From contig JAIPGZ010000002.1 of the NCBI GenBank assembly GCA_021735425.1, positions 1-64,000 on the forward strand: 64,000 nt of DNA. Direction: 5' to 3'. Below the pieces are notes generated by a model. The model was given only the letters and a program-made list of their open reading frames with translations. It had not been told where the DNA came from and did not search any database. Of this stretch, positions 1-64,000 are shown piece after piece. Source of the DNA: Candidatus Altimarinota bacterium. GTDB taxonomy: Bacteria > Patescibacteriota > Gracilibacteria > JAHISY01. The translations under genes and the position numbers were made by a program. The stretch's first letter is position 1. Each line of letters begins with the position of its first letter.

Positions 1-25
1 TGGGTTTACAGTAAGAAAAACAACT

Positions 26-48
26 AAAAAAACCGCTCAAAAGCGGTT
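26..48 (-). terminator. Rho-independent terminator (minus strand)
   Basis: A perfect 7-bp stem (AACCGCT at 31-37 with AGCGGTT at 42-48) has a 4-nt loop. Read on the minus strand it is followed by seven T. It would end transcription coming leftward from the 57-281 region, which supports a transcript there. Confidence 0.7.
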
Positions 49-56
49 CAGGTACC

Positions 57-281
57 CTAAAAAAACCTAAAATTTTCCAAAAACGTGGTTAGGCATCCTA
101 AAACTTTTTTAGGAAGGGTGTTTTTCAGAGGTTCCTTAAATAAGTTGTAAATTTTGAAATAATAATGAGCCACTCCTAATTTTTCTACCCCTACACAAGC
201 TTGCATTCCACTCACGACTGCCTTACAATCTCCGTGATTCGGGGAGGCTTTTTCGGGTTGACGAGATGAGGTAAAATCCAC
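57..281 (-). other. Possible small ORF or RNA ending at a terminator
   Basis: A 74-codon open frame runs leftward and ends just before the terminator at 26-48. I recognise no family in the peptide and see no clear promoter. Further stem-loops (CCTAA/TTAGG type, positions 60-115) followed by T-runs lie inside its 3' part, so this could equally be an untranslated RNA or the worn end of a longer gene. The evidence for transcription is the terminator; the evidence for translation is only the open frame. Confidence 0.25.
272..277 (+). promoter_or_regulatory. Probable -10 box of secE
   Basis: TAAAAT followed by CCAC, the same -10 and downstream pattern seen before many genes here. The matching -35 is weak (TTTTTC at 249-254, 17-bp spacing). 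It lies 31 nt upstream of the secE start. Confidence 0.5.
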
Positions 282-307
282 AAGCTTTTAATTTTTAATT
301 TCCAAAT

Positions 308-496
308 TTGAATCCAACTAAATATTTTCGCGACGCAATCAGTGAGCTTCACCGTGTCAGCTGGCCGACTCGCCAACAAGCTGTTCGTCTTTCTGTCGTC
401 GTCTTGATCGTCACTTTTACTTTCGCCTTCGTCTTCGGCTTTTTCGATACCTTCCTCGCCTGGGGCTACAAGATGCTTTTGAAATTAGCGAATTAA
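308..496 (+). CDS. secE: SecE, preprotein translocase subunit
   Basis: A 62-residue protein of the short bacterial SecE form, the small clamp subunit that packs against SecY in the inner-membrane protein-export channel. The N-terminal amphipathic part carries the family signature ELHRVSWPTRQQA (about residues 13-25). It is followed by one membrane helix (about 28-52). The start is TTG at 308, chosen because it gives the normal N-terminus; no Shine-Dalgarno sequence precedes it. nusG and rplK follow in the order common to most bacteria, and secY lies at 22.2 kb. Confidence 0.95.
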   Translation: MNPTKYFRDAISELHRVSWPTRQQAVRLSVVVLIVTFTFAFVFGFFDTFLAWGYKMLLKLAN

Positions 497-582
497 ATAA
501 CCCTCCCAAATTTTCAAGTCCCAAGTCTCAAGTCTCAATTTTCAAAAATCTATTAACTGCAAACTACTAACTACCAACTAAA

Positions 583-1128
583 TTGGCCAAACAAGCTCAA
601 AATACCGGCAAAAATTGGTACGTCCTCCATACTTACTCAGGCTATGAGGACGCCGTGAAGACCGCGCTCGAGCAACGCATCGACAGCTGCAACATGCAGG
701 ATTATATTTTTCGCATCGAAGTACCGAAGGTTGAAGAAGTCACGATTCGCCGCGGCGAGAAGGTCAGCGAAAAGAAAAGATTATTTCCTGGCTATGTCTT
801 GGTCGAGATGAATGTGACGGATGAATCTTGGTATGTCGCGAGAAACACCCCGAATGTGACGGGTTTCGTCGGCAGCGGTAACATTCCTGTCCCAGTCACT
901 CCGGCCGAATTTGGCATTATTGAGAAACACGTCGGCGCGACCGAGACAAGCTTCAAGATTGAAATGAAATCCGGCGATGTCGTCGTCATCCTCGACGGAC
1001 CGTTCGCGAGTTACGAGGGTGTCGTCAGTCAAATCGACACCGCGAAGGGTAAAGTTAAAGTTAATGTCTCAATCTTCGGTCGCGACACACCAGTGGAGCT
1101 AGATTTCGTGCAAGTGAAGAAAAAATAA
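583..1128 (+). CDS. nusG: NusG, transcription elongation/antitermination factor
   Basis: A 181-residue NusG, which binds the RNA polymerase clamp and links it to Rho or to ribosomal protein S10. The N-terminal NGN domain starts at NWYVLHTYSGYEDAV (about residues 11-25) and holds RLFPGYVLVEM (about 66-76). The C-terminal KOW domain begins near GDVVVILDGPFASYEGVV (about 129-146). The start is TTG at 583. It sits 86 nt after secE and 37 nt before rplK, the conserved secE-nusG-rplK cluster. Length is normal. Confidence 0.97.
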   Translation: MAKQAQNTGKNWYVLHTYSGYEDAVKTALEQRIDSCNMQDYIFRIEVPKVEEVTIRRGEKVSEKKRLFPGYVLVEMNVTDESWYVARNTPNVTGFVGSGNIPVPVTPAEFGIIEKHVGATETSFKIEMKSGDVVVILDGPFASYEGVVSQIDTAKGKVKVNVSIFGRDTPVELDFVQVKKK

Positions 1129-1165
1129 TCTTGCATTTTTAATTTTAAATTTATAATTTTTTTCA

Positions 1166-1591
1166 ATGGCTAAAACTATCAAAGCGAAAATCAAGCTGCA
1201 AATCCCCGCTGGATCTGCGAATCCTGCGCCACCAGTCGGCTCAGCCCTCGGTCAGCACGGCGTCGCGATTCAGGATTTTTGTAATCAATTTAACGAGCGG
1301 ACGAAATCGCAAAAGGGCGATATTATCCCAGTTGAGATTAATGTTTACGAAGATCGCTCTTTTGATTTCATTACCAAGACGCCTCCGACAGCGGAATTAA
1401 TTAAAAAAGAACTGAAACTCGCGAAGGGCAGTGGCACACCAAACAAGGATAAAGTCGGTGAAATCACCCAACAGCAACTCGAAAGTATCGCGAAAATTAA
1501 AATGCCCGACCTGAACGCAAATGATATCGAAGCCGCCAAAAAAATCGTCGCCGGCACAGCGAAATCGATGGGGCTGACCGTAAAAGGATAA
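1166..1591 (+). CDS. rplK: Ribosomal protein uL11
   Basis: A 141-residue L11, which binds 23S rRNA in the GTPase-associated centre. The N-terminal half includes the proline-rich segment [20 protein letters not shown] (about residues 12-31), and the C-terminal RNA-binding domain includes the T-P-P stretch [12 protein letters not shown]. It follows nusG. Unusually, rplA (uL1), which nearly always follows rplK, is not next; instead a promoter and a secreted protein gene follow. Confidence 0.97.
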
Positions 1592-1624
1592 CTAATAACG
1601 CTGACAATTGCCTTTCTCTGGGGC

Positions 1625-1653
1625 TTGCTTTTTTTGGTGTAATTTGCTAGAAT
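1625..1653 (+). promoter_or_regulatory. Promoter of the FnIII protein gene
   Basis: TTGCTT at 1625-1630, a 17-bp spacer, then TAGAAT at 1648-1653. The start codon is 22 nt downstream. It matches the pattern repeated across the window. Confidence 0.7.
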
Positions 1654-1675
1654 GATGAGAACTAATTACTAAAAC

Positions 1676-2269
1676 ATGAAAAACAAAATCCTTTCCGCAG
1701 CGGCAAGCTTTGCTCTCGTCGTTGCAATGTTGACCCCGTTTGCCCTTGCAGCAGACCAGACCCTGCCTGATGTAGAGAATCTCGTCGCTGAAGCCCTGCC
1801 GGATGGCACTATTAAATTGACTTGGGATGCAGTCACTGGGGCCGATAGCTACACTATTTATTATGGTCTTCAAAGCATCTCCGAGGATGGATCTAGTTAT
1901 GAAAACGATGTTTTACTCGGTAATGTGACGACCTACACGGTTGAAAACCTCACTCCAGACACAACTTATTATTTCTCGGCCGCTGCGGATGATTCGAAAG
2001 GAACTTATCTGGGTAGCTACAATTATTCAGAAGAAGTCTCCGCGAAGGCAACTACAACCGTCGTAGCACCCGAACCACCAGTCTTCACTCCTGTAACCCC
2101 CCCAATCGCACCTTCAGCTTTAGATATTTTCCTAGAAGACGATCACCCTTCTTCGGCAGAACCAGCTACCCCAGCTCCGACTAGCCTACCGCAATCCGGT
2201 CCAGCAACCGCGGCGCTCGTTTTGGTCAGCGGTTTAGGATCTTTCGTTTATCGTAAATTCAAAAAATAG
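1676..2269 (+). CDS. Secreted fibronectin type III protein with LPxSG-like sorting tail
   Basis: A 197-residue protein. An N-terminal signal peptide (residues 1-25, ending PFALAA) is followed by one fibronectin type III domain (about 33-128; the TWDAVTGADSYTIYYG core and the LTPDTTYYFSA strand are typical). A proline-rich linker follows (about 130-170). The C-terminus has LPQSG, a hydrophobic stretch and a basic end (YRKFKK), the layout of a sortase substrate. A sortase gene lies at 51944-52765, so covalent anchoring to the wall is a reasonable inference. It has its own promoter and a strong terminator. Confidence 0.8.
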   Translation: MKNKILSAAASFALVVAMLTPFALAADQTLPDVENLVAEALPDGTIKLTWDAVTGADSYTIYYGLQSISEDGSSYENDVLLGNVTTYTVENLTPDTTYYFSAAADDSKGTYLGSYNYSEEVSAKATTTVVAPEPPVFTPVTPPIAPSALDIFLEDDHPSSAEPATPAPTSLPQSGPATAALVLVSGLGSFVYRKFKK

Positions 2270-2296
2270 TTTTCGAGAGAAAAGATTTGATTCGGT

Positions 2297-2335
2297 AAAA
2301 ACGCTTCACCTCAAATGAAGCGTTTTTCTTTTTTT
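2297..2335. terminator. Bidirectional terminator
   Basis: A 12-bp perfect stem (2297-2308 with 2316-2327) with a 7-nt loop. It has A-runs on the left and T-runs on the right, so it can serve both converging genes (FnIII protein and aminotransferase). Confidence 0.9.
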
Positions 2336-2339
2336 GGAA

Positions 2340-3470
2340 TTAGTTTTTTAAGAAATGCTCGATTTTTTCAAAGGCAATTTCCAAATTTTGCAGACTCGTC
2401 GCGAAAGAAATTCTCACAAAATCAGAAAATTCCGCGCCGAAAGCCGAACCAGGCACAACTGCCACTTCCTCTTTTTCGAGCAATTCCAGAGCAAATTCTT
2501 CTCCGGTTAGTCCCGTCTTTTTGCAAACATTCAAAAAAAGATAAAAGGCTCCAGCCGGTTTTTGGATTTGGAATCCCATTTTTTTTAATTCGCGAACACA
2601 AAAATCACGACGCATTTTGTATTCCAAGCGCATTTTTTCGACCTCTGAGTCGCAATTTCGGAGAGCCTCAATTGCCGCAATTTGAGAAATTGAATTGGCG
2701 CAAAGCGCCGAATATTGATGAATTTTATTCGCGGCCGCGGTCAAATCTGCCGGCGCAAGAAGATAACCGAGACGCAAGCCGGTAAAAGCGAAAGTTTTTG
2801 AGAATCCGGAAACTGTTGCCGTTCGCGCTTTCATCTTTGGCAAACTCGCGAAAGTGGTGTGACGACCTTCGTAAGTTAATTCGGCGTAAATCTCGTCGGA
2901 AATTACGAGCAAATTATTTCGCTCCGCAATCTTGGCAATTTTTTGCAATTCGGATTTCTGGAAAGTCGTGCCAGTCGGATTCGACGGATAGCCGAGAATG
3001 ATGGCTTTGGTTCGCGGCGAAATCTTCTTTTGAATTTCAGAAATCTGTTTAACAAAAATTGGAACGCCGGCGGCGAGCTGAACCAACGGAGCGTACATTA
3101 CATAACTCGGCATGAATAAAATAACCTCGTCGCCAGGATTCAAAATCGAACGAACCACGATGTCGAAAATCTCGCTCGCTCCGTTACCGACCAAGACCTC
3201 ATCTTCCGCGGAATAATTGACTCCAAATTTGCGAGAAAAATATTTCACAATTTCTGTCCGCAACTCAAAATAACCTTTATTTGGAGTGTAATGCGTCTCC
3301 CCACTTTCTAAAGCCGCAATCGCTGCCTCGCGAACACGCCAAGGTGCATCGAAATCTGGCTCCCCCACCGACAGTGAAATCACATCCTTTCGCTCCGCCA
3401 CAATTTCAAAAAATTTCCGAATGCCGGAAGGCGGAATCGTTTCGAGGATGCGGTTGAGAGGAATCTTCAT
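2340..3470 (-). CDS. Class I/II PLP-dependent aminotransferase (AlaT/AspC-like)
   Basis: A 376-residue fold-type I aminotransferase moving amino groups between an amino acid and 2-oxoglutarate or pyruvate. Visible features are the substrate-side segment SVGEPDFDAP, the PNKGYFELR turn, the SNPTGTTF cofactor-site motif, SDEIYAELTYEG, and the PLP lysine in SGFSKTFAFTGLRLGY. Exact substrate cannot be read from sequence. I chose the ATG at 3470; a TTG four codons upstream (3482) is also possible. An Lrp/AsnC regulator lies upstream on the same strand, like the alaR-alaT pair of Bacillus, which makes alanine aminotransferase a fair guess. Confidence 0.85.
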   Translation of the reverse strand: MKIPLNRILETIPPSGIRKFFEIVAERKDVISLSVGEPDFDAPWRVREAAIAALESGETHYTPNKGYFELRTEIVKYFSRKFGVNYSAEDEVLVGNGASEIFDIVVRSILNPGDEVILFMPSYVMYAPLVQLAAGVPIFVKQISEIQKKISPRTKAIILGYPSNPTGTTFQKSELQKIAKIAERNNLLVISDEIYAELTYEGRHTTFASLPKMKARTATVSGFSKTFAFTGLRLGYLLAPADLTAAANKIHQYSALCANSISQIAAIEALRNCDSEVEKMRLEYKMRRDFCVRELKKMGFQIQKPAGAFYLFLNVCKKTGLTGEEFALELLEKEEVAVVPGSAFGAEFSDFVRISFATSLQNLEIAFEKIEHFLKN

Positions 3471-3646
3471 AGCAATTTTCAATTTCTAATTTCTAATTTT
3501 TAAACAATTTTCAATTGGTCAATTCCTTAATTTTAAAACCAATCTTTAGTTAGAGCTTGTTTGAAAAATTAGAATATTAAAACATTAGAAATTGTTTTGA
3601 AATTTAAAATTGAAAATTAGAAATTTTCGCGCCAGAGTTAGCTTAT

Positions 3647-4123
3647 TCACGCGCTCACCTTTAGTCTCTTATCCCCCATCTTCTCGCCGAAAATCAACCC
3701 ATCTTCTTTATATTTTTTCAGCAGAAAATGAGTAGTTGTGCCATTTACATTTTCGAGTACTGCGACTTTTCGGTTAATGAAGTTCGCGACTTCGGCGAGA
3801 CTTTTTCCACGAACAAGGATGTTCAAATCATGACTACCGGAGATCAGAAACAGATTGACCACTTCGGGAAATTTGGCGATGCGTTCCGCAACCTCGTCGA
3901 AACCCCGTCCTCGCTGCGTCGTGACTTTCACTTCGACCATTGCTGTGATTTCATCCTTGCCGTTCGAATTCAAAACGGTCGCAAAGCCGACAATCTCACC
4001 AGACTGCAAAAGTTTTTGAATTTCAGCTTCGACCTTTTTTTCGGTCGATCCGAGAATTTTCGCCAAAGACTTTGCAGAAACGCGAGGGTCTTTTTTGAGC
4101 AGAGCCAGAAGTTTTTGCTTCAT
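3647..4123 (-). CDS. Lrp/AsnC-family transcriptional regulator
   Basis: A 158-residue regulator. The N-terminal winged-helix domain (about 1-55, KDPRVSAKSLAKILGSTEKK) is followed by the ligand-binding RAM domain (about 60-140; VEVKVTTQRGRGFDEVAERI and LISGSHDLNILVRG are typical). Such proteins form octamers and sense amino acids. The aminotransferase gene follows after 176 nt, so this is probably its regulator. The spacer (3471-3646) is AT-rich repeat-like sequence without a gene. Confidence 0.88.
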   Translation of the reverse strand: MKQKLLALLKKDPRVSAKSLAKILGSTEKKVEAEIQKLLQSGEIVGFATVLNSNGKDEITAMVEVKVTTQRGRGFDEVAERIAKFPEVVNLFLISGSHDLNILVRGKSLAEVANFINRKVAVLENVNGTTTHFLLKKYKEDGLIFGEKMGDKRLKVSA

Positions 4124-4195
4124 TTTGGAAAAATTAAATTATGCTGATTTTAGCATCTTTGACAAATCAGAGCGAATGTTTAATAAAAAAATAAC

Positions 4196-4223
4196 TTGCT
4201 GTAAGCCAAAAGAAAGTTAAAAT
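4196..4223 (+). promoter_or_regulatory. Promoter of tRNA-Thr
   Basis: TTGCTG at 4196-4201, 16 bp, TAAAAT at 4218-4223, followed by CCCTCC. The tRNA starts 10 nt downstream. Confidence 0.65.
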
Positions 4224-4232
4224 CCCTCCTGC

Positions 4233-4308
4233 GCCACCGTAGCTCAGTTGGTAGAGCAATCCCTTCGTAAGGGAGAGGTCCCCGGTTCGAATCCGGGCGG
4301 TGGCTCCA
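4233..4308 (+). tRNA. tRNA-Thr (anticodon CGU)
   Basis: A complete cloverleaf: acceptor GCCACCG/CGGTGGC, D-arm AGCTCAGTTGGTAGAGC, anticodon stem CCCTT/AAGGG with CGT in the loop, T-arm with GGTTCGAATCC, and an encoded CCA. It reads ACG codons. Confidence 0.96.
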
Positions 4309-4374
4309 GCTCACTAACTAAGATATAGACATTGAGGAACTTTTTGAGGTGAAATCAACTATTGAAGCACCGGA

Positions 4375-4839
4375 TTAATTAGCGCGAAACTCGAGGAGAA
4401 ATTCGAACGAAAATTTCCCCCGATTAAATTTCTGACAACAACCACGACACGCCACCTTTTTTTTATGCCGACGAAAAGTCGGAAACTCAGCGTGACAATT
4501 TGGACAAACCGCGACAAATTTTGATTGTGGCATTTCGATTTCTGATTTGCGAAAACAACGCTCGGCGCAACCACCAATGGCGAGAATTTTCTCTTTCCAT
4601 GCTTTATCGTGAGCGTGATTTTTGCCGACGAGGGCGTGAGCGATTTCATGCAGAATCGTGTCTCGAACTTTTTGCGGCGAATTTAATTCGGTAAGAATTT
4701 TGGAAAGTGAAATCGTTTTAGTTGAAAAATTACAGCAGCCGAATCTCGTCCGTGCATGGTCAAATTTGAATTGCCAATTTTCCAAATCGTATTGCGCGAA
4801 AAGTTGGCGGGCGAGAGTGGCGGTAGCGTTTAAATTCAA
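4375..4839 (-). CDS. SprT-like zinc metalloprotease
   Basis: A 154-residue SprT/SprT-like protein. The catalytic zinc motif HEIAHALVG (HExxH) is followed by a third histidine in KNHAHDKAWK. A C-terminal zinc ribbon has CPNC and CRGC pairs. The domain is shared with Spartan-type proteases; the role of bacterial SprT is poorly known. The open frame can be read back to 4878, inside purE, but a TTG at 4839, two bases after the purE stop, fits the operon better. It is third in purC-purE-sprT. Confidence 0.82.
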   Translation of the reverse strand: MNLNATATLARQLFAQYDLENWQFKFDHARTRFGCCNFSTKTISLSKILTELNSPQKVRDTILHEIAHALVGKNHAHDKAWKEKILAIGGCAERCFRKSEIEMPQSKFVAVCPNCHAEFPTFRRHKKKVACRGCCQKFNRGKFSFEFLLEFRAN

Positions 4840-4841
4840 AA

Positions 4842-5228
4842 TTAGTTTTTCAAAATCCGTGCAGCGGCAACAGCACAATTGCCTGGATCCAGAATCGTAA
4901 GAACCGGCGTCCCACTCGGCATCTGTAGCGTTGAGTGAATGTTCACGAGATAATCATTTTTGTCTTTAAAGGGTGGACAAGCGATGACTGGCTTCGTCGA
5001 ATTCGCCGCGACCACGCCACTCAAAGCATTCGAGCGACCAGCGATAGTGATATAGACCAACTTTTTCTCACCCTCATTTTTTTCAATCAAAGCCAAAACC
5101 TGACGGGTATTTTTGTGAGCGGAAGCCACCACCACATCGAAAGGAATCTTGAGTTTTTTCAACTCTTTCGTAATTTTCGCGGCATGAGCTTTGTCGACTT
5201 TCGAACCGAGCAGAAGAATTGCTTTCAT
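4842..5228 (-). CDS. purE: Class II PurE, AIR carboxylase
   Basis: A 128-residue PurE. It carries ASAHK near residue 36, the phosphate-site segment ITIAGRSNALSGVV, the CPP stretch and QMPSGTP. The AGRSNALSG form (instead of AGxAAHLxG) and CPP are, from memory, those of the class II enzymes known from Treponema denticola and from the animal PAICS protein. These carboxylate AIR directly with CO2, while class I PurE needs PurK-made N5-CAIR. No purK is near. It follows purC by 9 nt, the two steps fused in animals. Confidence 0.9.
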   Translation of the reverse strand: MKAILLLGSKVDKAHAAKITKELKKLKIPFDVVVASAHKNTRQVLALIEKNEGEKKLVYITIAGRSNALSGVVAANSTKPVIACPPFKDKNDYLVNIHSTLQMPSGTPVLTILDPGNCAVAAARILKN

Positions 5229-5237
5229 TGGTGAGAA

Positions 5238-6221
5238 TTAAGTTTGTGGAAAATATTTTAACAAATTATGTTTAATGCGCTCTTTCACTGAGACGGTCAA
5301 ATCGGGTAGCTGAAATTCTTGACCTGTCACCGTCTCAAAAAGATTGATATATTTTTGGGAAAACTCGACTAAGACATCTTCGGGAATTGCTGGAATCTGC
5401 TCGTTGTAAGGATCACATTTCGTACGAATCCAAAGTCGGAGAAATTCTTTGTCGAGGCTTTCTGGCTCCTCCCCTGCCGCATGCCTAGCTTCATAACTGT
5501 CCGCCTTCCAGTAGCGCGACGAGTCAGGAGTGTGAATCTCATCCGCCAAGGTAATCATATTGTTTTCATCCACACCAAATTCGTATTTTGTGTCAACGAG
5601 AATCAAACCATTTTGTGCTGCGATTGCCTGACCACGCGCGAATAATTTCAAAGAAATTGATGCCAACTCATCCCACTGTTTTTGAGAAACAAGATCATTT
5701 TCGACCAAAAAACTAGGTACGACAGAGATGTCGTGTGTACCATCTGTCGGTTTGGTCGAAGGTGTGAGAATTACCTCCGGCAATTTGTCATTCTTCTTCA
5801 AACCTTCTGGTAATTTGTTCCCACAAAATTCGCGATTACCTTTCGAATAAGCCGTCCAAACCGAAGTATCAGTCGAACCAGTCAAGTAGTCACGGACGAT
5901 GATTTCGACGGGCAGCATTTTGAGTCTCCGAGCAATAACGACATTGGGATCGGGATATTCGAGGGCGTGATTGGGACAAATGTCGGCGGTTTTTTCGAAC
6001 CAAAATTTTGCTGTTTGAGTCAAAACCTGACCCTTGAAGGGAACCGCGGCGAGCACTTTGTCGAAAGCCGATTGTCGGTCAGTCGAGATGAGAATTCTTT
6101 TGCCGTCGGGTAAGTCATAATTTTCGCGCACTTTGCCTTTGTAATGATTCGGCAACTCGGGAAACTCCGCCTCAAGCAAAACGAGCGGGATTTGTGCCGC
6201 GATGATTTTGGGGTCAATCAT
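5238..6221 (-). CDS. purC: SAICAR synthetase
   Basis: A 327-residue phosphoribosylaminoimidazole-succinocarboxamide synthase, the ATP-dependent step joining CAIR to aspartate. Visible motifs are YKGKVRENYDL near the N-terminus, the STDRQSAFD turn, EIIVRDYLTGS, LVDTKYEFG and DEIHTPDSSRYW. The length is that of the longer PurC group (about 300 residues, as in yeast ADE1) rather than the 240-residue short form. It is first in the purC-purE-sprT operon. Confidence 0.95.
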   Translation of the reverse strand: MIDPKIIAAQIPLVLLEAEFPELPNHYKGKVRENYDLPDGKRILISTDRQSAFDKVLAAVPFKGQVLTQTAKFWFEKTADICPNHALEYPDPNVVIARRLKMLPVEIIVRDYLTGSTDTSVWTAYSKGNREFCGNKLPEGLKKNDKLPEVILTPSTKPTDGTHDISVVPSFLVENDLVSQKQWDELASISLKLFARGQAIAAQNGLILVDTKYEFGVDENNMITLADEIHTPDSSRYWKADSYEARHAAGEEPESLDKEFLRLWIRTKCDPYNEQIPAIPEDVLVEFSQKYINLFETVTGQEFQLPDLTVSVKERIKHNLLKYFPQT

Positions 6222-6427
6222 GAGAATTGGTTTAAATTAATGATTTTAAAAAAATTCGAAAACATTTTAACAAAAAGAAAAATCGCCCACCCAAATTTCG
6301 AAATCGCAATTTTCAAATTTTGGAAATTAAGATTTATTTGGAAATTAAAAATTGCAAAATTAAAAATTTTTCCGTAAAATCTCGCCGAACCTGAATTTAA
6401 GATTCGGGCTTTTCTTCAAACTTTAAA
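6222..6427. other. Divergent intergenic region purC/nusA
   Basis: It contains the nusA promoter (below), an AT-rich repeat at about 6313-6348 shared with two other spacers (see findings), and a stem-loop (CCTGAA/TTCGGG, about 6390-6410) followed by CTTTTCTT in the nusA leader. The last could be a weak attenuator. No gene is seen. Confidence 0.5.
6352..6380 (+). promoter_or_regulatory. Promoter of nusA
   Basis: TTGCAA at 6352-6357, 17 bp, TAAAAT at 6375-6380. The leader to the start codon is about 40 nt. Confidence 0.75.
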
Positions 6428-7738
6428 ATGAACCTCAACCCCCAAAACTTCGCTGCCGCGATTAACCAAGTTTGCGATGAAAAAAAAATTAATGCCGAAG
6501 CTGTTTTTGAAGCAGTGGCAGACGCGATTAAGGCAGCTTACCGGAAAGATTTCGGCAACCGCGACCAAAATTTAGAAGTCATTCTTGATCACGATACCGG
6601 CAAGGCGAATGTTCTTTTAGTCAAAAAAATTGTCGAGGAAGTGGAAAATCCGCAAGCCGAGATTTCCGTCGTGGATGCTCAACAAATCAAAAAAGGTCTG
6701 AAAGTTGGGGCGAAAATTAAAATTGATGTTACTCCTTTTGATTACGGACGCATCGCGAGCCAGTCAGCGAAACAAGTTATTATCCAAAAAATACAGGAAG
6801 CCGAGCGCAAAGCAATTTATGCGGAATATTCGGATCGAGAAGACGAACTTCTAAATGCTTTGGTCCACCGCGTCGACGGTCGTTTCGTGCATTTGGAGTT
6901 GGACCGGACGACTGCAATCCTCGAACCACGCGACCAGATTCCCCGCGAAAGATACCAGCAGGGGCAGCGCGTAAAAGTTTATTTAGAAAAAGTCGAACTA
7001 ACTCCACGGGGTTCGATGCTCAAAGTCAGTCGAACTCACCCACGTCTGATTTTTCGTTTGATGGAATTGGAAATTCCGGAAGTGCGAAATGGCACCGTCG
7101 TAGTGAAAGCAATCGCTCGCGACGCTGGCGTGCGTTGCAAATTAGTCGTTGATTCGACCGATCCGAATGTCGATCCAGTCGGAGCTTGCGTCGGACAACG
7201 CGGAGTGAGGATTCAAAATATCACCGACGAAGTAAACGGCGAAAGAATTGATGTCATCGAGTTTTCGGAAGATTTTGAAACGATGTTGAAGGAAGTTTTG
7301 TCACCAGCGAAACTGGACCACTTCGTGAAACATGACGACGAAAAGCGAGTCGAAGTCTATGTCGCAGAAGATCAACGCGCCTTGGCGATTGGTAAAAATG
7401 GACAAAATGTGAGATTAGCAGGCGAAATCATGGGCTGGGAAATTGATATTTTGAATACCGCCGAGCTTTCAGGCGAAGTGGAGACTGAAGAGAAAGACGA
7501 CTCTAGAAAGGAAAAATCTGATTCGGAGAAACCGACAGAAGATGAAAAAACTGAGAAACCAGCTAAGAAAAAAACTGGTGAAAAAAAATCAAAAGAGAAA
7601 AAGGATGATTCAAAAAAGTCTGAGGAAATAAAAGAGCCAAAAAAGAAGGAAACTATGAACGAAGAGAAAGTTGAGAAAGAAGAAGAGTCAAATGAGTCTG
7701 CCGAAAAACCAGCTGAAGAAGAAAAGAAAGATGAGTAA
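6428..7738 (+). CDS. nusA: NusA, transcription termination/antitermination factor
   Basis: A 436-residue NusA that binds RNA polymerase and nascent RNA and modulates pausing. The N-terminal domain (about 1-125) is followed by the S1 domain (about 130-195), then two KH domains (about 200-345, with VDPVGACVGQRGVRI and ALAIGKNGQNVRLAGEI). The last 85 residues are an unusual low-complexity tail almost entirely of Lys, Glu, Asp and Ser. This tail differs from the acidic repeats of E. coli NusA. The gene overlaps aroE by 8 nt. Confidence 0.95.
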   Translation: MNLNPQNFAAAINQVCDEKKINAEAVFEAVADAIKAAYRKDFGNRDQNLEVILDHDTGKANVLLVKKIVEEVENPQAEISVVDAQQIKKGLKVGAKIKIDVTPFDYGRIASQSAKQVIIQKIQEAERKAIYAEYSDREDELLNALVHRVDGRFVHLELDRTTAILEPRDQIPRERYQQGQRVKVYLEKVELTPRGSMLKVSRTHPRLIFRLMELEIPEVRNGTVVVKAIARDAGVRCKLVVDSTDPNVDPVGACVGQRGVRIQNITDEVNGERIDVIEFSEDFETMLKEVLSPAKLDHFVKHDDEKRVEVYVAEDQRALAIGKNGQNVRLAGEIMGWEIDILNTAELSGEVETEEKDDSRKEKSDSEKPTEDEKTEKPAKKKTGEKKSKEKKDDSKKSEEIKEPKKKETMNEEKVEKEEESNESAEKPAEEEKKDE

Positions 7739-8546
7739 AAAATTTGGAATTCTCGCCTACCCCGCTGGACACTCACTTTCTCCGGCGATGCACAATGCTG
7801 CGTTTAAAAAATTAGGAATCGACGCCAGTTATGAATTTTTTGAGACTCCTCCGGAAAAACTGGAGGAATTTATTCAGCGAGTGCGCACTGAACATATCGA
7901 CGGATTATCGATCTCAATTCCCCACAAAGAAAAAATTATTCCTTTGCTCGACGAAGTGACAGACGCGGCGCAAGAGATTGGGGCGGTTAATACTGTTTTT
8001 TGGAGAGATAAAAAGTTAGTGGGCGACAACACTGACTGGCTCGGATTTTCGAAATCTTTCGATAATTCAATTGAAAATAAAAAAGTCGTCGTCCTCGGCG
8101 GAGGCGGCGCGGCGCGCGCAATTATTTATGCACTGTTGAAAAATAACTGTGAAGTCTCTGTCATTACGCGTGAAGCTTGGGAGTTCGAGGGCTTGCAAAA
8201 AGACTTCGGCGAACGGATTAAGAATTACGACTTTATTCAGAATCTAGATAACTACAGTCCTGAAATCCTCGTGAATTCCACTCCGCTCGGAATGAAGGGA
8301 AAATTCGAGGAAATGAGTTTCGTGGATCCAGTCTGGTTCGAATCCCACCAAGCTTTGGTTTTCGACATTGTCTATAGTCCACGCGAGACTAAATTGGTGC
8401 AGGATGCAAAGGCTGCGGGCTGTGAAACAATCGAAGGTCTACAGATGTTAGTAAATCAAGCAGTTGCCCAGTTTGAAAAATTTACGAATCAAAAAATAGA
8501 GGTCGAAATGATGTGGAGTGCAGCAATCGCAGAGTTGGAAAAATAA
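7731..8546 (+). CDS. aroE: Shikimate dehydrogenase
   Basis: A 271-residue AroE, reducing 3-dehydroshikimate with NADPH. Substrate-side motifs are [13 protein letters not shown] and [10 protein letters not shown], where the lysine is catalytic. The DNTDW motif and the nucleotide loop [12 protein letters not shown] are also present. The C-terminal part has GLQMLVNQA. The start is the ATG at 7731 inside the nusA end (ATGAGTAA overlap); an upstream in-frame ATG at 7671 would only add Lys-rich nusA shadow. aroD, the preceding pathway step, is at 29.8 kb. Confidence 0.95.
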
Positions 8547-8547
8547 T

Positions 8548-8576
8548 TTGCATTTTTTCCATTTCTTCCCTAAAAT
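8548..8576 (+). promoter_or_regulatory. Promoter of rpoD
   Basis: TTGCAT at 8548-8553, 17 bp, TAAAAT at 8571-8576, then CCGCG. It begins inside the aroE stop region. The rpoD start is 34 nt downstream. Confidence 0.75.
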
Positions 8577-8610
8577 CCGCGCTACCGCTTCCTCCTCTCC
8601 CCTATTTTTT

Positions 8611-9780
8611 ATGGCCAAAACTAGAAAATTCATCGTCTTACCTAGCGATGAACAACTTAAGAAATTCCCGAAAATAGCGCGAGAATTAGTCGTAAAAGGT
8701 AGACAGCAACGTTTTGTCACACATCAAGAAATCGAAGGCGCTCTTCCGCCCATCGAAGAAAATTTAGAAATGGTAGAAGAATTTGTCGAGATCTTACAAG
8801 ACTTAGGGGTAGAAATTGTGGACCAAAAAAAGTCTTTCGATTGGAAGAAAAAGATCGTGACGGAGGATGAAGAGGATGTCATTGATAAAAAAACCGGCGA
8901 AATCACGAAACGAAAGTTGGTCAAGAAAAAGGAGAAAAAAATGACCGACTTGACTGAGATTGCGAATGATTCGATTCGGATGTATTTAAGCGAGATTGGG
9001 CGCGTGCCGTTATTGTCAGCACCTGAGGAAATTGAGCTGGCAAAACGCATCGCGAAAGGTGATCAGGGCGCTAAGCAGAGTTTGGCGGAAGCTAATCTCC
9101 GACTCGTTGTTTCGATTGCCAAAAAATACATCGGTCGCGGTTTGTCATTTCTCGATTTAATTCAGGAAGGTTCGATTGGACTCTTCCGCGCAGTTGAGAA
9201 ATTCGACCCGAGCCGCGGGTTCAAATTTTCGACTTACGCAACCTGGTGGATTCGACAGGCCATCACTCGCGCTATCGCCGATCAGTCTCGAACGATTCGG
9301 ATTCCCGTCCATATGGTCGAAACGATTAATAAGTTGACTCACACGCAGAGAAGATTAGTACAGGAATTGGGACGTGAGCCGACAGCAGATGAAATCGCGG
9401 CGGAAATGGATTTGGATGTGAAGAAAGTCCGCCACATCTTGAAAATCAGCCAAGACATCGTCTCACTCGAGGCGCCAGTCGGAGCAGAGGAAGATTCGAA
9501 ATTAGAAGACTTCATCGAAGATGAGCAAACTCTCGCACCGAACGACGCCGCCAACCGACAACTCATCAATGAGGCAATCGGGGAAATGTTGCGTTTTCTC
9601 ACGCCACGGGAGAGGAAAATCGTCAAAATGCGCTTCGGATTGGGCGACGGTATCGGTCACACCTTGGAAGAAGTCGGCAAAGAATTCGGCGTCACCCGCG
9701 AAAGAATCCGTCAGATTGAAGCCAAGGTTCTACAAAAGTTAAAGGATCATCCTGCCGCTGCGAAAATTCGGAATTTCTAA
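8611..9780 (+). CDS. rpoD: RpoD, primary sigma factor
   Basis: A 389-residue group 1 sigma-70. Region 1.2 is near [15 protein letters not shown] (about 114-128). Region 2, including the -10 recognition helix, runs through [20 protein letters not shown] and [17 protein letters not shown]. Region 4 ends with the helix-turn-helix [20 protein letters not shown] that reads the -35. The N-terminal 110 residues are variable and Lys/Glu-rich. The start is the ATG at 8611; a longer frame back to 8518 overlaps aroE and covers the promoter. This factor presumably reads the TTGCNN/TAAAAT promoters of the window. Confidence 0.96.
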
Positions 9781-9782
9781 GC

Positions 9783-9837
9783 AGGAATAGCGGAATAGTG
9801 GCTGCCCTTATTCCCTTATTCTATATTCTCCTGTTCC
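9783..9837. repeat. Dispersed GAATA-type palindromic repeat
   Basis: A left arm rich in GGAATA words (9783-9800) and a right arm of TTATTCC/TATTC words (about 9810-9837) form an imperfect hairpin after rpoD. Related sequences occur near 17.8, 48.8, 49.2 and 49.3 kb. Confidence 0.55.
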
Positions 9838-9907
9838 AATTTCTGAGTAAATTTAGTGATTCTAAAAAGTTTTTTGGCTGTGTTAGAATTCGCTTCTCTC
9901 AAATCAG

Positions 9908-11323
9908 ATGCCGCCAGCTAAAAAAACTGCACCGTCGAAAATCTCTCCCCATTCACTCGAAGCTGAGTGCGGCGTTTTGGGTAGCTTACTGATTGAAAAA
10001 GATGCGATTATCAAAATCGCCGATATTCTCAAGTCGGATGATTTTTACGATCCGAAGCACGAAAGAACTTTCGAGGCGATAATGGAATTATTTTCCTCGC
10101 ACACACCCATCGACCTACTCACTGTTTCTCAAAAACTGAAAGATAAAAAACTACTTAAAAGTATCGGCGGGCGAAGCTACCTCGCGGAATTAACCGAAGC
10201 AACACCGACAGCGAGCCACATCTTGGAATATGCGAAAATCGTGAAACAGAAATCGACGCTGCGCAAATTACTCGCGAGCGGTCAGGAAATCGCGGGGCTA
10301 GCGCTCGAGGAAAATAGCGAGCCAAATTCATTACTCGAAAAGGCCGAACAAAGTTTATTCCGCGTCACACAAAATCTGATTAAAGATAAATTCGTTTCGA
10401 TTCGCGAGATTTTACAGGGACGCTTCGACGAATTCGCCGAACTCCATGACGCCGAAGACAAAGAGTCTTTACGAGGAGTCGCGACCGGCTTCAGGGCAAT
10501 CGACAATTTACTTTCCGGCATGAAACCCGCCGATTTTGTGATTATCGCGGCACGACCGTCAATGGGTAAGACCGCGCTCGCTTTGAATGTTTCCCAAAAT
10601 GTCGCTCTCATCAGCGGCAAGAAGGTCGGCTTTCTCTCGCTGGAAATGTCGAAGGAGCAGCTCGTCGACAGAATGTTTGCCTCGCTGCTCGGCGTCGATA
10701 GTTGGAGACTACATAAAGGTAAACTGACCGACGAAGAATTTGCGCGCATCGGCGGTGTGATGGATGAGCTTTCGAAAGCCAGTTTTTTTATCGATGACTC
10801 GGTCGGCAGCTCAGTGACAGAAGTCCGCGCCAAAGCACGACGGCTCAAGATGGAAAACGGTCTCGATCTCTTAATCATTGATTATTTGCAATTGATGAGC
10901 TGCGAATCGAACGCCTGGGCGGGCAACCGTGTCCAGGAAATTGGCGAGATTTCGCGTAGTTTGAAATCCCTCGCGCGTGAATTAAAAATTCCAATCATCG
11001 CACTTTCACAATTGAGCCGAGCTGTCGAAAGTCGCCCCGGCAAGATTCCCCAACTTTCCGATCTCCGCGAATCCGGCGCAATCGAGCAAGACGCCGATGT
11101 CGTAATGATGATGTATCGAGAGGATTATTATGAAGAGGACTCCAGCCGACCTGGCATGACCGATCTTTTTTTACGGAAGAACAGAAACGGTCCGACGGGT
11201 CGCGTCGAGCTGATGTTCAAAAAAGAGCAAATGCGCTTCTTTGACATTGAGAAAAAGAAATTTGAAAAAGGTACTCCGGCACCAGCCTTCGAAGAAACTG
11301 TGGCGGCTTTCGATGATTTTTAA
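9908..11323 (+). CDS. dnaB: DnaB, replicative DNA helicase
   Basis: A 471-residue hexameric helicase. The N-terminal domain (about 15-115) starts with SLEAECGVLGSLLIEKDA. The RecA-like C-terminal domain (about 180-445) has Walker A ARPSMGKTALALN, FLSLEMSKEQL, LLIIDYLQLM (Walker B) and ALSQLSRAVE, and LSDLRESGAIEQDADVVM at the end. No intein or insertion is seen. A TAGAAT -10-like box is at 9884-9889, but no good -35 stands in front. Confidence 0.97.
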   Translation: MPPAKKTAPSKISPHSLEAECGVLGSLLIEKDAIIKIADILKSDDFYDPKHERTFEAIMELFSSHTPIDLLTVSQKLKDKKLLKSIGGRSYLAELTEATPTASHILEYAKIVKQKSTLRKLLASGQEIAGLALEENSEPNSLLEKAEQSLFRVTQNLIKDKFVSIREILQGRFDEFAELHDAEDKESLRGVATGFRAIDNLLSGMKPADFVIIAARPSMGKTALALNVSQNVALISGKKVGFLSLEMSKEQLVDRMFASLLGVDSWRLHKGKLTDEEFARIGGVMDELSKASFFIDDSVGSSVTEVRAKARRLKMENGLDLLIIDYLQLMSCESNAWAGNRVQEIGEISRSLKSLARELKIPIIALSQLSRAVESRPGKIPQLSDLRESGAIEQDADVVMMMYREDYYEEDSSRPGMTDLFLRKNRNGPTGRVELMFKKEQMRFFDIEKKKFEKGTPAPAFEETVAAFDDF

Positions 11324-11399
11324 TGAATCGTTAGCATTTGAGTCATTAAGGTCTTTTCAAATAACAACTTATTAACTTTAATAACTTATTGACTTAATT

Positions 11400-11474
11400 T
11401 GGTAGGGCCAGGGGGAATCGAACCCCCGTTGCCGGAATGAAAATCCGAAGTCCTAACCACTAGACGATGGCCCC
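11400..11474 (-). tRNA. tRNA-Glu (anticodon UUC)
   Basis: A complete cloverleaf on the minus strand. The acceptor GGGGCCA pairs with TGGCCCT, with G.U at the first pair. The anticodon loop holds TTC, the T-arm holds GGTTCGATTCC, and CCA is encoded. Confidence 0.95.
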
Positions 11475-11662
11475 ACATTTTTTTAAGCCGGCAGATTTTA
11501 GCGAAAGCGCAGGATTCTCTCAAGTTAATCTTTGTCAGCAATTTTATTTATCTTTCGCTAAAATACGCGCCGTTAGACAAAGGCAGATAAATTCATAAAA
11601 AATCGGATGACATCTGCATCCCGCTTTAGTGGGATTGTCGATTTCATTCTTACTTATTTTTT
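11475..11662 (+). promoter_or_regulatory. Long leader of the DEAD-box helicase gene
   Basis: A TAAAAT box at 11559-11564 would give an RNA leader of about 90 nt, one of the longest in the window. It holds a 7-bp hairpin (ATCCCGC/GTGGGAT, 11619-11636) shortly before the start. Cold-inducible helicases often have long structured leaders, so regulation at this level is possible. No convincing -35 is seen. Confidence 0.4.
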
Positions 11663-12871
11663 ATGAATCCAACAGCCCAAAACTTCGATGGTCTTGGTAT
11701 CGCGCCGAATTTATTGGCACGACTCGACCAATTGAAATTCAAGATCCCGACACCTATTCAAAGCAAAGCCATCCCTGTCGCGCTAAGCGGCAAAGATATG
11801 ATTGGCATCGCGCAAACCGGCACCGGCAAGACTTTGGCTTTTGGCATTCCATTAATTCAAAAATTAGCAGCTCTGCCTGCGACAGCGCAAGGACTGATTT
11901 TGCTTCCGACCCGCGAATTGGCAGAACAAGTTTCGCTGAGTTTGCAAAAAATTGTCCCGAATTTGCCGATGGTTTTGGTGATCGGCGGAGCGTCGGCGCG
12001 ACATCAAACTTTGGCCTTGCGGAGAAATCCGAAAATAATTATCGCGACTCCGGGGAGGCTAATCGATTTGATGGAATCCGGAATTGTGAGTTTAAAAAAT
12101 ATTGCGGTTTTAATTTTGGATGAAGCTGACCGAATGCTCGACATGGGCTTCGCCCCACAAATCAATAAGATCATCGTCACGACTCCGGCGCGAAAACAGG
12201 TTTTGCTTTTTTCTGCGACGATGCCGCCCGAAATTGCGAAACTCGGTACGAAATATATGCAGCTACCACTGCGAGTCGAGGTCGCTCCGGCAGGCACGAC
12301 GAGTGAATTGGTGGAGCAGGAAATCTTCGTAGTCGCGCAAGAAACCAGACCACAGCTACTCGAAAAGATTCTCAGCGAACATAGCGGTCCAGTCTTGATC
12401 TTCACTCGGACAAAACACGGCGCACGCAAATTGGCAATCGCGATTCGAAGTATGGGACACAGCGCCGATGAGATTCATTCAAATCGTAGTCTCGGGCAAC
12501 GCCGCAATGCTTTGGCGGGATTCAAGTCTGGTAAGTATCGCATCCTTGTCGCGACTGATATCGCAGCGCGCGGCATCGATGTCGTCGGTATCGAGCTCGT
12601 GATTAATTATGATTTGCCGGAAAATCCTGACGACTATCTCCACCGCATCGGACGAACAGGTCGCGCAAATCACGCCGGGAAAGCGATTTCGCTCGCGACA
12701 CCGAGCCAAACCAGTAAGATCAATGCCATCGAACGTGCCATCCGTACTCGTCTAAGTATCACAAAAACTCCGACTGATTTGCCGCCGCGACGCGCGATAC
12801 CCAGACCGACCGCGAGCGACCGAACAGCAGCACCGCAAAATCGATTCAGAAATTTTCGACCAAGACGCTAA
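11663..12871 (+). CDS. DEAD-box RNA helicase (RhlE-like)
   Basis: A 402-residue ATP-dependent RNA helicase. Motifs in order are the Q motif (PTPIQSKAIP), I (AQTGTGKT), Ia (PTRELAEQ), Ib (TPGRL), II (DEAD), III (SAT), V (ATDIAARGID) and VI (HRIGRTGRA). The C-terminal tail (about 370-402) is short, basic and Arg/Pro-rich, typical of the RhlE group. It likely unwinds structured mRNA or helps ribosome assembly. Its 3' end overlaps convergent hisH by 4 nt. Confidence 0.93.
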   Translation: MNPTAQNFDGLGIAPNLLARLDQLKFKIPTPIQSKAIPVALSGKDMIGIAQTGTGKTLAFGIPLIQKLAALPATAQGLILLPTRELAEQVSLSLQKIVPNLPMVLVIGGASARHQTLALRRNPKIIIATPGRLIDLMESGIVSLKNIAVLILDEADRMLDMGFAPQINKIIVTTPARKQVLLFSATMPPEIAKLGTKYMQLPLRVEVAPAGTTSELVEQEIFVVAQETRPQLLEKILSEHSGPVLIFTRTKHGARKLAIAIRSMGHSADEIHSNRSLGQRRNALAGFKSGKYRILVATDIAARGIDVVGIELVINYDLPENPDDYLHRIGRTGRANHAGKAISLATPSQTSKINAIERAIRTRLSITKTPTDLPPRRAIPRPTASDRTAAPQNRFRNFRPRR

Positions 12872-13488
12872 AGCAAATCGGCGAAATTTTTCAGCACTTG
12901 TAGCCCGACTTGACCGGATTTTTCGGGGTGAAATTGAGTGGCCCAGACATTCCCCTGCTGAATAAGTGCCGGAAAGGTCATCCCATGTGTCGTAGTCGCT
13001 TTCACTATTGCGGAATTTTTTGGTGTGGCGACGTAAGAGTGCACGAAATAAAAAGGTATACCTGATTTGATTCCATCGAGAATTTTTGGTGGCACAGCCT
13101 GTCCTGAGCTTGTCGAAGGAAAATCAACTGGATTCCAGCCGATGTGCGGAATCTTAATTTCGCTCGCAGGAAATTTTTCAACCAAGCCAGACAAAATTCC
13201 CAAACAGGTTGTGTCATCCTCACTCGACTTTTCAAAAAGAATTTGCAGACCAAGACAGATTCCGAGAAAAGGTTTGCGCGGGATTTCCCTCTGTAAAACT
13301 TCGACCAAATTATTTTCCGCCAAACTTCGCATCGCCGCTTTCGCGTTTCCCACTCCTGGAATTATGATGGCGTCCGCTTTTGAAACCTCTTTTGGATTCC
13401 GGGTAATCTGGTTTTCGATTTCGAGAAAATCCAAAGCGCGCTTCACGCTTCGCAAATTCCCGGCAGCGTAATCTATCAAAGCTATCAT
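12868..13488 (-). CDS. hisH: Imidazole glycerol phosphate synthase glutaminase subunit
   Basis: A 206-residue HisH, which releases ammonia from glutamine for HisF. Seen are DYAAGNLRSV, PGVGNAKAAM, the nucleophile cysteine in LGICLGLQILFE, and the His-Glu pair in QFHPEKSG. Between IPHIGWNPVDF and IPFYFVHSYV an extra PSTSSGQAV stretch is encoded exactly by a short dispersed repeat (13096-13120). The gene overlaps hisB by 4 nt. hisF, its obligate partner, is not in this window. Confidence 0.93.
   Translation of the reverse strand: MIALIDYAAGNLRSVKRALDFLEIENQITRNPKEVSKADAIIIPGVGNAKAAMRSLAENNLVEVLQREIPRKPFLGICLGLQILFEKSSEDDTTCLGILSGLVEKFPASEIKIPHIGWNPVDFPSTSSGQAVPPKILDGIKSGIPFYFVHSYVATPKNSAIVKATTTHGMTFPALIQQGNVWATQFHPEKSGQVGLQVLKNFADLL
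13096..13120. repeat. Dispersed short repeat inside hisH
   Basis: CCTGTCCTGAGCTTGTCGAA, a sequence motif that recurs between genes of many unrelated bacteria (recalled, not searched). A variant copy (CTTCGATCAGCTCAGGACAA) lies at 59009-59028 between murC and the next gene. Here it sits in frame in hisH. Confidence 0.7.
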
Positions 13489-14081
13489 AGTTTGCCTTTG
13501 GTCGAAGGAATCCGTTTCAGGTTTCGCGCGTCAATCTCCACCGCCATCCGCAGACTGCGGGCAAAAGCTTTAAAAATAGCTTCGACTTGGTGGTGAGTGG
13601 AGCGAGAATTTTTGGAATCAATGTAAAGATTGGCGCGAACTCCATTCGCGAAACCTTCGAAAAAATCTTCGATAACATTCGTCCGCATGTCACCCACTGC
13701 TTTTTCTGCAAATTTAGCTTTGAAGGTCAGCTTCACGCGTCCACTCAGATCGACTGCCGCGAGACCCAGACTCTCGTCCATCGGGAAAGCAAAATTGTGG
13801 GAGCCTGCGCGCATGATTCCTCGCTTCGAGCCCAAAGCTTTATCGACAGCTTCACCGAGAACGATGCCTAAATCTTCGACTAAGTGATGTTGATCCACTT
13901 CGAGATCACCCACCGCCCGAATTTTCAAATCAAAGGAAGCGTGTTTCGCGAGAGCCTCGAGCATGTGATTGAGAAATCCAATCGGAGTATCGACCTTCGC
14001 ACTCCCCTTTCCGTCTAAATTCAAATCAACCATGATCTCAGTCTCCTTCGTTTTGCGAGCTATTTTGGCTTTGCGTGGCAT
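13485..14081 (-). CDS. hisB: Imidazoleglycerol-phosphate dehydratase
   Basis: A 198-residue monofunctional HisB dehydratase of histidine synthesis, with manganese-binding histidine motifs DQHHLVEDLGI and RSTHHQVEAIFKA plus GFLNHMLEALAKHA. It has no HisB phosphatase domain. It starts 4 nt before the hisH overlap, forming a two-gene hisB-hisH operon. A TAAAAT box lies six bases before the ATG, suggesting a leaderless message. A separate promoter and terminator stand further upstream (see ncRNA). Confidence 0.95.
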   Translation of the reverse strand: MPRKAKIARKTKETEIMVDLNLDGKGSAKVDTPIGFLNHMLEALAKHASFDLKIRAVGDLEVDQHHLVEDLGIVLGEAVDKALGSKRGIMRAGSHNFAFPMDESLGLAAVDLSGRVKLTFKAKFAEKAVGDMRTNVIEDFFEGFANGVRANLYIDSKNSRSTHHQVEAIFKAFARSLRMAVEIDARNLKRIPSTKGKL

Positions 14082-14145
14082 GAATTTATTTTAAAACTTT
14101 TTTAGGTTTTTGGAAAATCAGTTTTTAGAGAAAATTTAAATCCAG

Positions 14146-14224
14146 ACACAAAAACAGCCCTCACAAGTGAAAGCTGTCTTCTAATTCAGAAACTTCAATT
14201 GCAAGCAACCTCGGTAACTGAACT
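14146..14224 (-). ncRNA. Short RNA or attenuator leader upstream of hisB
   Basis: A promoter (TTGCAA, 17 bp, TAAACT; 14231-14259) is followed about 50 nt later by a terminator: ACAGC/GCTGT stem (14173-14177 with 14154-14158) with an inner TCA/TGA pairing and five T. The roughly 79-nt RNA has no worthwhile open frame. Earlier segments can pair among themselves (AAGCA/TGCTT, TTCT/AGAA). hisB starts 65 nt after the terminator, so this is either an attenuator controlling the his genes or an independent small RNA. No known RNA family is recognised. Confidence 0.55.
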
Positions 14225-14230
14225 GCTTAT

Positions 14231-14259
14231 AGTTTATCAAATTTACGAGTAAATTGCAA
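14231..14259 (-). promoter_or_regulatory. Promoter of the RNA upstream of hisB
   Basis: On the minus strand TTGCAA (14254-14259), 17 bp, TAAACT (14231-14236). It fits the window consensus. Confidence 0.65.
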
Positions 14260-14289
14260 ATCTTTTCTGGAACAAAGTGGGGGGAAATT

Positions 14290-14316
14290 TGGTGGGCAAT
14301 GCGGGACTCGAATCCA
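14290..14316 (-). pseudogene. 3' fragment of a tRNA gene
   Basis: On the minus strand, an imperfect T-arm (TTCGAGT loop, 4 of 5 stem pairs), the acceptor strand ATTGCCC, A and CCA. Nothing upstream can supply the D and anticodon arms. The sequence before it is a dispersed repeat (14317-14338) that abuts the break. The amino acid cannot be assigned. Confidence 0.5.
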
Positions 14317-14338
14317 CCTTCGCCAAGGCTACGGCGGA
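14317..14338. repeat. Dispersed short repeat joined to the tRNA fragment
   Basis: CCTTCGCCAAGGCTACGGCG, of a type I recall seeing many times in environmental CPR genomes; CGCC/GGCG ends can pair. It lies between intact tRNA-Val and the 3' tRNA fragment. Confidence 0.5.
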
Positions 14339-14358
14339 CAGGCCTGCGAAATCTAAAA

Positions 14359-14435
14359 TGGTGGACCCGAGAGGATTTGAACCTCTGACCTCACGCGTGT
14401 GAAGCGCGCGCTCTAACCAACTGAGCTACGAGTCC
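14359..14435 (-). tRNA. tRNA-Val (anticodon CAC)
   Basis: A complete cloverleaf on the minus strand: acceptor GGACTCG/CGGGTCC, anticodon stem CGCGC/GCGTG with CAC in the loop, T-arm GGTTCAAATCC, encoded CCA. It reads GTG codons. Confidence 0.95.
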
Positions 14436-14496
14436 GAATAGTTTGTAGATTGTAGTTCGTAGATTGTAGCAAAATCTACCAACTACCTGCTACCTG

Positions 14497-15795
14497 CTAA
14501 CTCGCCATCGCCTCCCGCTCGACACCAACTCCGACCCAATTCACCGGCACTTTTAAATAATCTTCGATAAATTTAATGTAGGCTTTAGCGTTCTCTGGGA
14601 GCTCAGAAATATTTTTTACTGCGGAAGTGTCGGTCTGCCAACCAGGCAAAGTTTCAAAAATCGGTTCGACGCGTTCCAACTCTTCAATCGTGGCAGGCAA
14701 AGTCTCGATTTCCTCACCGTCGAGAGAGTACTTCGTACAAACTTGGATTTCTTTGAAGTCATTGAGCACATCTAGCTTGGTGAGATTAAGCGCTGTCGTG
14801 CCATTGAGCTTCGCGGAATATTTCGTCGCGACGAGATCCATCCAACCGCAACGGCGTGGTCGACCGGTAGTTGCTCCGAATTCCGCGCCAACCTCGCGCA
14901 GCTTCTCGCCAGTCTCATTCAATAGCTCCGTCGTGAAAGGCCCCTCCCCGACTCGCGTCGTGTAAGCCTTCGCAACGCCGATGGAATTGAAATTTTGTGG
15001 TGGAATCCCAAGACCGCTGAAAATATTGCCAGCTGTCGTCGTCGAAGAAGTCACGAAAGGGAAAGTCCCAAATTCAATATCGAGCAGCGAACCCTGCGCG
15101 CCCTCAGCAAGAACCGTTTTGCCGTCAGTCAAAGCTTCCTGAAGCAACGCCGAAGTATCACAAATCATTCCTTCCAGTCTTTCAGCCAAATCTTGGTAAA
15201 GCGTAATTTCTCGTTCAATATCGAATTTGAAAGGCAGTCCTTTAACCTTGTTTACCTCTTCGAGCCGCTCGCGTAATTTGGCAGCGAAAGTTTCAAGATT
15301 GGCTAAATCACCCATACGCAGACTCCGTCGATTGACCCGATCGGCGTAAGCCGGTCCGATTCCGCGTTTCGTCGTCCCAATTTTTTTCGTCCCCAAAGCA
15401 CTCTCACTCAGACCGTCCAACTCTTTGTGAAAATCAAAAAGAATCGTGGCGCGATCAGAAATGAAAAGTCGGTCGGTCAAATTGACTCCGATTTTTTCGA
15501 GTTCTTCGATTTCTTCAATCAAAGTCGGCAAGTGCACGACACAACCATTGCCAATCACATTCTTGGTCTGAGGATGCAGGACACCCGAGGGCAATTGATG
15601 GAGGACAACTTTCTGACCCTTCACAACAATCGTGTGCCCCGCATTCGCGCCGCCGCCGAAACGCGCGACGAATTGAGATTTGCTGGCGAGAATATCGACC
15701 AACTTGCCTTTCCCTTCGTCTCCCCAATTTAGCCCGATGACGGCTGTGAGCCTTGTGCTGAAAAGCTTAGGCTTCGAAGTATTTGGTTGATTCAT
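14497..15795 (-). CDS. purA: Adenylosuccinate synthetase
   Basis: A 432-residue PurA, which joins IMP and aspartate using GTP on the way to AMP. Motifs are the GTP loop GLNWGDEGKGKLVD, FGGGANAGHT, TTKRGIGPAYADR, and TTGRPRRCGW near the centre of the C-terminal half. Length is normal. TAAAAT lies six bases before the ATG (15796-15810 region), so the message may be leaderless. Confidence 0.97.
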   Translation of the reverse strand: MNQPNTSKPKLFSTRLTAVIGLNWGDEGKGKLVDILASKSQFVARFGGGANAGHTIVVKGQKVVLHQLPSGVLHPQTKNVIGNGCVVHLPTLIEEIEELEKIGVNLTDRLFISDRATILFDFHKELDGLSESALGTKKIGTTKRGIGPAYADRVNRRSLRMGDLANLETFAAKLRERLEEVNKVKGLPFKFDIEREITLYQDLAERLEGMICDTSALLQEALTDGKTVLAEGAQGSLLDIEFGTFPFVTSSTTTAGNIFSGLGIPPQNFNSIGVAKAYTTRVGEGPFTTELLNETGEKLREVGAEFGATTGRPRRCGWMDLVATKYSAKLNGTTALNLTKLDVLNDFKEIQVCTKYSLDGEEIETLPATIEELERVEPIFETLPGWQTDTSAVKNISELPENAKAYIKFIEDYLKVPVNWVGVGVEREAMAS

Positions 15796-15839
15796 GAGCG
15801 GATTTTAGCATGAGTCTAGAGCTAGATTATGCCGATACT

Positions 15840-15985
15840 GTTCATAAGTCCCCCTGCTCGCTTCGCTCGCTTCCCCTTTACAAAAGGGGGACTTTCTTAG
15901 TAGCCCTCCTGTCTACCTAAAAAAGCCGCGGAGCGACAACTTGCCCCCTCTTTCGTAAAGAGGGGGTTGGGGGAGATTTTACAAA
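15840..15985. repeat. Dispersed G/C-block repeat region
   Basis: Two inverted-repeat blocks are seen: CCCCTTTACAAAAGGGG near 15874-15890 and CCCCCTCTTTCGTAAAGAGG near 15944-15963. The second is followed by GGTTGGGGGAGATTT, which recurs at about 59118-59132. No gene is seen in 15796-16054. Confidence 0.6.
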
Positions 15986-16054
15986 CAAAAAAACAGACAA
16001 ATGGGAAAGAGTCCGGCAGAGAAGTTTTGAGGCCTCTCCGCCAAAATTTGAAGG

Positions 16055-16240
16055 TCATAATTCCTCAGATTCGCTGAGGGTCTTTTCGATGAGAGGACGG
16101 CAATCCCTTGGAAAATCTCCACCATCTCGCATTTGATTTAATGTTTTGAATTGTACTAGTCCTGAAAAAAAAGGCTTTTTTACTTCTTCAAAGTTCTCAA
16201 AACCCTTTGCGGTAATTTCTTCGATACTAAAGTTAACCAT
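16055..16240 (-). CDS. Small hypothetical protein (61 aa)
   Basis: A short acidic protein without membrane segments or recognised domain. It is supported as a real gene by a good promoter on the same strand (16275-16303: TTGCAC, 17 bp, TAAAAT). No Shine-Dalgarno sequence is seen. It faces away from divergent cysS. It belongs to the group of small self-promoted orphans in this window. Confidence 0.5.
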   Translation of the reverse strand: MVNFSIEEITAKGFENFEEVKKPFFSGLVQFKTLNQMRDGGDFPRDCRPLIEKTLSESEEL

Positions 16241-16274
16241 GAGCTGCGGGGGTTAAAAAAACTAAACCGAGAAA

Positions 16275-16303
16275 ATTTTAGGTATTCTCTTGAGAAAGTG
16301 CAA
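16275..16303 (-). promoter_or_regulatory. Promoter of the 61-aa gene
   Basis: On the minus strand TTGCAC (16298-16303), 17 bp, TAAAAT (16275-16280). Confidence 0.65.
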
Positions 16304-16329
16304 AGATTTTTACAAATAGGCAATATTCT

Positions 16330-16357
16330 TTGTCCTGAATCCTTAATCCTTTATAAT
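16330..16357 (+). promoter_or_regulatory. Promoter of cysS, leaderless start
   Basis: TTGTCC at 16330-16335, 16 bp, TATAAT at 16352-16357, then seven bases and the cysS ATG. Transcription would begin at or next to the start codon. Confidence 0.7.
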
Positions 16358-16364
16358 CCTCCCA

Positions 16365-17798
16365 ATGGAAATCCAATTTTTCAATTCGCTCGGTCGCCGG
16401 AAGGAAAGCTTCATTCCGCTCGAAAAAGGCAAAGTCGGGATTTATAGTTGCGGTCCGACGGTTTACGCGACTCCCCACATTGGAAATTTTCGCGCCTTCA
16501 TATTTGCTGATTTGTTGCGCAGGAGTTTGGAGTTCCTCGGTTTCGCAGTGAAGCACGTGATGAACGTCACCGATGTCGGACATCTCGTCTCGGATGGCAA
16601 TGAGGGTGAAGACAAACTCGAAAAAGGCGCAGCACGCGAAGGCATCTCCCCGCTCGAAGTCGCCCGGAAGTACGAAGACGAATTCCTGCGTGATTTACAG
16701 AAATTGAATATTTTGAAGCCTCACCAGCTCCCCCGCGCGAGCGAGCACATCGACGAGCAAATTGAGTTAATTAAAAAATTAGAATCCAAAGGCTTCACTT
16801 ACGAAACGAGCGATGGGATTTATTTCGACACGAGTAAGTTCGAAAATTACGGGAAACTGTCGGGGCAAAAAATGGAGGAAAAAGTGGCTGGCGCGCGCGT
16901 CGAAGTGAATTCGGAAAAACGCAATCCTGCCGATTTCGCGCTGTGGAAATTCTGCGTCGGCGAGAATGCCAACCATGTTTTGCGCTGGGATTTTGAAACT
17001 GCCTCGGATTTGTCTAATAAAAAGCAAAAATCTGAAATCGAAAATCTGAAATCGAAAATCGGTTTCCCCGGCTGGCATCTCGAATGCTCGGCGATGAGTC
17101 AAAAATATCTCGGCGAAACTTTCGACATCCACACCGGCGGCGTCGATCACATCCCCGTGCATCACGAGAATGAAATTGCACAAAGTGAAGCCGCCACTGG
17201 AAAAAAATTTGTGAGTTACTGGCTGCACAACGAATTCCTCACGGTGGACGGTGGCAAGATGTCCAAGAGTTTGGGCAACCTTTTTACTTTGGAGGATCTG
17301 CAGAAAAAAGATTTCGAACCACCGGCTTTTCGCTATTTTTGTTTGAATTCGAATTACCGCGGAAAGCTGAATTTCTCATGGGAAGCGCTCACTAATGCGC
17401 AAAACTCGCTACAAAATTTACGCAAGATTTACCAGAATTTACCGGACGGCGCGATTGACGATGCAGCAGTCGAGAAATTTGGCGCCGCTCTCGCGGACGA
17501 TTTGAATTCCCCGCAAGCCTTGGCCGTAGTCTGGGATTTCGCCAAAAGTCCAGCAGCGAATAGAACGACCCTCGCGAAATTCGACGAAGTTTTGGGCTTG
17601 GACTTGGGGCGGGTCGAGAAAGTAGAAAAAATTGCAATTTCCGCCGCACAAAAAAAGCAACTCGCAATTCGAAAAACAGCGCGAGCGGAAAAAGATTTCG
17701 CCAAGTCGGACGCGATTCGCGATGAATTTTTGGCAGCGGGTTTTGAGATTGAAGATGCGAGAGATGGAGAGCAAATTGTAAAACGCAAAACAGCCTAA
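16365..17798 (+). CDS. cysS: Cysteinyl-tRNA synthetase
   Basis: A 477-residue class I synthetase. The HIGH-type signature is in TPHIGNFRAFIF; zinc ligands include the cysteine in YSCGPTVY and the PGWHLECSAMSQ segment; KMSKS is in GGKMSKSLGN. Between ALWKFCVG and PGWHLECS an extra Lys/Glu-rich stretch (about residues 205-228, with SEIENLKSKI) replaces the usual short loop. The DNA there is a tandem AATCTGAAATCGA-like word, so the insertion looks repeat-derived. Confidence 0.96.
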   Translation: MEIQFFNSLGRRKESFIPLEKGKVGIYSCGPTVYATPHIGNFRAFIFADLLRRSLEFLGFAVKHVMNVTDVGHLVSDGNEGEDKLEKGAAREGISPLEVARKYEDEFLRDLQKLNILKPHQLPRASEHIDEQIELIKKLESKGFTYETSDGIYFDTSKFENYGKLSGQKMEEKVAGARVEVNSEKRNPADFALWKFCVGENANHVLRWDFETASDLSNKKQKSEIENLKSKIGFPGWHLECSAMSQKYLGETFDIHTGGVDHIPVHHENEIAQSEAATGKKFVSYWLHNEFLTVDGGKMSKSLGNLFTLEDLQKKDFEPPAFRYFCLNSNYRGKLNFSWEALTNAQNSLQNLRKIYQNLPDGAIDDAAVEKFGAALADDLNSPQALAVVWDFAKSPAANRTTLAKFDEVLGLDLGRVEKVEKIAISAAQKKQLAIRKTARAEKDFAKSDAIRDEFLAAGFEIEDARDGEQIVKRKTA

Positions 17799-17816
17799 CG
17801 ACACACAGTACTTAAA

Positions 17817-17896
17817 GTAGGAATAATAGAATATGGAATAGTGGAATAAGGGAGTGCTATTATTCCATTATCCTATTATTCCATTATTCCTACAGA
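17817..17896. repeat. Long GAATA-type palindrome
   Basis: About 33-nt arms, imperfect but extensive: TAGGAATAATAGAATATGGA on the left answers TCCATTATTCCTA-like words on the right, with a short centre near 17855. It fills the cysS-tilS gap and could form a large hairpin in RNA, ending cysS transcription or protecting its 3' end. Confidence 0.65.
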
Positions 17897-18817
17897 ATGA
17901 AAATTCTAGTCGCAGTTTCCGGCGGCGTCGACTCGGTCGTTTTGCTCGATCTTTTGGCGCGCGGAAAATTAGCGAACTTTTTAAAAGATGAAAATCTTCA
18001 ATCTAAAATCTTAAATCTAAAATTACTCGTCGCTCACTTCAATCACAAAATTCACCGCGAGGCTGACCGACAGGAAAAATTCGTCGAGCAATTAGCCGCA
18101 AAATACGGCTTGGAATTTTTTGGCAGCAAAGCGAAAAAGAAATTAAAAAGTGAGGCGGAGGCACGCGACGCCCGATTTGAGTTTCTGGAAAAAATTTGCG
18201 AACGCGAAAATTGTGACCACATCGCCCTCGCTCACCACGCCGACGACCAGATTGAGACAATTTTTTTGAATTTGATTCGCGGCAGCGGTCTCGCCGGTCT
18301 CGCCGGCATGACGGAAATGGCGGGATGCAAATGGCGACCGTTTTTGGGAATTCCGAAATCAAAAATCGCAGATTTCGCCAAAAAACAAAAATTAAAATTC
18401 GTCGTCGACCCGACCAACTCGGACGAAAAATTTGCGCGTAATTTCTTGCGGCGAGATATTTTGCCCCGCGTCGAAAAATTGAATCCGCAGTACCGGATGG
18501 CGATTCTGCGCTTCGCGAAAATCGGGCGAGAAAATTTGGAACTAACTAATTTGCTCGCGGCAGAGTGGCTGCGCCGATTCGCAACGAAGCGTGCAATCGA
18601 ACTAACGGAATTTTTTAATTTACCAGATGTTTTAAAAAAAGCTGTTTTATGCCAAATTTATTTAGCGGAAGTCGGCAATTTACAAAAAATCGAAGAAAAA
18701 CATTTTGCGGAAATTTTGACATTAGCGGGGAATCCAGCCGGAGGAAAAAGCAAAAAGTTTGGAGCACTCGAGTTTCGAACGACGAAACAAGGTGGCGCGC
18801 GAGTCTTGGTATGGTGA
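17897..18817 (+). CDS. tilS: tRNA(Ile)-lysidine synthase
   Basis: A 306-residue PP-loop enzyme that puts lysine on C34 of tRNA-Ile(CAU). The ATP loop is SGGVDS (residues 8-13). HHADDQIETIFLNLIRGSG is the second signature, with LGIPKSKI further on. An insertion (about 33-45, NLQSKILNLK) before VAHFNHKIHREADRQE is again encoded by an AATCTAAAATC-type word. Length suits the short TilS form. It follows the palindrome after cysS; the ATG is at 17897. Confidence 0.94.
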   Translation: MKILVAVSGGVDSVVLLDLLARGKLANFLKDENLQSKILNLKLLVAHFNHKIHREADRQEKFVEQLAAKYGLEFFGSKAKKKLKSEAEARDARFEFLEKICERENCDHIALAHHADDQIETIFLNLIRGSGLAGLAGMTEMAGCKWRPFLGIPKSKIADFAKKQKLKFVVDPTNSDEKFARNFLRRDILPRVEKLNPQYRMAILRFAKIGRENLELTNLLAAEWLRRFATKRAIELTEFFNLPDVLKKAVLCQIYLAEVGNLQKIEEKHFAEILTLAGNPAGGKSKKFGALEFRTTKQGGARVLVW

Positions 18818-18851
18818 ATAGGTTAATTTTCTGCCCGCCCTTTAGCCTGAC

Positions 18852-18879
18852 TTGCTTTTTTGCAAAAAAGTTTTAAAAT
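18852..18879 (+). promoter_or_regulatory. Promoter of the 94-aa orphan
   Basis: TTGCTT at 18852-18857, 16 bp, TAAAAT at 18874-18879. Confidence 0.6.
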
Positions 18880-18906
18880 AAAAAAACCTTTTTAATTTTT
18901 TTGAAT

Positions 18907-19191
18907 ATGTCTATGTCTTGCATTGATAAAATCGGAGAGAAAGCGCTTGAAAAAGAATGTGGCATCAAAATGATAATTAAACACAGTATTGATTTTTCAG
19001 CTAAACCTGACTCAGATATAAATAAAAAGATAAAGCAACTGCATACTGAGCTTCAAAAAAACTATCGACCCAAATTTCGTAGCATTGCCGAAAAAATACT
19101 TGATCTGAACCCAGAAGAAAAAGATGAAGAGAAACTAATCCAAAAAATCATAGATCAATTTTATCGAGAAATAGCAGCACCCGGTAAATAA
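18907..19191 (+). CDS. Small hypothetical protein (94 aa)
   Basis: A soluble, charged, helical protein with no recognised domain. The ATG at 18907 is preferred over a TTG at 18901; an ATG at 18913 is also possible. It has its own promoter and sits between tilS and the infC promoter. Base composition is more AT-rich than its neighbours. Confidence 0.55.
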   Translation: MSMSCIDKIGEKALEKECGIKMIIKHSIDFSAKPDSDINKKIKQLHTELQKNYRPKFRSIAEKILDLNPEEKDEEKLIQKIIDQFYREIAAPGK

Positions 19192-19195
19192 TCTT

Positions 19196-19224
19196 TTGAC
19201 TTTTCTACATCTCGCCCCTAAAAT
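19196..19224 (+). promoter_or_regulatory. Promoter of infC-rpmI-rplT
   Basis: TTGACT at 19196-19201, 17 bp, TAAAAT at 19219-19224, then CCCTCGG. The leader to the TTG start is about 58 nt. Confidence 0.75.
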
Positions 19225-19288
19225 CCCTCGGCTTTTAGAGATTGTTTGGAAGCCTAATTCTTATTTCTTAATCCTTAAAACTTAGTTT

Positions 19289-19876
19289 TTGCCACCTCGC
19301 AAGAGATACAAGCCCGCGGTTCGGATTCCCCGACCAATTATGAATGAAAGGATTTTTGCAAAAGAAGTCTTGGTGATTGGTTCGGACGGAGAAAAATCGG
19401 GGATCATCCCGACGAGCGAGGCAATCGCGAAAGCCAAACTAGAAGAATTAGATTTGATTCTCATCGTTCCGAAAGCTAATCCGCCAGTCGCCAAGATTCT
19501 GGATTACGGCAAATGGCAGTATGAGCAAAAGAAGGCCTTAACTAAAAACAAAGCGAGAGGGAAAGCGAAACCCATGAAGGGCATCCGACTCGGAGTGCGA
19601 ATCGCCGAAGGCGATCTGGAAGTGAGGGCAAAACGAGGCAGAGAATTCCTCGAGAAAAGTCATAAACTCCGTGTCGTCCTGCAATTCAAAGGTCGAGAAA
19701 TGGTGCACTTCGATCTCGCGCTGGAAAAAATGAAGGAGTTTGCGAGAAGATTAGAAGACATTAGCTCAATCGAGGCGCTACCGAAAAAATTGGGACGTCA
19801 GTTAATCATGATTCTCAAACCAGAGAAAAAAATTAAAACTTCTAATTCCCCTGAAAATGAAACTCAAGTCGAATAA
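19289..19876 (+). CDS. infC: Translation initiation factor IF-3
   Basis: A 195-residue IF-3 that keeps ribosomal subunits apart and checks the initiator tRNA. The N-domain has VLVIGSDGEKSGIIPTSEAI and LDYGKWQYEQKK; the C-domain has KRGREFLEKSHKLRVVLQFK and ends near LIMILKPEKK. The start is TTG at 19289; a rare start is typical of infC genes, often AUU and linked to self-control. Its 3' end overlaps rpmI by 20 nt. Confidence 0.96.
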   Translation: MPPRKRYKPAVRIPRPIMNERIFAKEVLVIGSDGEKSGIIPTSEAIAKAKLEELDLILIVPKANPPVAKILDYGKWQYEQKKALTKNKARGKAKPMKGIRLGVRIAEGDLEVRAKRGREFLEKSHKLRVVLQFKGREMVHFDLALEKMKEFARRLEDISSIEALPKKLGRQLIMILKPEKKIKTSNSPENETQVE

Positions 19877-20051
19877 ATCCGCCGCTAAAAGATTCCGCAA
19901 AACCGGAACTGGCAAGATCGTCGGGCGCAAAGCCGGTCGCGGTCATCTCCTCATGCAAAAATCTTCGTCACAAAAAAAATTGGCGAACAAACCTAAAATT
20001 CTAGCGAAAGGCGATGCGAAACGAGTCGCCCACCTTTTACCCAACTTGTAA
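19857..20051 (+). CDS. rpmI: Ribosomal protein bL35
   Basis: A 64-residue, very basic L35 with KLKSNKSAAKRFRKTGTGKI at the N-terminus and the GHLLMQKSS segment. It begins inside the end of infC (20-nt overlap), which suggests translational coupling. It is the middle gene of infC-rpmI-rplT. Confidence 0.96.
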   Translation: MKLKSNKSAAKRFRKTGTGKIVGRKAGRGHLLMQKSSSQKKLANKPKILAKGDAKRVAHLLPNL

Positions 20052-20111
20052 AAGCTTTAACTGTTCCAGGCTCTAAAAAATTTAAAACTTAAACTTTAAA
20101 ATTCACACACC

Positions 20112-20483
20112 ATGAGAGTAAAAGGAGGTACCACCACCCACGCCCGTCACAAGAAAATCCTCAAATCAATGAAGGGCGCTATCGGTAAGCAAAAAAATGT
20201 TTTCCGTGTTGCGAAGCAGGCGAATATGAAAGCCGGTAAACACGCCTACATTGGTCGAAAATTGAAAAAACGCACTTACCGCGCGCTTTGGATTCAACGG
20301 CTGAACGCCGCCGTCCGCGCTGCCGGGCTGACTTATTCGCGTTTCATCGACGGTCTGACGAAATCGAAGATTGCCGTGAACCGCAAAAATTTGTCAGAAC
20401 TAGCCATCAAGGAGCCAAACACTTTTGCCAAGCTAGTAGAAGTGGCGAAAGCTAAAGCTAGTTCGCCGGTGCGAAAGAATTAG
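20112..20483 (+). CDS. rplT: Ribosomal protein bL20
   Basis: A 123-residue L20 with the basic N-terminus ([18 protein letters not shown]), [20 protein letters not shown] and [20 protein letters not shown]. Last gene of infC-rpmI-rplT. It overlaps the convergent 174-aa gene by 4 nt. Confidence 0.97.
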
Positions 20484-21004
20484 ACCCAAAAAAAACGAGT
20501 CTGTGCGTAATCACTAATATTCACATCAGGCATTATACCTTTGATTATTTTTCTTGTTTTATCAGCTTCTTCTGTAGCTGCTATTTTTAATAATTGACTA
20601 AATATTAAACTTTGTTGTTTTCGAATTTTTGCTTCCAATCCTTTAATGGTTGTATCGCTGACTGCAAGATCTTTTTCTAGCTCTGTCACTGTTTTTTGTA
20701 AACCTAGTGTTTGTAAAATCTTTTCTCGCTCACTGCTTGCATGAATGACTTTTTCTATTTCTCCTCTAAGTTTATTTCTAAATGCTTTAGGTGAAAATTT
20801 AATTACATCTACTAGATTAGTATCTAAAAATGTCTCCACTCTAGTTGATCTTATTAAGCTTGCAAAAGCAGGAGCATCTCTAGATTGAATGTAATTCTTA
20901 GCCAATTGGTGTTGTTTTTCCTCATAATAACTATCCATTTTTCTGACAAAAAACCTCTCCTCACTTACGCGGAAAGATCGCATCCAGATGTCATAAAGCA
21001 TCAT
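20480..21004 (-). CDS. Hypothetical coiled-coil protein (174 aa)
   Basis: No family is recognised. The middle (about 95-140) is a likely coiled coil ([28 protein letters not shown]). It is soluble and AT-rich in coding sequence. The promoter on its strand at 21013-21042 supports it. The ATG at 21004 is used; the next codon is also ATG. It overlaps rplT by 4 nt at the 3' ends. Confidence 0.6.
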
Positions 21005-21012
21005 TCGACTAA

Positions 21013-21042
21013 ATTGTAAGCTAGATTAATCGTGAAATGCAA
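21013..21042 (-). promoter_or_regulatory. Promoter of the 174-aa gene
   Basis: On the minus strand TTGCAT (21037-21042), 18 bp, TACAAT (21013-21018). A plus-strand TAAAAT (21056-21061) for the PfpI gene stands just beyond, so two divergent promoters are packed together. Confidence 0.6.
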
Positions 21043-21085
21043 ATCAACTTTAGGTTAAAATCCACGCAACTAACTCACAACAAAA

Positions 21086-21604
21086 ATGATGAAACATGCA
21101 CTCATAATCATCGCTCCGGAAAACTTCCGCGACGAGGAACTTTTTGTACCACAGAAAATTCTCGAAGAAGCTGGAATCACGACAACAATCGCCTCACGAG
21201 AAGCTGGCACTTGCCGCGGTAAACTCGGCGGAACGGCGAAGGCTGTGATCGGCTTAAATCAAATCAATGTCGAGGATTTCGACGCCGTTATTTTTGTCGG
21301 TGGTCCAGGTAGTTCGATTTATTTCGACGACCCAGCGGCTCATTTAATCACTCAAAAGGCGGTCGCGGCGAACAAAGTTTTGGCGGCAATCTGCGCCGCA
21401 CCGAGTATCCTGGCTCAAGCTGGAGTTTTGAAAAATCGGAAAGCGACGGTTTTCCCCGACTCAAGTTATGAAGAAATTCTCACAAAAAACGAGGCAATTC
21501 TGACTCGAGAGAATTTGGAAAGCGACGGCAAAATCATCACCGCGAACGACGCTCCGATGGCGGAGGAGTTTGGGGAGAAGATTGTAGGGCTGTTGGGAAA
21601 ATAA
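21086..21604 (+). CDS. DJ-1/PfpI (ThiJ) family protein
   Basis: A 172-residue protein of the DJ-1/PfpI superfamily. The nucleophile-elbow cysteine is in LAAICAAPSILAQAG (about residue 106), and ENFRDEELFVP near the N-terminus supplies the usual acidic residue. Members act as deglycase-like, chaperone or peptidase proteins; sequence alone does not separate these. It is a single gene with its own -10. Start: first of two adjacent ATG codons. Confidence 0.88.
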   Translation: MMKHALIIIAPENFRDEELFVPQKILEEAGITTTIASREAGTCRGKLGGTAKAVIGLNQINVEDFDAVIFVGGPGSSIYFDDPAAHLITQKAVAANKVLAAICAAPSILAQAGVLKNRKATVFPDSSYEEILTKNEAILTRENLESDGKIITANDAPMAEEFGEKIVGLLGK

Positions 21605-21621
21605 CTCTCCACACTTTCGAT

Positions 21622-21650
21622 TTGCGCTTAAACCGCTTTTTAATTAGAAT
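21622..21650 (+). promoter_or_regulatory. Promoter of rplO-secY
   Basis: TTGCGC at 21622-21627, 17 bp, TAGAAT at 21645-21650, then CCCCGGG. The start codon is 21 nt downstream. Confidence 0.75.
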
Positions 21651-21671
21651 CCCCGGGCTTAATTTTTTTCA

Positions 21672-22160
21672 ATGCAACAACATACTTTGAAGCCAGTGAA
21701 AGGCTCGACTACGCGCCACAAGCGCCGCGGCATCGGTGATACTTTCGCCGGGCGAGGCTGCAAAGGTCAACAAGCTCGCGTCGGCGGTCGGTCAAAATTT
21801 TCGGCAGCTTTCGAGGGCGGACAGATTTCGCTAGTGCGGAGAATGCCGAAACTCGGTGGTTTTCGCAATATCAATCGAGTGGAGTTTCAGGCCGTCAATT
21901 TGGGTGATTTGGAAAAACTCGGAGTCGATAAAATTTCCCGTGAAACCTTGAAGCAAGCTGGTTTGATTAAAAAACTCAAACAACCGGTGAAAATTTTGGG
22001 TTTTGGTAAATTGACTAAAAAACTCACTTGCTTCGTCGACGCAGTCTCGCAGTCAGCCAAAGAGGCGATTGAAAAAGCTGGCGGAAACATCGAACTACCA
22101 GCCAAGAAAGAAAAACACTCTCAGCGAAAAGAAGCCATTGGTTCAAAAAAAAGTGAGTAA
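21672..22160 (+). CDS. rplO: Ribosomal protein uL15
   Basis: A 162-residue L15. The Gly/Arg-rich N-terminal tail (GSTTRHKRRGIGDTFAGRGC) is typical, with VRRMPKLGGFRN in the middle and the usual C-terminal domain. It is followed by secY, the normal end of the spc ribosomal operon, but here the pair has its own promoter and the rest of the spc genes are not in view. Confidence 0.95.
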   Translation: MQQHTLKPVKGSTTRHKRRGIGDTFAGRGCKGQQARVGGRSKFSAAFEGGQISLVRRMPKLGGFRNINRVEFQAVNLGDLEKLGVDKISRETLKQAGLIKKLKQPVKILGFGKLTKKLTCFVDAVSQSAKEAIEKAGGNIELPAKKEKHSQRKEAIGSKKSE

Positions 22161-22208
22161 AAAAATATTACTCCCTAATCCCTAATCCTTACTTCTTACT
22201 TCTTAAAA

Positions 22209-23516
22209 ATGAATTACTTCAAAAGAATTTTCCAGGCTCCTGGTTTGCGTAAAAAAATACTTTTTACGATTTTTTGTTTAGCGGTTTTTCGGCTCGCCGC
22301 CCATATCACCGTCCCCGGTGTCGATATCGCCTCCCTGCAGGGACTCTTCGAGCAGAATGAATTACTCGGCGCATTTTCGATTTTGACAGGAGGCAGCTTG
22401 GAGAATTTCTCGATTGTCCTGATGGGTCTGACACCTTATATCAATGCTTCCATCATCGTCCAACTAATGACAGTCGTGATTCCACGGCTAGAGGAATTGT
22501 CGAAAGAGGGCGAGCAAGGACGTAATAAAATTAATTCTTACACCCGCTGGCTGACTTTTCCACTCGCTTTTTTACAGAGTTACGGAATGATTTTGCTTTT
22601 GAATAAAAGTGCGTCGGCAGGCGGCGCAGAGTTAATCCCGGGAGTTGAAAATCTCAATGTCATTCTGCCAATCATGATTACTGTCTCGGCAGGGACATTA
22701 TTTCTCATGTGGCTCGGCGAGCTGATGACTGAAAAAGGCATCGGCAACGGCATCTCACTTTTGATTTTCGCGTCGATTGTCTCCGGCATTCCACCTATCC
22801 TCGGACAGACTCTCGGCATCGCCCAATTCGACAAAAGTAAATTGATTCCTTTTGTAATTTTGCTGGCCATCACCATAGCCTTGACGATTTTCGTCGTCCT
22901 CGTGACCGAAGGCGCACGACAGATTCCGGTGAATTACGGCAGCCGTGCAGGCACGCGCGGGGCGCAATCGGCGCTCCCGATTCGCATCAATCAAGCTGGC
23001 ATGATTCCAATTATTTTTGCAGTCAGTCTGGTGACTTTCCCAACCATCATCGCCCAGTTTTTGCAGAACTCACTGAACCCGACAGTCAAGGCAATCTCAG
23101 ATTTCATCTTGGCGAATCTGAATGGCGCAGCCCCCGGCTTTCTGTACATCCTGCTTTACCTACTTTTAATCGTTGCTTTCACTTATTTTTACGTTTCGAT
23201 TACCTTCGATCCAGTGAAAATCGCGGAGAACATCCAAAAACGCGGCGGCTTCGTACCTGGCATTCGACCAGGACGCGAGACAGCGGAATTCCTCAGCGGT
23301 GTGTCGAGTCGTTTAAATCTCTGGGGTGGACTCTTCCTCGGTTTCGTCGCAGTCTTGCCAATCATTTTGACTAAATTTTTCGCCAGCCAATCTTTTGGTT
23401 CAGTGCCACTTTTAATCTCTGGCGCAGGACTAATCATCGTCGTGGGTGTCGTACTTGAATTAATTCGCCAAATCAATGCGCAACTAATCATGCATGATTA
23501 CGATAAGTTTGGATAA
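22209..23516 (+). CDS. secY: SecY, protein translocase channel
   Basis: A 435-residue ten-helix channel protein. It shows LRKKILFTIFCLAVFR, GLTPYINASIIVQL, the GNGISLLIFASI segment, the RQIPVNYGSRAG cytoplasmic loop and the C-terminal RQINAQLIMHDYDKFG. It forms the export channel with SecE (0.3 kb). adk, map or infA, which often follow secY, are missing; small orphans follow. Confidence 0.97.
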   Translation: MNYFKRIFQAPGLRKKILFTIFCLAVFRLAAHITVPGVDIASLQGLFEQNELLGAFSILTGGSLENFSIVLMGLTPYINASIIVQLMTVVIPRLEELSKEGEQGRNKINSYTRWLTFPLAFLQSYGMILLLNKSASAGGAELIPGVENLNVILPIMITVSAGTLFLMWLGELMTEKGIGNGISLLIFASIVSGIPPILGQTLGIAQFDKSKLIPFVILLAITIALTIFVVLVTEGARQIPVNYGSRAGTRGAQSALPIRINQAGMIPIIFAVSLVTFPTIIAQFLQNSLNPTVKAISDFILANLNGAAPGFLYILLYLLLIVAFTYFYVSITFDPVKIAENIQKRGGFVPGIRPGRETAEFLSGVSSRLNLWGGLFLGFVAVLPIILTKFFASQSFGSVPLLISGAGLIIVVGVVLELIRQINAQLIMHDYDKFG

Positions 23517-23539
23517 AGTTTTTAGTTTTTTTGTCACTG

Positions 23540-23830
23540 ATGGGTGAGATAAATGAAAGTCGTGGCACTCATGATCAGTTTTACTTTGTCAGTTTTCCTA
23601 CTGTCTCTGGCAACATGCAAACAATCAAAAGATCTTTTGCATGTCCGTTAGATTCTTTTGATAAAGACACTCTCGCCCTAATAGCTTGGGGTGTTAACGG
23701 CTACTCTAGATTGGAAATTACTAAAGTATTTATAGATGATGCTGGAAAAACACACCACCAAGTAGTTGATATTCAATCAGTCTTGAGAGAAGCTAACCTC
23801 GGAAACTGCCAACTAATAACTGAAAAATAA
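23540..23830 (+). CDS. Small hypothetical protein (96 aa)
   Basis: No family is recognised. It is a soluble protein with two Cys. The ATG at 23540 is preferred; an in-frame TTG at 23531 is possible. No clear promoter is seen, so it may be read through from secY, whose stop lies 23 nt upstream. Confidence 0.45.
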   Translation: MGEINESRGTHDQFYFVSFPTVSGNMQTIKRSFACPLDSFDKDTLALIAWGVNGYSRLEITKVFIDDAGKTHHQVVDIQSVLREANLGNCQLITEK

Positions 23831-23841
23831 GTAAAACTAAT

Positions 23842-24150
23842 ATGGAAACTCCACCTAAACCAACTCCCGAAAAACCAGAAAATTCTCTCGAACAAAAACT
23901 CGAAGAGGTTTTGGTAGTTTTGAAAAAAATCGAGAAAAACACTCATGAATCTTTTTGGCCAGCGGTGATTAAATTTACGATTGCGAATCTTTGGACGATT
24001 GTCGGTTTCGGAATCATACTTTTCTTCGTTTGGAGGATTTGGGGTGTATTGAGTGGAATTTCCGAAGGTGTGAATTTTTTGAAAGATAACTCGCTGAGAC
24101 TACTAGAAAAACTTTCCAACTCGGCGGGAAGTTTGAAGTTTTGGGAGTGA
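23842..24150 (+). CDS. Small single-pass membrane protein (102 aa)
   Basis: A proline-rich N-terminus and a short coiled coil (EQKLEEVLVVLKKIEKN, about 16-32) precede one membrane helix (about 45-67, TIVGFGIILFFVWRIWGVL). No family is recognised. It starts 11 nt after the preceding gene, so they may be one unit. Confidence 0.5.
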   Translation: METPPKPTPEKPENSLEQKLEEVLVVLKKIEKNTHESFWPAVIKFTIANLWTIVGFGIILFFVWRIWGVLSGISEGVNFLKDNSLRLLEKLSNSAGSLKFWE

Positions 24151-24187
24151 TTTAGTGTTTAAGAATAGTTTTTTCTTCAGTCTTTAT

Positions 24188-24216
24188 TTGACAATCTCAT
24201 TTATTTTATTTATAAT
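24188..24216 (+). promoter_or_regulatory. Perfect consensus sigma-70 promoter
   Basis: TTGACA (24188-24193), exactly 17 bp, TATAAT (24211-24216). It is the only full match to both consensus boxes that I found, and it drives an 80-aa orphan. Confidence 0.85.
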
Positions 24217-24238
24217 AACCAACCTTTAATTTTAAAAT

Positions 24239-24481
24239 ATGAAAATAAGAACAGAGTTCGAAGAGAGATATGAAAGATACGGGATCACATTAAGAGGAAC
24301 AAAAGAGGGCGTTACTGATGCCAACACTAAAATTGAGCAAATTATAAAAGAGGCTGATCATTGCTGGGATAAAAAAGAAGAACAGCAATGTCTTTTAATA
24401 AAAAACAGTACTAGGGAAAAAGTCATGAAAGCGCTCAAAGAAGTACAAGGTATCAAAATATTTTTTGCAAAACAAAAATAA
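24239..24481 (+). CDS. Small hypothetical protein (80 aa)
   Basis: A charged, soluble, helix-rich protein with no recognised domain. The ATG at 24239 is 22 nt after a perfect consensus promoter, so strong expression is expected. AT-rich. It ends 13 nt before the 3' end of convergent mltG. Confidence 0.6.
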   Translation: MKIRTEFEERYERYGITLRGTKEGVTDANTKIEQIIKEADHCWDKKEEQQCLLIKNSTREKVMKALKEVQGIKIFFAKQK

Positions 24482-24493
24482 TAACACAGAGAT

Positions 24494-25534
24494 TCACTGC
24501 CCAATAAACTCAGCCTTATTCACATTATGTTCTGTCAGTGTTCTTGCGAAATGGATTTGACCTTTCGAATCGTGCAAGTAGTACCAGTAATCATTTAACT
24601 CCGGATGCAGCGCGGCAGCGATTGAGCTTCGGCTCGGAGAACAAATCGGCGTCGGCGGCAAACCGCGATTAATCCTAGTATTGTAGGGTGATTCCGTCGC
24701 CAGATCCTCCGCTGTCAGATTTTCGCGATGACCGAGCGCGTAAAAAAGTGTCGCGTCGGCATACAAACCCATTCCCTCCTGCAGTCTCCGCCAGAGAATG
24801 TCGGCAACTTTCGGACGATTCTCGGCAGAGTTTTCTTCCAATTCGACAATCGAGGCGACAGTGAGGATTTCGTGGAGTGTCTTGGGAGAGCTTTCTGAAT
24901 CAAAACCAAGCTCGTTTAAATTCCGATTCATCGCAGCAAGCATCCGGCTAACCAAATCTTCGACCGAAAATTTAGTCGGATCAATTTTGTAAGTCGCCGG
25001 GAAGAGGTAACCTTCGAGACTCGCAACTGGTCGATCAGTCGCCCACCCACCTAGTTCATTGCCCGCAGTAGAACCACCCTCCCGAACGAAGATCGAAAAA
25101 TCATTTGGTTGGATCAAACCCATTTCAGTTAATTTCGCGTCAATTTGGTCCGAATTCCAGCCCTCGAGAATCGTGACTGGAATCTGCGCCGCTTCACCAG
25201 CGAGCAAAATCTGGGCGACTTCCGGAATTTTTTCCCCGCCGTGAAATTGGAAATGTCCCGCCTCGACCTGAGTGTCCAAATCTTTTTTGGCGAGATAATT
25301 GGTCAAAGCCCAACCGTCAGTAACCACGCCGATTTCTTGCAATCTCGAGGCGACGCTTTTGATTGACTCGCCGCTCTCGATCACGAAATTGACTGTGAGA
25401 GTATTTACCCCGGAAATTTCCAAAGTTTTGGGAAAATAAATCAACTGTTTGTAAACGAAAATCACTGCCAAACTGATGACCCCGATGACGAAGATTCCGG
25501 AAAGCGAGAGGATGAATTTGCGAAGAGCATCCAT
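24494..25534 (-). CDS. mltG: MltG, endolytic murein transglycosylase
   Basis: A 346-residue YceG/MltG family protein, membrane-anchored by one N-terminal helix (about 8-29). It cuts nascent glycan strands and is thought to set glycan length. A LysM-like region (about 45-115) is followed by the catalytic domain with EGYLFPATYKI, the likely catalytic Glu in TVASIVELEE, YADATLFYALG, YNTRINRGLPPTPICSPS and the C-terminal HDSKGQIHFARTLTEHN. It follows ybaB by 23 nt on the minus strand. Confidence 0.94.
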   Translation of the reverse strand: MDALRKFILSLSGIFVIGVISLAVIFVYKQLIYFPKTLEISGVNTLTVNFVIESGESIKSVASRLQEIGVVTDGWALTNYLAKKDLDTQVEAGHFQFHGGEKIPEVAQILLAGEAAQIPVTILEGWNSDQIDAKLTEMGLIQPNDFSIFVREGGSTAGNELGGWATDRPVASLEGYLFPATYKIDPTKFSVEDLVSRMLAAMNRNLNELGFDSESSPKTLHEILTVASIVELEENSAENRPKVADILWRRLQEGMGLYADATLFYALGHRENLTAEDLATESPYNTRINRGLPPTPICSPSRSSIAAALHPELNDYWYYLHDSKGQIHFARTLTEHNVNKAEFIGQ

Positions 25535-25557
25535 TTTAAAAAATTAAAAATTGAAAA

Positions 25558-25875
25558 TTACTGCCCCTCCCCTCCTCCTCCCATCAAGCCCTGCATCTCC
25601 CCCATCACCCCTTTCATTTTTTCCGCCGCGATTTCTTGGGCCTTTTTAATTCCTTTATTGCTGGCAGAAACAAGCGCCGCCTCAAGCTTTTCAGCGTTTT
25701 CAGGTGTCTTCATTTCATCTGGAATTTTAGCGGAAATAAATTCCATCTCACCGTTGACGGTCACCAAAACTCCATCGGTCTCCGCTTCGATATGAATATT
25801 CGCCAATTCTTTTTTAATTTGTTTCGCCTGTTTCTGCAGCCGATAGACGTCGCGAACCTTGCCAAGCATATTCAT
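25558..25875 (-). CDS. ybaB: YbaB/EbfC family nucleoid-associated protein
   Basis: A 105-residue DNA-binding protein of the YbaB/EbfC family. MEFISAKI and the C-terminal MKGVMGEMQGLMGG tail are typical. In most bacteria it lies next to dnaX or recR; here it is beside mltG. A promoter (TTGAGA, 17 bp, TAAACT, about 25894-25922 on the minus strand) stands in front. Confidence 0.88.
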   Translation of the reverse strand: MNMLGKVRDVYRLQKQAKQIKKELANIHIEAETDGVLVTVNGEMEFISAKIPDEMKTPENAEKLEAALVSASNKGIKKAQEIAAEKMKGVMGEMQGLMGGGGEGQ

Positions 25876-25958
25876 AACTTTGAAGATTAAAGTGAGGTGA
25901 GTTTAAAGGTTGGAAGGAAGATTCTCAAGATTACGAAAAAATAGAAATTTTAAGTTTT

Positions 25959-25974
25959 ATCCGCCGCGGCGGAT
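25959..25974. repeat. Perfect 16-bp palindrome
   Basis: ATCCGCCGCGGCGGAT, a GC-rich block in an otherwise AT-rich spacer. It resembles the short palindromic repeats dispersed in other CPR genomes (recalled, not searched). Nothing else is seen in 25923-26095. Confidence 0.6.
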
Positions 25975-26095
25975 TGAATTTATAAATTTCAGAATTTTGA
26001 AAATTCGCAGAAGCAAAAGCAGCGTAGCCCACCTACTCTGATGTATTTATTATTCAAGATTTCATGTCAGCATATCTGAATCCGGCGTAGTTTAT

Positions 26096-26464
26096 TTAAA
26101 GCTTTATATTCCCTGTGACACCATACAAGGTATTACCAAAATAAGGTTCTGAATGTTTTTTTAGGGCTGGACCTTTTAGTATATTTGCTTCCTGTAGTTT
26201 TATAATCTTTTCACATTTATTGATGAGCTCCGATAACATTTGACTTTCATTAATAGCTTTTATCAGAACTACATCAATGTCTTCTCTTGTTGTTATTGAG
26301 ATAATTTTTTGGCAACCCTCTATTGATAAAACACCTTCACAATAAGCCTTCAACATACGCTCAAATATTTCAGGGTTTTTTGCCTTTAGTTCGGGGAACT
26401 TTCCTTCGAACTTTTTTTCGAGAACTTCATCGCACTCATCTTTTGGTTGTATATTTTCAGTCAT
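26096..26464 (-). CDS. Small hypothetical protein (122 aa)
   Basis: A soluble, helical, acidic protein of unknown family. The open frame extends to 26548, but a strong promoter (TTGACA, 17 bp, TAACAT; 26493-26521) lies in that extension, so the ATG at 26464 (MTENIQPKDE) is the likely start. It belongs to the self-promoted orphans. Confidence 0.6.
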   Translation of the reverse strand: MTENIQPKDECDEVLEKKFEGKFPELKAKNPEIFERMLKAYCEGVLSIEGCQKIISITTREDIDVVLIKAINESQMLSELINKCEKIIKLQEANILKGPALKKHSEPYFGNTLYGVTGNIKL

Positions 26465-26492
26465 ATTATGAATAATAAATAAAAAGGTAACG

Positions 26493-26521
26493 ATGTTACA
26501 ACCCATATATTTTGGTGTCAA
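26493..26521 (-). promoter_or_regulatory. Promoter of the 122-aa orphan
   Basis: On the minus strand TTGACA (26516-26521), 17 bp, TAACAT (26493-26498). The start codon is 28 nt downstream. Confidence 0.7.
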
Positions 26522-26636
26522 ATGTTTCGTATGCACTCCAAATCCCAATTTTGAAAATTAAGATTTATTTGAAAATTACCCCGAAGGGGTCTCTTTGGGA
26601 AAATTTGAAACTTAAAATTTAAAATTCGTTTTAAAT

Positions 26637-26665
26637 TTGCATAAATCCACCTTCCTCTCTAAACT
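26637..26665 (+). promoter_or_regulatory. Promoter of rpsB, with structured leader
   Basis: TTGCAT (26637-26642), 17 bp, TAAACT (26660-26665). The leader of about 64 nt can form CGGG/CCCG (26686-26702) and a crossing TCATT/AATGA pairing. This might be an S2 feedback site, as rpsB leaders are in other bacteria. Confidence 0.65.
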
Positions 26666-26735
26666 CTCCCCACTTTGGCGACGGATCGGGTCATTCCTCC
26701 CGAAATGAAGTTACCAAGATTTTAACCACCTAAGG

Positions 26736-27476
26736 ATGAATAATTCTGACGATCTCCGTCGGCTGCTCGTAGCCGGCCTCCACTTCGGTCACAAAACTGC
26801 TAAATGGAACCCTAAAATGAAGCCGTTTATTTTTGGTGAGCGGAACGGGATTCATATTTTTGACTTGGAAAAAACTGCCGAATATTTAAAGAAAGCGATG
26901 GAGTTCCTCGAAAAATCGGCACAGGAGAATCGCACTATTCTGCTCGTCTCGACAAAACAGCAAACTCTCGAATCAGTGCCTGATTTGGCAGTCGCCTTGA
27001 ATTGCCCTTATGTCACTGAAAAATGGTTTGGTGGTTTGCTGACGAATTGGAACACAACGAAGGAAAGAATTCGCCAGCTCCGCGATTTAAAGAAGGAAAG
27101 AGACGAAACCGCGTTCTCGCGTTATTTGAAAAAAGAACGCAACTCGAAACTGAAGCAAATCACAAAACTGGAATTGTGGCTCGCTGGTATCGAAAAATTA
27201 GAGAAAAAACCGGATGTGGTTTTTGTCCTCGACACAGTGAAAGATAAATTAGCCGTCCGCGAGGCGAATAAATGTGGAATTCCAGTCGTCGCAGTCGTCG
27301 ATTCGAATGCCGATCCTGATTTGGTAAATTACCCAATCCCTGCTAACGATGACTCAGTTAAATCCATTCAGCTCATTTTGAATGAAGTCCATGAAGCTAT
27401 CGAGCGCGGACAAAAAACTCCCGCCGTCAGTCCCAAAAAGGCAGAACCTGAAGCTCAGCAAACAGAGAAAAAATAA
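26736..27476 (+). CDS. rpsB: Ribosomal protein uS2
   Basis: A 246-residue S2. The N-terminal LLVAGLHFGHKTAKWNPKM, the middle KWFGGLLTNW and the C-terminal DPDLVNYPIPANDDS are family hallmarks. One of the few genes here with a purine-rich site (AAGG) right before ATG. tsf, its usual partner, follows only after an inserted 344-codon gene. Confidence 0.96.
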   Translation: MNNSDDLRRLLVAGLHFGHKTAKWNPKMKPFIFGERNGIHIFDLEKTAEYLKKAMEFLEKSAQENRTILLVSTKQQTLESVPDLAVALNCPYVTEKWFGGLLTNWNTTKERIRQLRDLKKERDETAFSRYLKKERNSKLKQITKLELWLAGIEKLEKKPDVVFVLDTVKDKLAVREANKCGIPVVAVVDSNADPDLVNYPIPANDDSVKSIQLILNEVHEAIERGQKTPAVSPKKAEPEAQQTEKK

Positions 27477-27508
27477 TTTAAAATTCTTCTCGAATTAACT
27501 TTTTTAAA

Positions 27509-28543
27509 ATGGCTGAAGATAATCAAAATCCCGCAAATCCTACTCCCTCACCTACGGGAGATGAAGTAGTGATGCCGCCGCCCACTGTAGAGGAAAATCC
27601 GACCGCAAATAAAATTTTTAGTGAACCATTGGCTGAAGCTAAACCTGAAACTGTCGAACCTGAACCAACACCTGAGCCAATAGCTGAACCTGAACCGGTA
27701 GCTGAACCAATTGAAGCTGAGCCCGAGATTGTCAAAGCTAAACCAACAGTTGAATCAGTGCCTGAACCTACAGTTAAAGAAAAAGCTGAAATTACAGAGA
27801 CCCCTCAGCCTGTCTCAGAAACTCCGACTGAAGAAGTCGCGGAACCGCAAACTTTAACAGAAGAAATTAACGAAATCTCAAAAAAAGAAGTCATAGAGCC
27901 AGAAACAGAGGTTGCCGAACCAGAAGCCGATGTTGACGAAGCTCCGACTGAGAAAGTTGTCGACCTAAACCAGACAATTGAGGCAGCTTCAGTCGAAGAG
28001 CCAACTCAAACAGAAGAAGAAGTCGAATTGATTCGGGGAGACATTCCTAAACCAGGCGACAAAATTGAGTCTAAGGAAATTCCACAAACCGAAACCGAAG
28101 AAGATTCTGTGGGAGATCCGGCGGAAGCACCGATTCCACCTCCTCCGAGTGTTGAGACTGAATTCAAAACCGGATTCAAAGAAGATGGAGTCACACCTCT
28201 CGACGCTGAAGAAAAACTCTTTTCCGCGATTGGCTACATTTCATTTTTGGCACTTTTACCATTTTTGACGCGGAGAGATTCGGAATTTGCTCAGCACCAC
28301 GGACGACAAGCTTTGGTAATTTTTATCGTTATTTTCATTTTTACATTACTATTCTCTTTTTCCGGAACGATGCGAACTCTGGGGGCAATCCTCACACTCG
28401 CGGTCGCAGTCAGCGGCGGGATGCTCGCTTACAAAGGCGACTGGTTCAAAGTTCCTGGGATCTACGATTTGTCGTTGAAATTGAAAAATCAAGTTCCACC
28501 TCCATCTTCTCCACCTCAAAATTCGGAAGAAGATGAGGCGTAG
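27509..28543 (+). CDS. Glu/Pro-rich protein with DUF4870-like membrane domain
   Basis: A 344-residue protein. Residues 1-230 are low-complexity Pro-Glu-Thr-Val repeats (EPTPEPIAEPEPVAEP and the like). The C-terminal part (about 232-330) has EEKLFSAIGYISFLALLPFL, QHHGRQALVIFIVIFIF and further hydrophobic segments. That pattern resembles DUF4870/Tic20-like proteins. It sits between rpsB and tsf (33 nt after rpsB, 46 nt before tsf) and is probably cotranscribed. Function unknown. Confidence 0.65.
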   Translation: MAEDNQNPANPTPSPTGDEVVMPPPTVEENPTANKIFSEPLAEAKPETVEPEPTPEPIAEPEPVAEPIEAEPEIVKAKPTVESVPEPTVKEKAEITETPQPVSETPTEEVAEPQTLTEEINEISKKEVIEPETEVAEPEADVDEAPTEKVVDLNQTIEAASVEEPTQTEEEVELIRGDIPKPGDKIESKEIPQTETEEDSVGDPAEAPIPPPPSVETEFKTGFKEDGVTPLDAEEKLFSAIGYISFLALLPFLTRRDSEFAQHHGRQALVIFIVIFIFTLLFSFSGTMRTLGAILTLAVAVSGGMLAYKGDWFKVPGIYDLSLKLKNQVPPPSSPPQNSEEDEA

Positions 28544-28589
28544 ATTTTTTTAATCCTTGCCCTTTTCTTACTCCTTAATTCTTTTCAAA

Positions 28590-29360
28590 ATGGCTGAAAT
28601 AACTGCTGTTCTCGTGAAACAACTCCGCGATGCTACCGGCATCTCAATGCTGAAATGCAAACAATCATTGGAAGAAGCCAACGGCGATTTGGAAAAAGCA
28701 CGCGAAGTTTTGCGGAAGCTCGGCGAAGCTGACGCTGCGAAACGCAGTGACAAAGAAGCCGGCGAAGGTGTGATTGCGGTGAAAGCTGAAGATGGAAAAG
28801 CGGCGATGCTACAACTTTTTTGTGAAACTGATTTTGTCGCGAAAGGCGAAAGTTTTCAAAATTTGGCAGCGGAATTGGTTGCGGATGCACTCGTGGGCAA
28901 AGATATAAAAACGGAAAGCGAAGCAAAAATTCAGGAGGCAATCCAAAAAAATGGAGAGAATATCAAAATTGGTGAGGTAAATATTCTGGAAGGCGAAAAA
29001 GTCGCGAGCTATCTCCATTCCAACGAAAAAATCGGCGTCCTAGTGAGCTTCAGCGGAGCGGATGAAATCGGCAAAGATATCGCAATGCAAGTCGCTGCGA
29101 TGAATCCTAGTGTCTTGAATCCGGATGAGGTAGATGAAGCTGAGGTGGCAAAAGAGGCGGAAATTCAAAAAGAGATTCTCGCGAAAGAAGGTAAGCCAGC
29201 TGAGATGATTGAGAAAATCATGGAAGGCAAACTCAAAAAATTCCGCGATTCCCAGAGTCTCGTGAAACAAGCCTTCGTGAAGGATTCAGCGAAAACAGTC
29301 GAGGCTTTTCTCGCGGAAAACAATGCGAAAGTCGAGAAATTTGTAAGATTAGCTATTTGA
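28590..29360 (+). CDS. tsf: Elongation factor Ts
   Basis: A 256-residue EF-Ts, the nucleotide exchange factor of EF-Tu. The UBA-like N-terminus (VKQLRDATGISMLKCKQSLE) leads to the TDFVAKGESF signature and the core. It is longer at the C-terminus than the shortest forms and has one core repeat region. The ATG at 28590 is used; an upstream in-frame start at 28557 adds a non-homologous stretch. Confidence 0.96.
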   Translation: MAEITAVLVKQLRDATGISMLKCKQSLEEANGDLEKAREVLRKLGEADAAKRSDKEAGEGVIAVKAEDGKAAMLQLFCETDFVAKGESFQNLAAELVADALVGKDIKTESEAKIQEAIQKNGENIKIGEVNILEGEKVASYLHSNEKIGVLVSFSGADEIGKDIAMQVAAMNPSVLNPDEVDEAEVAKEAEIQKEILAKEGKPAEMIEKIMEGKLKKFRDSQSLVKQAFVKDSAKTVEAFLAENNAKVEKFVRLAI

Positions 29361-29440
29361 TAGTTGGTAGCTGGTAGTTAGTAACTTTTAGTTGCTTTAT
29401 TTTGATAAAGTAGTATGATTAATTTAATAATATTAAAAGC

Positions 29441-29755
29441 ATGAATATGAAAATTGATTCACTCCCTGACGCTGGTGTTCAACTGCCTATTTCTCCAAGT
29501 TTAGAGAAACGAGAAGTCGTGAACAATAAAGACCTAGGAAGCATGAAGAATGCATCTAAATTACCAGAAGACATAGTAGAAATAATGAATAGGCAAAAAA
29601 TAATGAAGAGGCAGGTGGAGAACTCTGAGATTCTTCTACAAGCCAGATCCGAAGGTTATTCCTGCATTTCTGCACGCACACTAGCCTTAATGGCAGAGAA
29701 ACAAGCTCAAGCACGCCGAGGACAAAGGAATGATATCCAGAATATATTTCTTTAA
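29441..29755 (+). CDS. Small hypothetical protein (104 aa)
   Basis: Soluble, with a basic helical middle; no family recognised. A promoter (TTGCTT, 16 bp, TATGAT, about 29393-29420) precedes it. It lies between tsf and convergent aroD. The spacer before it holds TAGTTGGTAGCTGGTAGTTA, one of the window's recurrent intergenic words. Confidence 0.5.
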   Translation: MNMKIDSLPDAGVQLPISPSLEKREVVNNKDLGSMKNASKLPEDIVEIMNRQKIMKRQVENSEILLQARSEGYSCISARTLALMAEKQAQARRGQRNDIQNIFL

Positions 29756-29768
29756 AAAAATTACAAGA

Positions 29769-30455
29769 CTAATTAAACGCTCCCCACCACTCCCGCAGCT
29801 CCGCCACAGTCAGCTGACCCGCGGCTGTAGCGTCCTTTTTGTCGAGTGGTGCGAACATACCGAGACCGCCAATCAGAGGCGTAATGACTCGGGTTGGTTC
29901 ACCGTGCTTCCCCATTCCCATTGTGAGAAAATTCTTTTTTGCTTTGGCGAGCTCCCAACTGATTTGAAAAATCGGTGTGCAATCATCCCAGCTCTTTGTA
30001 AAAGTGGCGATTTTCACTACGTCTGCATCTAGCCTAAAAGCCTTTTCGGTCATCTTTTGTAAACGTTCAATCTTCGGGGTTTTTTCGAAATCGTGAAAAG
30101 AGAGAATCATTTTTGTTTGCGTGCAACTTTTTTTCAAATCACGCAGCAGAGCCACTGGCAAATTCAAATCCGCATCGACAAAATCGACACCGACTTTGGC
30201 AGCGAGTTTGAGAATTTCAATTCTCTTCTTGTCTCCGAAACGCGAAGTTCCGCCTTCACTTTTATTTTTCAAATTCACGATCAAAGGCTTCGTGACTAAT
30301 TGGGAAATATTTTTAATCTTTTCTTCATCCAACTCCTTGATGCCGTCGAGCCAAACTTCGATTAAATCAGCTTTTTCTTCAGTGTCCAAAAGTAGCCGCT
30401 GCAACTCAGCAACTGAGCGCGGTCGCAACGGGATGATGATTTTGGGATTCAACAC
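29769..30455 (-). CDS. aroD: Type I 3-dehydroquinate dehydratase
   Basis: A 228-residue Schiff-base dehydratase of the shikimate pathway. Catalytic residues are visible: Glu in LIEVWLDG, His in LSFHDFEKT and the imine-forming Lys in DVVKIATFT. The C-terminal part has GEPTRVITPLIGG. The start is GTG at 30455. TAGAAT lies seven bases upstream, so the message may be leaderless. It works just before AroE (7.7 kb). Confidence 0.95.
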   Translation of the reverse strand: MLNPKIIIPLRPRSVAELQRLLLDTEEKADLIEVWLDGIKELDEEKIKNISQLVTKPLIVNLKNKSEGGTSRFGDKKRIEILKLAAKVGVDFVDADLNLPVALLRDLKKSCTQTKMILSFHDFEKTPKIERLQKMTEKAFRLDADVVKIATFTKSWDDCTPIFQISWELAKAKKNFLTMGMGKHGEPTRVITPLIGGLGMFAPLDKKDATAAGQLTVAELREWWGAFN

Positions 30456-30515
30456 GGTAGAGATTCTAACTTAAAAATAGCTTGGATCAAGCATCACACT
30501 GCGTCAGTGATTAGA

Positions 30516-30544
30516 TTGACAAGCTTAAAATTAATTTTTAAAAT
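30516..30544 (+). promoter_or_regulatory. Promoter of the 151-aa orphan
   Basis: TTGACA (30516-30521), 17 bp, TAAAAT (30539-30544). The start codon is 16 nt downstream. Confidence 0.75.
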
Positions 30545-30560
30545 AAAAAACTTATTAGTC

Positions 30561-31016
30561 ATGAGCATCAAAAAAATTCTTCTCGAGAAATTTTACGCTG
30601 GTGGGAAAAAAAATATCGGCAAACTCGTGACAGATGACCCTAGTGATATCGCAAGATTTATTCATGACACCTTCCGAGAATGGGAAACCGATGATCAACC
30701 ACCTTTTGCCCCTTTTGACCGAAAAACCAGAGAGGAAGTAGAGCAAGTTTTGGTAAAATCTGCAGCTAGCGCTCAAGCACCATGCTGGTTTAGAGCCAAT
30801 CTAATTTTGATTAGAGATCAATTAAAAGATTATTTTCCCTTAGACCAAGCAGACAGCATCTATCGAAAATTAGTCGAGAGTGTTCAAAAAGAAGCCATAA
30901 AGGAGCTTGAAGCAACAGTAAAAATATTTAAATCTGAAAAAAAATTTCATAGAGTATTACTAATTAGGCTTTTCAAAAAAACTTATTTTGCCGAATTCGA
31001 AAATCCTACAAAATAA
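30561..31016 (+). CDS. Hypothetical protein (151 aa)
   Basis: A soluble protein of unknown family with a basic C-terminus. The open frame reaches back to 30507, but the promoter lies in that part, so ATG 30561 (MSIKKILLEKFY) is the likely start. It ends four bases before the 3' end of convergent trhP. Confidence 0.55.
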   Translation: MSIKKILLEKFYAGGKKNIGKLVTDDPSDIARFIHDTFREWETDDQPPFAPFDRKTREEVEQVLVKSAASAQAPCWFRANLILIRDQLKDYFPLDQADSIYRKLVESVQKEAIKELEATVKIFKSEKKFHRVLLIRLFKKTYFAEFENPTK

Positions 31017-31020
31017 AAAA

Positions 31021-32226
31021 TTAATTTATCTTGCGAATTAAGGTGCGGACTGGTAACTCTTTTTTCAATTTCACCCAAACTTTAGATTTTTGTCCGCCAT
31101 GAGCTATCGCAATCTCGGTAAATTTTTCGTCACGCAATTCGAGAATTTCCAATTTTTGCAGCTCACCGACCGGCGGAACAGCCTCAATTTTAACACCTTT
31201 TGAAAGCTGATTTTTCGGCTGCAGCAGAGCAAAACCGTCTTTCCATTTTTCGGTCAATCCGAGAAAGTTTTGGGGATTCTCACCAGCGGAACGTTCGTAA
31301 TTTTGTAAATTTTTTAAACTGCCGTCAAAAAAACCGAGCGTAAAATCGCGGTTTCCAGTTGTCTGAATTTCGTGCCACAAATTTTGGTCGAACTTCCGAC
31401 CGGCGGCGAAGTCATCAAGCGCTCGGCGGTAAGCGCGCACAATAGTCGCCAGGTAGCCGACAGTTTTGTTGCGTCCTTCAATTTTAAAACTACAAACCCC
31501 AGCTTTCACGAGCTGCGAAATTTTTTCAATCAAGCAGAGGTCGCGGGAATTCAAAATGTAGCTCCCCTGCCCGTCCTCTTCAATTGGTAAAAATTCTCCC
31601 GCTCGTTTCTCCTCGACTAGCGAATACTTCCAGCGACAAGGCTGAGCGCATTTCCCCCGATTCGCATCACGACCGGTGAGAAAATTCGAAAGTAGGCAGC
31701 GACCGGAATATGACATGCAAATCGCACCGTGTACGAAAGTCTCGAATTCCATTTTTAGATTGGCTTTCACGATTGTCTGAATCTCCTTCAAGCTCAGTTC
31801 CCGAGCCAAGATAATTCTTTTGACACCTAATTTTCCCCACATTTTGACGGTCTGAGAATTGACCGAATTCGCCTGGACCGAAAGATGTTTCGCAATTTTT
31901 GGAAAATATTTTTGCAGCACGCTCAAAACACCCAAATCGGAAAAAATAAAAGCATCGGGAGGAGTCGATTTAATTTTTGTGAGGAAATTTTCAAGTTTTT
32001 TGAATTCGGAGTCGCGGGGATAAGTATTGACCGTCAGGTAAATTTTCTTCTTCGCCGCGCGGCAAAGCGCGACCGCTTGGCGAATCTCCGGAACGCCGAA
32101 TTTATTTTCGCCGACACGAAGTGAAAAATCTGGCGTCCCGCAATAAACCGCATCCGCACCGAAAGCGAGCGCAACGCGCAATTTTTCGAGATCGCCAGCA
32201 GGAGCGAGAAGTTCAGGGTTTTTCAT
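31021..32226 (-). CDS. trhP: Peptidase U32 family protein, TrhP-like tRNA hydroxylation factor
   Basis: A 401-residue U32 protein. The N-terminal PELLAPAGDLEKLRVALAFG and the conserved AICMSYSGRCLLSNFLTGRD, GKCAQPCRWKY and FKIEGRNK segments, with their cysteines, mark the TrhP/YegQ group. In E. coli and Bacillus these proteins make 5-hydroxyuridine at tRNA position 34, probably with an iron-sulfur cluster. The dus gene, another tRNA modifier, is divergent next to it. The symbol follows family similarity only. Confidence 0.85.
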   Translation of the reverse strand: MKNPELLAPAGDLEKLRVALAFGADAVYCGTPDFSLRVGENKFGVPEIRQAVALCRAAKKKIYLTVNTYPRDSEFKKLENFLTKIKSTPPDAFIFSDLGVLSVLQKYFPKIAKHLSVQANSVNSQTVKMWGKLGVKRIILARELSLKEIQTIVKANLKMEFETFVHGAICMSYSGRCLLSNFLTGRDANRGKCAQPCRWKYSLVEEKRAGEFLPIEEDGQGSYILNSRDLCLIEKISQLVKAGVCSFKIEGRNKTVGYLATIVRAYRRALDDFAAGRKFDQNLWHEIQTTGNRDFTLGFFDGSLKNLQNYERSAGENPQNFLGLTEKWKDGFALLQPKNQLSKGVKIEAVPPVGELQKLEILELRDEKFTEIAIAHGGQKSKVWVKLKKELPVRTLIRKIN

Positions 32227-32456
32227 CGTGAAAAAATTTTCAATTTACCAATTTACAAATTTTCAAATAAATCCTAATTTTCAACTACTATCTATGCATC
32301 AACAATCAAATAAATCCACCTCTATTTAATGATTATTGTGCTTAATAAGTGCAATTTAATTCTAATTAGAATTTGAAAATTATTTGAAAATTTGAAACTT
32401 AAGACTTTGAAAATTACGCGAGGTATTTTAACTGAACTCACGTTAAAATTCCGCGG
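32227..32456. other. AT-rich divergent spacer with dispersed repeats
   Basis: It holds words such as CAAATTTTCAAATAAATCCT (an inverted copy of the repeat at 6.3 and 26.55 kb) and several AATTTGAAAATT units. TAAAAT at 32443-32448 stands seven bases before the dus ATG. No gene is seen. Confidence 0.5.
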
Positions 32457-33401
32457 ATGCTTAATTGGAGCAAATTACCGAAACCATTGATCGCGTTAGC
32501 TCCCATGGCTGGCTACACCGACTCCGCTTTTCGGCAGCTGGTGAAATCGCTCGCCCCGACAACAATCGTTTTTAGCGAATTTGTGAGTTCAGATGCATTG
32601 CATTACAAATCTCAGAAAACGAAATCGATGTTGGCTTTTTCGAAGAAGGAACAACCCTTCATTGCGCAGATTTTCGGGAAAAAACCGGCTCATTTCGCCG
32701 AAGCAGCGCGCGTGGTGGAATCTCTCGGCGCGGCAGGAGTAGACTTGAATATGGGTTGTCCGGCACGCAAAGTGGTGAATTCGCTCCATGGTTCGGCGCT
32801 TTTGAAAAATCCGAAACTCGCGAGTGAGATCGTCGAAGCTTGTGCAAAGGCAGTGAAAATACCTGTCAGTGTGAAAACGCGACTCGGCATTTCCGATTCA
32901 CGGAATCTTTTGGATTTCGCCAAAATGGTGGAAGGTAGCGGAGCAAAGTTACTGACAATCCACGGCCGCACGGCGAAACAAATGTATCTCGGCGAAGCGG
33001 ATTTCGCGCCAATTTATGAAGTGAAAAAAATATTAAAAATCCCCGTCATCGGAAATGGCGACATCGATTCGGCGGATAAATTTTTAGCGAAAATTGGCAA
33101 TCTCGATGGACTGATGATTGGTCGCGCGGCGGTGACAAATCCCTGGATTTTTCGAGAAATCGAGAATCAACTCTCCGGTCGCAATTCACGCACACCAAAA
33201 ACTTTGCAAGCCAAACTCTCCACGATTCTCCGACACGCCAAGCTGATGGTGCGAGCAAAAGGCGAGCAGCGTGGAATGCTAGAGATGCGGAAATTTTTGG
33301 CGAATTATGTGAAGGGTGAAGCGGGAGCAAAAAAGCTGCGAGCAAAATTAGTCTTAATCGAAACACTCGCCGAACTCGAAAAGATTTTGAAAACAAAATA
33401 G
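32457..33401 (+). CDS. dus: tRNA-dihydrouridine synthase
   Basis: A 314-residue FMN enzyme that reduces uridines in tRNA. The N-terminal LIALAPMAGYTDSAFR, the catalytic cysteine in DLNMGCPARKVV, VSVKTRLG, TIHGRTAKQMY and GNGDI are all present. Which positions it modifies (DusA, B or C type) is not clear; DusB-like is most likely. tRNA-fMet follows. Confidence 0.94.
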   Translation: MLNWSKLPKPLIALAPMAGYTDSAFRQLVKSLAPTTIVFSEFVSSDALHYKSQKTKSMLAFSKKEQPFIAQIFGKKPAHFAEAARVVESLGAAGVDLNMGCPARKVVNSLHGSALLKNPKLASEIVEACAKAVKIPVSVKTRLGISDSRNLLDFAKMVEGSGAKLLTIHGRTAKQMYLGEADFAPIYEVKKILKIPVIGNGDIDSADKFLAKIGNLDGLMIGRAAVTNPWIFREIENQLSGRNSRTPKTLQAKLSTILRHAKLMVRAKGEQRGMLEMRKFLANYVKGEAGAKKLRAKLVLIETLAELEKILKTK

Positions 33402-33415
33402 TTTTCGGTTAGAAT
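33387..33415 (+). promoter_or_regulatory. Promoter of tRNA-fMet
   Basis: TTGAAA (33387-33392), 17 bp, TAGAAT (33410-33415), with the -35 inside the dus end. The tRNA starts 12 nt downstream. Confidence 0.7.
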
Positions 33416-33426
33416 CGGTGCCTTAT

Positions 33427-33501
33427 CGCGGGGTGGAGCAGTGGTAGCTCGCCGGGCTCATAACCCGGAGGTCGTGGGTTCAATTCCCACCCCCGCAACC
33501 A
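33427..33501 (+). tRNA. Initiator tRNA-fMet (anticodon CAU)
   Basis: A complete cloverleaf with the initiator marks: a C1-A72 mismatch at the end of the acceptor stem and three G-C pairs next to the anticodon loop (CGGG/CCCG around CTCATAA). CCA is encoded. Confidence 0.96.
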
Positions 33502-33508
33502 AAAATTC

Positions 33509-34321
33509 TCAGTTTTTCAAAAAATCGTAAATCTTATTCGCCGAATCAACTTTGCCCAGCGGCATGATGTGGACACCGTCGAGTCGCGATTTTAATTGCG
33601 CGAGCAACTCAATCGCGAGCTCCGCACCGCAGTTTTCATCTGCAGCTAATTTCTCGAGAACAGATTTGGGAATCGTCACGCCGTGGACTTTGGCGTTGAA
33701 ATATTCGGCGACTTTTAAGCTTTTGAGCGGCATGATGCCGAGCAAGATTGGAATCTTGATCCCAGCTTTCTTCACGCCGTCGAGAAATCGCTCAGCAGTC
33801 GCGAGATCAAAAACTGGCTGAGTCTGGACGAATTCCGCGCCCGCCGCTTCCTTTTGCTGCAAATACTCAATCTGCCCGTCAACATTCGGATTCGCCGCGA
33901 CAGCAATTTGAAGATTCGTCGGCGACTTAATTTCTTTATTTTTAAACTGACCAGAATTGAGTTCGCGAATTAATTCCACCAAACCAGGCGTCCGAATTTC
34001 AAAAACATTTTTCTCTCCAGCATCACCAGAGAGGGCGAGGATTCCTTCGACGCCTAAATTAGAAGCCGCGAGAATTTTTTGCGCCAGTCCTAATTTGGTT
34101 GAATCGCGACAAGTCAGATGAGCAATCGTCGAAATCCCAGTCGCTTCACGTACGCGAAAAGCCAAAACAATCGGCTCAATCGTCAGCCGCCCGAGAATCC
34201 CATCGGGCAAGTTGAAAGCATCCGCGCGTAAATTTTTCGCTTCATCGAGCACCGCGGAGACATCACTCCCCGCGAGAGAAGATAACTCAACAGTAACGGG
34301 AAAATTCTTTAAATCTAGCAT
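33509..34321 (-). CDS. Methylenetetrahydrofolate reductase family protein
   Basis: A 270-residue TIM-barrel protein similar to MetF. It shows PVTVELSSLAGSD at the N-terminus, AHLTCRDSTKLGLAQKI, GILALSGDAGEKN, AVAANPN, EFVQTQPVFD and ILLGIMPLKS. It would reduce methylene-THF to methyl-THF with FAD. The second ATG (34321) is preferred; the frame opens at 34339. No metE or metH is in the window. Its 3' end faces tRNA-fMet. Confidence 0.85.
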   Translation of the reverse strand: MLDLKNFPVTVELSSLAGSDVSAVLDEAKNLRADAFNLPDGILGRLTIEPIVLAFRVREATGISTIAHLTCRDSTKLGLAQKILAASNLGVEGILALSGDAGEKNVFEIRTPGLVELIRELNSGQFKNKEIKSPTNLQIAVAANPNVDGQIEYLQQKEAAGAEFVQTQPVFDLATAERFLDGVKKAGIKIPILLGIMPLKSLKVAEYFNAKVHGVTIPKSVLEKLAADENCGAELAIELLAQLKSRLDGVHIMPLGKVDSANKIYDFLKN

Positions 34322-34387
34322 TTTGAAAGAATACAGCATTAAGAATAACAGAATAAAGCGTTTTTAAAAAGTTCAGAATGTTTGAAA

Positions 34388-34469
34388 GTTCTAGATGTTC
34401 AATCACTCGCTGCGCTCGTTTGTTCTAAGTGTTCGACTGAGAGAGGTGGCACATTTGAACATCTAGAAC
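34388..34469. repeat. 15-bp inverted repeat around a 52-bp spacer
   Basis: GTTCTAGATGTTCAA (34388-34402) and TTGAACATCTAGAAC (34455-34469) are exact reverse complements. They lie between dprA (3' end) and metF-like. They could act as a hairpin terminator, but without a T-run, or be the ends of a tiny mobile unit. Confidence 0.6.
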
Positions 34470-34472
34470 ATC

Positions 34473-35555
34473 TCATATTCTCACCCAATTCATCCCACCC
34501 AAATTTTTCGCCAGACCCTTCATCTCGAGCAAGCTGAGCAAGGAGGAAGCTTCCCCTGCCGTGAAACCTGATTCGCGTGAAATCTCATCCGCATGCAGCG
34601 GAGTCTTTTGTAAAATCTGGAGCAGCTTCGCCTCCTCCGGAGAATCGGCAATCACTTCTCGCACTTTTATTTTCAAATCCAAATCGCCAAATTCCAAACT
34701 TTCCAAAATATCCGCCGCGCAAATAACTGGCTTCGCACCAGTCTGAATCAGACGAATCGGACCAATCGAATTTTCGGAAAAAATCGAACCGGGAATTGCG
34801 AAAACATCCCGCCCAAATTCATTCGCGAGCGCTGCGGTAATCAGAGAACCTGATTTTTCGCGACCCTCCCCGACGACAACTCCACGAGACAAACCCGCGA
34901 TAATTCGATTGCGTAGCGGGAAATTGTAAGCTGATGGTTCAGTCCCTACAGGAAATTCAGAAATAATCGCTCCACCTTTTTTCAGAATCTCCTCACCCAA
35001 TTTTTGATTGCGTGGCGGATAAATGAAATCGATGCCATTGCCCAGCACTGCGACCGTCCGTCCACCACAGTCGAGCGCCGCCTGATGCGCGACAGCATCC
35101 GCGCCAGTCGCCAGACCGGAAATGATCGAGACCCCCGCCTGAACCAAACCACGCGCAATCTCCGCCGTCGCCTGCTGTCCGTAGCTGGTGAGAATCCGCG
35201 AACCAACGACCGCAACGGCAAAGTCATCGGCAGGCAACGGAAACTCCCCTCGGTAAAGCAAAACTGGTGGCGCGTCGTAAATTTCTTTTAAAAGTTTCGG
35301 GTATTTGGCGTCAGAAATCGGCAGAACTTTTGCTCCGACTTTGGCTAAATTTTTGAGAATCTCGTCTGGTTGAGTTTTTTCTTTTGCAACAAAAATTTCA
35401 GAAACGGCTTTGAACTCAATCCCCGCCTCCTGCCAATCCTGCCTTGAACTTTTCCAAATTTTTTCCGCGTCGTTGTGGAAGAACTGCAAAAGTCGCCCGA
35501 AACGAAGTGGCGTTAGTTTTTCGAGCGAGTTGAGCGCAGCAAAATATTTTTGCAA
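34473..35555 (-). CDS. dprA: DprA, DNA processing protein
   Basis: A 360-residue DprA/Smf that loads RecA on incoming single-stranded DNA during natural transformation. A SAM-like N-terminal part is followed by the Rossmann core (AVVGSRILTSYGQQ, SGLATGADAVAHQAAL, VAVLGNGIDFIYPPRN, EFPVGTEP, FPLRNRIIAGLSRGVVV, FAIPGSI). A C-terminal winged helix (about 300-360) completes it. The start is TTG at 35555. TAAAAT lies eight bases before it. recA is at 49.6 kb. Confidence 0.94.
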   Translation of the reverse strand: MQKYFAALNSLEKLTPLRFGRLLQFFHNDAEKIWKSSRQDWQEAGIEFKAVSEIFVAKEKTQPDEILKNLAKVGAKVLPISDAKYPKLLKEIYDAPPVLLYRGEFPLPADDFAVAVVGSRILTSYGQQATAEIARGLVQAGVSIISGLATGADAVAHQAALDCGGRTVAVLGNGIDFIYPPRNQKLGEEILKKGGAIISEFPVGTEPSAYNFPLRNRIIAGLSRGVVVGEGREKSGSLITAALANEFGRDVFAIPGSIFSENSIGPIRLIQTGAKPVICAADILESLEFGDLDLKIKVREVIADSPEEAKLLQILQKTPLHADEISRESGFTAGEASSLLSLLEMKGLAKNLGGMNWVRI

Positions 35556-35596
35556 TTTATTTGATTTTAAACGAGAGAAGCAGAAAATGCAGCCTT

Positions 35597-36670
35597 ATGA
35601 AAATTCCTGAAAATCCCGAAGTTGTAGGCGGAGGTGGAACCTTTGATTTAGCGTGGATTCGCGCCGCAGCCCTAAACAACCCCGAAAAATTATTTCATTG
35701 TCTTTTGCGCCGACCAGAGTACGTAGAAGCCGCTCGGAGCCAAAATTTTGATCATTTCTTTCCACGTGATTTACGCACCCAAATTTGGAATTCGACCGGT
35801 CTTGGTAAAACAAAAATGCCTAAAAATGTAAGTTTTTCTACAAATGAAAAGTTCTCAGAAATTAATCCTGAAACTCTTAAGATTTTTTTTAGCGCTTACC
35901 CGGCCCAAAATACTAGAGAAATTTTGCTTTTTCTAAAGAAGATAAATCGAGAGGCTATCGAAAACGCCATTCTTATTTCAGGCTCCAAGGGAATTGAAAT
36001 AGCTACCGAAAATCTAATGAACGAAGTCCTGTCCGCCATCAATGATAATCGCCAAAAAATCGCCATTGCCGTGGGACCCAATAAAGCGAAAGATATTTGG
36101 GAAAGTCATCCGGCTACAATTACTTTTGCCGGAAACTCAGAAGCTACTTCGCCCGTCGCGGAACTTTTTCGAGGATCCTCAATCCTGCATCCCAATGAAT
36201 CAACCGAGATGTATGGATTAGACCTTGCTGGAGTGGCAAAAAATGTTCATTCGCTCACCGCCGGATTAGCAATCGGACTAAATCTTTCTCCTTCGACGAT
36301 TTCTAGCTTAATGCAACACGCGCTGAAGGAACTCCGTGATTTATTGAGAGCTTGCAACTGCGAGAAAATAAGTGATGTTTTACTTGGAATTAGCGGAGAT
36401 TATGATCTCGCTTTTCGTGGTGCCACTCGCAATGCCAAAGCTGGAATTGAATTTGCGAAAAAAGGAGAATTACCCGAAAGCCAGCTGACCGAAGGAGTGA
36501 AATCCCTGCCAATCCTGCTTGAATTTGCACAAAAAAGAAGTGTGAAAATGCCAATCGCCGAACTAACCCAGGCTGTATTTGAAGGAAAAATTAAACCAAA
36601 ACAGGCAACCAAAAAACTCACCGAGCTCGGCTCTGGAATATCTGAATATTTAAATGAAAACTTTCGCTAA
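35597..36670 (+). CDS. GpsA-like glycerol-3-phosphate dehydrogenase homologue, divergent
   Basis: A 357-residue protein. The C-terminal half reads as GpsA: GLDLAGVAKNVHSLTAGLAI, RDLLRACNCEKISDVLLGIS, LTEGVKSLPILLEFA and RSVKMPIAELTQAVFEGK. The N-terminal half is recognisable (RPEYVEAARSQNFDHFFP), but the nucleotide loop reads VVGGGGTFDLAW instead of GxGxxG/A, and lengths differ. It may have changed cofactor use or activity. The ATG at 35597 is used. dprA is divergent with 41 nt between. Confidence 0.65.
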   Translation: MKIPENPEVVGGGGTFDLAWIRAAALNNPEKLFHCLLRRPEYVEAARSQNFDHFFPRDLRTQIWNSTGLGKTKMPKNVSFSTNEKFSEINPETLKIFFSAYPAQNTREILLFLKKINREAIENAILISGSKGIEIATENLMNEVLSAINDNRQKIAIAVGPNKAKDIWESHPATITFAGNSEATSPVAELFRGSSILHPNESTEMYGLDLAGVAKNVHSLTAGLAIGLNLSPSTISSLMQHALKELRDLLRACNCEKISDVLLGISGDYDLAFRGATRNAKAGIEFAKKGELPESQLTEGVKSLPILLEFAQKRSVKMPIAELTQAVFEGKIKPKQATKKLTELGSGISEYLNENFR

Positions 36671-37857
36671 AGTTTCCTAAAATTCTCTCGAATAAAACGC
36701 GTCGCTTTCGCTGGCTCGTAAATCCCGTCCGTTTCGAAAGTGACGATCTTTTCGTCGTAAAGAGTTTTGGCCGCCTCGCGTCCGAGAATCGAAACATTGC
36801 CTTTGTAAAGTCCGAGTGTGACTTTGCCGGTAATTTTTTTACGTAATTTTTCGACCTGAGCAGCCAAGACTTTTCGACGGCGTGAATACCAAAAGCCGTT
36901 GTAAACCAGCTCTGCATATTCTGCAGAAATCCGATCACGCGCGTGGAGCTCGTCTTTCGGAATAGTCAAACTTTCGACCGCCCGTAGTGCATCGAAAAGA
37001 ATCGTCCCGCCGGGTGTCTCGTACACCCCCCGACTCTTCATCCCGATAAACCTGTTTTCGACTAAATCGACCCGACCGATTCCATTCGCACCACCGAGTA
37101 CATTTAATTTTTTGAAAATCGCCAGCGCATCAATCTTCTTGCCGTTTAGTTTAATCGGAATTCCTTGTCGAAACTCAAGCTCGATTTTCGTAATTTTGTC
37201 AGGCGCTTTTTGGGGAGACACCGTCAGCTCGAACATTTCCTCTGGTGGCGTCCGATTCGGATTTTCGAGAATCCCCGCCTCGTAAGAAATGTGGAGCAAA
37301 TTTTCATCCGAACTCCAGGGCTTCGATTTCGTCGCCTTCACCGGTAAGTCGAATTTCTGGGCGTAATTCAACATCTCTTTCCGCCCACCCAGAATTTTAT
37401 AAAAACTGGGCTCACGCCACGGAATCCAAGTTTGCAGCTTCGGCGCGAGCGCATGGTAGGTCAGCTCGAAACGCACCTGATCATTACCCTTGCCTGTCGA
37501 ACCATGCGAGAGAAATTCAGCTTTTTCTTTTTTGGCAATCTCAACCTGCGCTTTGGCAATCAGTGGCCGCGCGACTGAGGTACCGAGCAGGTAGTAATTC
37601 TCATATTTGGCTGCTGCCCACTGCGTCGGGAGCACGAAATCTATTAAAAATTCTTTTTGTAAATCTTGCGCGATGAATTTCATGAGCCCCGTTTTTTTGG
37701 CCTTCTCGCGAATTTCATCTAGATTCTCAACTCCTTGTCCGAGATCGGCGAGAAAACCAATGACCTCAAAACCGCATTGAATCAAAAAGTGAGCGATGAC
37801 GGTCGTATCGAGACCGCCAGAATAAGCCAAAACAATTTTTTTGGAGTCAGTTTGCAT
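36667..37857 (-). CDS. argG: Argininosuccinate synthase
   Basis: A 396-residue ArgG joining citrulline and aspartate using ATP. The N-terminal P-loop is AYSGGLDTT. Further motifs are GSTGKGNDQVRFE, WREPSFYK and DENLLHISYEAG. The C-terminal region has GMKSRGVYETPGGTILFDAL. argH and the other arg genes are not in the window. It follows a small membrane protein gene by 4 nt and overlaps the GpsA-like gene by 4 nt at the 3' ends. Confidence 0.96.
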   Translation of the reverse strand: MQTDSKKIVLAYSGGLDTTVIAHFLIQCGFEVIGFLADLGQGVENLDEIREKAKKTGLMKFIAQDLQKEFLIDFVLPTQWAAAKYENYYLLGTSVARPLIAKAQVEIAKKEKAEFLSHGSTGKGNDQVRFELTYHALAPKLQTWIPWREPSFYKILGGRKEMLNYAQKFDLPVKATKSKPWSSDENLLHISYEAGILENPNRTPPEEMFELTVSPQKAPDKITKIELEFRQGIPIKLNGKKIDALAIFKKLNVLGGANGIGRVDLVENRFIGMKSRGVYETPGGTILFDALRAVESLTIPKDELHARDRISAEYAELVYNGFWYSRRRKVLAAQVEKLRKKITGKVTLGLYKGNVSILGREAAKTLYDEKIVTFETDGIYEPAKATRFIRENFRKL

Positions 37858-37861
37858 AATT

Positions 37862-38056
37862 TTAGAGGTTTAATTTTGTAAGGAAATAAACCGAAATGCC
37901 GATTAAAAAAAGCGAAACAAAAACAAAAATCCAAGCAATTATTTTGACCCGTGGCGAAATGTAGGAATAACGGAAAGCGTGATTCACGGCAAAACCAGCA
38001 AAAATCAAAAATGCGGTGAGAATCAAACCGTAAAGAGTGTAGACGACGAACTGCAT
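37862..38056 (-). CDS. Small two-helix membrane protein (64 aa)
   Basis: Two hydrophobic segments (about 4-27 and 39-60) with a short basic loop (RYSYISPRVK). No family is recognised. It stands 4 nt before argG on the same strand, so the two are probably cotranscribed. TAAAAT is seven bases before the ATG (leaderless pattern). Link to arginine metabolism is unknown. Confidence 0.55.
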   Translation of the reverse strand: MQFVVYTLYGLILTAFLIFAGFAVNHAFRYSYISPRVKIIAWIFVFVSLFLIGISVYFLTKLNL

Positions 38057-38204
38057 TGTGAAGATTTTAGCGACAAAAACTCACGAAAGGAAGACTCAGA
38101 TTTAAGCCAAAATTTCTAATAAAACAAAGTGTTTCACACTCCATGATTCATATTCCATGATTATTTATTAAACCAAATTTTAGAATTCTCGCAAGACAGC
38201 TCGC

Positions 38205-38233
38205 TTGAAGAAAAAGCGTAAAAGTGCTAAAAT
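38205..38233 (+). promoter_or_regulatory. Promoter of the 380-aa secreted protein gene
   Basis: TTGAAG (38205-38210), 17 bp, TAAAAT (38228-38233). The start is 21 nt downstream. Confidence 0.7.
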
Positions 38234-38254
38234 GACTGGATTTAAAAACAAACA

Positions 38255-39397
38255 ATGCCAACAAAAAAACCAGACACTTTCTTGAAAGTCACGAGCGGAA
38301 TTCTCGCTTTCGGAATCCTCGTCTTCGGCACGCTCGCCAATGACAAAAATGCGGGCATCCTTTCTGAAATGGACGCGAGCTTGAATCAAGCCAGCGTCAT
38401 TACCGACGACGCGAATACCATCCCGACGATTTCTGGGAATTGTAAACAAAATACCAACATTAGTGTTTTGTCGGCGCTGCAGCCACCGCAGTCACTTTTT
38501 GCCAGCGTAGATAATCTCGACGCCATCCTGACCGGCGAGGCTTCTTTCGACACAAAGGCAATGAATTACCTCACCATCGCCATCGCACAAAACCTAGTCG
38601 AAGCGAAAATCCTAGAGAGCGGCACAAAATACGAATTCGTAGTGCGAGACGGACAAGTGAATTTTTGGAAATGTATGTTGCAAAAAAATCAGCTTTTTTC
38701 TTCCATCACCGACGCTTCCGAGGATGTGGAATTCCTGAGTAACACTCAAGCTCTCGAGAATCAAATCGAAAAATTTGGTTATTCAATAGACACGGTAAAT
38801 GAGATAGAAAATTTCCTAAATTTCATAAAACTGCCTGCCGGTCATCGCGTACTAGAAAGCACAGTTTTGAATTCCGACGGAGAAATCTTCTTTAAGATTT
38901 TCGAAACAAAACTACTGGACAGCTTCACTTACAACGATTTGCGGAAAGATTTTCGCAGTCGCGTCGGCGTGACGAATCTGCGTCCCGCAGTTTTCGGCGC
39001 AGAATCTTATTATTGGATGTGGGGTGAGGGTGACAAAATGGCCGCCAGCGTCTTCACCATCGGCGACCGCGTCTTTGGCATCAGCTACCAAACCGCACAC
39101 TTCAGTCACATCCGCCGCGTCGTTGACGCTTTACGCGAGGAATTTCCACTCCTTTTGAAGAAAGTGGAATTGGTCAAAAAGCAGGGCGGGAAATTCGAGA
39201 ATTTGAAAATCACCGAATTCGAACAACTGACAGACGAAGATCTCGGCAGCAAGCTCGTCAACAATTTGCAGCAACTCAACAAGGCAAATGCCATCCTCGG
39301 AAAAAATCTTTCCAGCGATCTTTTGAACGCCGAGCCGATTGAGATTCCAACTACAGCTGAAGAAACTTCAGGAGAGGTCTTGCCGGTTAGTTTGTAG
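38255..39397 (+). CDS. Hypothetical secreted or membrane-anchored protein (380 aa)
   Basis: A single N-terminal hydrophobic segment (about 12-28, LKVTSGILAFGILVFGTLA) acts as signal or anchor. The rest is soluble with no recognised fold. The last third holds a helical stretch (FPLLLKKVELVKKQGG, about 300-315). The 3' end (14 bp, GCCGGTTAGTTTGT) is repeated 760 bp downstream (see findings). Confidence 0.6.
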   Translation: MPTKKPDTFLKVTSGILAFGILVFGTLANDKNAGILSEMDASLNQASVITDDANTIPTISGNCKQNTNISVLSALQPPQSLFASVDNLDAILTGEASFDTKAMNYLTIAIAQNLVEAKILESGTKYEFVVRDGQVNFWKCMLQKNQLFSSITDASEDVEFLSNTQALENQIEKFGYSIDTVNEIENFLNFIKLPAGHRVLESTVLNSDGEIFFKIFETKLLDSFTYNDLRKDFRSRVGVTNLRPAVFGAESYYWMWGEGDKMAASVFTIGDRVFGISYQTAHFSHIRRVVDALREEFPLLLKKVELVKKQGGKFENLKITEFEQLTDEDLGSKLVNNLQQLNKANAILGKNLSSDLLNAEPIEIPTTAEETSGEVLPVSL

Positions 39398-39457
39398 ATT
39401 AAATCAACCGCTTGTCGAATAAAATAGATGGTATAATCTGCCCTCTAATTTTTTAAT

Positions 39458-39700
39458 ATGAAGCTCTCCCAACAAGCTCAAAATACCGCCAACGAAATTG
39501 TGGCTACACTTTTCGAAAAAAATCCACATCTTGATTTCGACACTATTTGCCGACAAGCTGAAGTCCTAGCTCGCAGAAAACGCGTAGAAGATGTGGTTTG
39601 TCCTCGTGGACTGACGTGCTCAGTAGCAAGAGATAACCATGGATGTTTTGTAAATCCCACCTGTTTAAAAACATACAAAACTTTTCATAAGATGTATTAG
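39458..39700 (+). CDS. Small hypothetical protein (80 aa)
   Basis: A basic soluble protein with four cysteines (CRQAE, VCPRGLTC, CFVNPTC), possibly metal-binding. No family is recognised. A TATAAT box at 39433-39438 precedes it, without a clear -35. It lies between the two copies of the 14-bp repeat. Confidence 0.5.
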   Translation: MKLSQQAQNTANEIVATLFEKNPHLDFDTICRQAEVLARRKRVEDVVCPRGLTCSVARDNHGCFVNPTCLKTYKTFHKMY

Positions 39701-39701
39701 C

Positions 39702-39995
39702 TCACTCACTTTTCACCTCATCAACCATAGGTGGAATTTGTTTAGATTGATGTCTCCGAAAAAGCAGACTCAGCATCACGAAGGCACCACCCGCGCTCGC
39801 GATATTCAGCCAAGCAATGACATCCAAGGTTCCAGAAGCTAGCCAAGTATTCACAACTAAAAAAATTATTCCGAGAGCTTGTAGCCCAGGAAAGCAGAGT
39901 CGCATCTCTTTTTTCGCTCCAAGTGAAAATAAAATCTGAATCAGCCAAGAGGCGACGATTAGCACCATTCCGATTATTGCAAGATTAATTTCCAT
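39702..39995 (-). CDS. Small three-helix membrane protein (97 aa)
   Basis: Three hydrophobic segments (about 5-25, 36-53, 58-79). It resembles short SemiSWEET-like or LAB-N-like membrane proteins in layout, but I cannot place it. It converges with the 80-aa gene, 1 nt apart. It also lies between the 14-bp repeat copies. Confidence 0.5.
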   Translation of the reverse strand: MEINLAIIGMVLIVASWLIQILFSLGAKKEMRLCFPGLQALGIIFLVVNTWLASGTLDVIAWLNIASAGGAFVMLSLLFRRHQSKQIPPMVDEVKSE

Positions 39996-40100
39996 AGTAG
40001 GGGGATTAAATTATTAGAATTATACCTTTTCGAAAATAAAGTTTTTTGAAACCGATTTGGCAAAAAAATAAATTAGCTTAAATCTCTGCATTATTCCGCC

Positions 40101-40157
40101 GTGACTCCCCCATCGCGGCCCGAAAAAGCCGACGAAATATGGCCGGTTAGTTTGTGA
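40101..40157 (+). pseudogene. Possible displaced 3' end of the 38.3-kb gene
   Basis: A 19-codon frame from GTG at 40101 ends in P-V-S-L-stop, as the 380-aa protein does (LPVSL stop), with 14 identical bases (40142-40155 against 39382-39395). The upstream residues are acidic in both but not alignable. It may be a displaced gene tail or chance. Confidence 0.3.
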
Positions 40158-40160
40158 ACT

Positions 40161-41963
40161 TTATTGGAAAACGTTGAGCAAATTCCCGAGCAGGTTCCGC
40201 GGCGAGAGCTTTTGCCAAAAGGAAAGTTTGTGAGTCGGAGTCGCAGCGAGAGCAGTCGAACTTTTGTTTTTCAATTCAAGCAAAACTGAAACAATCTTGG
40301 CTATTTCGGCGCGATTGACGAGACCGGCGGGACGGAAAGTCCCATCGGCAAAGCCATCGATGATTCCATTCGTCTCAGCGAAATTGACGAAGCGGATGAA
40401 CCAATCATTGTAGGGAACGTCGTTGAATTTGGAGAAACTAGCTTTCGTCGGCAATTCCAGACCGCTCGCGAGCAAGAGAATCTTGAGCGCCTCCGCGCGA
40501 TTGACGAAATCATCGGGGCGGAAATTTGGCGCATCCGCGCTAACCACACCTGAATTTTTGACCGCCGCCACGAAAGGCGCGAACCAGGCGTCCGTCGGCA
40601 CATCAGAGAATGGTTTTTCGGTCAGATTCGTCGAGACTGGAAGGCTGAAGGCCGTCGTCGCGATTTTGACAACTTCAGCGCGGTTCAAATATTGCGCCGG
40701 TTGGAAACTACCGTCGGAGTAGCCCGACATGATTTTTTTGCTGGCTAATTCCGCGACGAAAGGCGCGAACCAAATATCAGACTGGATGTCTTGAAACGTG
40801 GTTTTACCAGCTGCCGCTCTCATGTCTGCTCGGGGTCTAGCGACTTTACTGTGAGCCATGGAAATCTCCGTCGCGTCTGATTCAATAACTGTGAAAAGCG
40901 TGAAGTGATCGACTTCAACTCCGAAGGTTTTTTGGTCAGCGGAAAGCTGACCGCCGTCACCCGCGATTTTATATCTATTGGACTGCTTGTCATAATAAAA
41001 AGCTTTCAATTTTTCAGGATAAACGACTTTGGAAATATCGATTGGAATGGAGATTCTAACAGGGTGATTGAAGCGAATACTTTGACCAACCACGTCGACG
41101 TTGGTCGCCGCATGGACGATGTTGGTCGAGCCACCCCCTTTGATGCTTTTGCTAACCTCAGTCGTGGGAATAATTTTGGGAGCAGTGATGATGTCGGAAA
41201 ATGTTTCCCCACCAGCGGTCGTGATTTTGGTGTCTTTGGAAAAATCAACCGTCAGCCCGATATTTTCTAAATTATAAAGTTGGATGGCTTGAGTGATGAT
41301 TCCCTCTGTCGGTGCGAGCGTGACTGCTCCGGCAATAGCGAGAGTCTCACTGGGAGCGGTCGGACTGATAGAAGCGTCGCTCGTCGGCAAGCTAACCGTC
41401 GCCACAGCCGCCGCCGCTGCTCTGCTACCACTAGTGCTGCCGGAAGGCGGATTGCCTAGATTGAATCCGTAAGCTTTTTCACCATTGAGCGAATCAGAAA
41501 ATTCAATCAGGCCATCGACGTTGGAACTGGCATAAGTGACGAACGCGTTGTCGGCATAAATTTTATAACTTTGGCTCGTCTCGGGAACATGGATTTGAAT
41601 ACTAATATTGGTCTCAGCAGAACTTTCGACAATCCAGCTCGTGATGAATCCGCTGGCGTCAATGAAGGTGTCGCGAAAAGTAAGGGTAACAGTCGCACTG
41701 CTGGGAATGACGCTGAAATAGCGGATCGCGGAGGAGCCGATTTTGAAAGTCGCTCCCGCGGGAATCTGGATGACCGCCTCGTTGTAGTTGGAACTGAAAG
41801 TGATGGAATCCGCGCCAGAGCCGCTGAGAATATAAAGTGTGCTGGCAGGTGCGAGCAAATCTAATTTCGTCGTGGCAGTGAAGCTGACGAGCGCCGCCGC
41901 GACGGTTTGAATAGCAAAAATAAAAGCCAGTAAGGTAACCGAGATTTTTTTGAGCTTAAACAT
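40161..41963 (-). CDS. Surface protein with three C-terminal SLH domains
   Basis: A 600-residue exported protein with a signal peptide (about 1-23). The N-terminal 340 residues are beta-rich with no recognised fold. The C-terminus has three S-layer homology repeats (about 388-445, 450-505, 512-570; FQDIQSDIWFAPFVAELASK, FSDVPTDAWFAPFVAAVKN, FNDVPYNDWFIRFVNFAET). SLH domains bind wall-linked polymers, so it probably anchors a surface layer. It follows the 1026-aa gene by 6 nt. Confidence 0.85.
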   Translation of the reverse strand: MFKLKKISVTLLAFIFAIQTVAAALVSFTATTKLDLLAPASTLYILSGSGADSITFSSNYNEAVIQIPAGATFKIGSSAIRYFSVIPSSATVTLTFRDTFIDASGFITSWIVESSAETNISIQIHVPETSQSYKIYADNAFVTYASSNVDGLIEFSDSLNGEKAYGFNLGNPPSGSTSGSRAAAAAVATVSLPTSDASISPTAPSETLAIAGAVTLAPTEGIITQAIQLYNLENIGLTVDFSKDTKITTAGGETFSDIITAPKIIPTTEVSKSIKGGGSTNIVHAATNVDVVGQSIRFNHPVRISIPIDISKVVYPEKLKAFYYDKQSNRYKIAGDGGQLSADQKTFGVEVDHFTLFTVIESDATEISMAHSKVARPRADMRAAAGKTTFQDIQSDIWFAPFVAELASKKIMSGYSDGSFQPAQYLNRAEVVKIATTAFSLPVSTNLTEKPFSDVPTDAWFAPFVAAVKNSGVVSADAPNFRPDDFVNRAEALKILLLASGLELPTKASFSKFNDVPYNDWFIRFVNFAETNGIIDGFADGTFRPAGLVNRAEIAKIVSVLLELKNKSSTALAATPTHKLSFWQKLSPRNLLGNLLNVFQ

Positions 41964-41969
41964 CGTTGG

Positions 41970-44900
41970 CTAAAAACACGCACCATTATCCGAAACTTTT
42001 TTGTCCACTCCTGAGCCGTCGCAGAAGCAGAAATAATCCGAGGTGTCGTTGTAAAACTGGACCCCTTCCGGATAACCTGCTCCACACGGATCAGCGGTAA
42101 TCTTTTTGAAAACGACTCCACCGTTGACCTCGAGAGCGGCGGTGGGTGCCGTCATCCCAATTCCGATGCCGACGTTGCCATTCAATAATGTCTGAGTAAT
42201 ACTCGTATTGCCGATGACCACCTGGTTGTCTGCTGTCGTATAAGTTCCATTGCCCAAGGCCATTGAGTTGACCGCGTCAACTTTTTGCGACGCATGGTAA
42301 CCAGCGTGGTAGCCGATGAATACGTTGTTATACCCTGTGGTCAAAGTCCGTCCGGCAGCTCGCCCGATGGCTGAATTGCGGTAACCGGTAGTGACTGCAG
42401 TAAGAGCGCGTTCTCCTAGGGCAGAATTTTCGTAACCAGTCGTATTGGAAGAAAGTGCGTAGTAGCCAACAGCCGCATTCGAAATACCAGTCGTGGTCGA
42501 AGTCAAAGCATAATAACCCAAGGCTGAATTCTCAATGGCAGTGGTGAGAGAATAAAGCGCTTGATAACCCACAGCTGTGTTCTTGTCGGCATCAACGGTG
42601 CTGGAAACCTCATTGCCATAACCAGCCTGATAACCGATGTAGGTATTGTATTGGCCTAGGTCATACCGTCCCGCCTGATAACCTATTTGAGTTTTTAAAT
42701 CGGCATCTTTGAATGAAATTAAATCTTGAACCTCAAGAAGATTGTTCGGCGCCGTCGTCCCGATGCCGACGTTGCCGCTCCTGACAACAGTCACTTTGTT
42801 TATCCCCTCTCTGTCGTCAAGCGCAAAAAGATTTGAGTCCTTGTATGCTGTCACGCCACTAGCCGTAACAGTAGATGCGGAATTCAAAGTTAAGCTTGTA
42901 TTACTTTCGATTGAGGCAACTGTGAAAGTTTCTAATCCGATTTTAATCGCATCGTCCACTGCAAGTTCAGTATTAAATATAGTACTCGTCCCCGTCACTA
43001 TCGCTGAAGTGTCTGTCGTGTCAAGTGTTCCAGTGAGGGCTGTCGATAAAGATCCTTTGACGTGGAGTTGAGCGGTAGGGGCAGTGTTCCCGATGCCAAC
43101 CCTGCCGCCAGCACTTTGAAAAACAAGATCACCAATTGTGCCTAAACCTATATTGCTAAGAGCTTGTAATATTCCACCGTATGTAGTTGCATTGAATTGC
43201 ACCCCACCTACGTCAAAACTACTTGGAGTCATACCTTGCTGTCCGATTATAAAACCTCTTCCCTGATAATCAGCCGAAACTAAAAATGGAATGGAAACTC
43301 CCGAACTAGCTGCTTTAGCAAAAATTGCTGTAGCCGTTGTTGTATTAGCATTTACTTCTAAAACAGAGCTCGGCGCCGTCGTCCCAATCCCCACCCGATC
43401 ATTATCTGAGTCGAGATAAAGTAAGTCATCATCAATCGAAAGATTCGTACCGCTCGTCGTGAGAGTCCCCCGCACCGTTAAATCGTTGGTTATTAAATCC
43501 CGACCAATCGAGGTGACAGCCGTCGTCGGATCAGAAACTTCTTCCGCAGCTTGCTCCGCAGATTCATCCGCAGTCTGTACGAAAGTCGACGGATCGAGAT
43601 CGAGCGGATAGGTTAATCCCGCTACATTCGTGATGGTTAATTTTAATTTATAACGACGGAGAATCGAACCATCTGCTTGGCGGACTTGCTCAAAACTTTG
43701 AATCGAATTTTCGAAATCCTGACGCCCGGTTTCGAGCAGACTGGCTCGTAAAAATTTTGGTAAAAACTTTTGAAAAAAGGCGATTGGTTCGGATTCAGTA
43801 ATTGCTTCCTCTGCCGGAGTTTCGACAACTTCTTCGGTTGGAGTTTCGACAAGCTCTTCAGTTGGAGTTTCCTCGACTGGAGTTGTTTCAACTTCTTCGG
43901 TTGGAGTTTCTTCAGCTGGGACTTCTTCAGTCGGAGCCTCTTCAACTTCTTCGGTTGAAATTTCTTCTGTCATCTCGACAACTTCTTCACTTGGAACTTC
44001 CTCGGTTAAAACCTCTTCGACCAATATAGTTTCAGCTTCCTCAACAACTGTAATTTCTTCAACTGAATCTTCGGCAACTTCTTCAGCTAGTTCGGAAATT
44101 TCTTCAGTTGGAGCTGTTTCAGTCGGAACAATCTCTTCGACTAAAGTTTCTTCTGACTCGACAACTTCCTCGGTCGGAGTTGTCTCTGGAACTTCTTCCG
44201 CCGGAGTTATTTCAATTTCCTCAGTTGCAGATGTCTCGGTTTCTACTGGCACGATAGCCCTCGGTCTCACGACTTTGACTGACTCAACGACCTCTTCGGT
44301 TAGAGCCGTGGAAGTTTCTTCGACTGGTACGACAGTTTCTTCGACTAAGACATCTGCGGAAGCTTCAACAGTCTCCACTTCTGTGTCTTCTCCCCAAGCC
44401 AAATCGTAATAAACTCCGGTCGTAATTTTCTGTCCAGTAGTGTCGGTGAGATCGGGAGCAGGTGTGTAGAATTTCTTTTGACCATTACGGTCGAGGAATT
44501 CATATCCGCCGTCAGTGGTCAGCTCGAGTCGAAGTCCGACAGTCTCGACGAGATATTCGAATGAGAGTGGTGCCTGATTATTTTTGAGAATGATATCTTC
44601 TTTGACTCCGTTTTCGAGCATCGTCACGAGCAGATCAGTGTGCGGCCAAATGTCCGCGTAAATGATTTTGTTAGCCGAAAAAGTGCCGTTGACGATACGA
44701 GCTCCGTGGTTGAAGTAACGCAATTCCTCCCGCGCTTGGTCGGAATTTTTGGCGGGGTCGGAGTTGCCGAGCATCAGAGAATTTTCCGAATCTTTGGGAA
44801 TTTCGGAGGTAAAGTCAGTCGAATCCGTCGTCAAAGTTTCGGAATTTTTTTGGATTAAATTTTTGGCATCGGAAGTCTTTTGGGTCAGCTCTGGTTTGAC

Positions 44901-45050
44901 ATCATCGAGAATGTTTAGCTCGGTGGTCGAAATGTCGGCTCGAAAATTTTGACTCTGAGAAACGGTCGTTACTAAGGCAAAAAGCAGGGCAACTGTTAAG
45001 GTAAAAGCATAGCTTTTTCTAGCGCGAAGATGTTTTGATGTTAGTTCCAT
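41970..45050 (-). CDS. Large fibre-like surface protein (1026 aa)
   Basis: An N-terminal signal segment (about 12-33). A long Glu/Thr/Val repeat region (about 225-430, TEEVVETPTEEV units) is probably a stalk. The C-terminal half has four VGIGTTAPxxxLEV repeats and about eight YadA-head-like repeats (NTAVGYQALYSLTT, NSALGYYAL), as in phage tail fibres and adhesins. A Cys-rich end (YFCFCDGSG) closes it. It is cotranscribed with the SLH gene. Confidence 0.8.
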   Translation of the reverse strand: MELTSKHLRARKSYAFTLTVALLFALVTTVSQSQNFRADISTTELNILDDVKPELTQKTSDAKNLIQKNSETLTTDSTDFTSEIPKDSENSLMLGNSDPAKNSDQAREELRYFNHGARIVNGTFSANKIIYADIWPHTDLLVTMLENGVKEDIILKNNQAPLSFEYLVETVGLRLELTTDGGYEFLDRNGQKKFYTPAPDLTDTTGQKITTGVYYDLAWGEDTEVETVEASADVLVEETVVPVEETSTALTEEVVESVKVVRPRAIVPVETETSATEEIEITPAEEVPETTPTEEVVESEETLVEEIVPTETAPTEEISELAEEVAEDSVEEITVVEEAETILVEEVLTEEVPSEEVVEMTEEISTEEVEEAPTEEVPAEETPTEEVETTPVEETPTEELVETPTEEVVETPAEEAITESEPIAFFQKFLPKFLRASLLETGRQDFENSIQSFEQVRQADGSILRRYKLKLTITNVAGLTYPLDLDPSTFVQTADESAEQAAEEVSDPTTAVTSIGRDLITNDLTVRGTLTTSGTNLSIDDDLLYLDSDNDRVGIGTTAPSSVLEVNANTTTATAIFAKAASSGVSIPFLVSADYQGRGFIIGQQGMTPSSFDVGGVQFNATTYGGILQALSNIGLGTIGDLVFQSAGGRVGIGNTAPTAQLHVKGSLSTALTGTLDTTDTSAIVTGTSTIFNTELAVDDAIKIGLETFTVASIESNTSLTLNSASTVTASGVTAYKDSNLFALDDREGINKVTVVRSGNVGIGTTAPNNLLEVQDLISFKDADLKTQIGYQAGRYDLGQYNTYIGYQAGYGNEVSSTVDADKNTAVGYQALYSLTTAIENSALGYYALTSTTTGISNAAVGYYALSSNTTGYENSALGERALTAVTTGYRNSAIGRAAGRTLTTGYNNVFIGYHAGYHASQKVDAVNSMALGNGTYTTADNQVVIGNTSITQTLLNGNVGIGIGMTAPTAALEVNGGVVFKKITADPCGAGYPEGVQFYNDTSDYFCFCDGSGVDKKVSDNGACF

Positions 45051-45072
45051 TTTCTGATTTTTGAATCCGTTT

Positions 45073-45101
45073 ATTTTACCATAATTTTAGATATGACGCA
45101 A
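45073..45101 (-). promoter_or_regulatory. Promoter of the surface-protein operon
   Basis: On the minus strand TTGCGT (45096-45101), 17 bp, TAAAAT (45073-45078). It overlaps the divergent aspS promoter: their -35 boxes share bases at 45096-45098. Confidence 0.75.
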
Positions 45102-45120
45102 ACAAAAAATGGGGTAAAAT
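45093..45120 (+). promoter_or_regulatory. Promoter of aspS
   Basis: ATGACG (45093-45098), 16 bp, TAAAAT (45115-45120). The start codon is 23 nt downstream. Confidence 0.6.
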
Positions 45121-45142
45121 CATCCAAATTTAACTTATTAGC

Positions 45143-46924
45143 ATGCTCAAAACTGCTTTTCGCTCGCATTCTTGCAACGAGCTAAATTCCAAAAATGACG
45201 GCGCCGAAGTGAAGCTCGTCGGCTGGGTTGATCGCCGTCGCGACCACGGCGGACTCATTTTCATAGATCTGCGCGATCGCTACGGAATCACCCAAATCGT
45301 GACCGATCCGGAACTTTCCGGCGCGGCGCACGCAATCCTGGAAAAAGTCCGTCCAGAATGGGTCTTGCAGATCGTGGGTAAAGTGCGCGCTCGACCGACT
45401 GGTCAAGAAAATAAAAAAATGGCGACAGGTGGGATTGAAATTCTCGTCAACGAGGTGAAAATTTTGAACGAAGCCGAGACTCCCCCTTTCGAGATTTCCG
45501 AAGAAAATGATGAAAATGAAGAAATCCGGTTGAAGTTTCGCTACCTCGACCTACGCAGAAAAAGAATGCAAAAAAACATCGTCCTGCGACATCAGATTTT
45601 GCAAGCGACACGGAAATACTTTTACGACCAGGGTTTTGTGGAAATCGAGACGCCGATTTTGATCAAAGGCACTCCTGAAGGCGCGCGCGAATACATCGTC
45701 CCGAGCCGCGTCCACGCCGGGAAGTTTTATGTCTTGCCGCAATCCCCCCAGCAGCTGAAACAACTTTCGATGGTGGCGGGCTTCGATCGCTACATGCAAA
45801 TCGCTCGCTGCTTCCGCGACGAAGATCAACGCGGCGACCGCCAGCCAGAATTCACTCAAATGGATCTCGAAATGAGTTTCGTCAATGCGGAAGATGTGAT
45901 GACAGTGAACGAGGCAGCCCTAATCTCAATCACCAGAGAAGCCCGACTAGATGCAAAAATTAAGACTACTCCTTTCCCACGCTTCACCTACGATGAAGCG
46001 ATGAACCGCTTTGGCAAAGATGCCCCCGACATTCGCTACGAGCTCGAGATCGCGGATGTCAGTGAGGAATGCAAAGATTGTGGCTTTGGAATTTTCTCAG
46101 GAACTATCGAAAAAGGTGGCGTCGTGAAGGTCTTGAAAGTCGAAGGCGGTGCGAAATTTAGCCGGAAAGAAATCGAGGCGCTCGAAGATGCCGCAAAGAT
46201 TTACGGCGCCAAAGGTTTGGCTTGGATCAAAATTAGTGAGCAACTCGAAGGTGTCCCCGTCAGCAAACTTGGCGACAGCTTAAGTAAAAAGATTGTCGAG
46301 AAATGTGGCGGCAAAAAAGATGACATCCTATTATTCGCAGCGGATGAATGGGAGACAGCCTGTACTTCGCTCGGTGCCGTACGAATCGCGGCAGCGGAAA
46401 AATTGGAGCTTCTCAAAGGTAAAGAAAATGAATTCGCGTTTTGTTGGGTGACCGACTTCCCGATGTTTGCCAAAGACAAAGAAACCGGTGAACTCGCCTC
46501 GATGCATCACCCTTTCACCCGACCAAAAAATCCAGCGGATCTCGACAGCGATCCTTCGCAAGCAACCGCCGAAGCTTACGACATCATTTTGAATGGTTAC
46601 GAAATCGGCGGCGGCTCGGTGCGAATCCACGAACGCGATCTGCAAAAAAAGATTTTCGATATTTTGAAAGTTTCAGACGAAGACGCGGAACGAAGATTCG
46701 GACACATTTTGAGAGCCTTTTCCTACGGCGCGCCTCCCCATGGCGGGATCGCTTGGGGAATCGACCGACTGGCGATGCTTTTCGCTGGCGAACCGAATAT
46801 TCGCGAAGTCATCGCCTTCCCAAAAACGAATCGGGCGGAAGACCTCATGCTCGGCGCCCCCGACCTCATCCCTGACGCACAGCTGAAAGAGGCGAATATC
46901 AAATCGCTCGAGGAGAAAAAATAG
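45143..46924 (+). CDS. aspS: Aspartyl-tRNA synthetase
   Basis: A 593-residue bacterial-type class II AspRS. The N-terminal OB domain (GWVDRRRDHGGLIFIDLRD) is followed by the catalytic core with motif 2 (ARCFRDEDQRGDRQPEFTQM). The bacterial GAD insertion is in the middle (about 285-415). Motif 3 is GIAWGIDRLAML near the C-terminus. Whether it also charges tRNA-Asn cannot be told from sequence. Confidence 0.96.
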   Translation: MLKTAFRSHSCNELNSKNDGAEVKLVGWVDRRRDHGGLIFIDLRDRYGITQIVTDPELSGAAHAILEKVRPEWVLQIVGKVRARPTGQENKKMATGGIEILVNEVKILNEAETPPFEISEENDENEEIRLKFRYLDLRRKRMQKNIVLRHQILQATRKYFYDQGFVEIETPILIKGTPEGAREYIVPSRVHAGKFYVLPQSPQQLKQLSMVAGFDRYMQIARCFRDEDQRGDRQPEFTQMDLEMSFVNAEDVMTVNEAALISITREARLDAKIKTTPFPRFTYDEAMNRFGKDAPDIRYELEIADVSEECKDCGFGIFSGTIEKGGVVKVLKVEGGAKFSRKEIEALEDAAKIYGAKGLAWIKISEQLEGVPVSKLGDSLSKKIVEKCGGKKDDILLFAADEWETACTSLGAVRIAAAEKLELLKGKENEFAFCWVTDFPMFAKDKETGELASMHHPFTRPKNPADLDSDPSQATAEAYDIILNGYEIGGGSVRIHERDLQKKIFDILKVSDEDAERRFGHILRAFSYGAPPHGGIAWGIDRLAMLFAGEPNIREVIAFPKTNRAEDLMLGAPDLIPDAQLKEANIKSLEEKK

Positions 46925-47007
46925 CAACCTTCTCGCCGTGATTTTATTTATCTTCTGAAAAAACTTTTGCCTAACCGATGACCCGATTAATTACGGAGAT
47001 CTGCGTA

Positions 47008-47805
47008 CTAAAACGACGAAAACATACTTACCTGATTGCGTCCGCCTTTTTTCGCGGCGTAAAGAGCCTCGTCTGCTAATTTTTGTAATTCCTTTAAAAA
47101 TTCAGAGTTCGTTTTCCCTTTTAAGCTTTCAATCTGAATACTGTCCGTAACTCCAATACTAGCCGTAACACCGTATTCTTCAAGCATGTTATCTTCAACT
47201 CCCTTTCTTAATTTTTCAGCAAGCTTTGTAGCCCCCTCTATGTCTGTCGCCGGCAAAAGAATTGTGAATTCATCACCGCCATAACGCGAAATTGTATCTT
47301 GCCCACGAATAATTCCTTTAAAAAGTTTAGCAACATCTTGCAAAACTCGATCACCAACACCATGACCCTTAGTATCATTTACTTCTTTGAAATGATCGAG
47401 GTCGATAAAAATAATTGAGAGTGGCTTTTCCGTTCTTTCTGCTCGTGCAAATTCTTGCTCAAGTTGCCTCCCTAAAAATCGACGATTGCCGACCTCAGTA
47501 AGAGTGTCGATCATCGCTATTTTATTCAATTCTTCGTTTGCGCGAAGTGATTCCGCTACCAAATCCTCAATTTCCGAAGAAGGCGTTATATATTTCTCCA
47601 AAAGTTCACGAATGCGCTTGCGTAATCTTTTTGGAAATTTTTCCAAATCTTTCCCCAAATCTAGCGGCTCCTCCTCCAAAAAATCTGAGACATCTTCGGC
47701 ACCTCTTATTAAATACTCCTTTTCTTCCGGGCCAACACCCCTCGAAGCAACCTGATTCCCCCCGAAATCTTCTACACGAGATTCGACTAAATAAAGTTTG
47801 TGCAT
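47008..47805 (-). CDS. Diguanylate cyclase (GGDEF domain)
   Basis: A 265-residue soluble protein. The N-terminal 95 residues are charged and helical with no known sensor domain. The GGDEF domain (about 98-262) has DTLTEVGNRRFL, FIDLDHFKEVND, RYGGDEF and the inhibitory I-site RGQD five residues before GGDEF. All catalytic residues are kept, so it should make c-di-GMP. An extended -10 (TGATACAAT, about 47848-47856 on the minus strand) precedes it. No EAL, HD-GYP or PilZ gene is in the window. Confidence 0.92.
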   Translation of the reverse strand: MHKLYLVESRVEDFGGNQVASRGVGPEEKEYLIRGAEDVSDFLEEEPLDLGKDLEKFPKRLRKRIRELLEKYITPSSEIEDLVAESLRANEELNKIAMIDTLTEVGNRRFLGRQLEQEFARAERTEKPLSIIFIDLDHFKEVNDTKGHGVGDRVLQDVAKLFKGIIRGQDTISRYGGDEFTILLPATDIEGATKLAEKLRKGVEDNMLEEYGVTASIGVTDSIQIESLKGKTNSEFLKELQKLADEALYAAKKGGRNQVSMFSSF

Positions 47806-48197
47806 TTCTTATTTTTGAATGTCTTAGGGCTTCTGTATGACCTTCATTGTATCATAAATCCAAGCTTAAATATTAATACATTAAAATGTATTTTAAGCAA
47901 AAAATTAATTAAAGTCAAGACCATCAACAAAAAAGTCCCCTCCTGGGAGACTTATTTGCAATCTAAGATTTGCTACGGACACATTTTACTTTTCCTCTTC
48001 CCTGCGCGCAAGTTTTATTTTTTACATATTCTTAACCATATTTTTACATATTTTCTACACTAATTTCTTGCTTTCTTACATGTTTTCGTCAAAATCGAAG
48101 CACAAACAAAAGATTTGCAAAATGTCCTCGCAAAGGAATTGGGGAATCAAAAAACCTTATTATCCTTACTGACATTAGTATCCTTATAAACCTTCTA
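47806..48197. other. AT-rich region between GGDEF gene and lexA
   Basis: No gene is supported. It holds a GGDEF-side promoter, and two direct copies of TTTTACATATT (about 48020-48030 and 48042-48052), possible protein-binding sites upstream of lexA. A short open frame (47800-48063) has no promoter or homology and is ignored. Confidence 0.4.
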
Positions 48198-48821
48198 ATG
48201 ACCACCCGCCAAAAACGCTTCCTCGAATTACTACGCAGCTACATCCAGCTCCACGGCGAATCCCCCACCCTCAACGAGATGAAAATCTGGATGGAGGAAA
48301 ATGACTGGGGCGATATCTCGAGTTTGAATTCAGTCAAGCAATACCTCGACGCTTTGGCGGAAAAAGGATTCATCGAGCGCGAAAGCAAAAAACGCGGCAT
48401 CACTCTTCTCGGAGACGAACTCGAAACACAAAAAATCCCGCTCATTGATTCGCGAGTTTCTTGTGGGAGCGCGGTTAATTTCCTCGAGGACAATGCCCGC
48501 GATTTTCTCGAAGTTTCCAAAAAATTAATTCGCAGCTTCGACAAAGTTTTTGCTTTTCGTTGCGAAGGAGATTCGATGAATGAAGCCGGCATTGATGACG
48601 GCGATTGTGTGATCGTGAAACCAGAGCCGACGGAAATCAGCGACGGCGATTTAGTTTTGGCGAGCGTAAATGATTGTGGCGTGGTGAAGAAATTTAAGAA
48701 AAACGGAGAAACGATTTCACTCCTCCCGCAGAGCTCGAACCCGATTCACAAACCCATTTACCTTCATTCAAGTGATGAAGGCGCGATAGTCGGGAAAGTT
48801 TTAACCGTTCTTAAGAACTAA
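48198..48821 (+). CDS. lexA: LexA repressor (SOS response)
   Basis: A 207-residue LexA. The N-terminal winged helix (about 1-75) has QKRFLELLRSYIQLHGESPT. The self-cleavage site is Cys-Gly in RVSCGSAV (most LexA have Ala-Gly). The catalytic Ser is in CEGDSMNEAGI and the Lys in GVVKKFKKNG. It represses DNA repair genes until RecA filaments trigger cleavage. recA is 0.75 kb downstream. The LexA operator could not be identified. Confidence 0.9.
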   Translation: MTTRQKRFLELLRSYIQLHGESPTLNEMKIWMEENDWGDISSLNSVKQYLDALAEKGFIERESKKRGITLLGDELETQKIPLIDSRVSCGSAVNFLEDNARDFLEVSKKLIRSFDKVFAFRCEGDSMNEAGIDDGDCVIVKPEPTEISDGDLVLASVNDCGVVKKFKKNGETISLLPQSSNPIHKPIYLHSSDEGAIVGKVLTVLKN

Positions 48822-48827
48822 GGAGCG

Positions 48828-48863
48828 AGGAATAGTGGAATATAGAATAAAAGAATAATGGCA
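48828..48863 (+). repeat. GAATA-type repeat, left flank of four-helix-bundle gene
   Basis: GGAATAGTGGAATATAGAAT and following words. It is the inverse of the sequence at about 49240-49270 on the other side of the gene. Confidence 0.5.
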
Positions 48864-48868
48864 AAAAT

Positions 48869-49225
48869 ATGGATATATTAAAAAGCTTTCACGATTTGCG
48901 GGTTTGGCAAGAAGCCCATGCTTATGTTTTGGAAATTTACAAAACTACTAAGCAGTTTCCCTCAGATGAAAAATTTGGATTAACTTCTCAGTTAAGACGC
49001 TCAGCGGTTTCAGTAGCCAGTAACATAGTAGAAGGCTTCAAACGCAGAGGTCAAGACTCTGTTCGTTTTTATACTATTTCAGAAGCGAGTCTGGAAGAAA
49101 GTCGTTATCAGGTTTTACTTTCCAAAGATTTGAAATATCTTCCTGAAGAAATTTTTTTTAATTTGGAAAAACGTGCAATCATGATTGCCAAAATGCTCTA
49201 CAAATTTAAAAAAACTCAATTTTAA
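48869..49225 (+). CDS. Four-helix-bundle protein (23S rRNA IVS-type)
   Basis: A 118-residue protein of the family found inside 23S rRNA intervening sequences (TIGR02436-like): FHDLRVWQEAHAYVLEIYK, LTSQLRRSAVSVASNIVEGF, FYTISEASLEESRYQV. Related proteins act as Avd accessory factors in diversity-generating retroelements; its own role is unknown. It is flanked on both sides by inverted GAATA repeats, and no rRNA or reverse transcriptase is near. Confidence 0.88.
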   Translation: MDILKSFHDLRVWQEAHAYVLEIYKTTKQFPSDEKFGLTSQLRRSAVSVASNIVEGFKRRGQDSVRFYTISEASLEESRYQVLLSKDLKYLPEEIFFNLEKRAIMIAKMLYKFKKTQF

Positions 49226-49231
49226 TTACCT

Positions 49232-49392
49232 ACTATGCTCATATTCCATTATTCAATATTCCATTCTTCCCATACTTGGCAAACCCTCGTCGGCGTTTGG
49301 TTCGCGAAACGCTTTCACCTCGACCATATTTAAGAAAACCTAATCCTCTATTCTATTATTCCCTTATTCTTTATTCCCTATTCCTTAATTCT
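49232..49392. repeat. GAATA-type repeats, right flank
   Basis: CATATTCCATTATTCAATAT and following words (about 49240-49270) mirror the left flank. A second block of TATTC words (about 49340-49392) precedes the next small gene. No gene is seen between 49226 and 49398. Confidence 0.5.
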
Positions 49393-49398
49393 CACTAA

Positions 49399-49539
49399 AT
49401 GCAATCTCAACTTAATTTTCAATCTCGCGAAATCGATAAACCCAACGACTTCATCTCAATGCAAAAGGCGCAACTCATCCTCACAATTCTCTCCCTGGCA
49501 GTTACTTTCTTCGCAATTTTAGAATTATCACTTTCTTAG
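49399..49539 (+). CDS. Small single-pass membrane protein (46 aa)
   Basis: A short open frame from ATG 49399 to TAG 49537. The N-terminal 20 residues are polar and the C-terminal 22 form one hydrophobic segment ([20 protein letters not shown]). It stands 37 nt before recA on the same strand. Support is the clean membrane helix and position; no homologue is recognised. Confidence 0.4.
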
Positions 49540-49576
49540 ATTTTTATTTAAAATAATCTCACTAACCCTCCCTAAA

Positions 49577-50596
49577 ATGGATGATAATAAAAAGAAGGCG
49601 CTCGAAGCAGCGCTCAGTCAAATTGCTAAAAATTACGGCGATGGCGCAATTATGCGACTTGGAGAAGCCAAAAGAATCAACGTCGCTACCATCCCCACTG
49701 GCTCGATCTCCCTCGACCTCGCTCTCGGTGGCGGCTTGCCAAAAGGTCGCGTAATCGAAATTTACGGTCCGGAGAGCAGCGGTAAAACGACACTCGCTCT
49801 TCACTCCGTCGCAGAATTCCAAAGACAAGGCGGACAGGCCGCCTTCGTCGATGCCGAGCACGCCCTCGATCCAGAATACGCCGCGAAAATTGGAGTGAAT
49901 GTCGACGATCTTTTGATTTCCCAACCAGACACTGGCGAGCAGGCCCTCGAAATTGTCGAAACTTTGGTCCGCTCGAATGCCGTCGATGTCATCGTAATCG
50001 ACTCCGTCGCAGCTCTGACTCCCCGCGCAGAAATCGAAGGTGAAATGGGAGGCAGTTTGCCTGGTCTGCAAGCGCGGTTGATGTCACAAGCTTTGCGGAA
50101 GTTGACCGCCGTCGTCGCGAAATCAGGGACTACTTTAATTTTCCTGAATCAAATTCGGATGAAAATCGGCGTCATGTTCGGCAATCCCGAGACCACAACA
50201 GGTGGGAATGCTTTGAAATTTTATGCCTCCGTTCGGCTCGACATTCGTCGCATCGGGAGGATTGACACTGGCACCGGCGATGACAAACAGACGATTGGAA
50301 ATGCGACGCGGGTGAAGGTGGTCAAAAATAAAGTCGCGCCACCTTTCCGCCAAGCGGAATTCGAGATTCGCTACAATGTCGGTATCGACAAAGCCTCCGA
50401 CTTGATTTTGACTGGCGTGAAACTCGGGATAATTTCAAAAGCCGGTGCTTTTTACGACATCGAGGGAACGAAATATCAAGGCATGGAAAAAGGCCGCGCC
50501 GCTCTTTTAGCCGACCCGAAACTTTTCAAAACAATCGACACAAAAGTCCGCGCTGCAGCCAAAGGCGTCGATCTCGCGACGGGAGAGATTAAGTAG
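49577..50596 (+). CDS. recA: RecA recombinase
   Basis: A 339-residue RecA. Walker A is GPESSGKTT; also [44 protein letters not shown]. At loop 1 it reads [20 protein letters not shown], where most RecA have DSHxG, a small family-specific change. The C-terminus is short, without the acidic tail of E. coli. Its last 36 bases recur at 51021-51056. Confidence 0.97.
50561..50596 (+). repeat. Direct repeat, recA end (copy 1)
   Basis: The last 36 bases of recA, from AAAGGCGTCGATCTCGCGAC to the stop and one base beyond, match 51021-51056 at 35 of 36 positions. Confidence 0.95.
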
Positions 50597-50610
50597 TCAC
50601 CATTTTAATT

Positions 50611-50955
50611 TTATAATTTTTCCCTTGTTTCTTGCCTTGATACCCTAATTTTAATCTGCTTAAAAATCTCATCAAAAATTGCTTGCGCTTCTGCTTTTTC
50701 AACACTTCCGCTTTCCAAACTTTCAACACTTCCACTGGAAACATCAACTCTCATTGTTAAATCTTTTTCTACTATTGTAATTATTAACCAAGAATTGACA
50801 TCTGCTGATATCGAGAAATCATCCAATGATAATAAAGCTTTTATGTCTTTTCCATCGACTTTAAAAGTATCACTTAAAATAGCTTCATTACCAAGCATGT
50901 ATTTTTTGAAGACAGTTTCATTACCACTTTCCTTCAGAGATTCTCTATTACTCAT
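50611..50955 (-). CDS. Small orphan gene between recA-tail copies (114 aa)
   Basis: A soluble protein with Ser/Glu-rich patches and a helical C-terminus; no family recognised. Promoter on its strand: TTGATT, 16 bp, TAAAAT (50978-51005). It is the only gene in the 460-bp unit bounded by the two recA-tail copies, and its coding sequence is AT-rich compared with recA. Confidence 0.6.
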   Translation of the reverse strand: MSNRESLKESGNETVFKKYMLGNEAILSDTFKVDGKDIKALLSLDDFSISADVNSWLIITIVEKDLTMRVDVSSGSVESLESGSVEKAEAQAIFDEIFKQIKIRVSRQETREKL

Positions 50956-50977
50956 AATTTAAAAGTTAAAGGAAACT

Positions 50978-51005
50978 ATTTTATTTTAATTTCCCTGTAA
51001 ATCAA
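50978..51005 (-). promoter_or_regulatory. Promoter of the 114-aa orphan
   Basis: On the minus strand TTGATT (51000-51005), 16 bp, TAAAAT (50978-50983). Its sequence resembles the region before the 107-aa and 131-aa genes. Confidence 0.65.
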
Positions 51006-51020
51006 GTATCTTTTTATCAA

Positions 51021-51056
51021 AAAGGCGTCGATCTCGCGACGGGAGAGGTTAAGTAG
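51021..51056 (+). repeat. Direct repeat, displaced recA end (copy 2)
   Basis: It encodes [11 protein letters not shown] and a stop, the recA C-terminus with one Ile to Val change. The frame is kept, so it is either a displaced original end or a recent duplicate. Confidence 0.95.
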
Positions 51057-51066
51057 TTTTTGGTTC

Positions 51067-51390
51067 TTAGTCGTTAGTTTCTAGTTCGGGCGCTTTCAAG
51101 ATTTTTATCATCAAAGCTCCAATTTTAGTGCGTGCGATATTTTCATAATAAGTCACTGTACCTTCCTTCATCCAAAATTCTCCAGCTTTATCGACGTTAA
51201 CTATAATTCTTTCGTTTGATTGAAAAATCCTACCCACTCTTTTCTTATTTGTTTTATATCCTTTCCTCTTAGAATAAATCACGTTTACTTCTTGCAAAAT
51301 TGTAAAGATAATCGATTCGCGAGTCTGCAGAGCTTCACGAATTTTTTTGTAAAACAATTCTTCAGTCGGGATTTTTTCTTCTCCTTTCAA
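51067..51390 (-). CDS. Small orphan gene (107 aa)
   Basis: A basic soluble protein; no family recognised. The frame opens with TTG at 51390 next to AAAGGAG; another start further in is possible. TAAAAT at 51409-51414 on its strand, with weak -35, lies in a stretch similar to the promoter of the 114-aa gene (GATTTnnAGGGAA...AATAAAAT). Confidence 0.5.
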   Translation of the reverse strand: MKGEEKIPTEELFYKKIREALQTRESIIFTILQEVNVIYSKRKGYKTNKKRVGRIFQSNERIIVNVDKAGEFWMKEGTVTYYENIARTKIGALMIKILKAPELETND

Positions 51391-51463
51391 AAGTTAATTT
51401 AAGATGAGATTTTATTCTAATTCCCTTGAAATCAGAGGAATAAAGACTAGATAAGTCACTATT

Positions 51464-51859
51464 TTAGTTCTCGAAATTTATATCTTCTTTTGTTATTTTG
51501 ACCACTTCTTTTTTAATCCTCTCCGTTAAATTTTCCATCTCTTGATCCATCTTTAGCCTAATTTCTTTTTCGTGAACCTTGAGCTTATTAAGAACTGCCT
51601 CGTCTGCTATAAATCCATTACCAGTACGACTACCACAAATTTCACCAGATTCATTAAAACAAACTGAAAATTCTTCATTTTCTTCTTCGGGTGACACCAC
51701 TAAAACGCTACATTGTGCATGAATAGAGCATCTACTACTGACAATCAACTTAGATAATCCCGATAATTTAAAAAACTCCAAAAGATCTACGACTAGAGTG
51801 TCTTTCGGTTTTTGATCTGCTTGACGAGATGCTGCTCGCTCTAAGAAATCTGTATTCAT
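51464..51859 (-). CDS. Small orphan gene (131 aa)
   Basis: A soluble protein with a helical C-terminus (MDQEMENLTERIKKEVVKI). The middle has cysteines in SSRCSIHAQCSVLVVS. No family recognised. The promoter on its strand is TTGATT, 16 bp, TAAAAT (51883-51910), overlapping the -35 of the divergent sortase gene. Third of three same-strand orphans after recA. Confidence 0.55.
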   Translation of the reverse strand: MNTDFLERAASRQADQKPKDTLVVDLLEFFKLSGLSKLIVSSRCSIHAQCSVLVVSPEEENEEFSVCFNESGEICGSRTGNGFIADEAVLNKLKVHEKEIRLKMDQEMENLTERIKKEVVKITKEDINFEN

Positions 51860-51882
51860 CTAATTAAATTATTTAGTGCGGT

Positions 51883-51928
51883 ATTTTACTCATAATTGAT
51901 TGAAAATCAAGTGTTTTTCTGCTAAAAT
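51883..51928. promoter_or_regulatory. Overlapping divergent promoters with a palindrome
   Basis: Minus: TTGATT (51905-51910), 16 bp, TAAAAT (51883-51888). Plus (sortase): TTGAAA (51900-51905), 17 bp, TAAAAT (51923-51928). TTGATTGAAAATCAA (about 51897-51911), an imperfect palindrome, covers both -35 boxes. The two promoters probably compete. Confidence 0.65.
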
Positions 51929-51943
51929 GGGGGGAAACCAAAA

Positions 51944-52765
51944 GTGCAAACACAAAACCCAAAAATCGTTTTTACCCAAAAAGAGGTGGAGGAATACCAC
52001 AACGAACTTTTGCGAGCAGAGGCGGCAATCCGAAGGAGTATTTTTGGAGCGCGGAAAAGACGCGGCTTCGCGGAGCTTGGAAAATTTGGTATGACCGCAG
52101 CGGCAATTTTTGTAATCACTTTTGTCGGCATGAATTTCGGAGCTTTCGAGAAACGAGCGGAATTTTTGTGGGCGAATTTACCGAAAGCAGAAGTGACGAC
52201 AGAACCAGTAGCCGCAGTAGCGGAATTGAAAATTCAAAATACCGTCCCGAGTGCGGCGACATCAACGACGGAGAAATTCGAACTGCCTCTAGTTTTGGCG
52301 GAAATCGCGCCACCCGACAACCGACTGATTATCCCGAGGCTCGGAATCCACGCACCAATCAAAACTGCAACCGGTATAAATTTGCAATTCGGCAATTGGG
52401 AAGAAATCGAGAATCAAATTCAAGATGCGCTGCGGAACGGCGTAGTCAGTTTCCCTGGCACAGCGCAACCCGGCGAAAAGGGCAATGCCTTCATCACCGG
52501 ACATTCGAGCTATTACCCACTTTTCCCAGGACGGTACAAAGATGTTTTCGCACTACTGCCAAAAATCGAAATCGGGGAAGAAATCCAAGTTTGGCAGGGA
52601 CAGCAAAAATTCACTTACCAAGTCAGCGATAAACGAGAAGTCTCCCCAACCGCGACTGATGTTTTGGATGAAACTGACGATTCACGGCTAACTTTGATGA
52701 CCTGTGTCCCTCTCGGCACAGCGCTACGCCGTCTAATCGTAACCGCGCAACTCGAAGAAGTTTGA
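51944..52765 (+). CDS. Sortase (class D/E-like transpeptidase)
   Basis: A 273-residue membrane-anchored sortase. One membrane segment (about 45-66) is followed by the sortase barrel (about 110-273). The catalytic His is in FITGHSSYYP, the Cys in LTLMTCVPLG and the Arg in ALRRLIVTAQ. It attaches proteins with LPxTG-like tails to the wall. The FnIII protein at 1.7 kb (LPQSG) is a candidate substrate. The start is GTG at 51944 after a G-rich stretch. Confidence 0.92.
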   Translation: MQTQNPKIVFTQKEVEEYHNELLRAEAAIRRSIFGARKRRGFAELGKFGMTAAAIFVITFVGMNFGAFEKRAEFLWANLPKAEVTTEPVAAVAELKIQNTVPSAATSTTEKFELPLVLAEIAPPDNRLIIPRLGIHAPIKTATGINLQFGNWEEIENQIQDALRNGVVSFPGTAQPGEKGNAFITGHSSYYPLFPGRYKDVFALLPKIEIGEEIQVWQGQQKFTYQVSDKREVSPTATDVLDETDDSRLTLMTCVPLGTALRRLIVTAQLEEV

Positions 52766-52780
52766 TAAAATTCGACCAAT

Positions 52781-52825
52781 GCTGGGGTGGTGAAATCCTG
52801 CCTGCCGGCAGGCAGGGGTAGACAC
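52781..52825 (+). pseudogene. Broken tRNA-Leu 5' end with palindrome insertion
   Basis: Identical to the first 16 bases of tRNA-Leu (GCTGGGGTGGTGAAAT), then the 20-bp palindrome CCTGCCTGCCGGCAGGCAGG (52797-52816), then GGTAGACAC of the same tRNA (52817-52825), after which similarity stops. A TAAAAT box precedes it as for the real tRNA. Confidence 0.85.
52797..52816. repeat. 20-bp perfect palindrome in tRNA fragment
   Basis: CCTGCCTGCCGGCAGGCAGG. A degraded half copy is at 53113-53126. A repeat of this kind is, from memory, widespread in CPR genomes. Confidence 0.9.
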
Positions 52826-52851
52826 ATCCTAGATAAACTAAAATGACGTAA

Positions 52852-53091
52852 ATGTTTTACACTTATGTCTTAAAAAGCCGAGAAAAGAATTATATTTATG
52901 TCGGACTAACCAATAATCTAGAAAGAAGAATCAAAGAACATAATTCTGGCAAACAAAAGACAACGAGGAGTTATGCACCATTTGATTTAATTCACTCTGA
53001 AGAACTTAAAACTAGATTAAAAGCGAGAGATCGAGAAAAGTATCTAAAGTCCGGATGTGGTAAAGAATGGATTAAAGAAAAATTTATTTGA
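52852..53091 (+). CDS. Small GIY-YIG nuclease-domain protein
   Basis: A 79-residue UPF0213-type GIY-YIG protein: FYTYVLKSREKNYIYVGLTN carries the YVL and YVG elements, with the catalytic Arg in NLERRIKEHNSG and Glu later. Such proteins are single-domain endonucleases of unclear role, and relatives include homing and mobile-element nucleases. It lies between two broken tRNA-Leu pieces. TAAAAT stands about seven bases before the ATG. Confidence 0.9.
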   Translation: MFYTYVLKSREKNYIYVGLTNNLERRIKEHNSGKQKTTRSYAPFDLIHSEELKTRLKARDREKYLKSGCGKEWIKEKFI

Positions 53092-53099
53092 AATCATAC

Positions 53100-53139
53100 T
53101 GAAATGGTAGACCTACCGGCAGGCAGATACGCTGGTTTT
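53100..53139 (+). pseudogene. Second broken tRNA-Leu piece with half palindrome
   Basis: TGAAATGGTAGAC (53100-53112, identical to the tRNA-Leu D-arm), then CTACCGGCAGGCAG (53113-53126, 13 of 14 to half of the palindrome), then ATACGCTGGTTTT (12 of 13 to the tRNA anticodon arm). Confidence 0.8.
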
Positions 53140-53162
53140 CAAATGGTAAAATAACGCACGAT

Positions 53163-53246
53163 GCTGGGGTGGTGAAATGGTAGACACGCTGGTTTTAGGA
53201 ACCAGTGCCGTAAGGCGTGGAGGTTCGAGTCCTCTCCCCAGCACCA
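53163..53246 (+). tRNA. tRNA-Leu (anticodon UAG)
   Basis: A complete class II tRNA: acceptor GCTGGGG/CCCCAGC, D-arm with GGTGAAATGGTAGACACGC, anticodon stem CTGGT/ACCAG around TTTAGGA, a long variable arm (GTGCCGTAAGGCGT), T-arm GGTTCGAGTCC, encoded CCA. Source of the fragments at 52781 and 53100. TAAAAT lies just upstream. Confidence 0.95.
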
Positions 53247-53248
53247 AA

Positions 53249-54367
53249 TTATTCACAAGAAAAATTTCCGCAACTTTTTCGACAACAAAACATTTTTTTA
53301 AGCAGAAAAAAGAAAAGCAAAACAACAACGGCTGTCGTCGTAAGAATCACAATCTTCGTCAGTAAAATCGGTGCAAAAACTTTGTAAACAAAACTACCAA
53401 GCACGGCGTAGGCGACGAGCGGACAGACGAGCCCCCATTGCGAGACGTGATATTCACGGAAAAAATGACGGCGAAAATAATCCGCAAGAAGCACGAAGCC
53501 GAAAAAGAGATACCAGGTCTCAAAAGCGAATGCCGTTGTCATTACAATTTTAAAATAATTGCCAAGTTCGGCAGCGTGAAATTTTTCGAGCCAGTGCCCG
53601 AGGCGAAAAGCAGAAATCGCGTAAAGCGTAATGTTTGGGATGACAATCAAAAAACTCGGCAGAAATTGTTTCGCAGGAAGTCCGTCCGCTGCGAAATGCG
53701 ATTTGAAAATCGAAATCGTTTTAACAAAAAGTAGAAAGAGCCCCATCGAACCAGAAATCAGCGAGAGAAAAGCCGCAACATTCGCGAGCACCGCATCAGC
53801 TGCCATCGCCGCAACCCCAGTCCCTGTCACAGTCACCATCCCAAGTGTAAAAGGATGCAGTAACCAACCAAAAGAAATTTTGGCAATATCAAAACTTTTC
53901 GTAAATGAAATTGCGAGTAATTTAACTACGAAGCGCATTGTCAAAATCCATAAAACCACCCAAGCAATGAATCCAGGGAGCATCAGCATTTGCAGATTTT
54001 CGTAAAAAGCCGGAACGAAATAACGAATCGGACCAATCAAAACATTCAAAGTCATCGCGGCAGAAATGAATGGAGCGAGCAGCGCAGAATTTTGGAGTGG
54101 ATTGTCGCGAAAATTTTGGTAATTTTCATCACGCAAAAAGCGGACTAAAGGCGCAATGAGAAAAATCGTGAGTAGTAAATGCAGGGCAATGAAAAGCAAC
54201 ATATTTCCCTCTAAAATCCGGACAAGGAGCCCCCCATCGGTCTGCGAAAAGTTAATGAGCCCAGCAGGATGCGTGAGTGAATAATTGAAAAAAGCGAAGG
54301 TAATAATCGAAATACCTCCAGCACCAAGTGGCGCTAGCCAAGCGAGTGGCGAAAAGTTTTTCTGCAT
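53249..54367 (-). CDS. TDT-family (TehA/SLAC1/Ssu1-like) transporter
   Basis: A 372-residue membrane protein with about ten hydrophobic segments, the TDT layout (LAPFISAAMTLNVLIGPIRY; FGWLLHPFTLGMVTVTGTG). The family includes tellurite/dicarboxylate carriers, plant anion channels and the sulfite exporter Ssu1. The cytoplasmic C-terminus ends in a cysteine cluster (FCCRKSCGNFSCE), possibly sensory or metal/thiol reactive. It follows the CsoR-like gene by 10 nt, so it is probably controlled by it. Confidence 0.75.
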   Translation of the reverse strand: MQKNFSPLAWLAPLGAGGISIITFAFFNYSLTHPAGLINFSQTDGGLLVRILEGNMLLFIALHLLLTIFLIAPLVRFLRDENYQNFRDNPLQNSALLAPFISAAMTLNVLIGPIRYFVPAFYENLQMLMLPGFIAWVVLWILTMRFVVKLLAISFTKSFDIAKISFGWLLHPFTLGMVTVTGTGVAAMAADAVLANVAAFLSLISGSMGLFLLFVKTISIFKSHFAADGLPAKQFLPSFLIVIPNITLYAISAFRLGHWLEKFHAAELGNYFKIVMTTAFAFETWYLFFGFVLLADYFRRHFFREYHVSQWGLVCPLVAYAVLGSFVYKVFAPILLTKIVILTTTAVVVLLFFFLLKKMFCCRKSCGNFSCE

Positions 54368-54377
54368 TGTAATGGGA

Positions 54378-54617
54378 TTAGATTTTAGATAATTCTGTAA
54401 CGATTTTTTCGAATTCCTTTTTCTTTTTGGGCGAATTAAGTGAGCTACACTTCTTTAAATTAGCAATCAGCATTTTGCCGCCAAGTGACCCTAGGGCACT
54501 ACGTACGGCTTTAAGCTGAGTAAGAATCTTCAGACAGTCTTCACCTCGCTCATCCATCTTTTTGATTCCCTCTAGCTGACCAATCGTGTTTTGGATGAGT
54601 TGTTGAATTGTTTTCAT
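54378..54617 (-). CDS. CsoR/CstR-family repressor
   Basis: A 79-residue helical DUF156 repressor (GQLEGIKKM, DCLKILTQLKAVRSALG). Ligand positions are Cys28, Asn53 and Cys57; Cu-sensing CsoR has Cys-His-Cys, so the His is replaced. Two cysteines without the His is what is expected of the persulfide-sensing CstR type (from memory). It heads an operon with the TDT transporter, and a G-tract palindrome covers its promoter. Confidence 0.85.
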   Translation of the reverse strand: MKTIQQLIQNTIGQLEGIKKMDERGEDCLKILTQLKAVRSALGSLGGKMLIANLKKCSSLNSPKKKKEFEKIVTELSKI

Positions 54618-54624
54618 GTCTGAA

Positions 54625-54652
54625 TCTTATTACACCCCCTGGGGGTGTCAAG
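54625..54652 (-). promoter_or_regulatory. Promoter and operator of the csoR-like operon
   Basis: On the minus strand TTGACA (54647-54652), 16 bp, TAAGAT (54625-54630). The spacer is the perfect palindrome ACACCCCCTGGGGGTGT (54633-54649), the G-tract operator form used by CsoR-family repressors, placed to block RNA polymerase. Confidence 0.85.
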
Positions 54653-54748
54653 AAGATTAGCTTTACAAAAAAGCTCACCTAGTGTGAAGTCCTAAGGGAC
54701 CACTTTGAGGCAAACTTTTTTGCATTTCCAAATTTTCAAACTACAAAA

Positions 54749-55219
54749 CTAACGAATTCGACGAATCGTGAAACCCATGCGACCAGCAGAAAAAATATTG
54801 TGATTTTTGTGGAGGTACCACAGACCGCCCAGAATCAAAAACAAACCGGCGAAATTCAGTGCCCGCGACAATTCGGAGGCAATCGCTGCCTCGCGAATCT
54901 TCATCCGCACAGCAGTGAATTCATCTGACGCTGAGTGCATTGCATCTCCGTCGGTGGAATAAAAAGCTTTTTGGGTAGTATAATTTGTCGCACCTTCCGA
55001 GAAAAAAGCCGGCGATTCGAAGTGAGCCAAATTGACGATTTGAAATGCCGCCACCATTACGATGATTCCCGCGAAAGCGAAAAGCAGCGGAGAAAATATT
55101 TTTTTGAGATTCAAAAGATACGCCCAAGCTTTGAGATGCGGATTTTGCGCGAGATGCCGCTCCGTGTGTACGACGATGAGATCTGCCGTCGATCGATTGA
55201 ATTTATTTTTGTTTGGCAT
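54749..55219 (-). CDS. Two-helix membrane protein (156 aa)
   Basis: A cytoplasmic basic N-terminus, a membrane helix (about 43-64), an outside domain (65-118) and a second helix (about 123-140), then a basic end. No family recognised. A promoter (TTGATC, 17 bp, TAAAAT; 55241-55269) precedes it, back to back with the rpmA promoter. Confidence 0.55.
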   Translation of the reverse strand: MPNKNKFNRSTADLIVVHTERHLAQNPHLKAWAYLLNLKKIFSPLLFAFAGIIVMVAAFQIVNLAHFESPAFFSEGATNYTTQKAFYSTDGDAMHSASDEFTAVRMKIREAAIASELSRALNFAGLFLILGGLWYLHKNHNIFSAGRMGFTIRRIR

Positions 55220-55240
55220 TTTTTGTTTTTAAATCGAGTA

Positions 55241-55303
55241 ATTTTAGCACTTTAAAGGCTAAAGATCAAGCAATTTGCAAAGTCAGAAATTTTCTCTTAA
55301 AAT
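55241..55303. promoter_or_regulatory. Divergent promoters of the 156-aa gene and rpmA
   Basis: Minus: TTGATC (55264-55269), 17 bp, TAAAAT (55241-55246). Plus: TTGCAA (55275-55280), 17 bp, TAAAAT (55298-55303), then CCCCCGG. Confidence 0.7.
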
Positions 55304-55355
55304 CCCCCGGCTTTTCGAAATTTCAAATCGAAAATCTTCAATCTAAAATTCTCAA

Positions 55356-55631
55356 ATGGCTCATAAGAAGGCGGGTGGTTCCACCCAAAATATTCGCGAC
55401 AGTCAGCCCAAATACCTCGGCGTCAAAAAGTTTGGCGGTGAAAAGGTTGCGGCCGGTAACATCATCATTCGCCAAATTGGGATGAAATTCGAGCCAGGCA
55501 GGAATGTTTACGCAGGCAAAGATTTCACGATTCACGCGGCAATTGACGGCAAAGTAAAATTCGGAGAGAAGCGCATTTTGAAATTCAACTCACAAAAGAA
55601 GCGCAAAACTATCGTCTCAGTCGAAGCCTAA
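55356..55631 (+). CDS. rpmA: Ribosomal protein bL27
   Basis: A 91-residue L27 with [20 protein letters not shown] at the N-terminus, [19 protein letters not shown] and the usual beta core. The N-terminus reaches the peptidyl transferase centre. The leader peptide of Firmicutes is absent. rplU (bL21), its normal upstream partner, is not next to it. Confidence 0.96.
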
Positions 55632-55722
55632 CCTCGAGTCATTGCTAATTAGTGTGAAATGCTTATTATTTAATTAATGGTTTTTTAGTAAAACTAAAAG
55701 GTCTGTGCGTTATAATTCAAAA

Positions 55723-55872
55723 ATGGAAGAAAAAGAAATCACCCACGAAGAAAAAATTAATGTCGAAATAGCGGCCGAAACGAATCGAAGCTTAATTCGC
55801 TTACAAAATCTTATGTTGTGGCTAGCTGAGAATGATGCTCCTTTGCTACCACAAAAAAACGCGAAACAATAG
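55723..55872 (+). CDS. Small hypothetical protein (49 aa)
   Basis: ATG 55723 to TAG 55870, an acidic helical peptide. TATAAT at 55711-55716 stands six bases before ATG, the leaderless layout seen elsewhere, although the -35 is poor. No homologue is recognised. Confidence 0.4.
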   Translation: MEEKEITHEEKINVEIAAETNRSLIRLQNLMLWLAENDAPLLPQKNAKQ

Positions 55873-55920
55873 TTTCGTCAGAAAGAGCAATAGCTTTGTA
55901 AAGTTTAGTATTTTAGCTTA

Positions 55921-55949
55921 TTGCTAAGAAGCATTCTTTGTGTTAAAAT
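55921..55949 (+). promoter_or_regulatory. Promoter of the LysM/transglycosylase-like gene
   Basis: TTGCTA (55921-55926), 17 bp, TAAAAT (55944-55949). The start is 21 nt downstream. Confidence 0.7.
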
Positions 55950-55969
55950 AACAGGATTTAAAACAAAAA

Positions 55970-57673
55970 ATGGCGAGTCCTGAAATAAAAATTCCGCCAC
56001 AAGAGCAAAACAAAAAAACTCTCCTTGAGCGATTGAGAAATATTTTTGGGAATAAAAAAAAGGTCATCGAGAAAACGCAAGATGAACTCGCGAATCTCGA
56101 TTCACAATCCACAATCAATCTCGAAGAACAAAAAAAACAGCCTTATTTCCCAGATGTCGAATCATACGAGTGGGACAAAAATGAAGATTTCTTTAAAAAA
56201 GATTTTGAATGTAAACGAGAGCGTGTCTCAGAAAAAATAGATTTAATCCGCGATGTTGAACTAACTTTTTATGTTGTTCGTAGTGGCAACACAATTTCGG
56301 GAATCCGCAGAAAACTCGCAAAACTACCAGAGTTTAGATATTTAAATCGACCAGAATACGGCCAAAAAATGTACGGCTTCAATATTCGCCCGCGTGATCT
56401 CAATGCTGAAATGTTAATTCCAATTCCCCTCGAATCACACGAGAGAATAATCACCGACGAACAATTTACGAATTATTGTCAAAAGGCAATCGAGGAAATG
56501 AAAACCGACTCGATTTACGAAGCAAAAATACGACAACTTTTGAAAAAGTTTTCGGAAAAAGATTTACTCGAACTGATGATTGCAGTCGCGAAACAAGAAT
56601 CCGGCGGAAAACCACTCGGACAATTTGAATTTCACCGATGGGAGAATCATCTCAACGCATTTTCATTTTCAATTTTTCACGTCGTAATGAAGGGTCCGGG
56701 GATCAAAGCTCGCCAGAAATTGAAGATGTCCGAGGGACAGACTTATCATCCGGAAAACGCGGCGAAATTATTTTTGGCATTTTTATTTGAGAAAACCGGC
56801 AAGGAAGGTATCGAAAATTATTTACCTCTCGGAAAACACAAGACCGAAGCTCGGTTCAATAAATTCGCGAAATTTTATAACGGCAATTTGTGGAAAAAAT
56901 ACAATCCAAAGTATGTCAAAAATCTAAAAAAATATTTAGCCAGTGCCCACGATTTATTGAACGGAGACACCACCCGACCGCTCCAGAAACCGTCACCAGA
57001 TGATGAGATTCGTTTAGCGACGAAAAGCAAATCAAAAAAACTAACTGGCAAAAAGAAAACCACACCGACGCCGACAAAAGTCGAGCCGGTAAAATCTGGA
57101 CCGCTACTCTTTGAAATTGGCGAGACTAATCTCCGACAGGCCATTCTCGACGCGAATTGGCTCACCATCCAAGAGACTAAAACGAATCATTTGCAGTCGA
57201 ATAAGAATGTTAAATTTTTTGTAAACCGAGTTTTGGAATATCTGAAAAAGCGTTATCCTGACACAGGCACGACTTATTACACGACCGATCAAATCGGTGT
57301 CAACCGTGATAAGTCTGGTTTATTTTTAATTTTTGAACGACGTGGTCAACGCGCAATTTTACGAGTCTCACAAAATATAACGCAACCCGAAAAATCAGCG
57401 CGTACCCCGAAGTTTCGTGCAATCGGAGTAAATTTAGCTCCTCAGGCAATTTTAAATTCAAATTTTGAAAACTCGAAAATTTTCGGCAAAAATATTTTAG
57501 AAACGAATGAAAACGCGTCTATTTTGGCAAACAAGCTCGTAGAATATTTGAAAAAAATCTACGGGAAACCAACATATTTTCCGACCGACCAAATTGCTAT
57601 TTGGAACAATAAAAAAATCGGACCACATTTAATTTTTCAACGCAGAGGAAAGAGCGAAATTATTCGACTTTAA
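55970..57673 (+). CDS. LysM and transglycosylase-like protein with two C-terminal repeats
   Basis: A 567-residue protein without a clear signal peptide. A LysM-like segment (about 98-150, TFYVVRSGNTISGIRRKLA) precedes a lysozyme/SLT-like domain (about 190-310; LLELMIAVAKQESGGKPLG with the likely catalytic Glu). A Lys/Thr/Pro linker follows. Then two related units (about 378-462 and 486-567) share LVEYLKK..Y, YxTDQI and LIFxRRG. It ends 4 nt into convergent murC. A wall-cutting enzyme is likely. Confidence 0.65.
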   Translation: MASPEIKIPPQEQNKKTLLERLRNIFGNKKKVIEKTQDELANLDSQSTINLEEQKKQPYFPDVESYEWDKNEDFFKKDFECKRERVSEKIDLIRDVELTFYVVRSGNTISGIRRKLAKLPEFRYLNRPEYGQKMYGFNIRPRDLNAEMLIPIPLESHERIITDEQFTNYCQKAIEEMKTDSIYEAKIRQLLKKFSEKDLLELMIAVAKQESGGKPLGQFEFHRWENHLNAFSFSIFHVVMKGPGIKARQKLKMSEGQTYHPENAAKLFLAFLFEKTGKEGIENYLPLGKHKTEARFNKFAKFYNGNLWKKYNPKYVKNLKKYLASAHDLLNGDTTRPLQKPSPDDEIRLATKSKSKKLTGKKKTTPTPTKVEPVKSGPLLFEIGETNLRQAILDANWLTIQETKTNHLQSNKNVKFFVNRVLEYLKKRYPDTGTTYYTTDQIGVNRDKSGLFLIFERRGQRAILRVSQNITQPEKSARTPKFRAIGVNLAPQAILNSNFENSKIFGKNILETNENASILANKLVEYLKKIYGKPTYFPTDQIAIWNNKKIGPHLIFQRRGKSEIIRL

Positions 57674-58956
57674 CTCGCCAACAACTCAGCGGAAATCTGG
57701 AAAACATCGCCCGCACCCATCACAATCGCGACCTCATCTTTTTGTAAATTCGCCTTCAGCCAAGCAACTGTCTTGGGGAAATTTTCGGTGAAAATCGCCT
57801 CGACACCAGATTTAGCAATTTCGGCAGCCAATTCTTTGCCAGAAATTTTGGCGGCGGAACTCGCCTCATCGCGGACAGCGTAAATATTCGGAATCACGAC
57901 GCGGTCAGCGTCGAGGAAACTCACTCCGATTTCTTTTAACATTTTGGCGGCACGATCGAGTTGGTGTTGTTGGTAGACGACGGTAATTTTTTGGTCGGGA
58001 AACTTCTCGCGCGCCGCCTCTAGTGTCGCGATGATTTCGGTCGGATGGTGCGCGTAGTCATCGAAAATTTGCGCGCCGTGGAATTCACCGCGGAGCTCGA
58101 AGCGCCGCTCCCCGCCCGCGAAATTCGCGAGCCCCTCGTGAAATTTTTCCGAATCTAAATCCAAAAGCTCTCCGACGACGAGTGCCAATTTCGCATTCCA
58201 GCGATTCATCTCGCCCGGAATTTTGAGCTGAAAATTTTCAAAAACACCCCCGGCGTCGAAAAAATGCGGCGCGGTAGCGATAATTTTGTCTAAATTTCTT
58301 TCGTGCGAATTCGCAACCAGCACGCCGTCGGGAGGCAATTTTTGCGTGAACTCGACGAAGGCCGATTCATAGTCCGCCCAGTCTTTGTAATAATCGAGAT
58401 GCTCCGCCTCGGCATTCGTGACGACGAGCACCTGGGGATTGAAATTGAGAAACGCGCGCCGGTACTCGCAAGCCTCGATGACGAACCACTCGCTCTTACC
58501 CAGCCGCGCATTTTGACCGTCGAGCATCGGCAAATTCGTACCAACCAGGCAGGAAATGTCTTCCCCGGCAGCGAGACAGCCCGCGACAATCAAACCAGTC
58601 GTGGTAGTCTTGCCATGCGTGCCGGCGACGGCGATAACTTTTTTGTCAACGAGGAAGCTACCCAAAGCCTGAGGATAACTGAGAATCTTTAAGCCTCTTT
58701 TTTGCGCTGCGACGATTTCGGGATTCGAGGAATCGACAGCCAAAGTGTGGACGACGACATCGCAGTTTTCGGGAATATTCTCAGCTTTTTGAGGAATGGC
58801 AATCGAGAATTTTTCGGATTTTAATTTTTCAGTAATCGGCGACGCCTCCGCATCCGAACCAGTCACGGCTTTGCCAGAGTTTTGTAAAAGCCGCGCGAGA
58901 CCGCTCATACCGATGCCACCAATCCCAACGAGATGAAAATTTTGTTCGGAAAACAC
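57670..58956 (-). CDS. murC: UDP-N-acetylmuramate-L-alanine ligase
   Basis: A 428-residue Mur ligase adding L-alanine to UDP-MurNAc. The N-terminal GIGGIGMSGLARLL nucleotide loop, the ATP loop VAGTHGKTTTTGL, EACEYRRAFL, AEAEHLDYY and IFDDYAHHPTEI are all present. The start is GTG at 58956 with TAAAAT six bases before it (leaderless). No other mur or fts gene is adjacent. Confidence 0.96.
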   Translation of the reverse strand: MFSEQNFHLVGIGGIGMSGLARLLQNSGKAVTGSDAEASPITEKLKSEKFSIAIPQKAENIPENCDVVVHTLAVDSSNPEIVAAQKRGLKILSYPQALGSFLVDKKVIAVAGTHGKTTTTGLIVAGCLAAGEDISCLVGTNLPMLDGQNARLGKSEWFVIEACEYRRAFLNFNPQVLVVTNAEAEHLDYYKDWADYESAFVEFTQKLPPDGVLVANSHERNLDKIIATAPHFFDAGGVFENFQLKIPGEMNRWNAKLALVVGELLDLDSEKFHEGLANFAGGERRFELRGEFHGAQIFDDYAHHPTEIIATLEAAREKFPDQKITVVYQQHQLDRAAKMLKEIGVSFLDADRVVIPNIYAVRDEASSAAKISGKELAAEIAKSGVEAIFTENFPKTVAWLKANLQKDEVAIVMGAGDVFQISAELLAS

Positions 58957-59376
58957 GCCGAGATTTTAACAAAAAATTCCCAGAATTCAGAAAATCTGGA
59001 CCGTGATTCTTCGATCAGCTCAGGACAAGTACATCGGATTAAAGAAGGCAGATTTGGCTAAAGACAGAGACATCGTTGTACAAAATTCATCCACCATCCA
59101 CCTTTCACCTTCCAATCAGGTTGGGGGAGATTTACAAAAGCCGACGTCTCCTTTTCAATCTTGAACTCGGATTACGCTGATTAGACGGATTACACAGATT
59201 ATCTCCTGCCAAAATCACGACTCTCCCATATCCTCACGCCAAACTCAAAGAAAAGAATCCGAAAAATTCGTTGAATCCGATGAATCCGAGTTCAGACGAT
59301 GACTATTTTGTCACCAAAAAATAGGGGTGATTTTTTTATGAAGGCTGATTCATTATCGCTGCGCAGCTTTACAAGC
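58957..59376. repeat. Gene-free region with dispersed repeats
   Basis: In order: CTTCGATCAGCTCAGGACAA (59009-59028), the repeat also in hisH; GGTTGGGGGAGATTT (about 59118-59132), also at 15.97 kb; a set of GGATTA/AATCCG words (about 59165-59290), tandem-like; and a 7-bp inverted repeat GGCTGAT/ATCAGCC (59343-59388). No promoter or gene is convincing. Confidence 0.6.
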
Positions 59377-59643
59377 TTATTCATCAGCCAATAATTCCTT
59401 TTGCTCCTCTGGAGTAAAAGATCTCGTGGCGCTTGCCAGGGAATACTCTTTCGTCTCTTCTTGTGAGATAAATCTAATATGACCAAAATTTATCCCTGCT
59501 TTTTTTAATTTTTCTTTCAAATCTGGTATACCAGACAAACTAGAAATACGCTCTCTGTTATTGTCCATGAGAACTTGGAAACTTGGATGTTTGTGTCCCG
59601 GTTCTTGATAAACGAGTGCTCGCAGCCCTGATTCGTTTGGCAT
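59377..59643 (-). CDS. Small hypothetical protein (88 aa)
   Basis: A soluble protein; no family recognised. The promoter (TTGACA, 18 bp, TAAATC; 59671-59700) overlaps the palindrome TGTCAAAATTTTTTTGACA (59695-59713), a possible operator. Confidence 0.55.
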   Translation of the reverse strand: MPNESGLRALVYQEPGHKHPSFQVLMDNNRERISSLSGIPDLKEKLKKAGINFGHIRFISQEETKEYSLASATRSFTPEEQKELLADE

Positions 59644-59670
59644 TTTAATTTATTTAAAAAAATAAGATTT

Positions 59671-59713
59671 GATTTAATCAATTTACTCATCGATTGTCAA
59701 AATTTTTTTGACA
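59671..59713 (-). promoter_or_regulatory. Promoter with palindromic site
   Basis: On the minus strand TTGACA (59695-59700), 18 bp, TAAATC (59671-59676). TGTCAAAA/TTTTGACA with a 3-base centre covers the -35. Confidence 0.55.
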
Positions 59714-59737
59714 TGAAAAAACCTCTTCCTCAAGAAT

Positions 59738-62700
59738 TTAATACACTTTCTCAACCTCAACATTCTCGAAAAAATAATTCAAAATTTCGAGTGCGGTCTT
59801 GCCTTCCCGCGCCAGTCCCGCCGCGCCTTTGCCCGAGACACCAACACCGTGACCGCGCGCATTGCCGACACAGCGAACCCCTGCTGAATCAGAATTCCCG
59901 CCGCAACTCCACGGGTCCTCCACTTTTTTGATAAATTTAAAATCAGCAATATTCCACCCCGCTTCCGCCGCACTTTTGGTGATGCCGTCGGAACTAGTGA
60001 AATAAGGTGTCTTCACGACTGCGCCGTCGAAAGTCACAACCTCGCCCTCCGTCGCCTCGACGAATTCGCGGAAGCTGCCGGCGATTTCGTAATTGTAGCC
60101 GAGGTACTGTTGGAATTCGGCTGGTGAATCCGAACCATCCCAGCTTTTGCCGGGAAATTTGCGGTGTGCTGAATCGGTGTAATACAAGGCATAACTACGC
60201 GCGAGTAACGCCATCAATTTTTTCTTTTCAATCGGATCAGTCGGTGCCGGCTCGGCGATTCCCCACAAATATTTTTCGAGCGGCAACTCGTTGATGAGGA
60301 CTAAATTGTCCCCCTCCCGCCGGACTTCGAGCACGCCACGAAACTTGTTGTAATTCTGCGAGCCGTTCCAGTTTGGTCGCGACCAGTTGGGGATTTCGAG
60401 CATTGTTTCACCCTCCGGGAAGATGCTGAAATACTCCCCTTCTTTTAATTTGGCGACTGAAAAATCAGCGAAACTCCCCCGAAAAAGCGTCTTTTCGAAC
60501 TGCTCAATTGCGAAATTCCCGCCGCCAATTTCGATTTTGGGCGCTGCGAAACCGAGCTTGATGCGAATCATAGGCATTGAAGATTTTAGATTTAAGATTT
60601 CCGATTTTTCTTCGTTTATAGGCTCTTCCTTAATTTCTATGTTTTGTTTTTCTGCCAACTGATAGCTGCGAACTGACAACTGCACCGCTTTCCCGCGAAT
60701 CCGACCAAGCCCCCGCACCATCGGCACTAGTTGCAAATTTTCATTTGAGGCAGCGGAATTTTTGCGAATTGTGAATGCAAAAGTCCCGACCTCACCCGGT
60801 TTGATGACTTCCTCTTTCAGCTTCGCTGGTTGCAGTGGAGAAAGCCAGCTAGAGACAGCGAGCGACGATTCCTCGACAGGCAGGGTCTGAAGCAGAGTGT
60901 CGCGTGAATTCCAAACAACATTACCGGTGTTTTCGATTTGAATTGTGACTTCCGCTGTTTCTAATTTGTCGAGGTAAAAAGTTTCGGGCTGCGAAATTAT
61001 TTTCCCAGTCAAACGCGGTGGATTGACTTCGACCAAGAAATCAATCGGCTTCAGCTGTTTAGTCTTTCCATTACTCCAGCTCGGCTGCAGGGTGAGTAAA
61101 TATTTGCCAGCCCGATTCGAAGCGGTGACTGCGAATTCAATCCGCACCGCGGCATTTTGTTTCACCTCTTGCGGCAAGCGTAAGGTTTTTTGATTAAGCC
61201 TGACACCTTCGTTTTGGAGAATATCTAGTTTGAACTGATTCGGAGTCCAGTCAATTTGTGAAGTATTACGGAAATCGATGAAAAGTTTTTTGGTTTCGCC
61301 CGGCTCGAAACGCAGACTACTGCCGCTCGACTTCGCCGTCAGGTCACCCGAGAAGCGCGGTTCACGGACAGAAATGTGGAACTGCATTCCGTAATCCGGC
61401 AGCTGCAAACCACCCCGCGCCGCCGGTTTGAATTCGAGATAATACCGCCCCGCTTTGGGCGCTGTGAGCTGCATTTTAAATTTCCCCACACCGCCCGGCG
61501 GAGTGTCCGCCTCGAGGTAACCGACGATAGCGGAGGCTGTGAAGGGTGAAATATTGCCATCGGCAGTTTGTAAAACCATCCGGTTTTCGCCGGAGGCCTG
61601 CCAGGTAAAATCCGATTTATTTTTCAATGTCACCCAGGCTTCCGCGGTGGAATAAGGAGCGAAAGGTTGCGGCGGCCACTGCGTCTCGAGTAATTCGTAG
61701 TCTAGTTTTTCAGGCAAGAGAACATTCACCACGAGATAAAATTTGCGCAAATCCTCGCCACCGAAATTCGGAATCAAACCGAAACGGTAACGCCCCGGCG
61801 TGGCGGAAGTTTTGAGCGGAATTTTGAGATTGGCGGTCGCACCAGCATCAACCCGCGAGCTCAAGGTAACCGCGAAATCTCCCCCATCGGCAATCGCGAC
61901 TCCCACTTTGTTGCGGCGCATCTCGGCTTTGGCGACCTGAATTTTACTGCCGACCTCCCAAGCTTTTTTGCCAGTATTTTTGAGTTGAAAATTGGCCACC
62001 CCCACTTCGAAGGGCTTCAGATAGACTGGAGAATCTTTTTCCATAATCCGGAAATCATAATCCGCGTCAGAGATTTTATTACCACGCGCGTAATTCATCG
62101 CCGCGACTGCCAACTCGGGCAAGTGGGCATAAAGTGATTCACCAGGACAAATCGTCGCGACGACATCACGGTGACCGATGAGATTGCGGGAATTTTTGTC
62201 GTGCCAATTGGAAAATTTATCCAGTTCGAGAGAATAAAGATTGGCAAGTTCACCAAGTAATTTTTCGGCGGAATTGAGCGCCGCCTCGGAGGGTAATTTG
62301 GTCTGGTAGTCACCGATGAAAGAAACGCCAATCGTACCAGTATTGCCGCAGTAAGCGTGCGCACCGATGACGAAATCGCCTCCGCTTTTCCCTTCGTAGA
62401 CATTACCGAATGTGTCAATCAAATAATGGTAACCGATGTCCCCCCAGCCATTCCACACCGCGTGGTAGTAGTAAATCGCGCGCACCATCGCCTCAGTGTC
62501 CGCCTCGTCGACTTTGGAATCGCCGTTGACATCCTTCTCGCCATCCGTCGCGGTCGCATGAATGACGATTTTTTTGATTTCAGGGGAATATTCCCGTGGC
62601 CACTGCAACTCTTGATTTTGGGCGTTGACGGAAATCTTGCGGCTGTCTTTTGCGAATTCCTCCGGATTATTCGCCAACCATTCGGCACACTGTTTCGCGC

Positions 62701-63229
62701 GAACAGAACTCGAAGTACCGGCAGTTTGTCCGCTCGTTTTGAGAAGGTAATTTTCATCAGCACCCCATTCCGAGCGAGAGATGATGCCCAATTCTGAAAT
62801 CTGCGCCTGTGCCGTCGGGATAAAATTCCACTCCGATTTTGTGGAAATGTTCTTGGTCTCAATCGCGAAGTTATCGACTTGGAAACCCGACTCGCCGGTC
62901 AGTTCGATTTGAAATTTGTAAGCCTCAGCAAGCGGTGTAATCGCTATTCCGGTGCAAGTCAAATCTTCACACTCCAGCTCGACGGAATGTCTAGTCAGCT
63001 GACCACTCCCAGCAGTTTCTTGGAACCAGACTACCAAATCCGCTTCCCCGATTCCGGATTTTTGGAATTTGAAGAAAAAAGCGTTGAATTTCGCAATCGG
63101 AACAATCGGAGAAGTGAAACTTTTCACGGCAGAATTCGCCGGAACCACTACTTCGAGTGTCGCAAGGTCGAAACTCTGGCACGCCGAAAGCAAGATAACA
63201 AAGCCGAAAATTAGGAAAAATTTTTTCAA
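59738..63229 (-). CDS. Lipoprotein fusing an N-acetylmuramoyl-L-alanine amidase and a SpoIID domain
   Basis: About 1163 residues. TTG 63229 gives a clean lipoprotein signal (FLIFGFVILLSAC); the frame also opens at 63277. A PGRP/amidase_2 domain (about 140-400) has IVIHATATDG, GDIGYHYLIDTFGNVYEG and IGHRDVVATICPG. A DVNGDSKVDEAD calcium-loop-like insertion lies within it. The middle (about 420-840) is several Ig-like beta domains. The C-terminal SpoIID domain (about 880-1163) has LPLEKYLWGIAEP, LLARSYALYYT and HGVGVSGKGAAGLAREG. It would cut both peptide stems and glycan. Confidence 0.85.
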   Translation of the reverse strand: MKKFFLIFGFVILLSACQSFDLATLEVVVPANSAVKSFTSPIVPIAKFNAFFFKFQKSGIGEADLVVWFQETAGSGQLTRHSVELECEDLTCTGIAITPLAEAYKFQIELTGESGFQVDNFAIETKNISTKSEWNFIPTAQAQISELGIISRSEWGADENYLLKTSGQTAGTSSSVRAKQCAEWLANNPEEFAKDSRKISVNAQNQELQWPREYSPEIKKIVIHATATDGEKDVNGDSKVDEADTEAMVRAIYYYHAVWNGWGDIGYHYLIDTFGNVYEGKSGGDFVIGAHAYCGNTGTIGVSFIGDYQTKLPSEAALNSAEKLLGELANLYSLELDKFSNWHDKNSRNLIGHRDVVATICPGESLYAHLPELAVAAMNYARGNKISDADYDFRIMEKDSPVYLKPFEVGVANFQLKNTGKKAWEVGSKIQVAKAEMRRNKVGVAIADGGDFAVTLSSRVDAGATANLKIPLKTSATPGRYRFGLIPNFGGEDLRKFYLVVNVLLPEKLDYELLETQWPPQPFAPYSTAEAWVTLKNKSDFTWQASGENRMVLQTADGNISPFTASAIVGYLEADTPPGGVGKFKMQLTAPKAGRYYLEFKPAARGGLQLPDYGMQFHISVREPRFSGDLTAKSSGSSLRFEPGETKKLFIDFRNTSQIDWTPNQFKLDILQNEGVRLNQKTLRLPQEVKQNAAVRIEFAVTASNRAGKYLLTLQPSWSNGKTKQLKPIDFLVEVNPPRLTGKIISQPETFYLDKLETAEVTIQIENTGNVVWNSRDTLLQTLPVEESSLAVSSWLSPLQPAKLKEEVIKPGEVGTFAFTIRKNSAASNENLQLVPMVRGLGRIRGKAVQLSVRSYQLAEKQNIEIKEEPINEEKSEILNLKSSMPMIRIKLGFAAPKIEIGGGNFAIEQFEKTLFRGSFADFSVAKLKEGEYFSIFPEGETMLEIPNWSRPNWNGSQNYNKFRGVLEVRREGDNLVLINELPLEKYLWGIAEPAPTDPIEKKKLMALLARSYALYYTDSAHRKFPGKSWDGSDSPAEFQQYLGYNYEIAGSFREFVEATEGEVVTFDGAVVKTPYFTSSDGITKSAAEAGWNIADFKFIKKVEDPWSCGGNSDSAGVRCVGNARGHGVGVSGKGAAGLAREGKTALEILNYFFENVEVEKVY

Positions 63230-63295
63230 ATTGAATACTTTTTTTACTCGAAAGTGATTCTGCCAAATTGCCACCAAAAGCTCAACCCCTTCACT

Positions 63296-63324
63296 TTGCT
63301 TTCCGCGCTAAGCGAAATTAGAAT
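63296..63324 (+). promoter_or_regulatory. Promoter of the partial membrane protein gene
   Basis: TTGCTT (63296-63301), 17 bp, TAGAAT (63319-63324). The ATG is 12 nt downstream. Confidence 0.65.
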
Positions 63325-63335
63325 TCCCTAAATTA

Positions 63336-64000
63336 ATGAAATCCAGCGAAGTCATCCGCATCGCGTGGCAGATTACGAATTCGACCAAAGGTCTGTTGTG
63401 GTTCGGAGTGATTCCGGCGATATTTTCGACTCTCGTCGGCATCGGCTACATCGCCTACCAGTTCTTAGCCTTTCAAGTTTCCCCGTTTTTTGGCGACAAA
63501 CATTTTGATTTTACGAGAATTGAATCTCTCGTTCTCGGTTTCGCTGGTCAGCATCACGGAATTTCGATTTTTGTAATCGTATTATCGATAATCGTCGGCA
63601 TCCTTTATTTTCTCCTGCCGCCATTTTGTGAAGGTGGCATCATCGGTCTCGTCTCGGCGATTTGGAAAGAAAAAGAAGATGTCCGACCCGGTGACGGTAT
63701 GGCAATCGGCGCCCAAAATTTTTTGAAAATGTTTGAGTTCCGACTCGCAGTCGGTGCCTTCAGTTTTCTAGAATTTTTGACAATAGTCTCGATGACCGTC
63801 CGTAAGCTCGGCTTCACTCCATGGTTACTGACTCTGCTCAGCTTCCTTTTTGTAGCGAGCTTCATAATGAGTTTTCTTTTTATTTACACTCCGAATTTTG
63901 TCGTTTTGGAAAAACGCAGTCTGATTTCTGCCTTCGGTGGCAGTGCAAAATTGGTCGTCTCGAATTTACGCAAAACATTTTTGATGTGGCTGCTGATTTT
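63336..64000 (+). CDS. Integral membrane protein, partial at the window end
   Basis: Starts at ATG 63336 (MKSSEVIRIAWQITNSTKGL) and stays open to the last base, 221 codons so far. At least four or five hydrophobic segments are seen (about 20-45, 72-105, 146-166, 170-185, 212 onward). The layout resembles DUF975/glycerophosphoryl-like multi-pass proteins, but the family is not certain. Confidence 0.7.
   Translation, partial: MKSSEVIRIAWQITNSTKGLLWFGVIPAIFSTLVGIGYIAYQFLAFQVSPFFGDKHFDFTRIESLVLGFAGQHHGISIFVIVLSIIVGILYFLLPPFCEGGIIGLVSAIWKEKEDVRPGDGMAIGAQNFLKMFEFRLAVGAFSFLEFLTIVSMTVRKLGFTPWLLTLLSFLFVASFIMSFLFIYTPNFVVLEKRSLISAFGGSAKLVVSNLRKTFLMWLLI

Follow-up and report, generated by a model that had tools for sequence, protein, structure and literature searches.

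The Seg proteins of T-even phages, including SegB, are free-standing GIY-YIG homing endonucleases (PMC2988022, PMC13096335). SegB cuts inside tRNA genes and thereby gives rise to the tandem tRNA-segB repeats of phage T6, which have been attributed to recombination between the 5' end of the tRNA and the 3' end of segB (PMC13096335), and it shows no preference for a tRNA isotype (PMC2988022, PMC13096335). In fungal mitochondria, mobile ORF elements (mORFs) form gene hybrids, as found for atp6 of Allomyces and for atp6, atp9, cox2 and nad3 of Glomus (PMC3630166). The locus described here shares features with both systems, and we give a probability of about 0.68 to the reading that a free-standing, homing-type cassette invades tRNA genes, restores them with sequence that it carries and leaves behind a copy killed by a palindrome.

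The window, which is the whole 64,000-nt stretch of Candidatus Altimarinota DNA analysed, has an intact tRNA-Leu(UAG) gene at 53163-53246 on the + strand (ARAGORN; Rfam RF00005, E 7e-12). Upstream of it on the same strand lie a broken copy of its 5' part, a GIY-YIG gene and a second, decayed copy; all three had been proposed in the earlier note, and our reexamination bears this out. The first copy, or decoy, is identical to the intact gene and consists of nt 1-16 of tRNA-Leu(UAG) (GCTGGGGTGGTGAAAT, 52781..52796, +, an exact match), the 20-bp perfect palindrome CCTGCCTGCCGGCAGGCAGG (52797..52816, +) and nt 17-25 (GGTAGACAC, 52817..52825, +, with a right flank matching at 8/8 positions). The palindrome is a clean insertion at nt 16|17, with zero tRNA nucleotides lost and zero duplicated at the junction, and it is single-copy in the window even when up to 3 mismatches are allowed (shuffled sequences gave an expectation of 0). 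The 79-aa stand-alone nuclease gene, which belongs to the Leu clade described below, occupies 52852..53091 (+; PF01541). The second decoy (53100..53139, +), recognised by sequence comparison, is composed of three blocks: TGAAATGGTAGAC, corresponding to nt 11-23, at 53100-53112; CTACCGGCAGGCAG at 53113-53126; and ATACGCTGGTTTT at 53127-53139. The interrupting middle block is a 14-nt remnant equal to the 3' part of a variant palindrome, CCTGCCTACCGGCAGGCAGG, known from other genomes, and the second copy is a decayed decoy whose insert sat at another recurrent site, nt 23|24.

Two TAAAAT motifs are placed as putative promoter elements would be. The first (52766..52771, +), a -10-like box that probably belonged to the original tRNA-Leu leader, now precedes the decoy, and a similar ATAAAAT lies directly 5' of the intact tRNA in the relatives G001-G003; the other (53147..53152, +) lies in the new leader of the intact tRNA and may be a promoter supplied by the cassette. 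The insert amounts to approximately 380 bp with the 79-aa ORF as its single gene, and, unlike an integrative element at a tRNA gene, it holds neither integrase nor relaxase cargo. A group I intron with a homing endonuclease was rejected, because Rfam finds nothing other than the tRNA in 52600-53400.

The PF01541 profile matches the window ORF with E 2.5e-18 and 66.6 bits against a gathering score of 22.6, and the catalytic residues Y5, Y16, R26, H30 and E62 are invariant among 19 sequences. The whole of the 79 aa makes up one GIY-YIG domain, and a separate DNA-binding domain is absent; because of this absence, the architecture does not place the protein in the Seg family. The predicted structure (AF2, pLDDT 94) has as its nearest folds UPF0213 BH0048 (1ZG2) and then Slx1, I-TevI being more distant. 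UPF0213/COG2827-like proteins (YhbQ, BH0048) and Slx1 are the nearest solved structures by sequence as well as by fold, and they are likewise small stand-alone GIY-YIG proteins; the UPF0213-like genes of our class survey, unlike the window nuclease, are mostly found away from tRNA genes. Slx1 acts together with Slx4.

The genome of the window (G000) has four GIY-YIG genes, of which one, with a 676-aa frame, was named UvrC from that frame. The other three are small and share one layout, with a palindrome-broken 5' copy upstream and an intact tRNA downstream, at tRNA-Leu(UAG), Gln(UUG) and Asn(GUU), and because it recurs at Gln and Asn the arrangement in the window is not due to chance. The palindromes at the three loci are unlike each other (CCTGCC..., TCCCGCCGCGGCGGGA and TCCCGATGAATCGGGA). 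This genome also has decoys lacking an ORF, at Glu(CUC) and Thr(GGU), as well as 3' fragments at Val(GAC), Pro and Arg. The decoys at tRNA-Glu(CUC) (L024, 5520-5830) and tRNA-Thr(GGU) (L047, 1-244) are tandem and palindrome-bearing, and the Thr decoy retains its cloverleaf with the T-arm swapped for CCCCGCCAAGCGGGG. Two further palindromes in this genome were noted. On contig C11 (L023, 6657-6676), the same 20-bp palindrome lies apparently within a coding region, between GTCTACTGGACA-like repeats; on contig C19 (L031, 7089-7131), the palindrome CCTGCCTGCCGGCAGG splits an apparent 3' tRNA-Ala fragment (TTCGAGTC / CTCTCAGCTGCGCCA) located downstream of tRNA-Ala and without an ORF.

Comparison with related genomes, which the earlier note had recommended, revealed that the insert is missing from some of the orthologous Leu, Asn and Gln loci. 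In G001, G002, G003 and G005, tRNA-Leu(UAG) comes immediately after the sortase gene, with neither a copy nor an ORF. The Asn locus is filled in G000 and G003, empty in G002 and decoy-only in G001; the Gln(TTG) locus is filled in G000 and empty in G001 and G003. The Leu(GAG) locus carries a cassette in G003 and an ORF-less decoy in G002, and it is empty in G000, G001 and G005. The G003 cassette has the window's palindrome at the equivalent position, nt 17|18, and a nuclease 69% identical to that of the window. The cassettes have therefore been inserted into previously uninterrupted loci, as these empty orthologous sites demonstrate, and they decay to decoys without an ORF. The conserved sequence upstream directly adjoins the decoy, which is therefore the native 5' part, and the intact tRNA received its leader from the insert. 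At the Gln locus this is harder to judge, since the leader on the right is similar to the native one in G001.

How general the arrangement is was examined with 112 small GIY-YIG genes, comprising 80 loci fetched using the window protein (from Patescibacteria, Bacteroidota, Omnitrophota, Ignavibacteriota, Nitrospirota and others) and 32 genes from the window's family. A tRNA gene lies within 450 bp on the same strand in 87/112 and in antisense orientation in 0/112, against an expectation of 2.1% per strand. A partial copy of the same tRNA is found across the ORF in 57/87, compared with 26/1287 for tRNAs of other isotypes (null 2%), and a hairpin palindrome is present in 50 of those 57. Two mirror forms exist, 5' decoy-ORF-tRNA (n=62) and tRNA-ORF-3' decoy (n=25), the latter of which also copies the terminator, for example in L131. 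In 15/62 loci of the former type the ORF reads into the tRNA and ends there, several times at the D-loop TGGTAG/TGGTAA, and therefore the ORF and the tRNA form one unit. In either form, the tRNA gene is regenerated intact on one side of the ORF. Decoys are in tandem at L083 and L087. At L146 and L149 (upstream of 3001) the acceptor stem differs between the decoy and the intact tRNA-Leu, as if the cassette had brought a foreign tRNA gene or, alternatively, the decoy had drifted. Most loci come from metagenome-assembled genomes, which might suggest assembly artefacts or chance similarity of tRNA fragments; this explanation has practically no likelihood in our view, because loci of the same type are present in the complete chromosomes CP030886.1 and CP070644.1 and in the Bacteroidota isolate Chryseotalea sanaruensis (L148), and because they occur independently in dozens of genomes against the null of 2%.

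Nuclease lineages follow tRNA isotypes. All 51 close relatives of the window nuclease, which are distributed over at least 5 phyla, are located at tRNA-Leu or its broken copies, and nearly all of them carry the same palindrome as the window; other nuclease lineages sit at other tRNAs. In a nuclease tree made by a quick method from 81 columns and with many open forks, a clade of 49 contains 44 members at tRNA-Leu, with all five anticodons represented, and 5 for which no tRNA was called; for these 5, Leu decoys were seen by eye, and contig ends, masking or missed tRNAs explain the absent calls. On this tree, for the same rows, isotype requires 18 changes and phylum 38, so lineages keep their isotype while they spread across phyla. 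Since it recurs across many phyla and each enzyme lineage keeps to one kind of tRNA, the arrangement resembles a selfish element that enters tRNA genes and preserves their function with a replacement piece that it carries. Inheritance of the palindrome position together with the nuclease was rejected, since the position in tRNA-Leu needs 17 changes on the tree versus 19.8 when shuffled, with 26/300 shuffles as low, which is not significant. That the position hardly tracks the tree suggests that a new broken copy arises with every insertion, and for the same reason no single cut site is obvious.

Small GIY-YIG genes are not uniformly associated with tRNAs. We sampled 68 of them from other genomes of the class, picked by Pfam score irrespective of tRNA linkage; 19 have a same-strand tRNA, 2 have an antisense tRNA nearby, 9 have a decoy by the strict test and 49 are not at tRNAs. 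Because only 19/68 are at tRNAs, residence there is limited to some lineages. One other clade (L182, L187, L188, L190, L191 and L193) is found away from tRNAs, and another structured-RNA target for the clade without tRNAs was rejected, because an Rfam scan of 16 loci identified no more than one RNase P and one tRNA. In L187 (approximately 3001-3550), the upstream gene, which resembles release factor 2, has its 3' end directly repeated on the far side of the ORF, and this looks like the same duplicate-target logic at a non-tRNA target. A CCCGTTAGAGAT motif 5' of the ORF is common to L182 and L196, relatives of L187. In-frame TGA codons, and some TAA, occur in small GIY-YIG frames of G014, G034, G042, G050 and G056; the frames with TGA are either pseudogenes or belong to genomes that read TGA as an amino acid. 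A search of viral contigs, phages and plasmids found no relatives of the nuclease, and a phage or plasmid element was rejected on this basis.

The palindromes break tRNA copies in two modes. In the first, the CCTGCC palindrome is a clean insertion: 31/46 Leu decoys pass the strict test with zero nucleotides lost, and the insertion points fall at nt 14-17, 22-23, 31-32, 44 and 62. In the second, of which there are 15 cases after trivial ones were set aside, a single 17-nt arm is exchanged precisely for a TCCCG- or CCCGCC-type hairpin. In most cases this is the anticodon arm (Ala, Gln, Glu, Gly, Met and Pro); in Thr it is the T-arm, and in one Met the D-arm. The earlier note had suggested a nuclease-driven element that uses the tRNA D-arm as its target. 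The first part of this proposal stands, supported by the empty sites, by the same-strand linkage in 87/112 and by lineages that track isotype across phyla; the D-arm as target does not follow from the data, because the palindrome of Leu decoys is found at five places and other isotypes swap the anticodon, T or D arm.

REP/REPIN sequences, which are associated with RAYT, and the Rickettsia palindromic elements are short GC-rich palindromes dispersed over genomes and sometimes placed within genes. The window palindrome, too, is a dispersed repeat in 28/117 genomes of the class, where most copies have neither a tRNA nor a GIY-YIG gene beside them, and the genome of the window contains arrays of decoys alone. 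These facts could be explained if a REP-like palindrome, moved by RAYT or another enzyme, entered duplicated tRNA genes and the GIY-YIG gene were a passenger. We regard this as unlikely, because a passenger would not be expected to track tRNA isotype, because Leu-clade nucleases from at least 5 phyla have this one palindrome beside them and because quite different palindromes fill the same role in other lineages. In addition, a search for Y1_Tnp/RAYT (PF01797) in G000, which is 97.5% complete, found none, and a RAYT-borne REP was therefore rejected. The earlier note had also expected palindrome copies to be linked with tRNA or GIY-YIG genes, and the survey answered this in two ways: 22/27 copies lack a tRNA-like flank, and the 5/27 that have one exceed the 4/357 (1%) of controls. 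The palindrome as the sole mark of the element was accordingly rejected, and palindromes acting alone as the drivers that break tRNA ends, the other possibility raised there, find no support. The link between palindrome and nuclease did hold across the class, where 16/28 genomes with the palindrome have the nuclease compared with 13/89 others (Fisher 2e-5, uncorrected for phylogeny). At L287, L304 and L306, non-tRNA copies lie between short similar sequences, such as CCTCACC / palindrome / CCTCACC, which may record the insertion mechanism.

Another interpretation takes the decoys as functional RNAs. If the nuclease attacked the tRNA or its gene, decoy RNAs might titrate it in the manner of type III antitoxin repeats, forming a toxin-antidote or addiction system; decoys are often tandem (three copies at the Met locus L083) with a shared direction of transcription, and they fold stably, with z -4.5 for the window decoy and, for one Thr decoy, a complete cloverleaf whose T-arm has been replaced. 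We think this improbable, because GIY-YIG enzymes are as a rule DNA nucleases, some decoys hold only 16-25 nt of tRNA, PADLOC matches are weak and partial only, and the empty sites in close relatives indicate that the locus is dispensable. Tail-to-acceptor pairing is no better than in shuffled sequences, and selection of the decoy tail for pairing with the acceptor strand was rejected with a mean z of ~0 over 34 decoys. Still less probable is a domesticated nuclease that helps reduced genomes to maintain or repair their tRNA gene arrays, by cruciform resolution, for instance, or by SegB-like tRNA amplification. The proximity of the fold to UPF0213 and Slx1 and the tandem amplification of tRNA plus segB driven by SegB (PMC13096335) would suit such a role; the copies, however, are broken rather than functional tRNAs, and patchy presence among close relatives together with cross-phylum spread favours a selfish element.

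For the homing-type cassette, which we prefer, the following course can be proposed. The minimal UPF0213/Slx1-like nuclease would cut an uninvaded tRNA-Leu gene, and the cassette-bearing DNA would template repair of the break, with conserved tRNA sequence on either side serving as homology arms. The product has the anatomy observed in the window, namely the original leader and the tRNA 5' part as a palindrome-broken decoy, then the nuclease gene, then the cassette leader with a complete tRNA; the mirror form supplies the 3' end and terminator instead, as its anatomy shows. The palindrome would kill the decoy as a tRNA and probably also disable it as a cleavage and recombination partner. Once the ORF is lost, the decoys persist and decay, as decoy-only loci illustrate, and the tandem decoys of L083 and L087 would fit continued cutting, by analogy with the SegB-driven tRNA amplification of phage T6. 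Against the homing reading, the regenerated tRNA still contains the presumed target, the decoy being the broken copy and the intact tRNA the restored one; the protein is domain-only, unlike I-TevI and the Seg enzymes, which have a DNA-binding domain; and there are the 49/68 class-survey genes not at tRNAs. The absence of an obvious single cut site, and of a vector among the viral contigs, phages and plasmids searched, also speaks against it. It is conceivable, at long odds, that the enzyme is a structure-specific mini-nuclease of the Slx1 type whose substrates are hairpins extruded by tRNA genes, and that the palindrome is part of the mechanism: the enzyme would cut at the foot of the arms, and a palindromic hairpin would be pasted in, either inserted cleanly or exchanged exactly for a 17-nt arm. 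If true, DNA would here move by hairpin exchange, a mode that differs from known transposition and homing.

If the homing-type cassette is the correct explanation, tRNA genes house a family of minimal selfish nucleases that spans phyla, with each lineage faithful to one isotype. This would account for the fragments and tandem debris of tRNAs found in ultra-small bacterial genomes, and would assign a function to some members of a nuclease group annotated by domain alone. It also raises the questions of how 79 residues without a DNA-binding domain pick one kind of tRNA gene and of what task the palindromes have. Our search of the open-access literature found no description of this association of tRNA, nuclease and palindrome, and the large family is apparently undescribed.

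Among known systems, REP/RAYT differs in that the window's genome has no Y1 transposase and the nuclease partner is of the GIY-YIG type; most palindrome copies are away from tRNAs, yet nearly all decoys of Leu-clade nucleases carry one. The cassettes resemble SegB and the other Seg proteins in having a GIY-YIG nuclease outside introns and beside tRNA genes, and they resemble free-standing homing endonucleases in that the insertion is missing from orthologous alleles and a lineage keeps its target through horizontal spread. Unlike the Seg systems, they are chromosomal in many bacterial phyla with none found in phages, their 79-aa product has the catalytic domain only and would presumably do the cutting, and each lineage is locked to one tRNA isotype with a palindrome-broken tRNA copy alongside. 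As in mORFs, an endonuclease ORF enters a gene with a replacement gene end, and the native end becomes a displaced duplicate (PMC3630166); the ORF lies here, too, between the supplied gene end and the displaced native end, the conserved flank abutting the decoy. Whereas mORFs encode longer, mostly LAGLIDADG enzymes, have protein-coding mitochondrial targets and leave a displaced copy without a reported palindrome (PMC3630166), the cassettes target tRNA genes, at either end. By analogy, the cassette works like a combination of the free-standing homing endonuclease mode, represented by SegB, with the gene-end replacement of mORFs, and its isotype lock, palindrome-broken decoy and wide chromosomal distribution are new relative to the systems described in PMC2988022, PMC13096335 and PMC3630166.

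What the first reader, a model, noticed from the sequence alone, without database searches (positions are those of the whole stretch)
54378..54652. CstR-like repressor, G-tract operator and TDT transporter: a possible sulfite/persulfide response
The repressor keeps both cysteines but has Asn at the copper-ligand His position, as expected of the sulfane-sulfur sensing branch. The operon's transporter belongs to the family of the sulfite exporter Ssu1 and ends in a Cys cluster. A perfect ACACCCCCTGGGGGTGT palindrome lies between -35 and -10. A reactive-sulfur defence unit would be new for this group.
Basis: partly seen in the sequence, partly recalled or inferred. Interest (0 to 1): 0.7.

Follow-up and report, generated by a model that had tools for sequence, protein, structure and literature searches.

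The report
Thiol-switch repressor controlling selenoprotein-family membrane transporter
A tiny-genome bacterium carries a two-gene switch, a cysteine-based repressor that probably senses reactive sulfur plus a membrane protein whose relatives use selenium, and the same switch with the same DNA site recurs across related uncultured bacteria.

Summary
Window 54378-54617(-) is a CsoR-family repressor with Cys28 and Cys57, Asn53 in place of the copper-ligand His, and no His at all. A perfect 17-bp palindrome (54632-54648) fills its promoter. The second gene (53249-54367, -) has the SLAC1/TehA fold but is the Cys form of TsoY, a selenoprotein family of unknown function (251.7 bits, cut-off 150), not specifically Ssu1-like. 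Its invariant Cys315-Pro motif lies on TM9, where channels carry their gate Phe.

The module is conserved: 13 distinct loci pair such a repressor with TsoY. All have the operator (12 exact, 1 with one mismatch); none of 8 TsoY loci without a repressor has it. Neighbours point to thiol/sulfane-sulfur chemistry: thioredoxin, TauE, an FTR-rhodanese fusion.

The repressors form their own subfamily, leaning towards CstR but not nested in it; placement is weak without the diagnostic columns. Best reading: a reactive-sulfur-responsive thiol-switch operon. Effector and substrate are inferred, not shown. Counter-points: one module repressor has His, the operator core is shared with metal-type CsoRs, and the genome has no rhodanese. 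New variant of a known kind.

The parts
54378..54617 (-). CsoR/DUF156-family repressor, 79 aa, Cys28/Cys57, Asn53, no His
54632..54648 (.). operator: 17-bp perfect palindrome ACACCCCC-T-GGGGGTGT (+ strand), type-2 G-tract site with a CAC/GTG dyad
54646..54651 (-). -35 hexamer TTGACA, overlapping the operator by 3 bases
54624..54629 (-). -10 hexamer TAAGAT, 6 nt before the ATG, so the mRNA is probably leaderless
53249..54367 (-). TsoY-family (Cys form) ten-helix membrane protein, SLAC1/TehA fold, 372 aa
53423..53425 (-). codon of the invariant Cys315 (C-P-x-V motif, TM9), presumed position of Sec in selenoprotein TsoY (UxxV)
53255..53287 (-). C-terminal Cys tail (Cys361, 362, 366, 371)

Best explanation
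A self-regulated two-gene thiol-switch operon. SHOWN by sequence: repressor and tsoY are adjacent genes behind one promoter that contains a conserved G-tract operator, and operator and repressor co-occur. INFERRED: in the reduced state the CsoR-like tetramer sits on the operator and blocks RNA polymerase. When sulfane sulfur (per/polysulfide) or a similar sulfur electrophile reacts with Cys28/Cys57 across the subunit interface, as in CstR, it lets go and both genes are expressed. TsoY, a SLAC1/TehA-fold protein, then moves or converts a reactive sulfur species. Its pore Cys315, where selenoprotein relatives apparently carry selenocysteine, would be the chemically active residue, and the C-terminal Cys pair would be a resolving or relay site that thioredoxin can reduce. 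Direction (export or uptake) and exact substrate are open.
For: Module: 13 distinct repressor-TsoY loci (window; 10 of the 18 loci; L088 and L091). Operator at 11 of 11 such promoters in the 19 genomes (10 exact, L014 with one mismatch), against 0 of 8 TsoY genes without an adjacent repressor. In the class survey, 10 of 10 against 0 of 6 (seven of the ten are the same loci as and one is the window; one of the six, L097, runs off its contig). Thiol-only sensor: both Cys kept in 13 of 13; Asn at the His position in 9 of 13 (K, D, Q, H in the others); His in 18 of 18 rows of the metal-type group, including eight separate CsoR paralogues in TsoY-bearing genomes. Best PDB relatives are S. pneumoniae CstR. 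Neighbours: thioredoxin beside TsoY in L011, L015, L019; repressor plus operator plus thioredoxin without TsoY in L125 and L116; TauE in L009; FTR-rhodanese fusion 4 bp upstream of tsoY in L023. C315 invariant in 19 of 19 and in all 23 rows. Fold: SLAC1/TehA, VIA Z 27.6-32.4 for 22 rows, next row 18.4. CstR chemistry and regulons from passages of PMC9918477 and PMC10318464.
Against: No effector or substrate evidence. L091's repressor has His at the Asn position. A repressor near a P-type ATPase (Leuconostoc L072, 1.6 kb away with a transposase gene between) carries Asn, so Asn does not prove sulfur sensing. The operator core also precedes His-type CsoRs with metal genes in the same class (L113, L114, L119-L121). 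The own genome has no rhodanese domain. Thioredoxin adjoins the operon in only 2 of the 11 repressor-TsoY loci examined (window; ten loci). CstR-side placement falls to 76/36 without the three diagnostic columns and was lost. The C315/gate-Phe equivalence rests on motif register, not on a printed residue superposition.
Confidence: 0.55

Rival explanations
1. A general thiol-redox or electrophile switch (oxidant, quinone, HNO, hypohalous acid): the repressor forms a disulfide under oxidation and induces a thioredoxin-linked membrane protein; sulfur is not the specific signal.
For: Thioredoxin neighbours, rubrerythrin beside TsoY in L022 and, by reading only, rubrerythrin and superoxide-reductase-like genes after TsoY in L011, thioredoxin-reductase-like gene in L128, two-Cys sensor.
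Against: TauE in L009 and the FTR-rhodanese fusion in L023 point to sulfur. Characterised relatives with Cys/Asn/Cys are persulfide sensors; YrkD was not induced by H2O2 or GSSG (PMC9918477 passage).
Confidence: 0.2
2. Response to and handling of chalcogen oxyanions or reduced selenium (selenite, tellurite), TsoY being a Se/Te/S transporter.
For: CstR is modified by sulfite, selenite and tellurite (PMC5016687 passage). TehA, same fold, is annotated as tellurite resistance. TsoY is a family that includes selenoproteins.
Against: The window form has Cys, not Sec. No selenium genes were seen next to TsoY, though none were searched for by family. Neighbours found are sulfur and thiol genes.
Confidence: 0.1
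3. A copper or other metal CsoR with an efflux partner.
For: Same family and operator type as Streptomyces CsoR (PMC3902906 passage); the same operator core precedes metal-type CsoRs in this class; L091 keeps the His.
Against: The window repressor has no His at all. Separate His-type CsoRs exist in eight TsoY-bearing genomes. TsoY is not a P-type ATPase or metal exporter family.
Confidence: 0.07
4. TsoY is a plain anion channel for osmotic or pH balance and its Cys residues are structural.
For: SLAC1/TehA fold.
Against: The presumed gate position carries an invariant Cys (19 of 19) and the family has a selenoprotein branch, which is hard to explain without chemistry; thiol-type regulator.
Confidence: 0.08

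Closest known systems
CstR of Staphylococcus/Streptococcus (persulfide-sensing CsoR-family repressor) and YrkD of Bacillus licheniformis
   Same: Two Cys, Asn at the CsoR His position, compact G-tract operator in the promoter; staphylococcal cstA-cstR intergenic region holds ATACCCAATGGGGTAT; top PDB hits.
   Different: Own clade, not nested (AU p 0.0225 with and 0.0575 without diagnostic columns for joining the window clade with CstR). Target is TsoY/thioredoxin instead of rhodanese/PDO/SQR. The fourth residue of the RLxR motif is Asn and the operator dyad is CAC/GTG instead of TAC/GTA.
TsoY, selenoprotein family NF047643/NF047644 (Haft and Tolstoy 2025, not held; seen only as cited in PMC13188914)
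   Same: NF047644 at 251.7 bits over cut-off 150; CPxV motif where the review gives UxxV.
   Different: Cys instead of Sec; 248.8 bits against the seleno_TsoY cut-off of 250; in an operon with a CsoR-family repressor.
SLAC1/TehA/Ssu1 (TDT) channels and transporters
   Same: PF03595, ten-helix fold, Pro-containing TM9.
   Different: Cys315 in place of the gate Phe (by motif register); no significant sequence match to any TDT chain in the PDB; TehA matches TIGR00816, not TsoY.

Membership tests
CsoR/RcnR (DUF156) repressors | PF02583 above curated cut-off | tested here: met
   57.8 against 22.8 bits; three-helix model with CsoR-family PDB entries as top hits, best E 1.2e-3
CstR | two conserved Cys and no Cu(I)-ligand His (Asn instead) | tested here: met
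   Cys28, Cys57, Asn53, no His; across the module Asn in 9 of 13, His in 1
CstR | nests with characterised CstR in a tree | tested here: inconclusive
   CstR side of a 99/97 branch; 91/83 with and 76/36 without diagnostic columns; not recovered; nesting of the window clade with CstR disfavoured, AU p 0.0225/0.0575
CstR | controls rhodanese/PDO/SQR/TauE genes | tested here: not met
   operon holds only TsoY; no rhodanese in the genome; TauE beside one relative, L009
CstR | released from DNA by per/polysulfide | not testable with these tools
   needs purified protein
CsoR (copper) | Cys-His-Cys ligand triad | tested here: not met
   Cys-Asn-Cys, no His
FrmR | Pro2 with the reactive Cys35 equivalent | tested here: not met
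   residue 2 is Lys; importance of Pro2 from a PMC5016687 passage
TsoY family (NF047644) | curated model cut-off 150 bits | tested here: met
   251.7 bits
selenoprotein TsoY (NF047643) | model cut-off 250 bits and in-frame UGA (Sec) | tested here: not met
   248.8 bits; Cys codon TGC, no in-frame stop
TDT/SLAC1 superfamily | PF03595 cut-off and ten-helix fold | tested here: met
   41.4 against 27.9 bits
Ssu1 sulfite exporter | groups with Ssu1 and exports sulfite | not tested
   no Ssu1 sequence was compared

The most novel reading that the evidence does not exclude
TsoY is a covalent-relay membrane protein: a SLAC1/TehA-type pore whose phenylalanine gate has been replaced by a reactive Cys (or Sec in selenoprotein relatives), so that sulfane sulfur crosses or is reduced through a transient persulfide/selenenyl-sulfide at the gate and is handed to a thioredoxin-reducible Cys tail. 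A dedicated CstR-like subfamily, with its own operator dyad, switches it on in Patescibacteria.
Probability: 0.28. Interest if true: 0.85.

Novelty: new variant of a known kind. Interest (0 to 1): 0.6.

Why it matters
It gives a genomic handle on what TsoY, a selenoprotein family of unknown function, may do: its Cys form is under a thiol-switch repressor of the persulfide-sensing type and sits near thioredoxin, TauE and rhodanese-FTR genes. It places a redox-active residue where SLAC1/TehA channels keep their gate. It suggests that bacteria with very small genomes, here without rhodanese, still keep a dedicated inducible reactive-sulfur response. Each step is testable with purified proteins and E. 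coli K-12.

Tried and rejected
Sec forms of TsoY: none found. The Aliarcobacter hit with two pieces proved to be a frameshift, read in three frames apart, with Cys at the motif. High TGA counts in six TsoY genes of the class reflect whole-gene TGA recoding (read as code 25), not Sec; the motif Cys is encoded as Cys there.

Operator as a regulon marker: in the class the core (0 mismatches) is in 36 of 353 genomes and the reversed-pattern control is 0 in all 353. Ten of the 36 are repressor-tsoY genomes. Loci were fetched for 22 of the other 26: 13 hold a CsoR-family ORF and 9 do not. Several of the 13 are metal-type, so the core is not sulfur-specific. G334 (9 sites), G376 (6), G1215 and G1258 have GNC/GAT-centred copies that look like another repeat. 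The second site in the L008 genome lies inside dnaG.

Sequence alignment to TehA gave nothing usable, and profile search of PDB found no TDT entry, so the C315/F262 match rests on the fold (TM9 helix 308-330) plus the W-x-x-x-F/C register and F450-P451 in PMC10645844. Weak TsoY hits in G228, G302, G849, G1140 and G1235 were dropped as below cut-off. In one search eight rows (long branches, short PDB segments, two odd repressors) were dropped before the trees. The group label 'Cu' was mine, by neighbours or annotation, and some of those rows (L027, L028, L034, L039) have no proven copper link.

Papers: PMC13188914, PMC10318464, PMC9918477, PMC5016687, PMC3902906, PMC10645844 passages seen; PMC9405070 and PMC10536192 passages seen and not useful; others only in search listings.

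Full report
WHAT IS THERE. On the minus strand, a 79-aa CsoR/DUF156-family gene (54378-54617) is followed after 10 bp by a 372-aa membrane-protein gene (53249-54367). The promoter is TTGACA-N16-TAAGAT and its spacer is filled by the 17-bp palindrome 54632-54648 (expected 0.03 in shuffled sequence with up to 3 mismatches). The -10 ends 6 nt before the ATG, so the transcript is probably leaderless. The genome (997 kb, 38 contigs, 97.5% complete) holds one TsoY gene, one CsoR-family gene and one exact copy of the operator core. The nearest relative locus, L008/L094, is from a Candidatus Peribacteraceae genome that the genome search places in the same genus.

REPRESSOR. It matches PF02583 with 57.8 bits. 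Its only Cys are 28 and 57, Asn53 stands at the position of the CsoR copper-ligand His, and it has no His. The AlphaFold model is a three-helix protein, pLDDT 93. Foldseek's first five hits are S. pneumoniae CstR, including an N55A mutant entry, although FrmR and CsoR entries have TM-scores as high or higher. Eight separate CsoR-family paralogues in TsoY-bearing genomes all carry His there.

TREES. With 35 rows the TsoY-linked repressors form one clade (99/98) on the CstR side of a 99/97 branch. With 42 rows, TsoY/Trx-linked repressors are one group (91/81) and join CstR against metal-type, FrmR and RcnR rows at 91/83. Without the three diagnostic columns these fall to 73/69 and 76/36. With 50 rows and no diagnostic columns the window clade separated from CstR and drifted towards FrmR/RcnR at 82/84. 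Holding the window clade with classical CstR is disfavoured (AU p 0.0225 and 0.0575); holding it with FrmR/RcnR is not rejected (0.08 and 0.18). I therefore call it a separate subfamily that leans to CstR, not a CstR.

MODULE. A scan of public genomes found 18 TsoY loci; 10 of 18 have a CsoR-family gene next to TsoY. The class survey gave 16 of 353 genomes above cut-off, 10 of 16 with an adjacent repressor, two of them new (L088, L091): 13 distinct modules with the window. In 19 genomes the operator pattern (up to one mismatch) is at 11 of 11 repressor-TsoY promoters and at 0 of 8 TsoY genes without repressor; in the class survey 10 of 10 against 0 of 6 (overlapping set). The pattern was derived from these sites, so the contrast between the two groups is the informative part (1 in 75,582 by counting; related genomes are not independent). 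TsoY is rare and patchy: 2 of 379 genomes in the phylum sample, 2 of 52, 2 of 329 and 1 of 296 above cut-off in three other phyla, and 2 of 5 listed genomes of the genus. Some carriers are Woesearchaeota.

OPERATOR AND READING HEAD. Passages of PMC3902906 describe type-2 CsoR operators with TAC-N9-GTA around G-tracts, and an RLxR motif common in CsoRs. All 10 repressors whose fourth RLxR residue is Asn (9 TsoY-linked including the window, plus L125) have the variant dyad CAC-N9-GTG. Of the 14 others from the genomes searched here that are shown, 12 have TAC/GTA on both sides, L104 has CAC/GTG and L102 is mixed. This may be a specificity switch, but it could be a single event.

TRANSPORTER. NCBIfam calls it TsoY family (251.7 bits, cut-off 150) and it just misses the selenoprotein model (248.8 against 250). 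The review PMC13188914 lists TsoY as a selenoprotein with motif UxxV. In the window the only CxxV is C315-P-L-V, with C315 invariant in 19 of 19 relatives and 23 of 23 rows. I could not examine a Sec form directly. The model (pLDDT 89) matches SLAC1/TehA chains at Z 27.6-32.4 against 18.4 for the next row. C315-P316 lies on TM9, and the register W-x-x-x-F of TehA F262 matches W311-x-x-x-C315. SLAC1's gate residue F450 on TM9 is followed by P451 (PMC10645844 passages). So a redox residue appears to have replaced the gate Phe. Tail Cys are conserved at 362 (16 of 19) and 371 (17 of 19).

NEIGHBOURS. Thioredoxin lies beside TsoY in L011 (by reading), L015 and, after the repressor gene, L019. The repressor with its operator precedes thioredoxin without TsoY in L125 and L116 (by reading). 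TauE lies in L009, an FTR-beta/rhodanese fusion 4 bp upstream of tsoY in L023, rubrerythrin in L022, and DUF4395 plus a thioredoxin-reductase-like gene in L128. Against this, the own genome has no rhodanese (13 of 14 controls have one), and most repressor-TsoY operons have no further gene.

MECHANISM. The best-supported reading is a self-regulated thiol-switch operon for reactive sulfur, by analogy with CstR and YrkD: two Cys crosslinked by sulfane sulfur, induction by elemental sulfur and polysulfide but not by sulfide, sulfite, thiosulfate or H2O2 (PMC9918477 passages). Effector specificity, direction of transport and substrate are inferred. Sulfite, selenite and tellurite also modify CstR (PMC5016687 passage), so they stay open.

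NOVELTY. No paper linking TsoY with a CsoR-family repressor appeared in the searches; the original TsoY paper is not held, so its own neighbourhood remarks were not seen. I rate it a new variant of a known kind.

Noticed in passing
L008, L023, L095: Cys forms of TsoY score above the 250-bit cut-off of the 'selenoprotein TsoY' model (257.2, 283.2, 273), so automatic naming as selenoproteins would be wrong.
   Followed up: yes
L084-L086, L095-L097: TsoY genes with 7-19 in-frame TGA codons in two families of the class: whole-gene TGA recoding (read as code 25), with the motif Cys kept as a Cys codon.
   Followed up: partly
L104 (G1211, same genus): A repressor of the same family with the CAC-type operator stands before an RND-type membrane-fusion-like protein in a genome without TsoY.
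   Followed up: partly
L128 and L109: Repressor plus operator before DUF4395 membrane proteins; in L128 a thioredoxin-reductase-like gene follows.
   Followed up: partly
L105, L112 (G334, G376): Repeated GACACCCCGNCGGGGTGTC-type inverted repeats, 9 and 6 copies per genome; no CsoR-family ORF at the one site fetched from each.
   Followed up: no
window 53163-53249: tRNA-Leu on the + strand ends 3 bp from the end of the convergent tsoY gene; a partial tRNA-like stretch precedes it near 53095-53160.
   Followed up: no
window 54749-55219 (-): 156-aa membrane protein upstream of the operon, no family match over cut-off, with a counterpart at the same place in L008.
   Followed up: no
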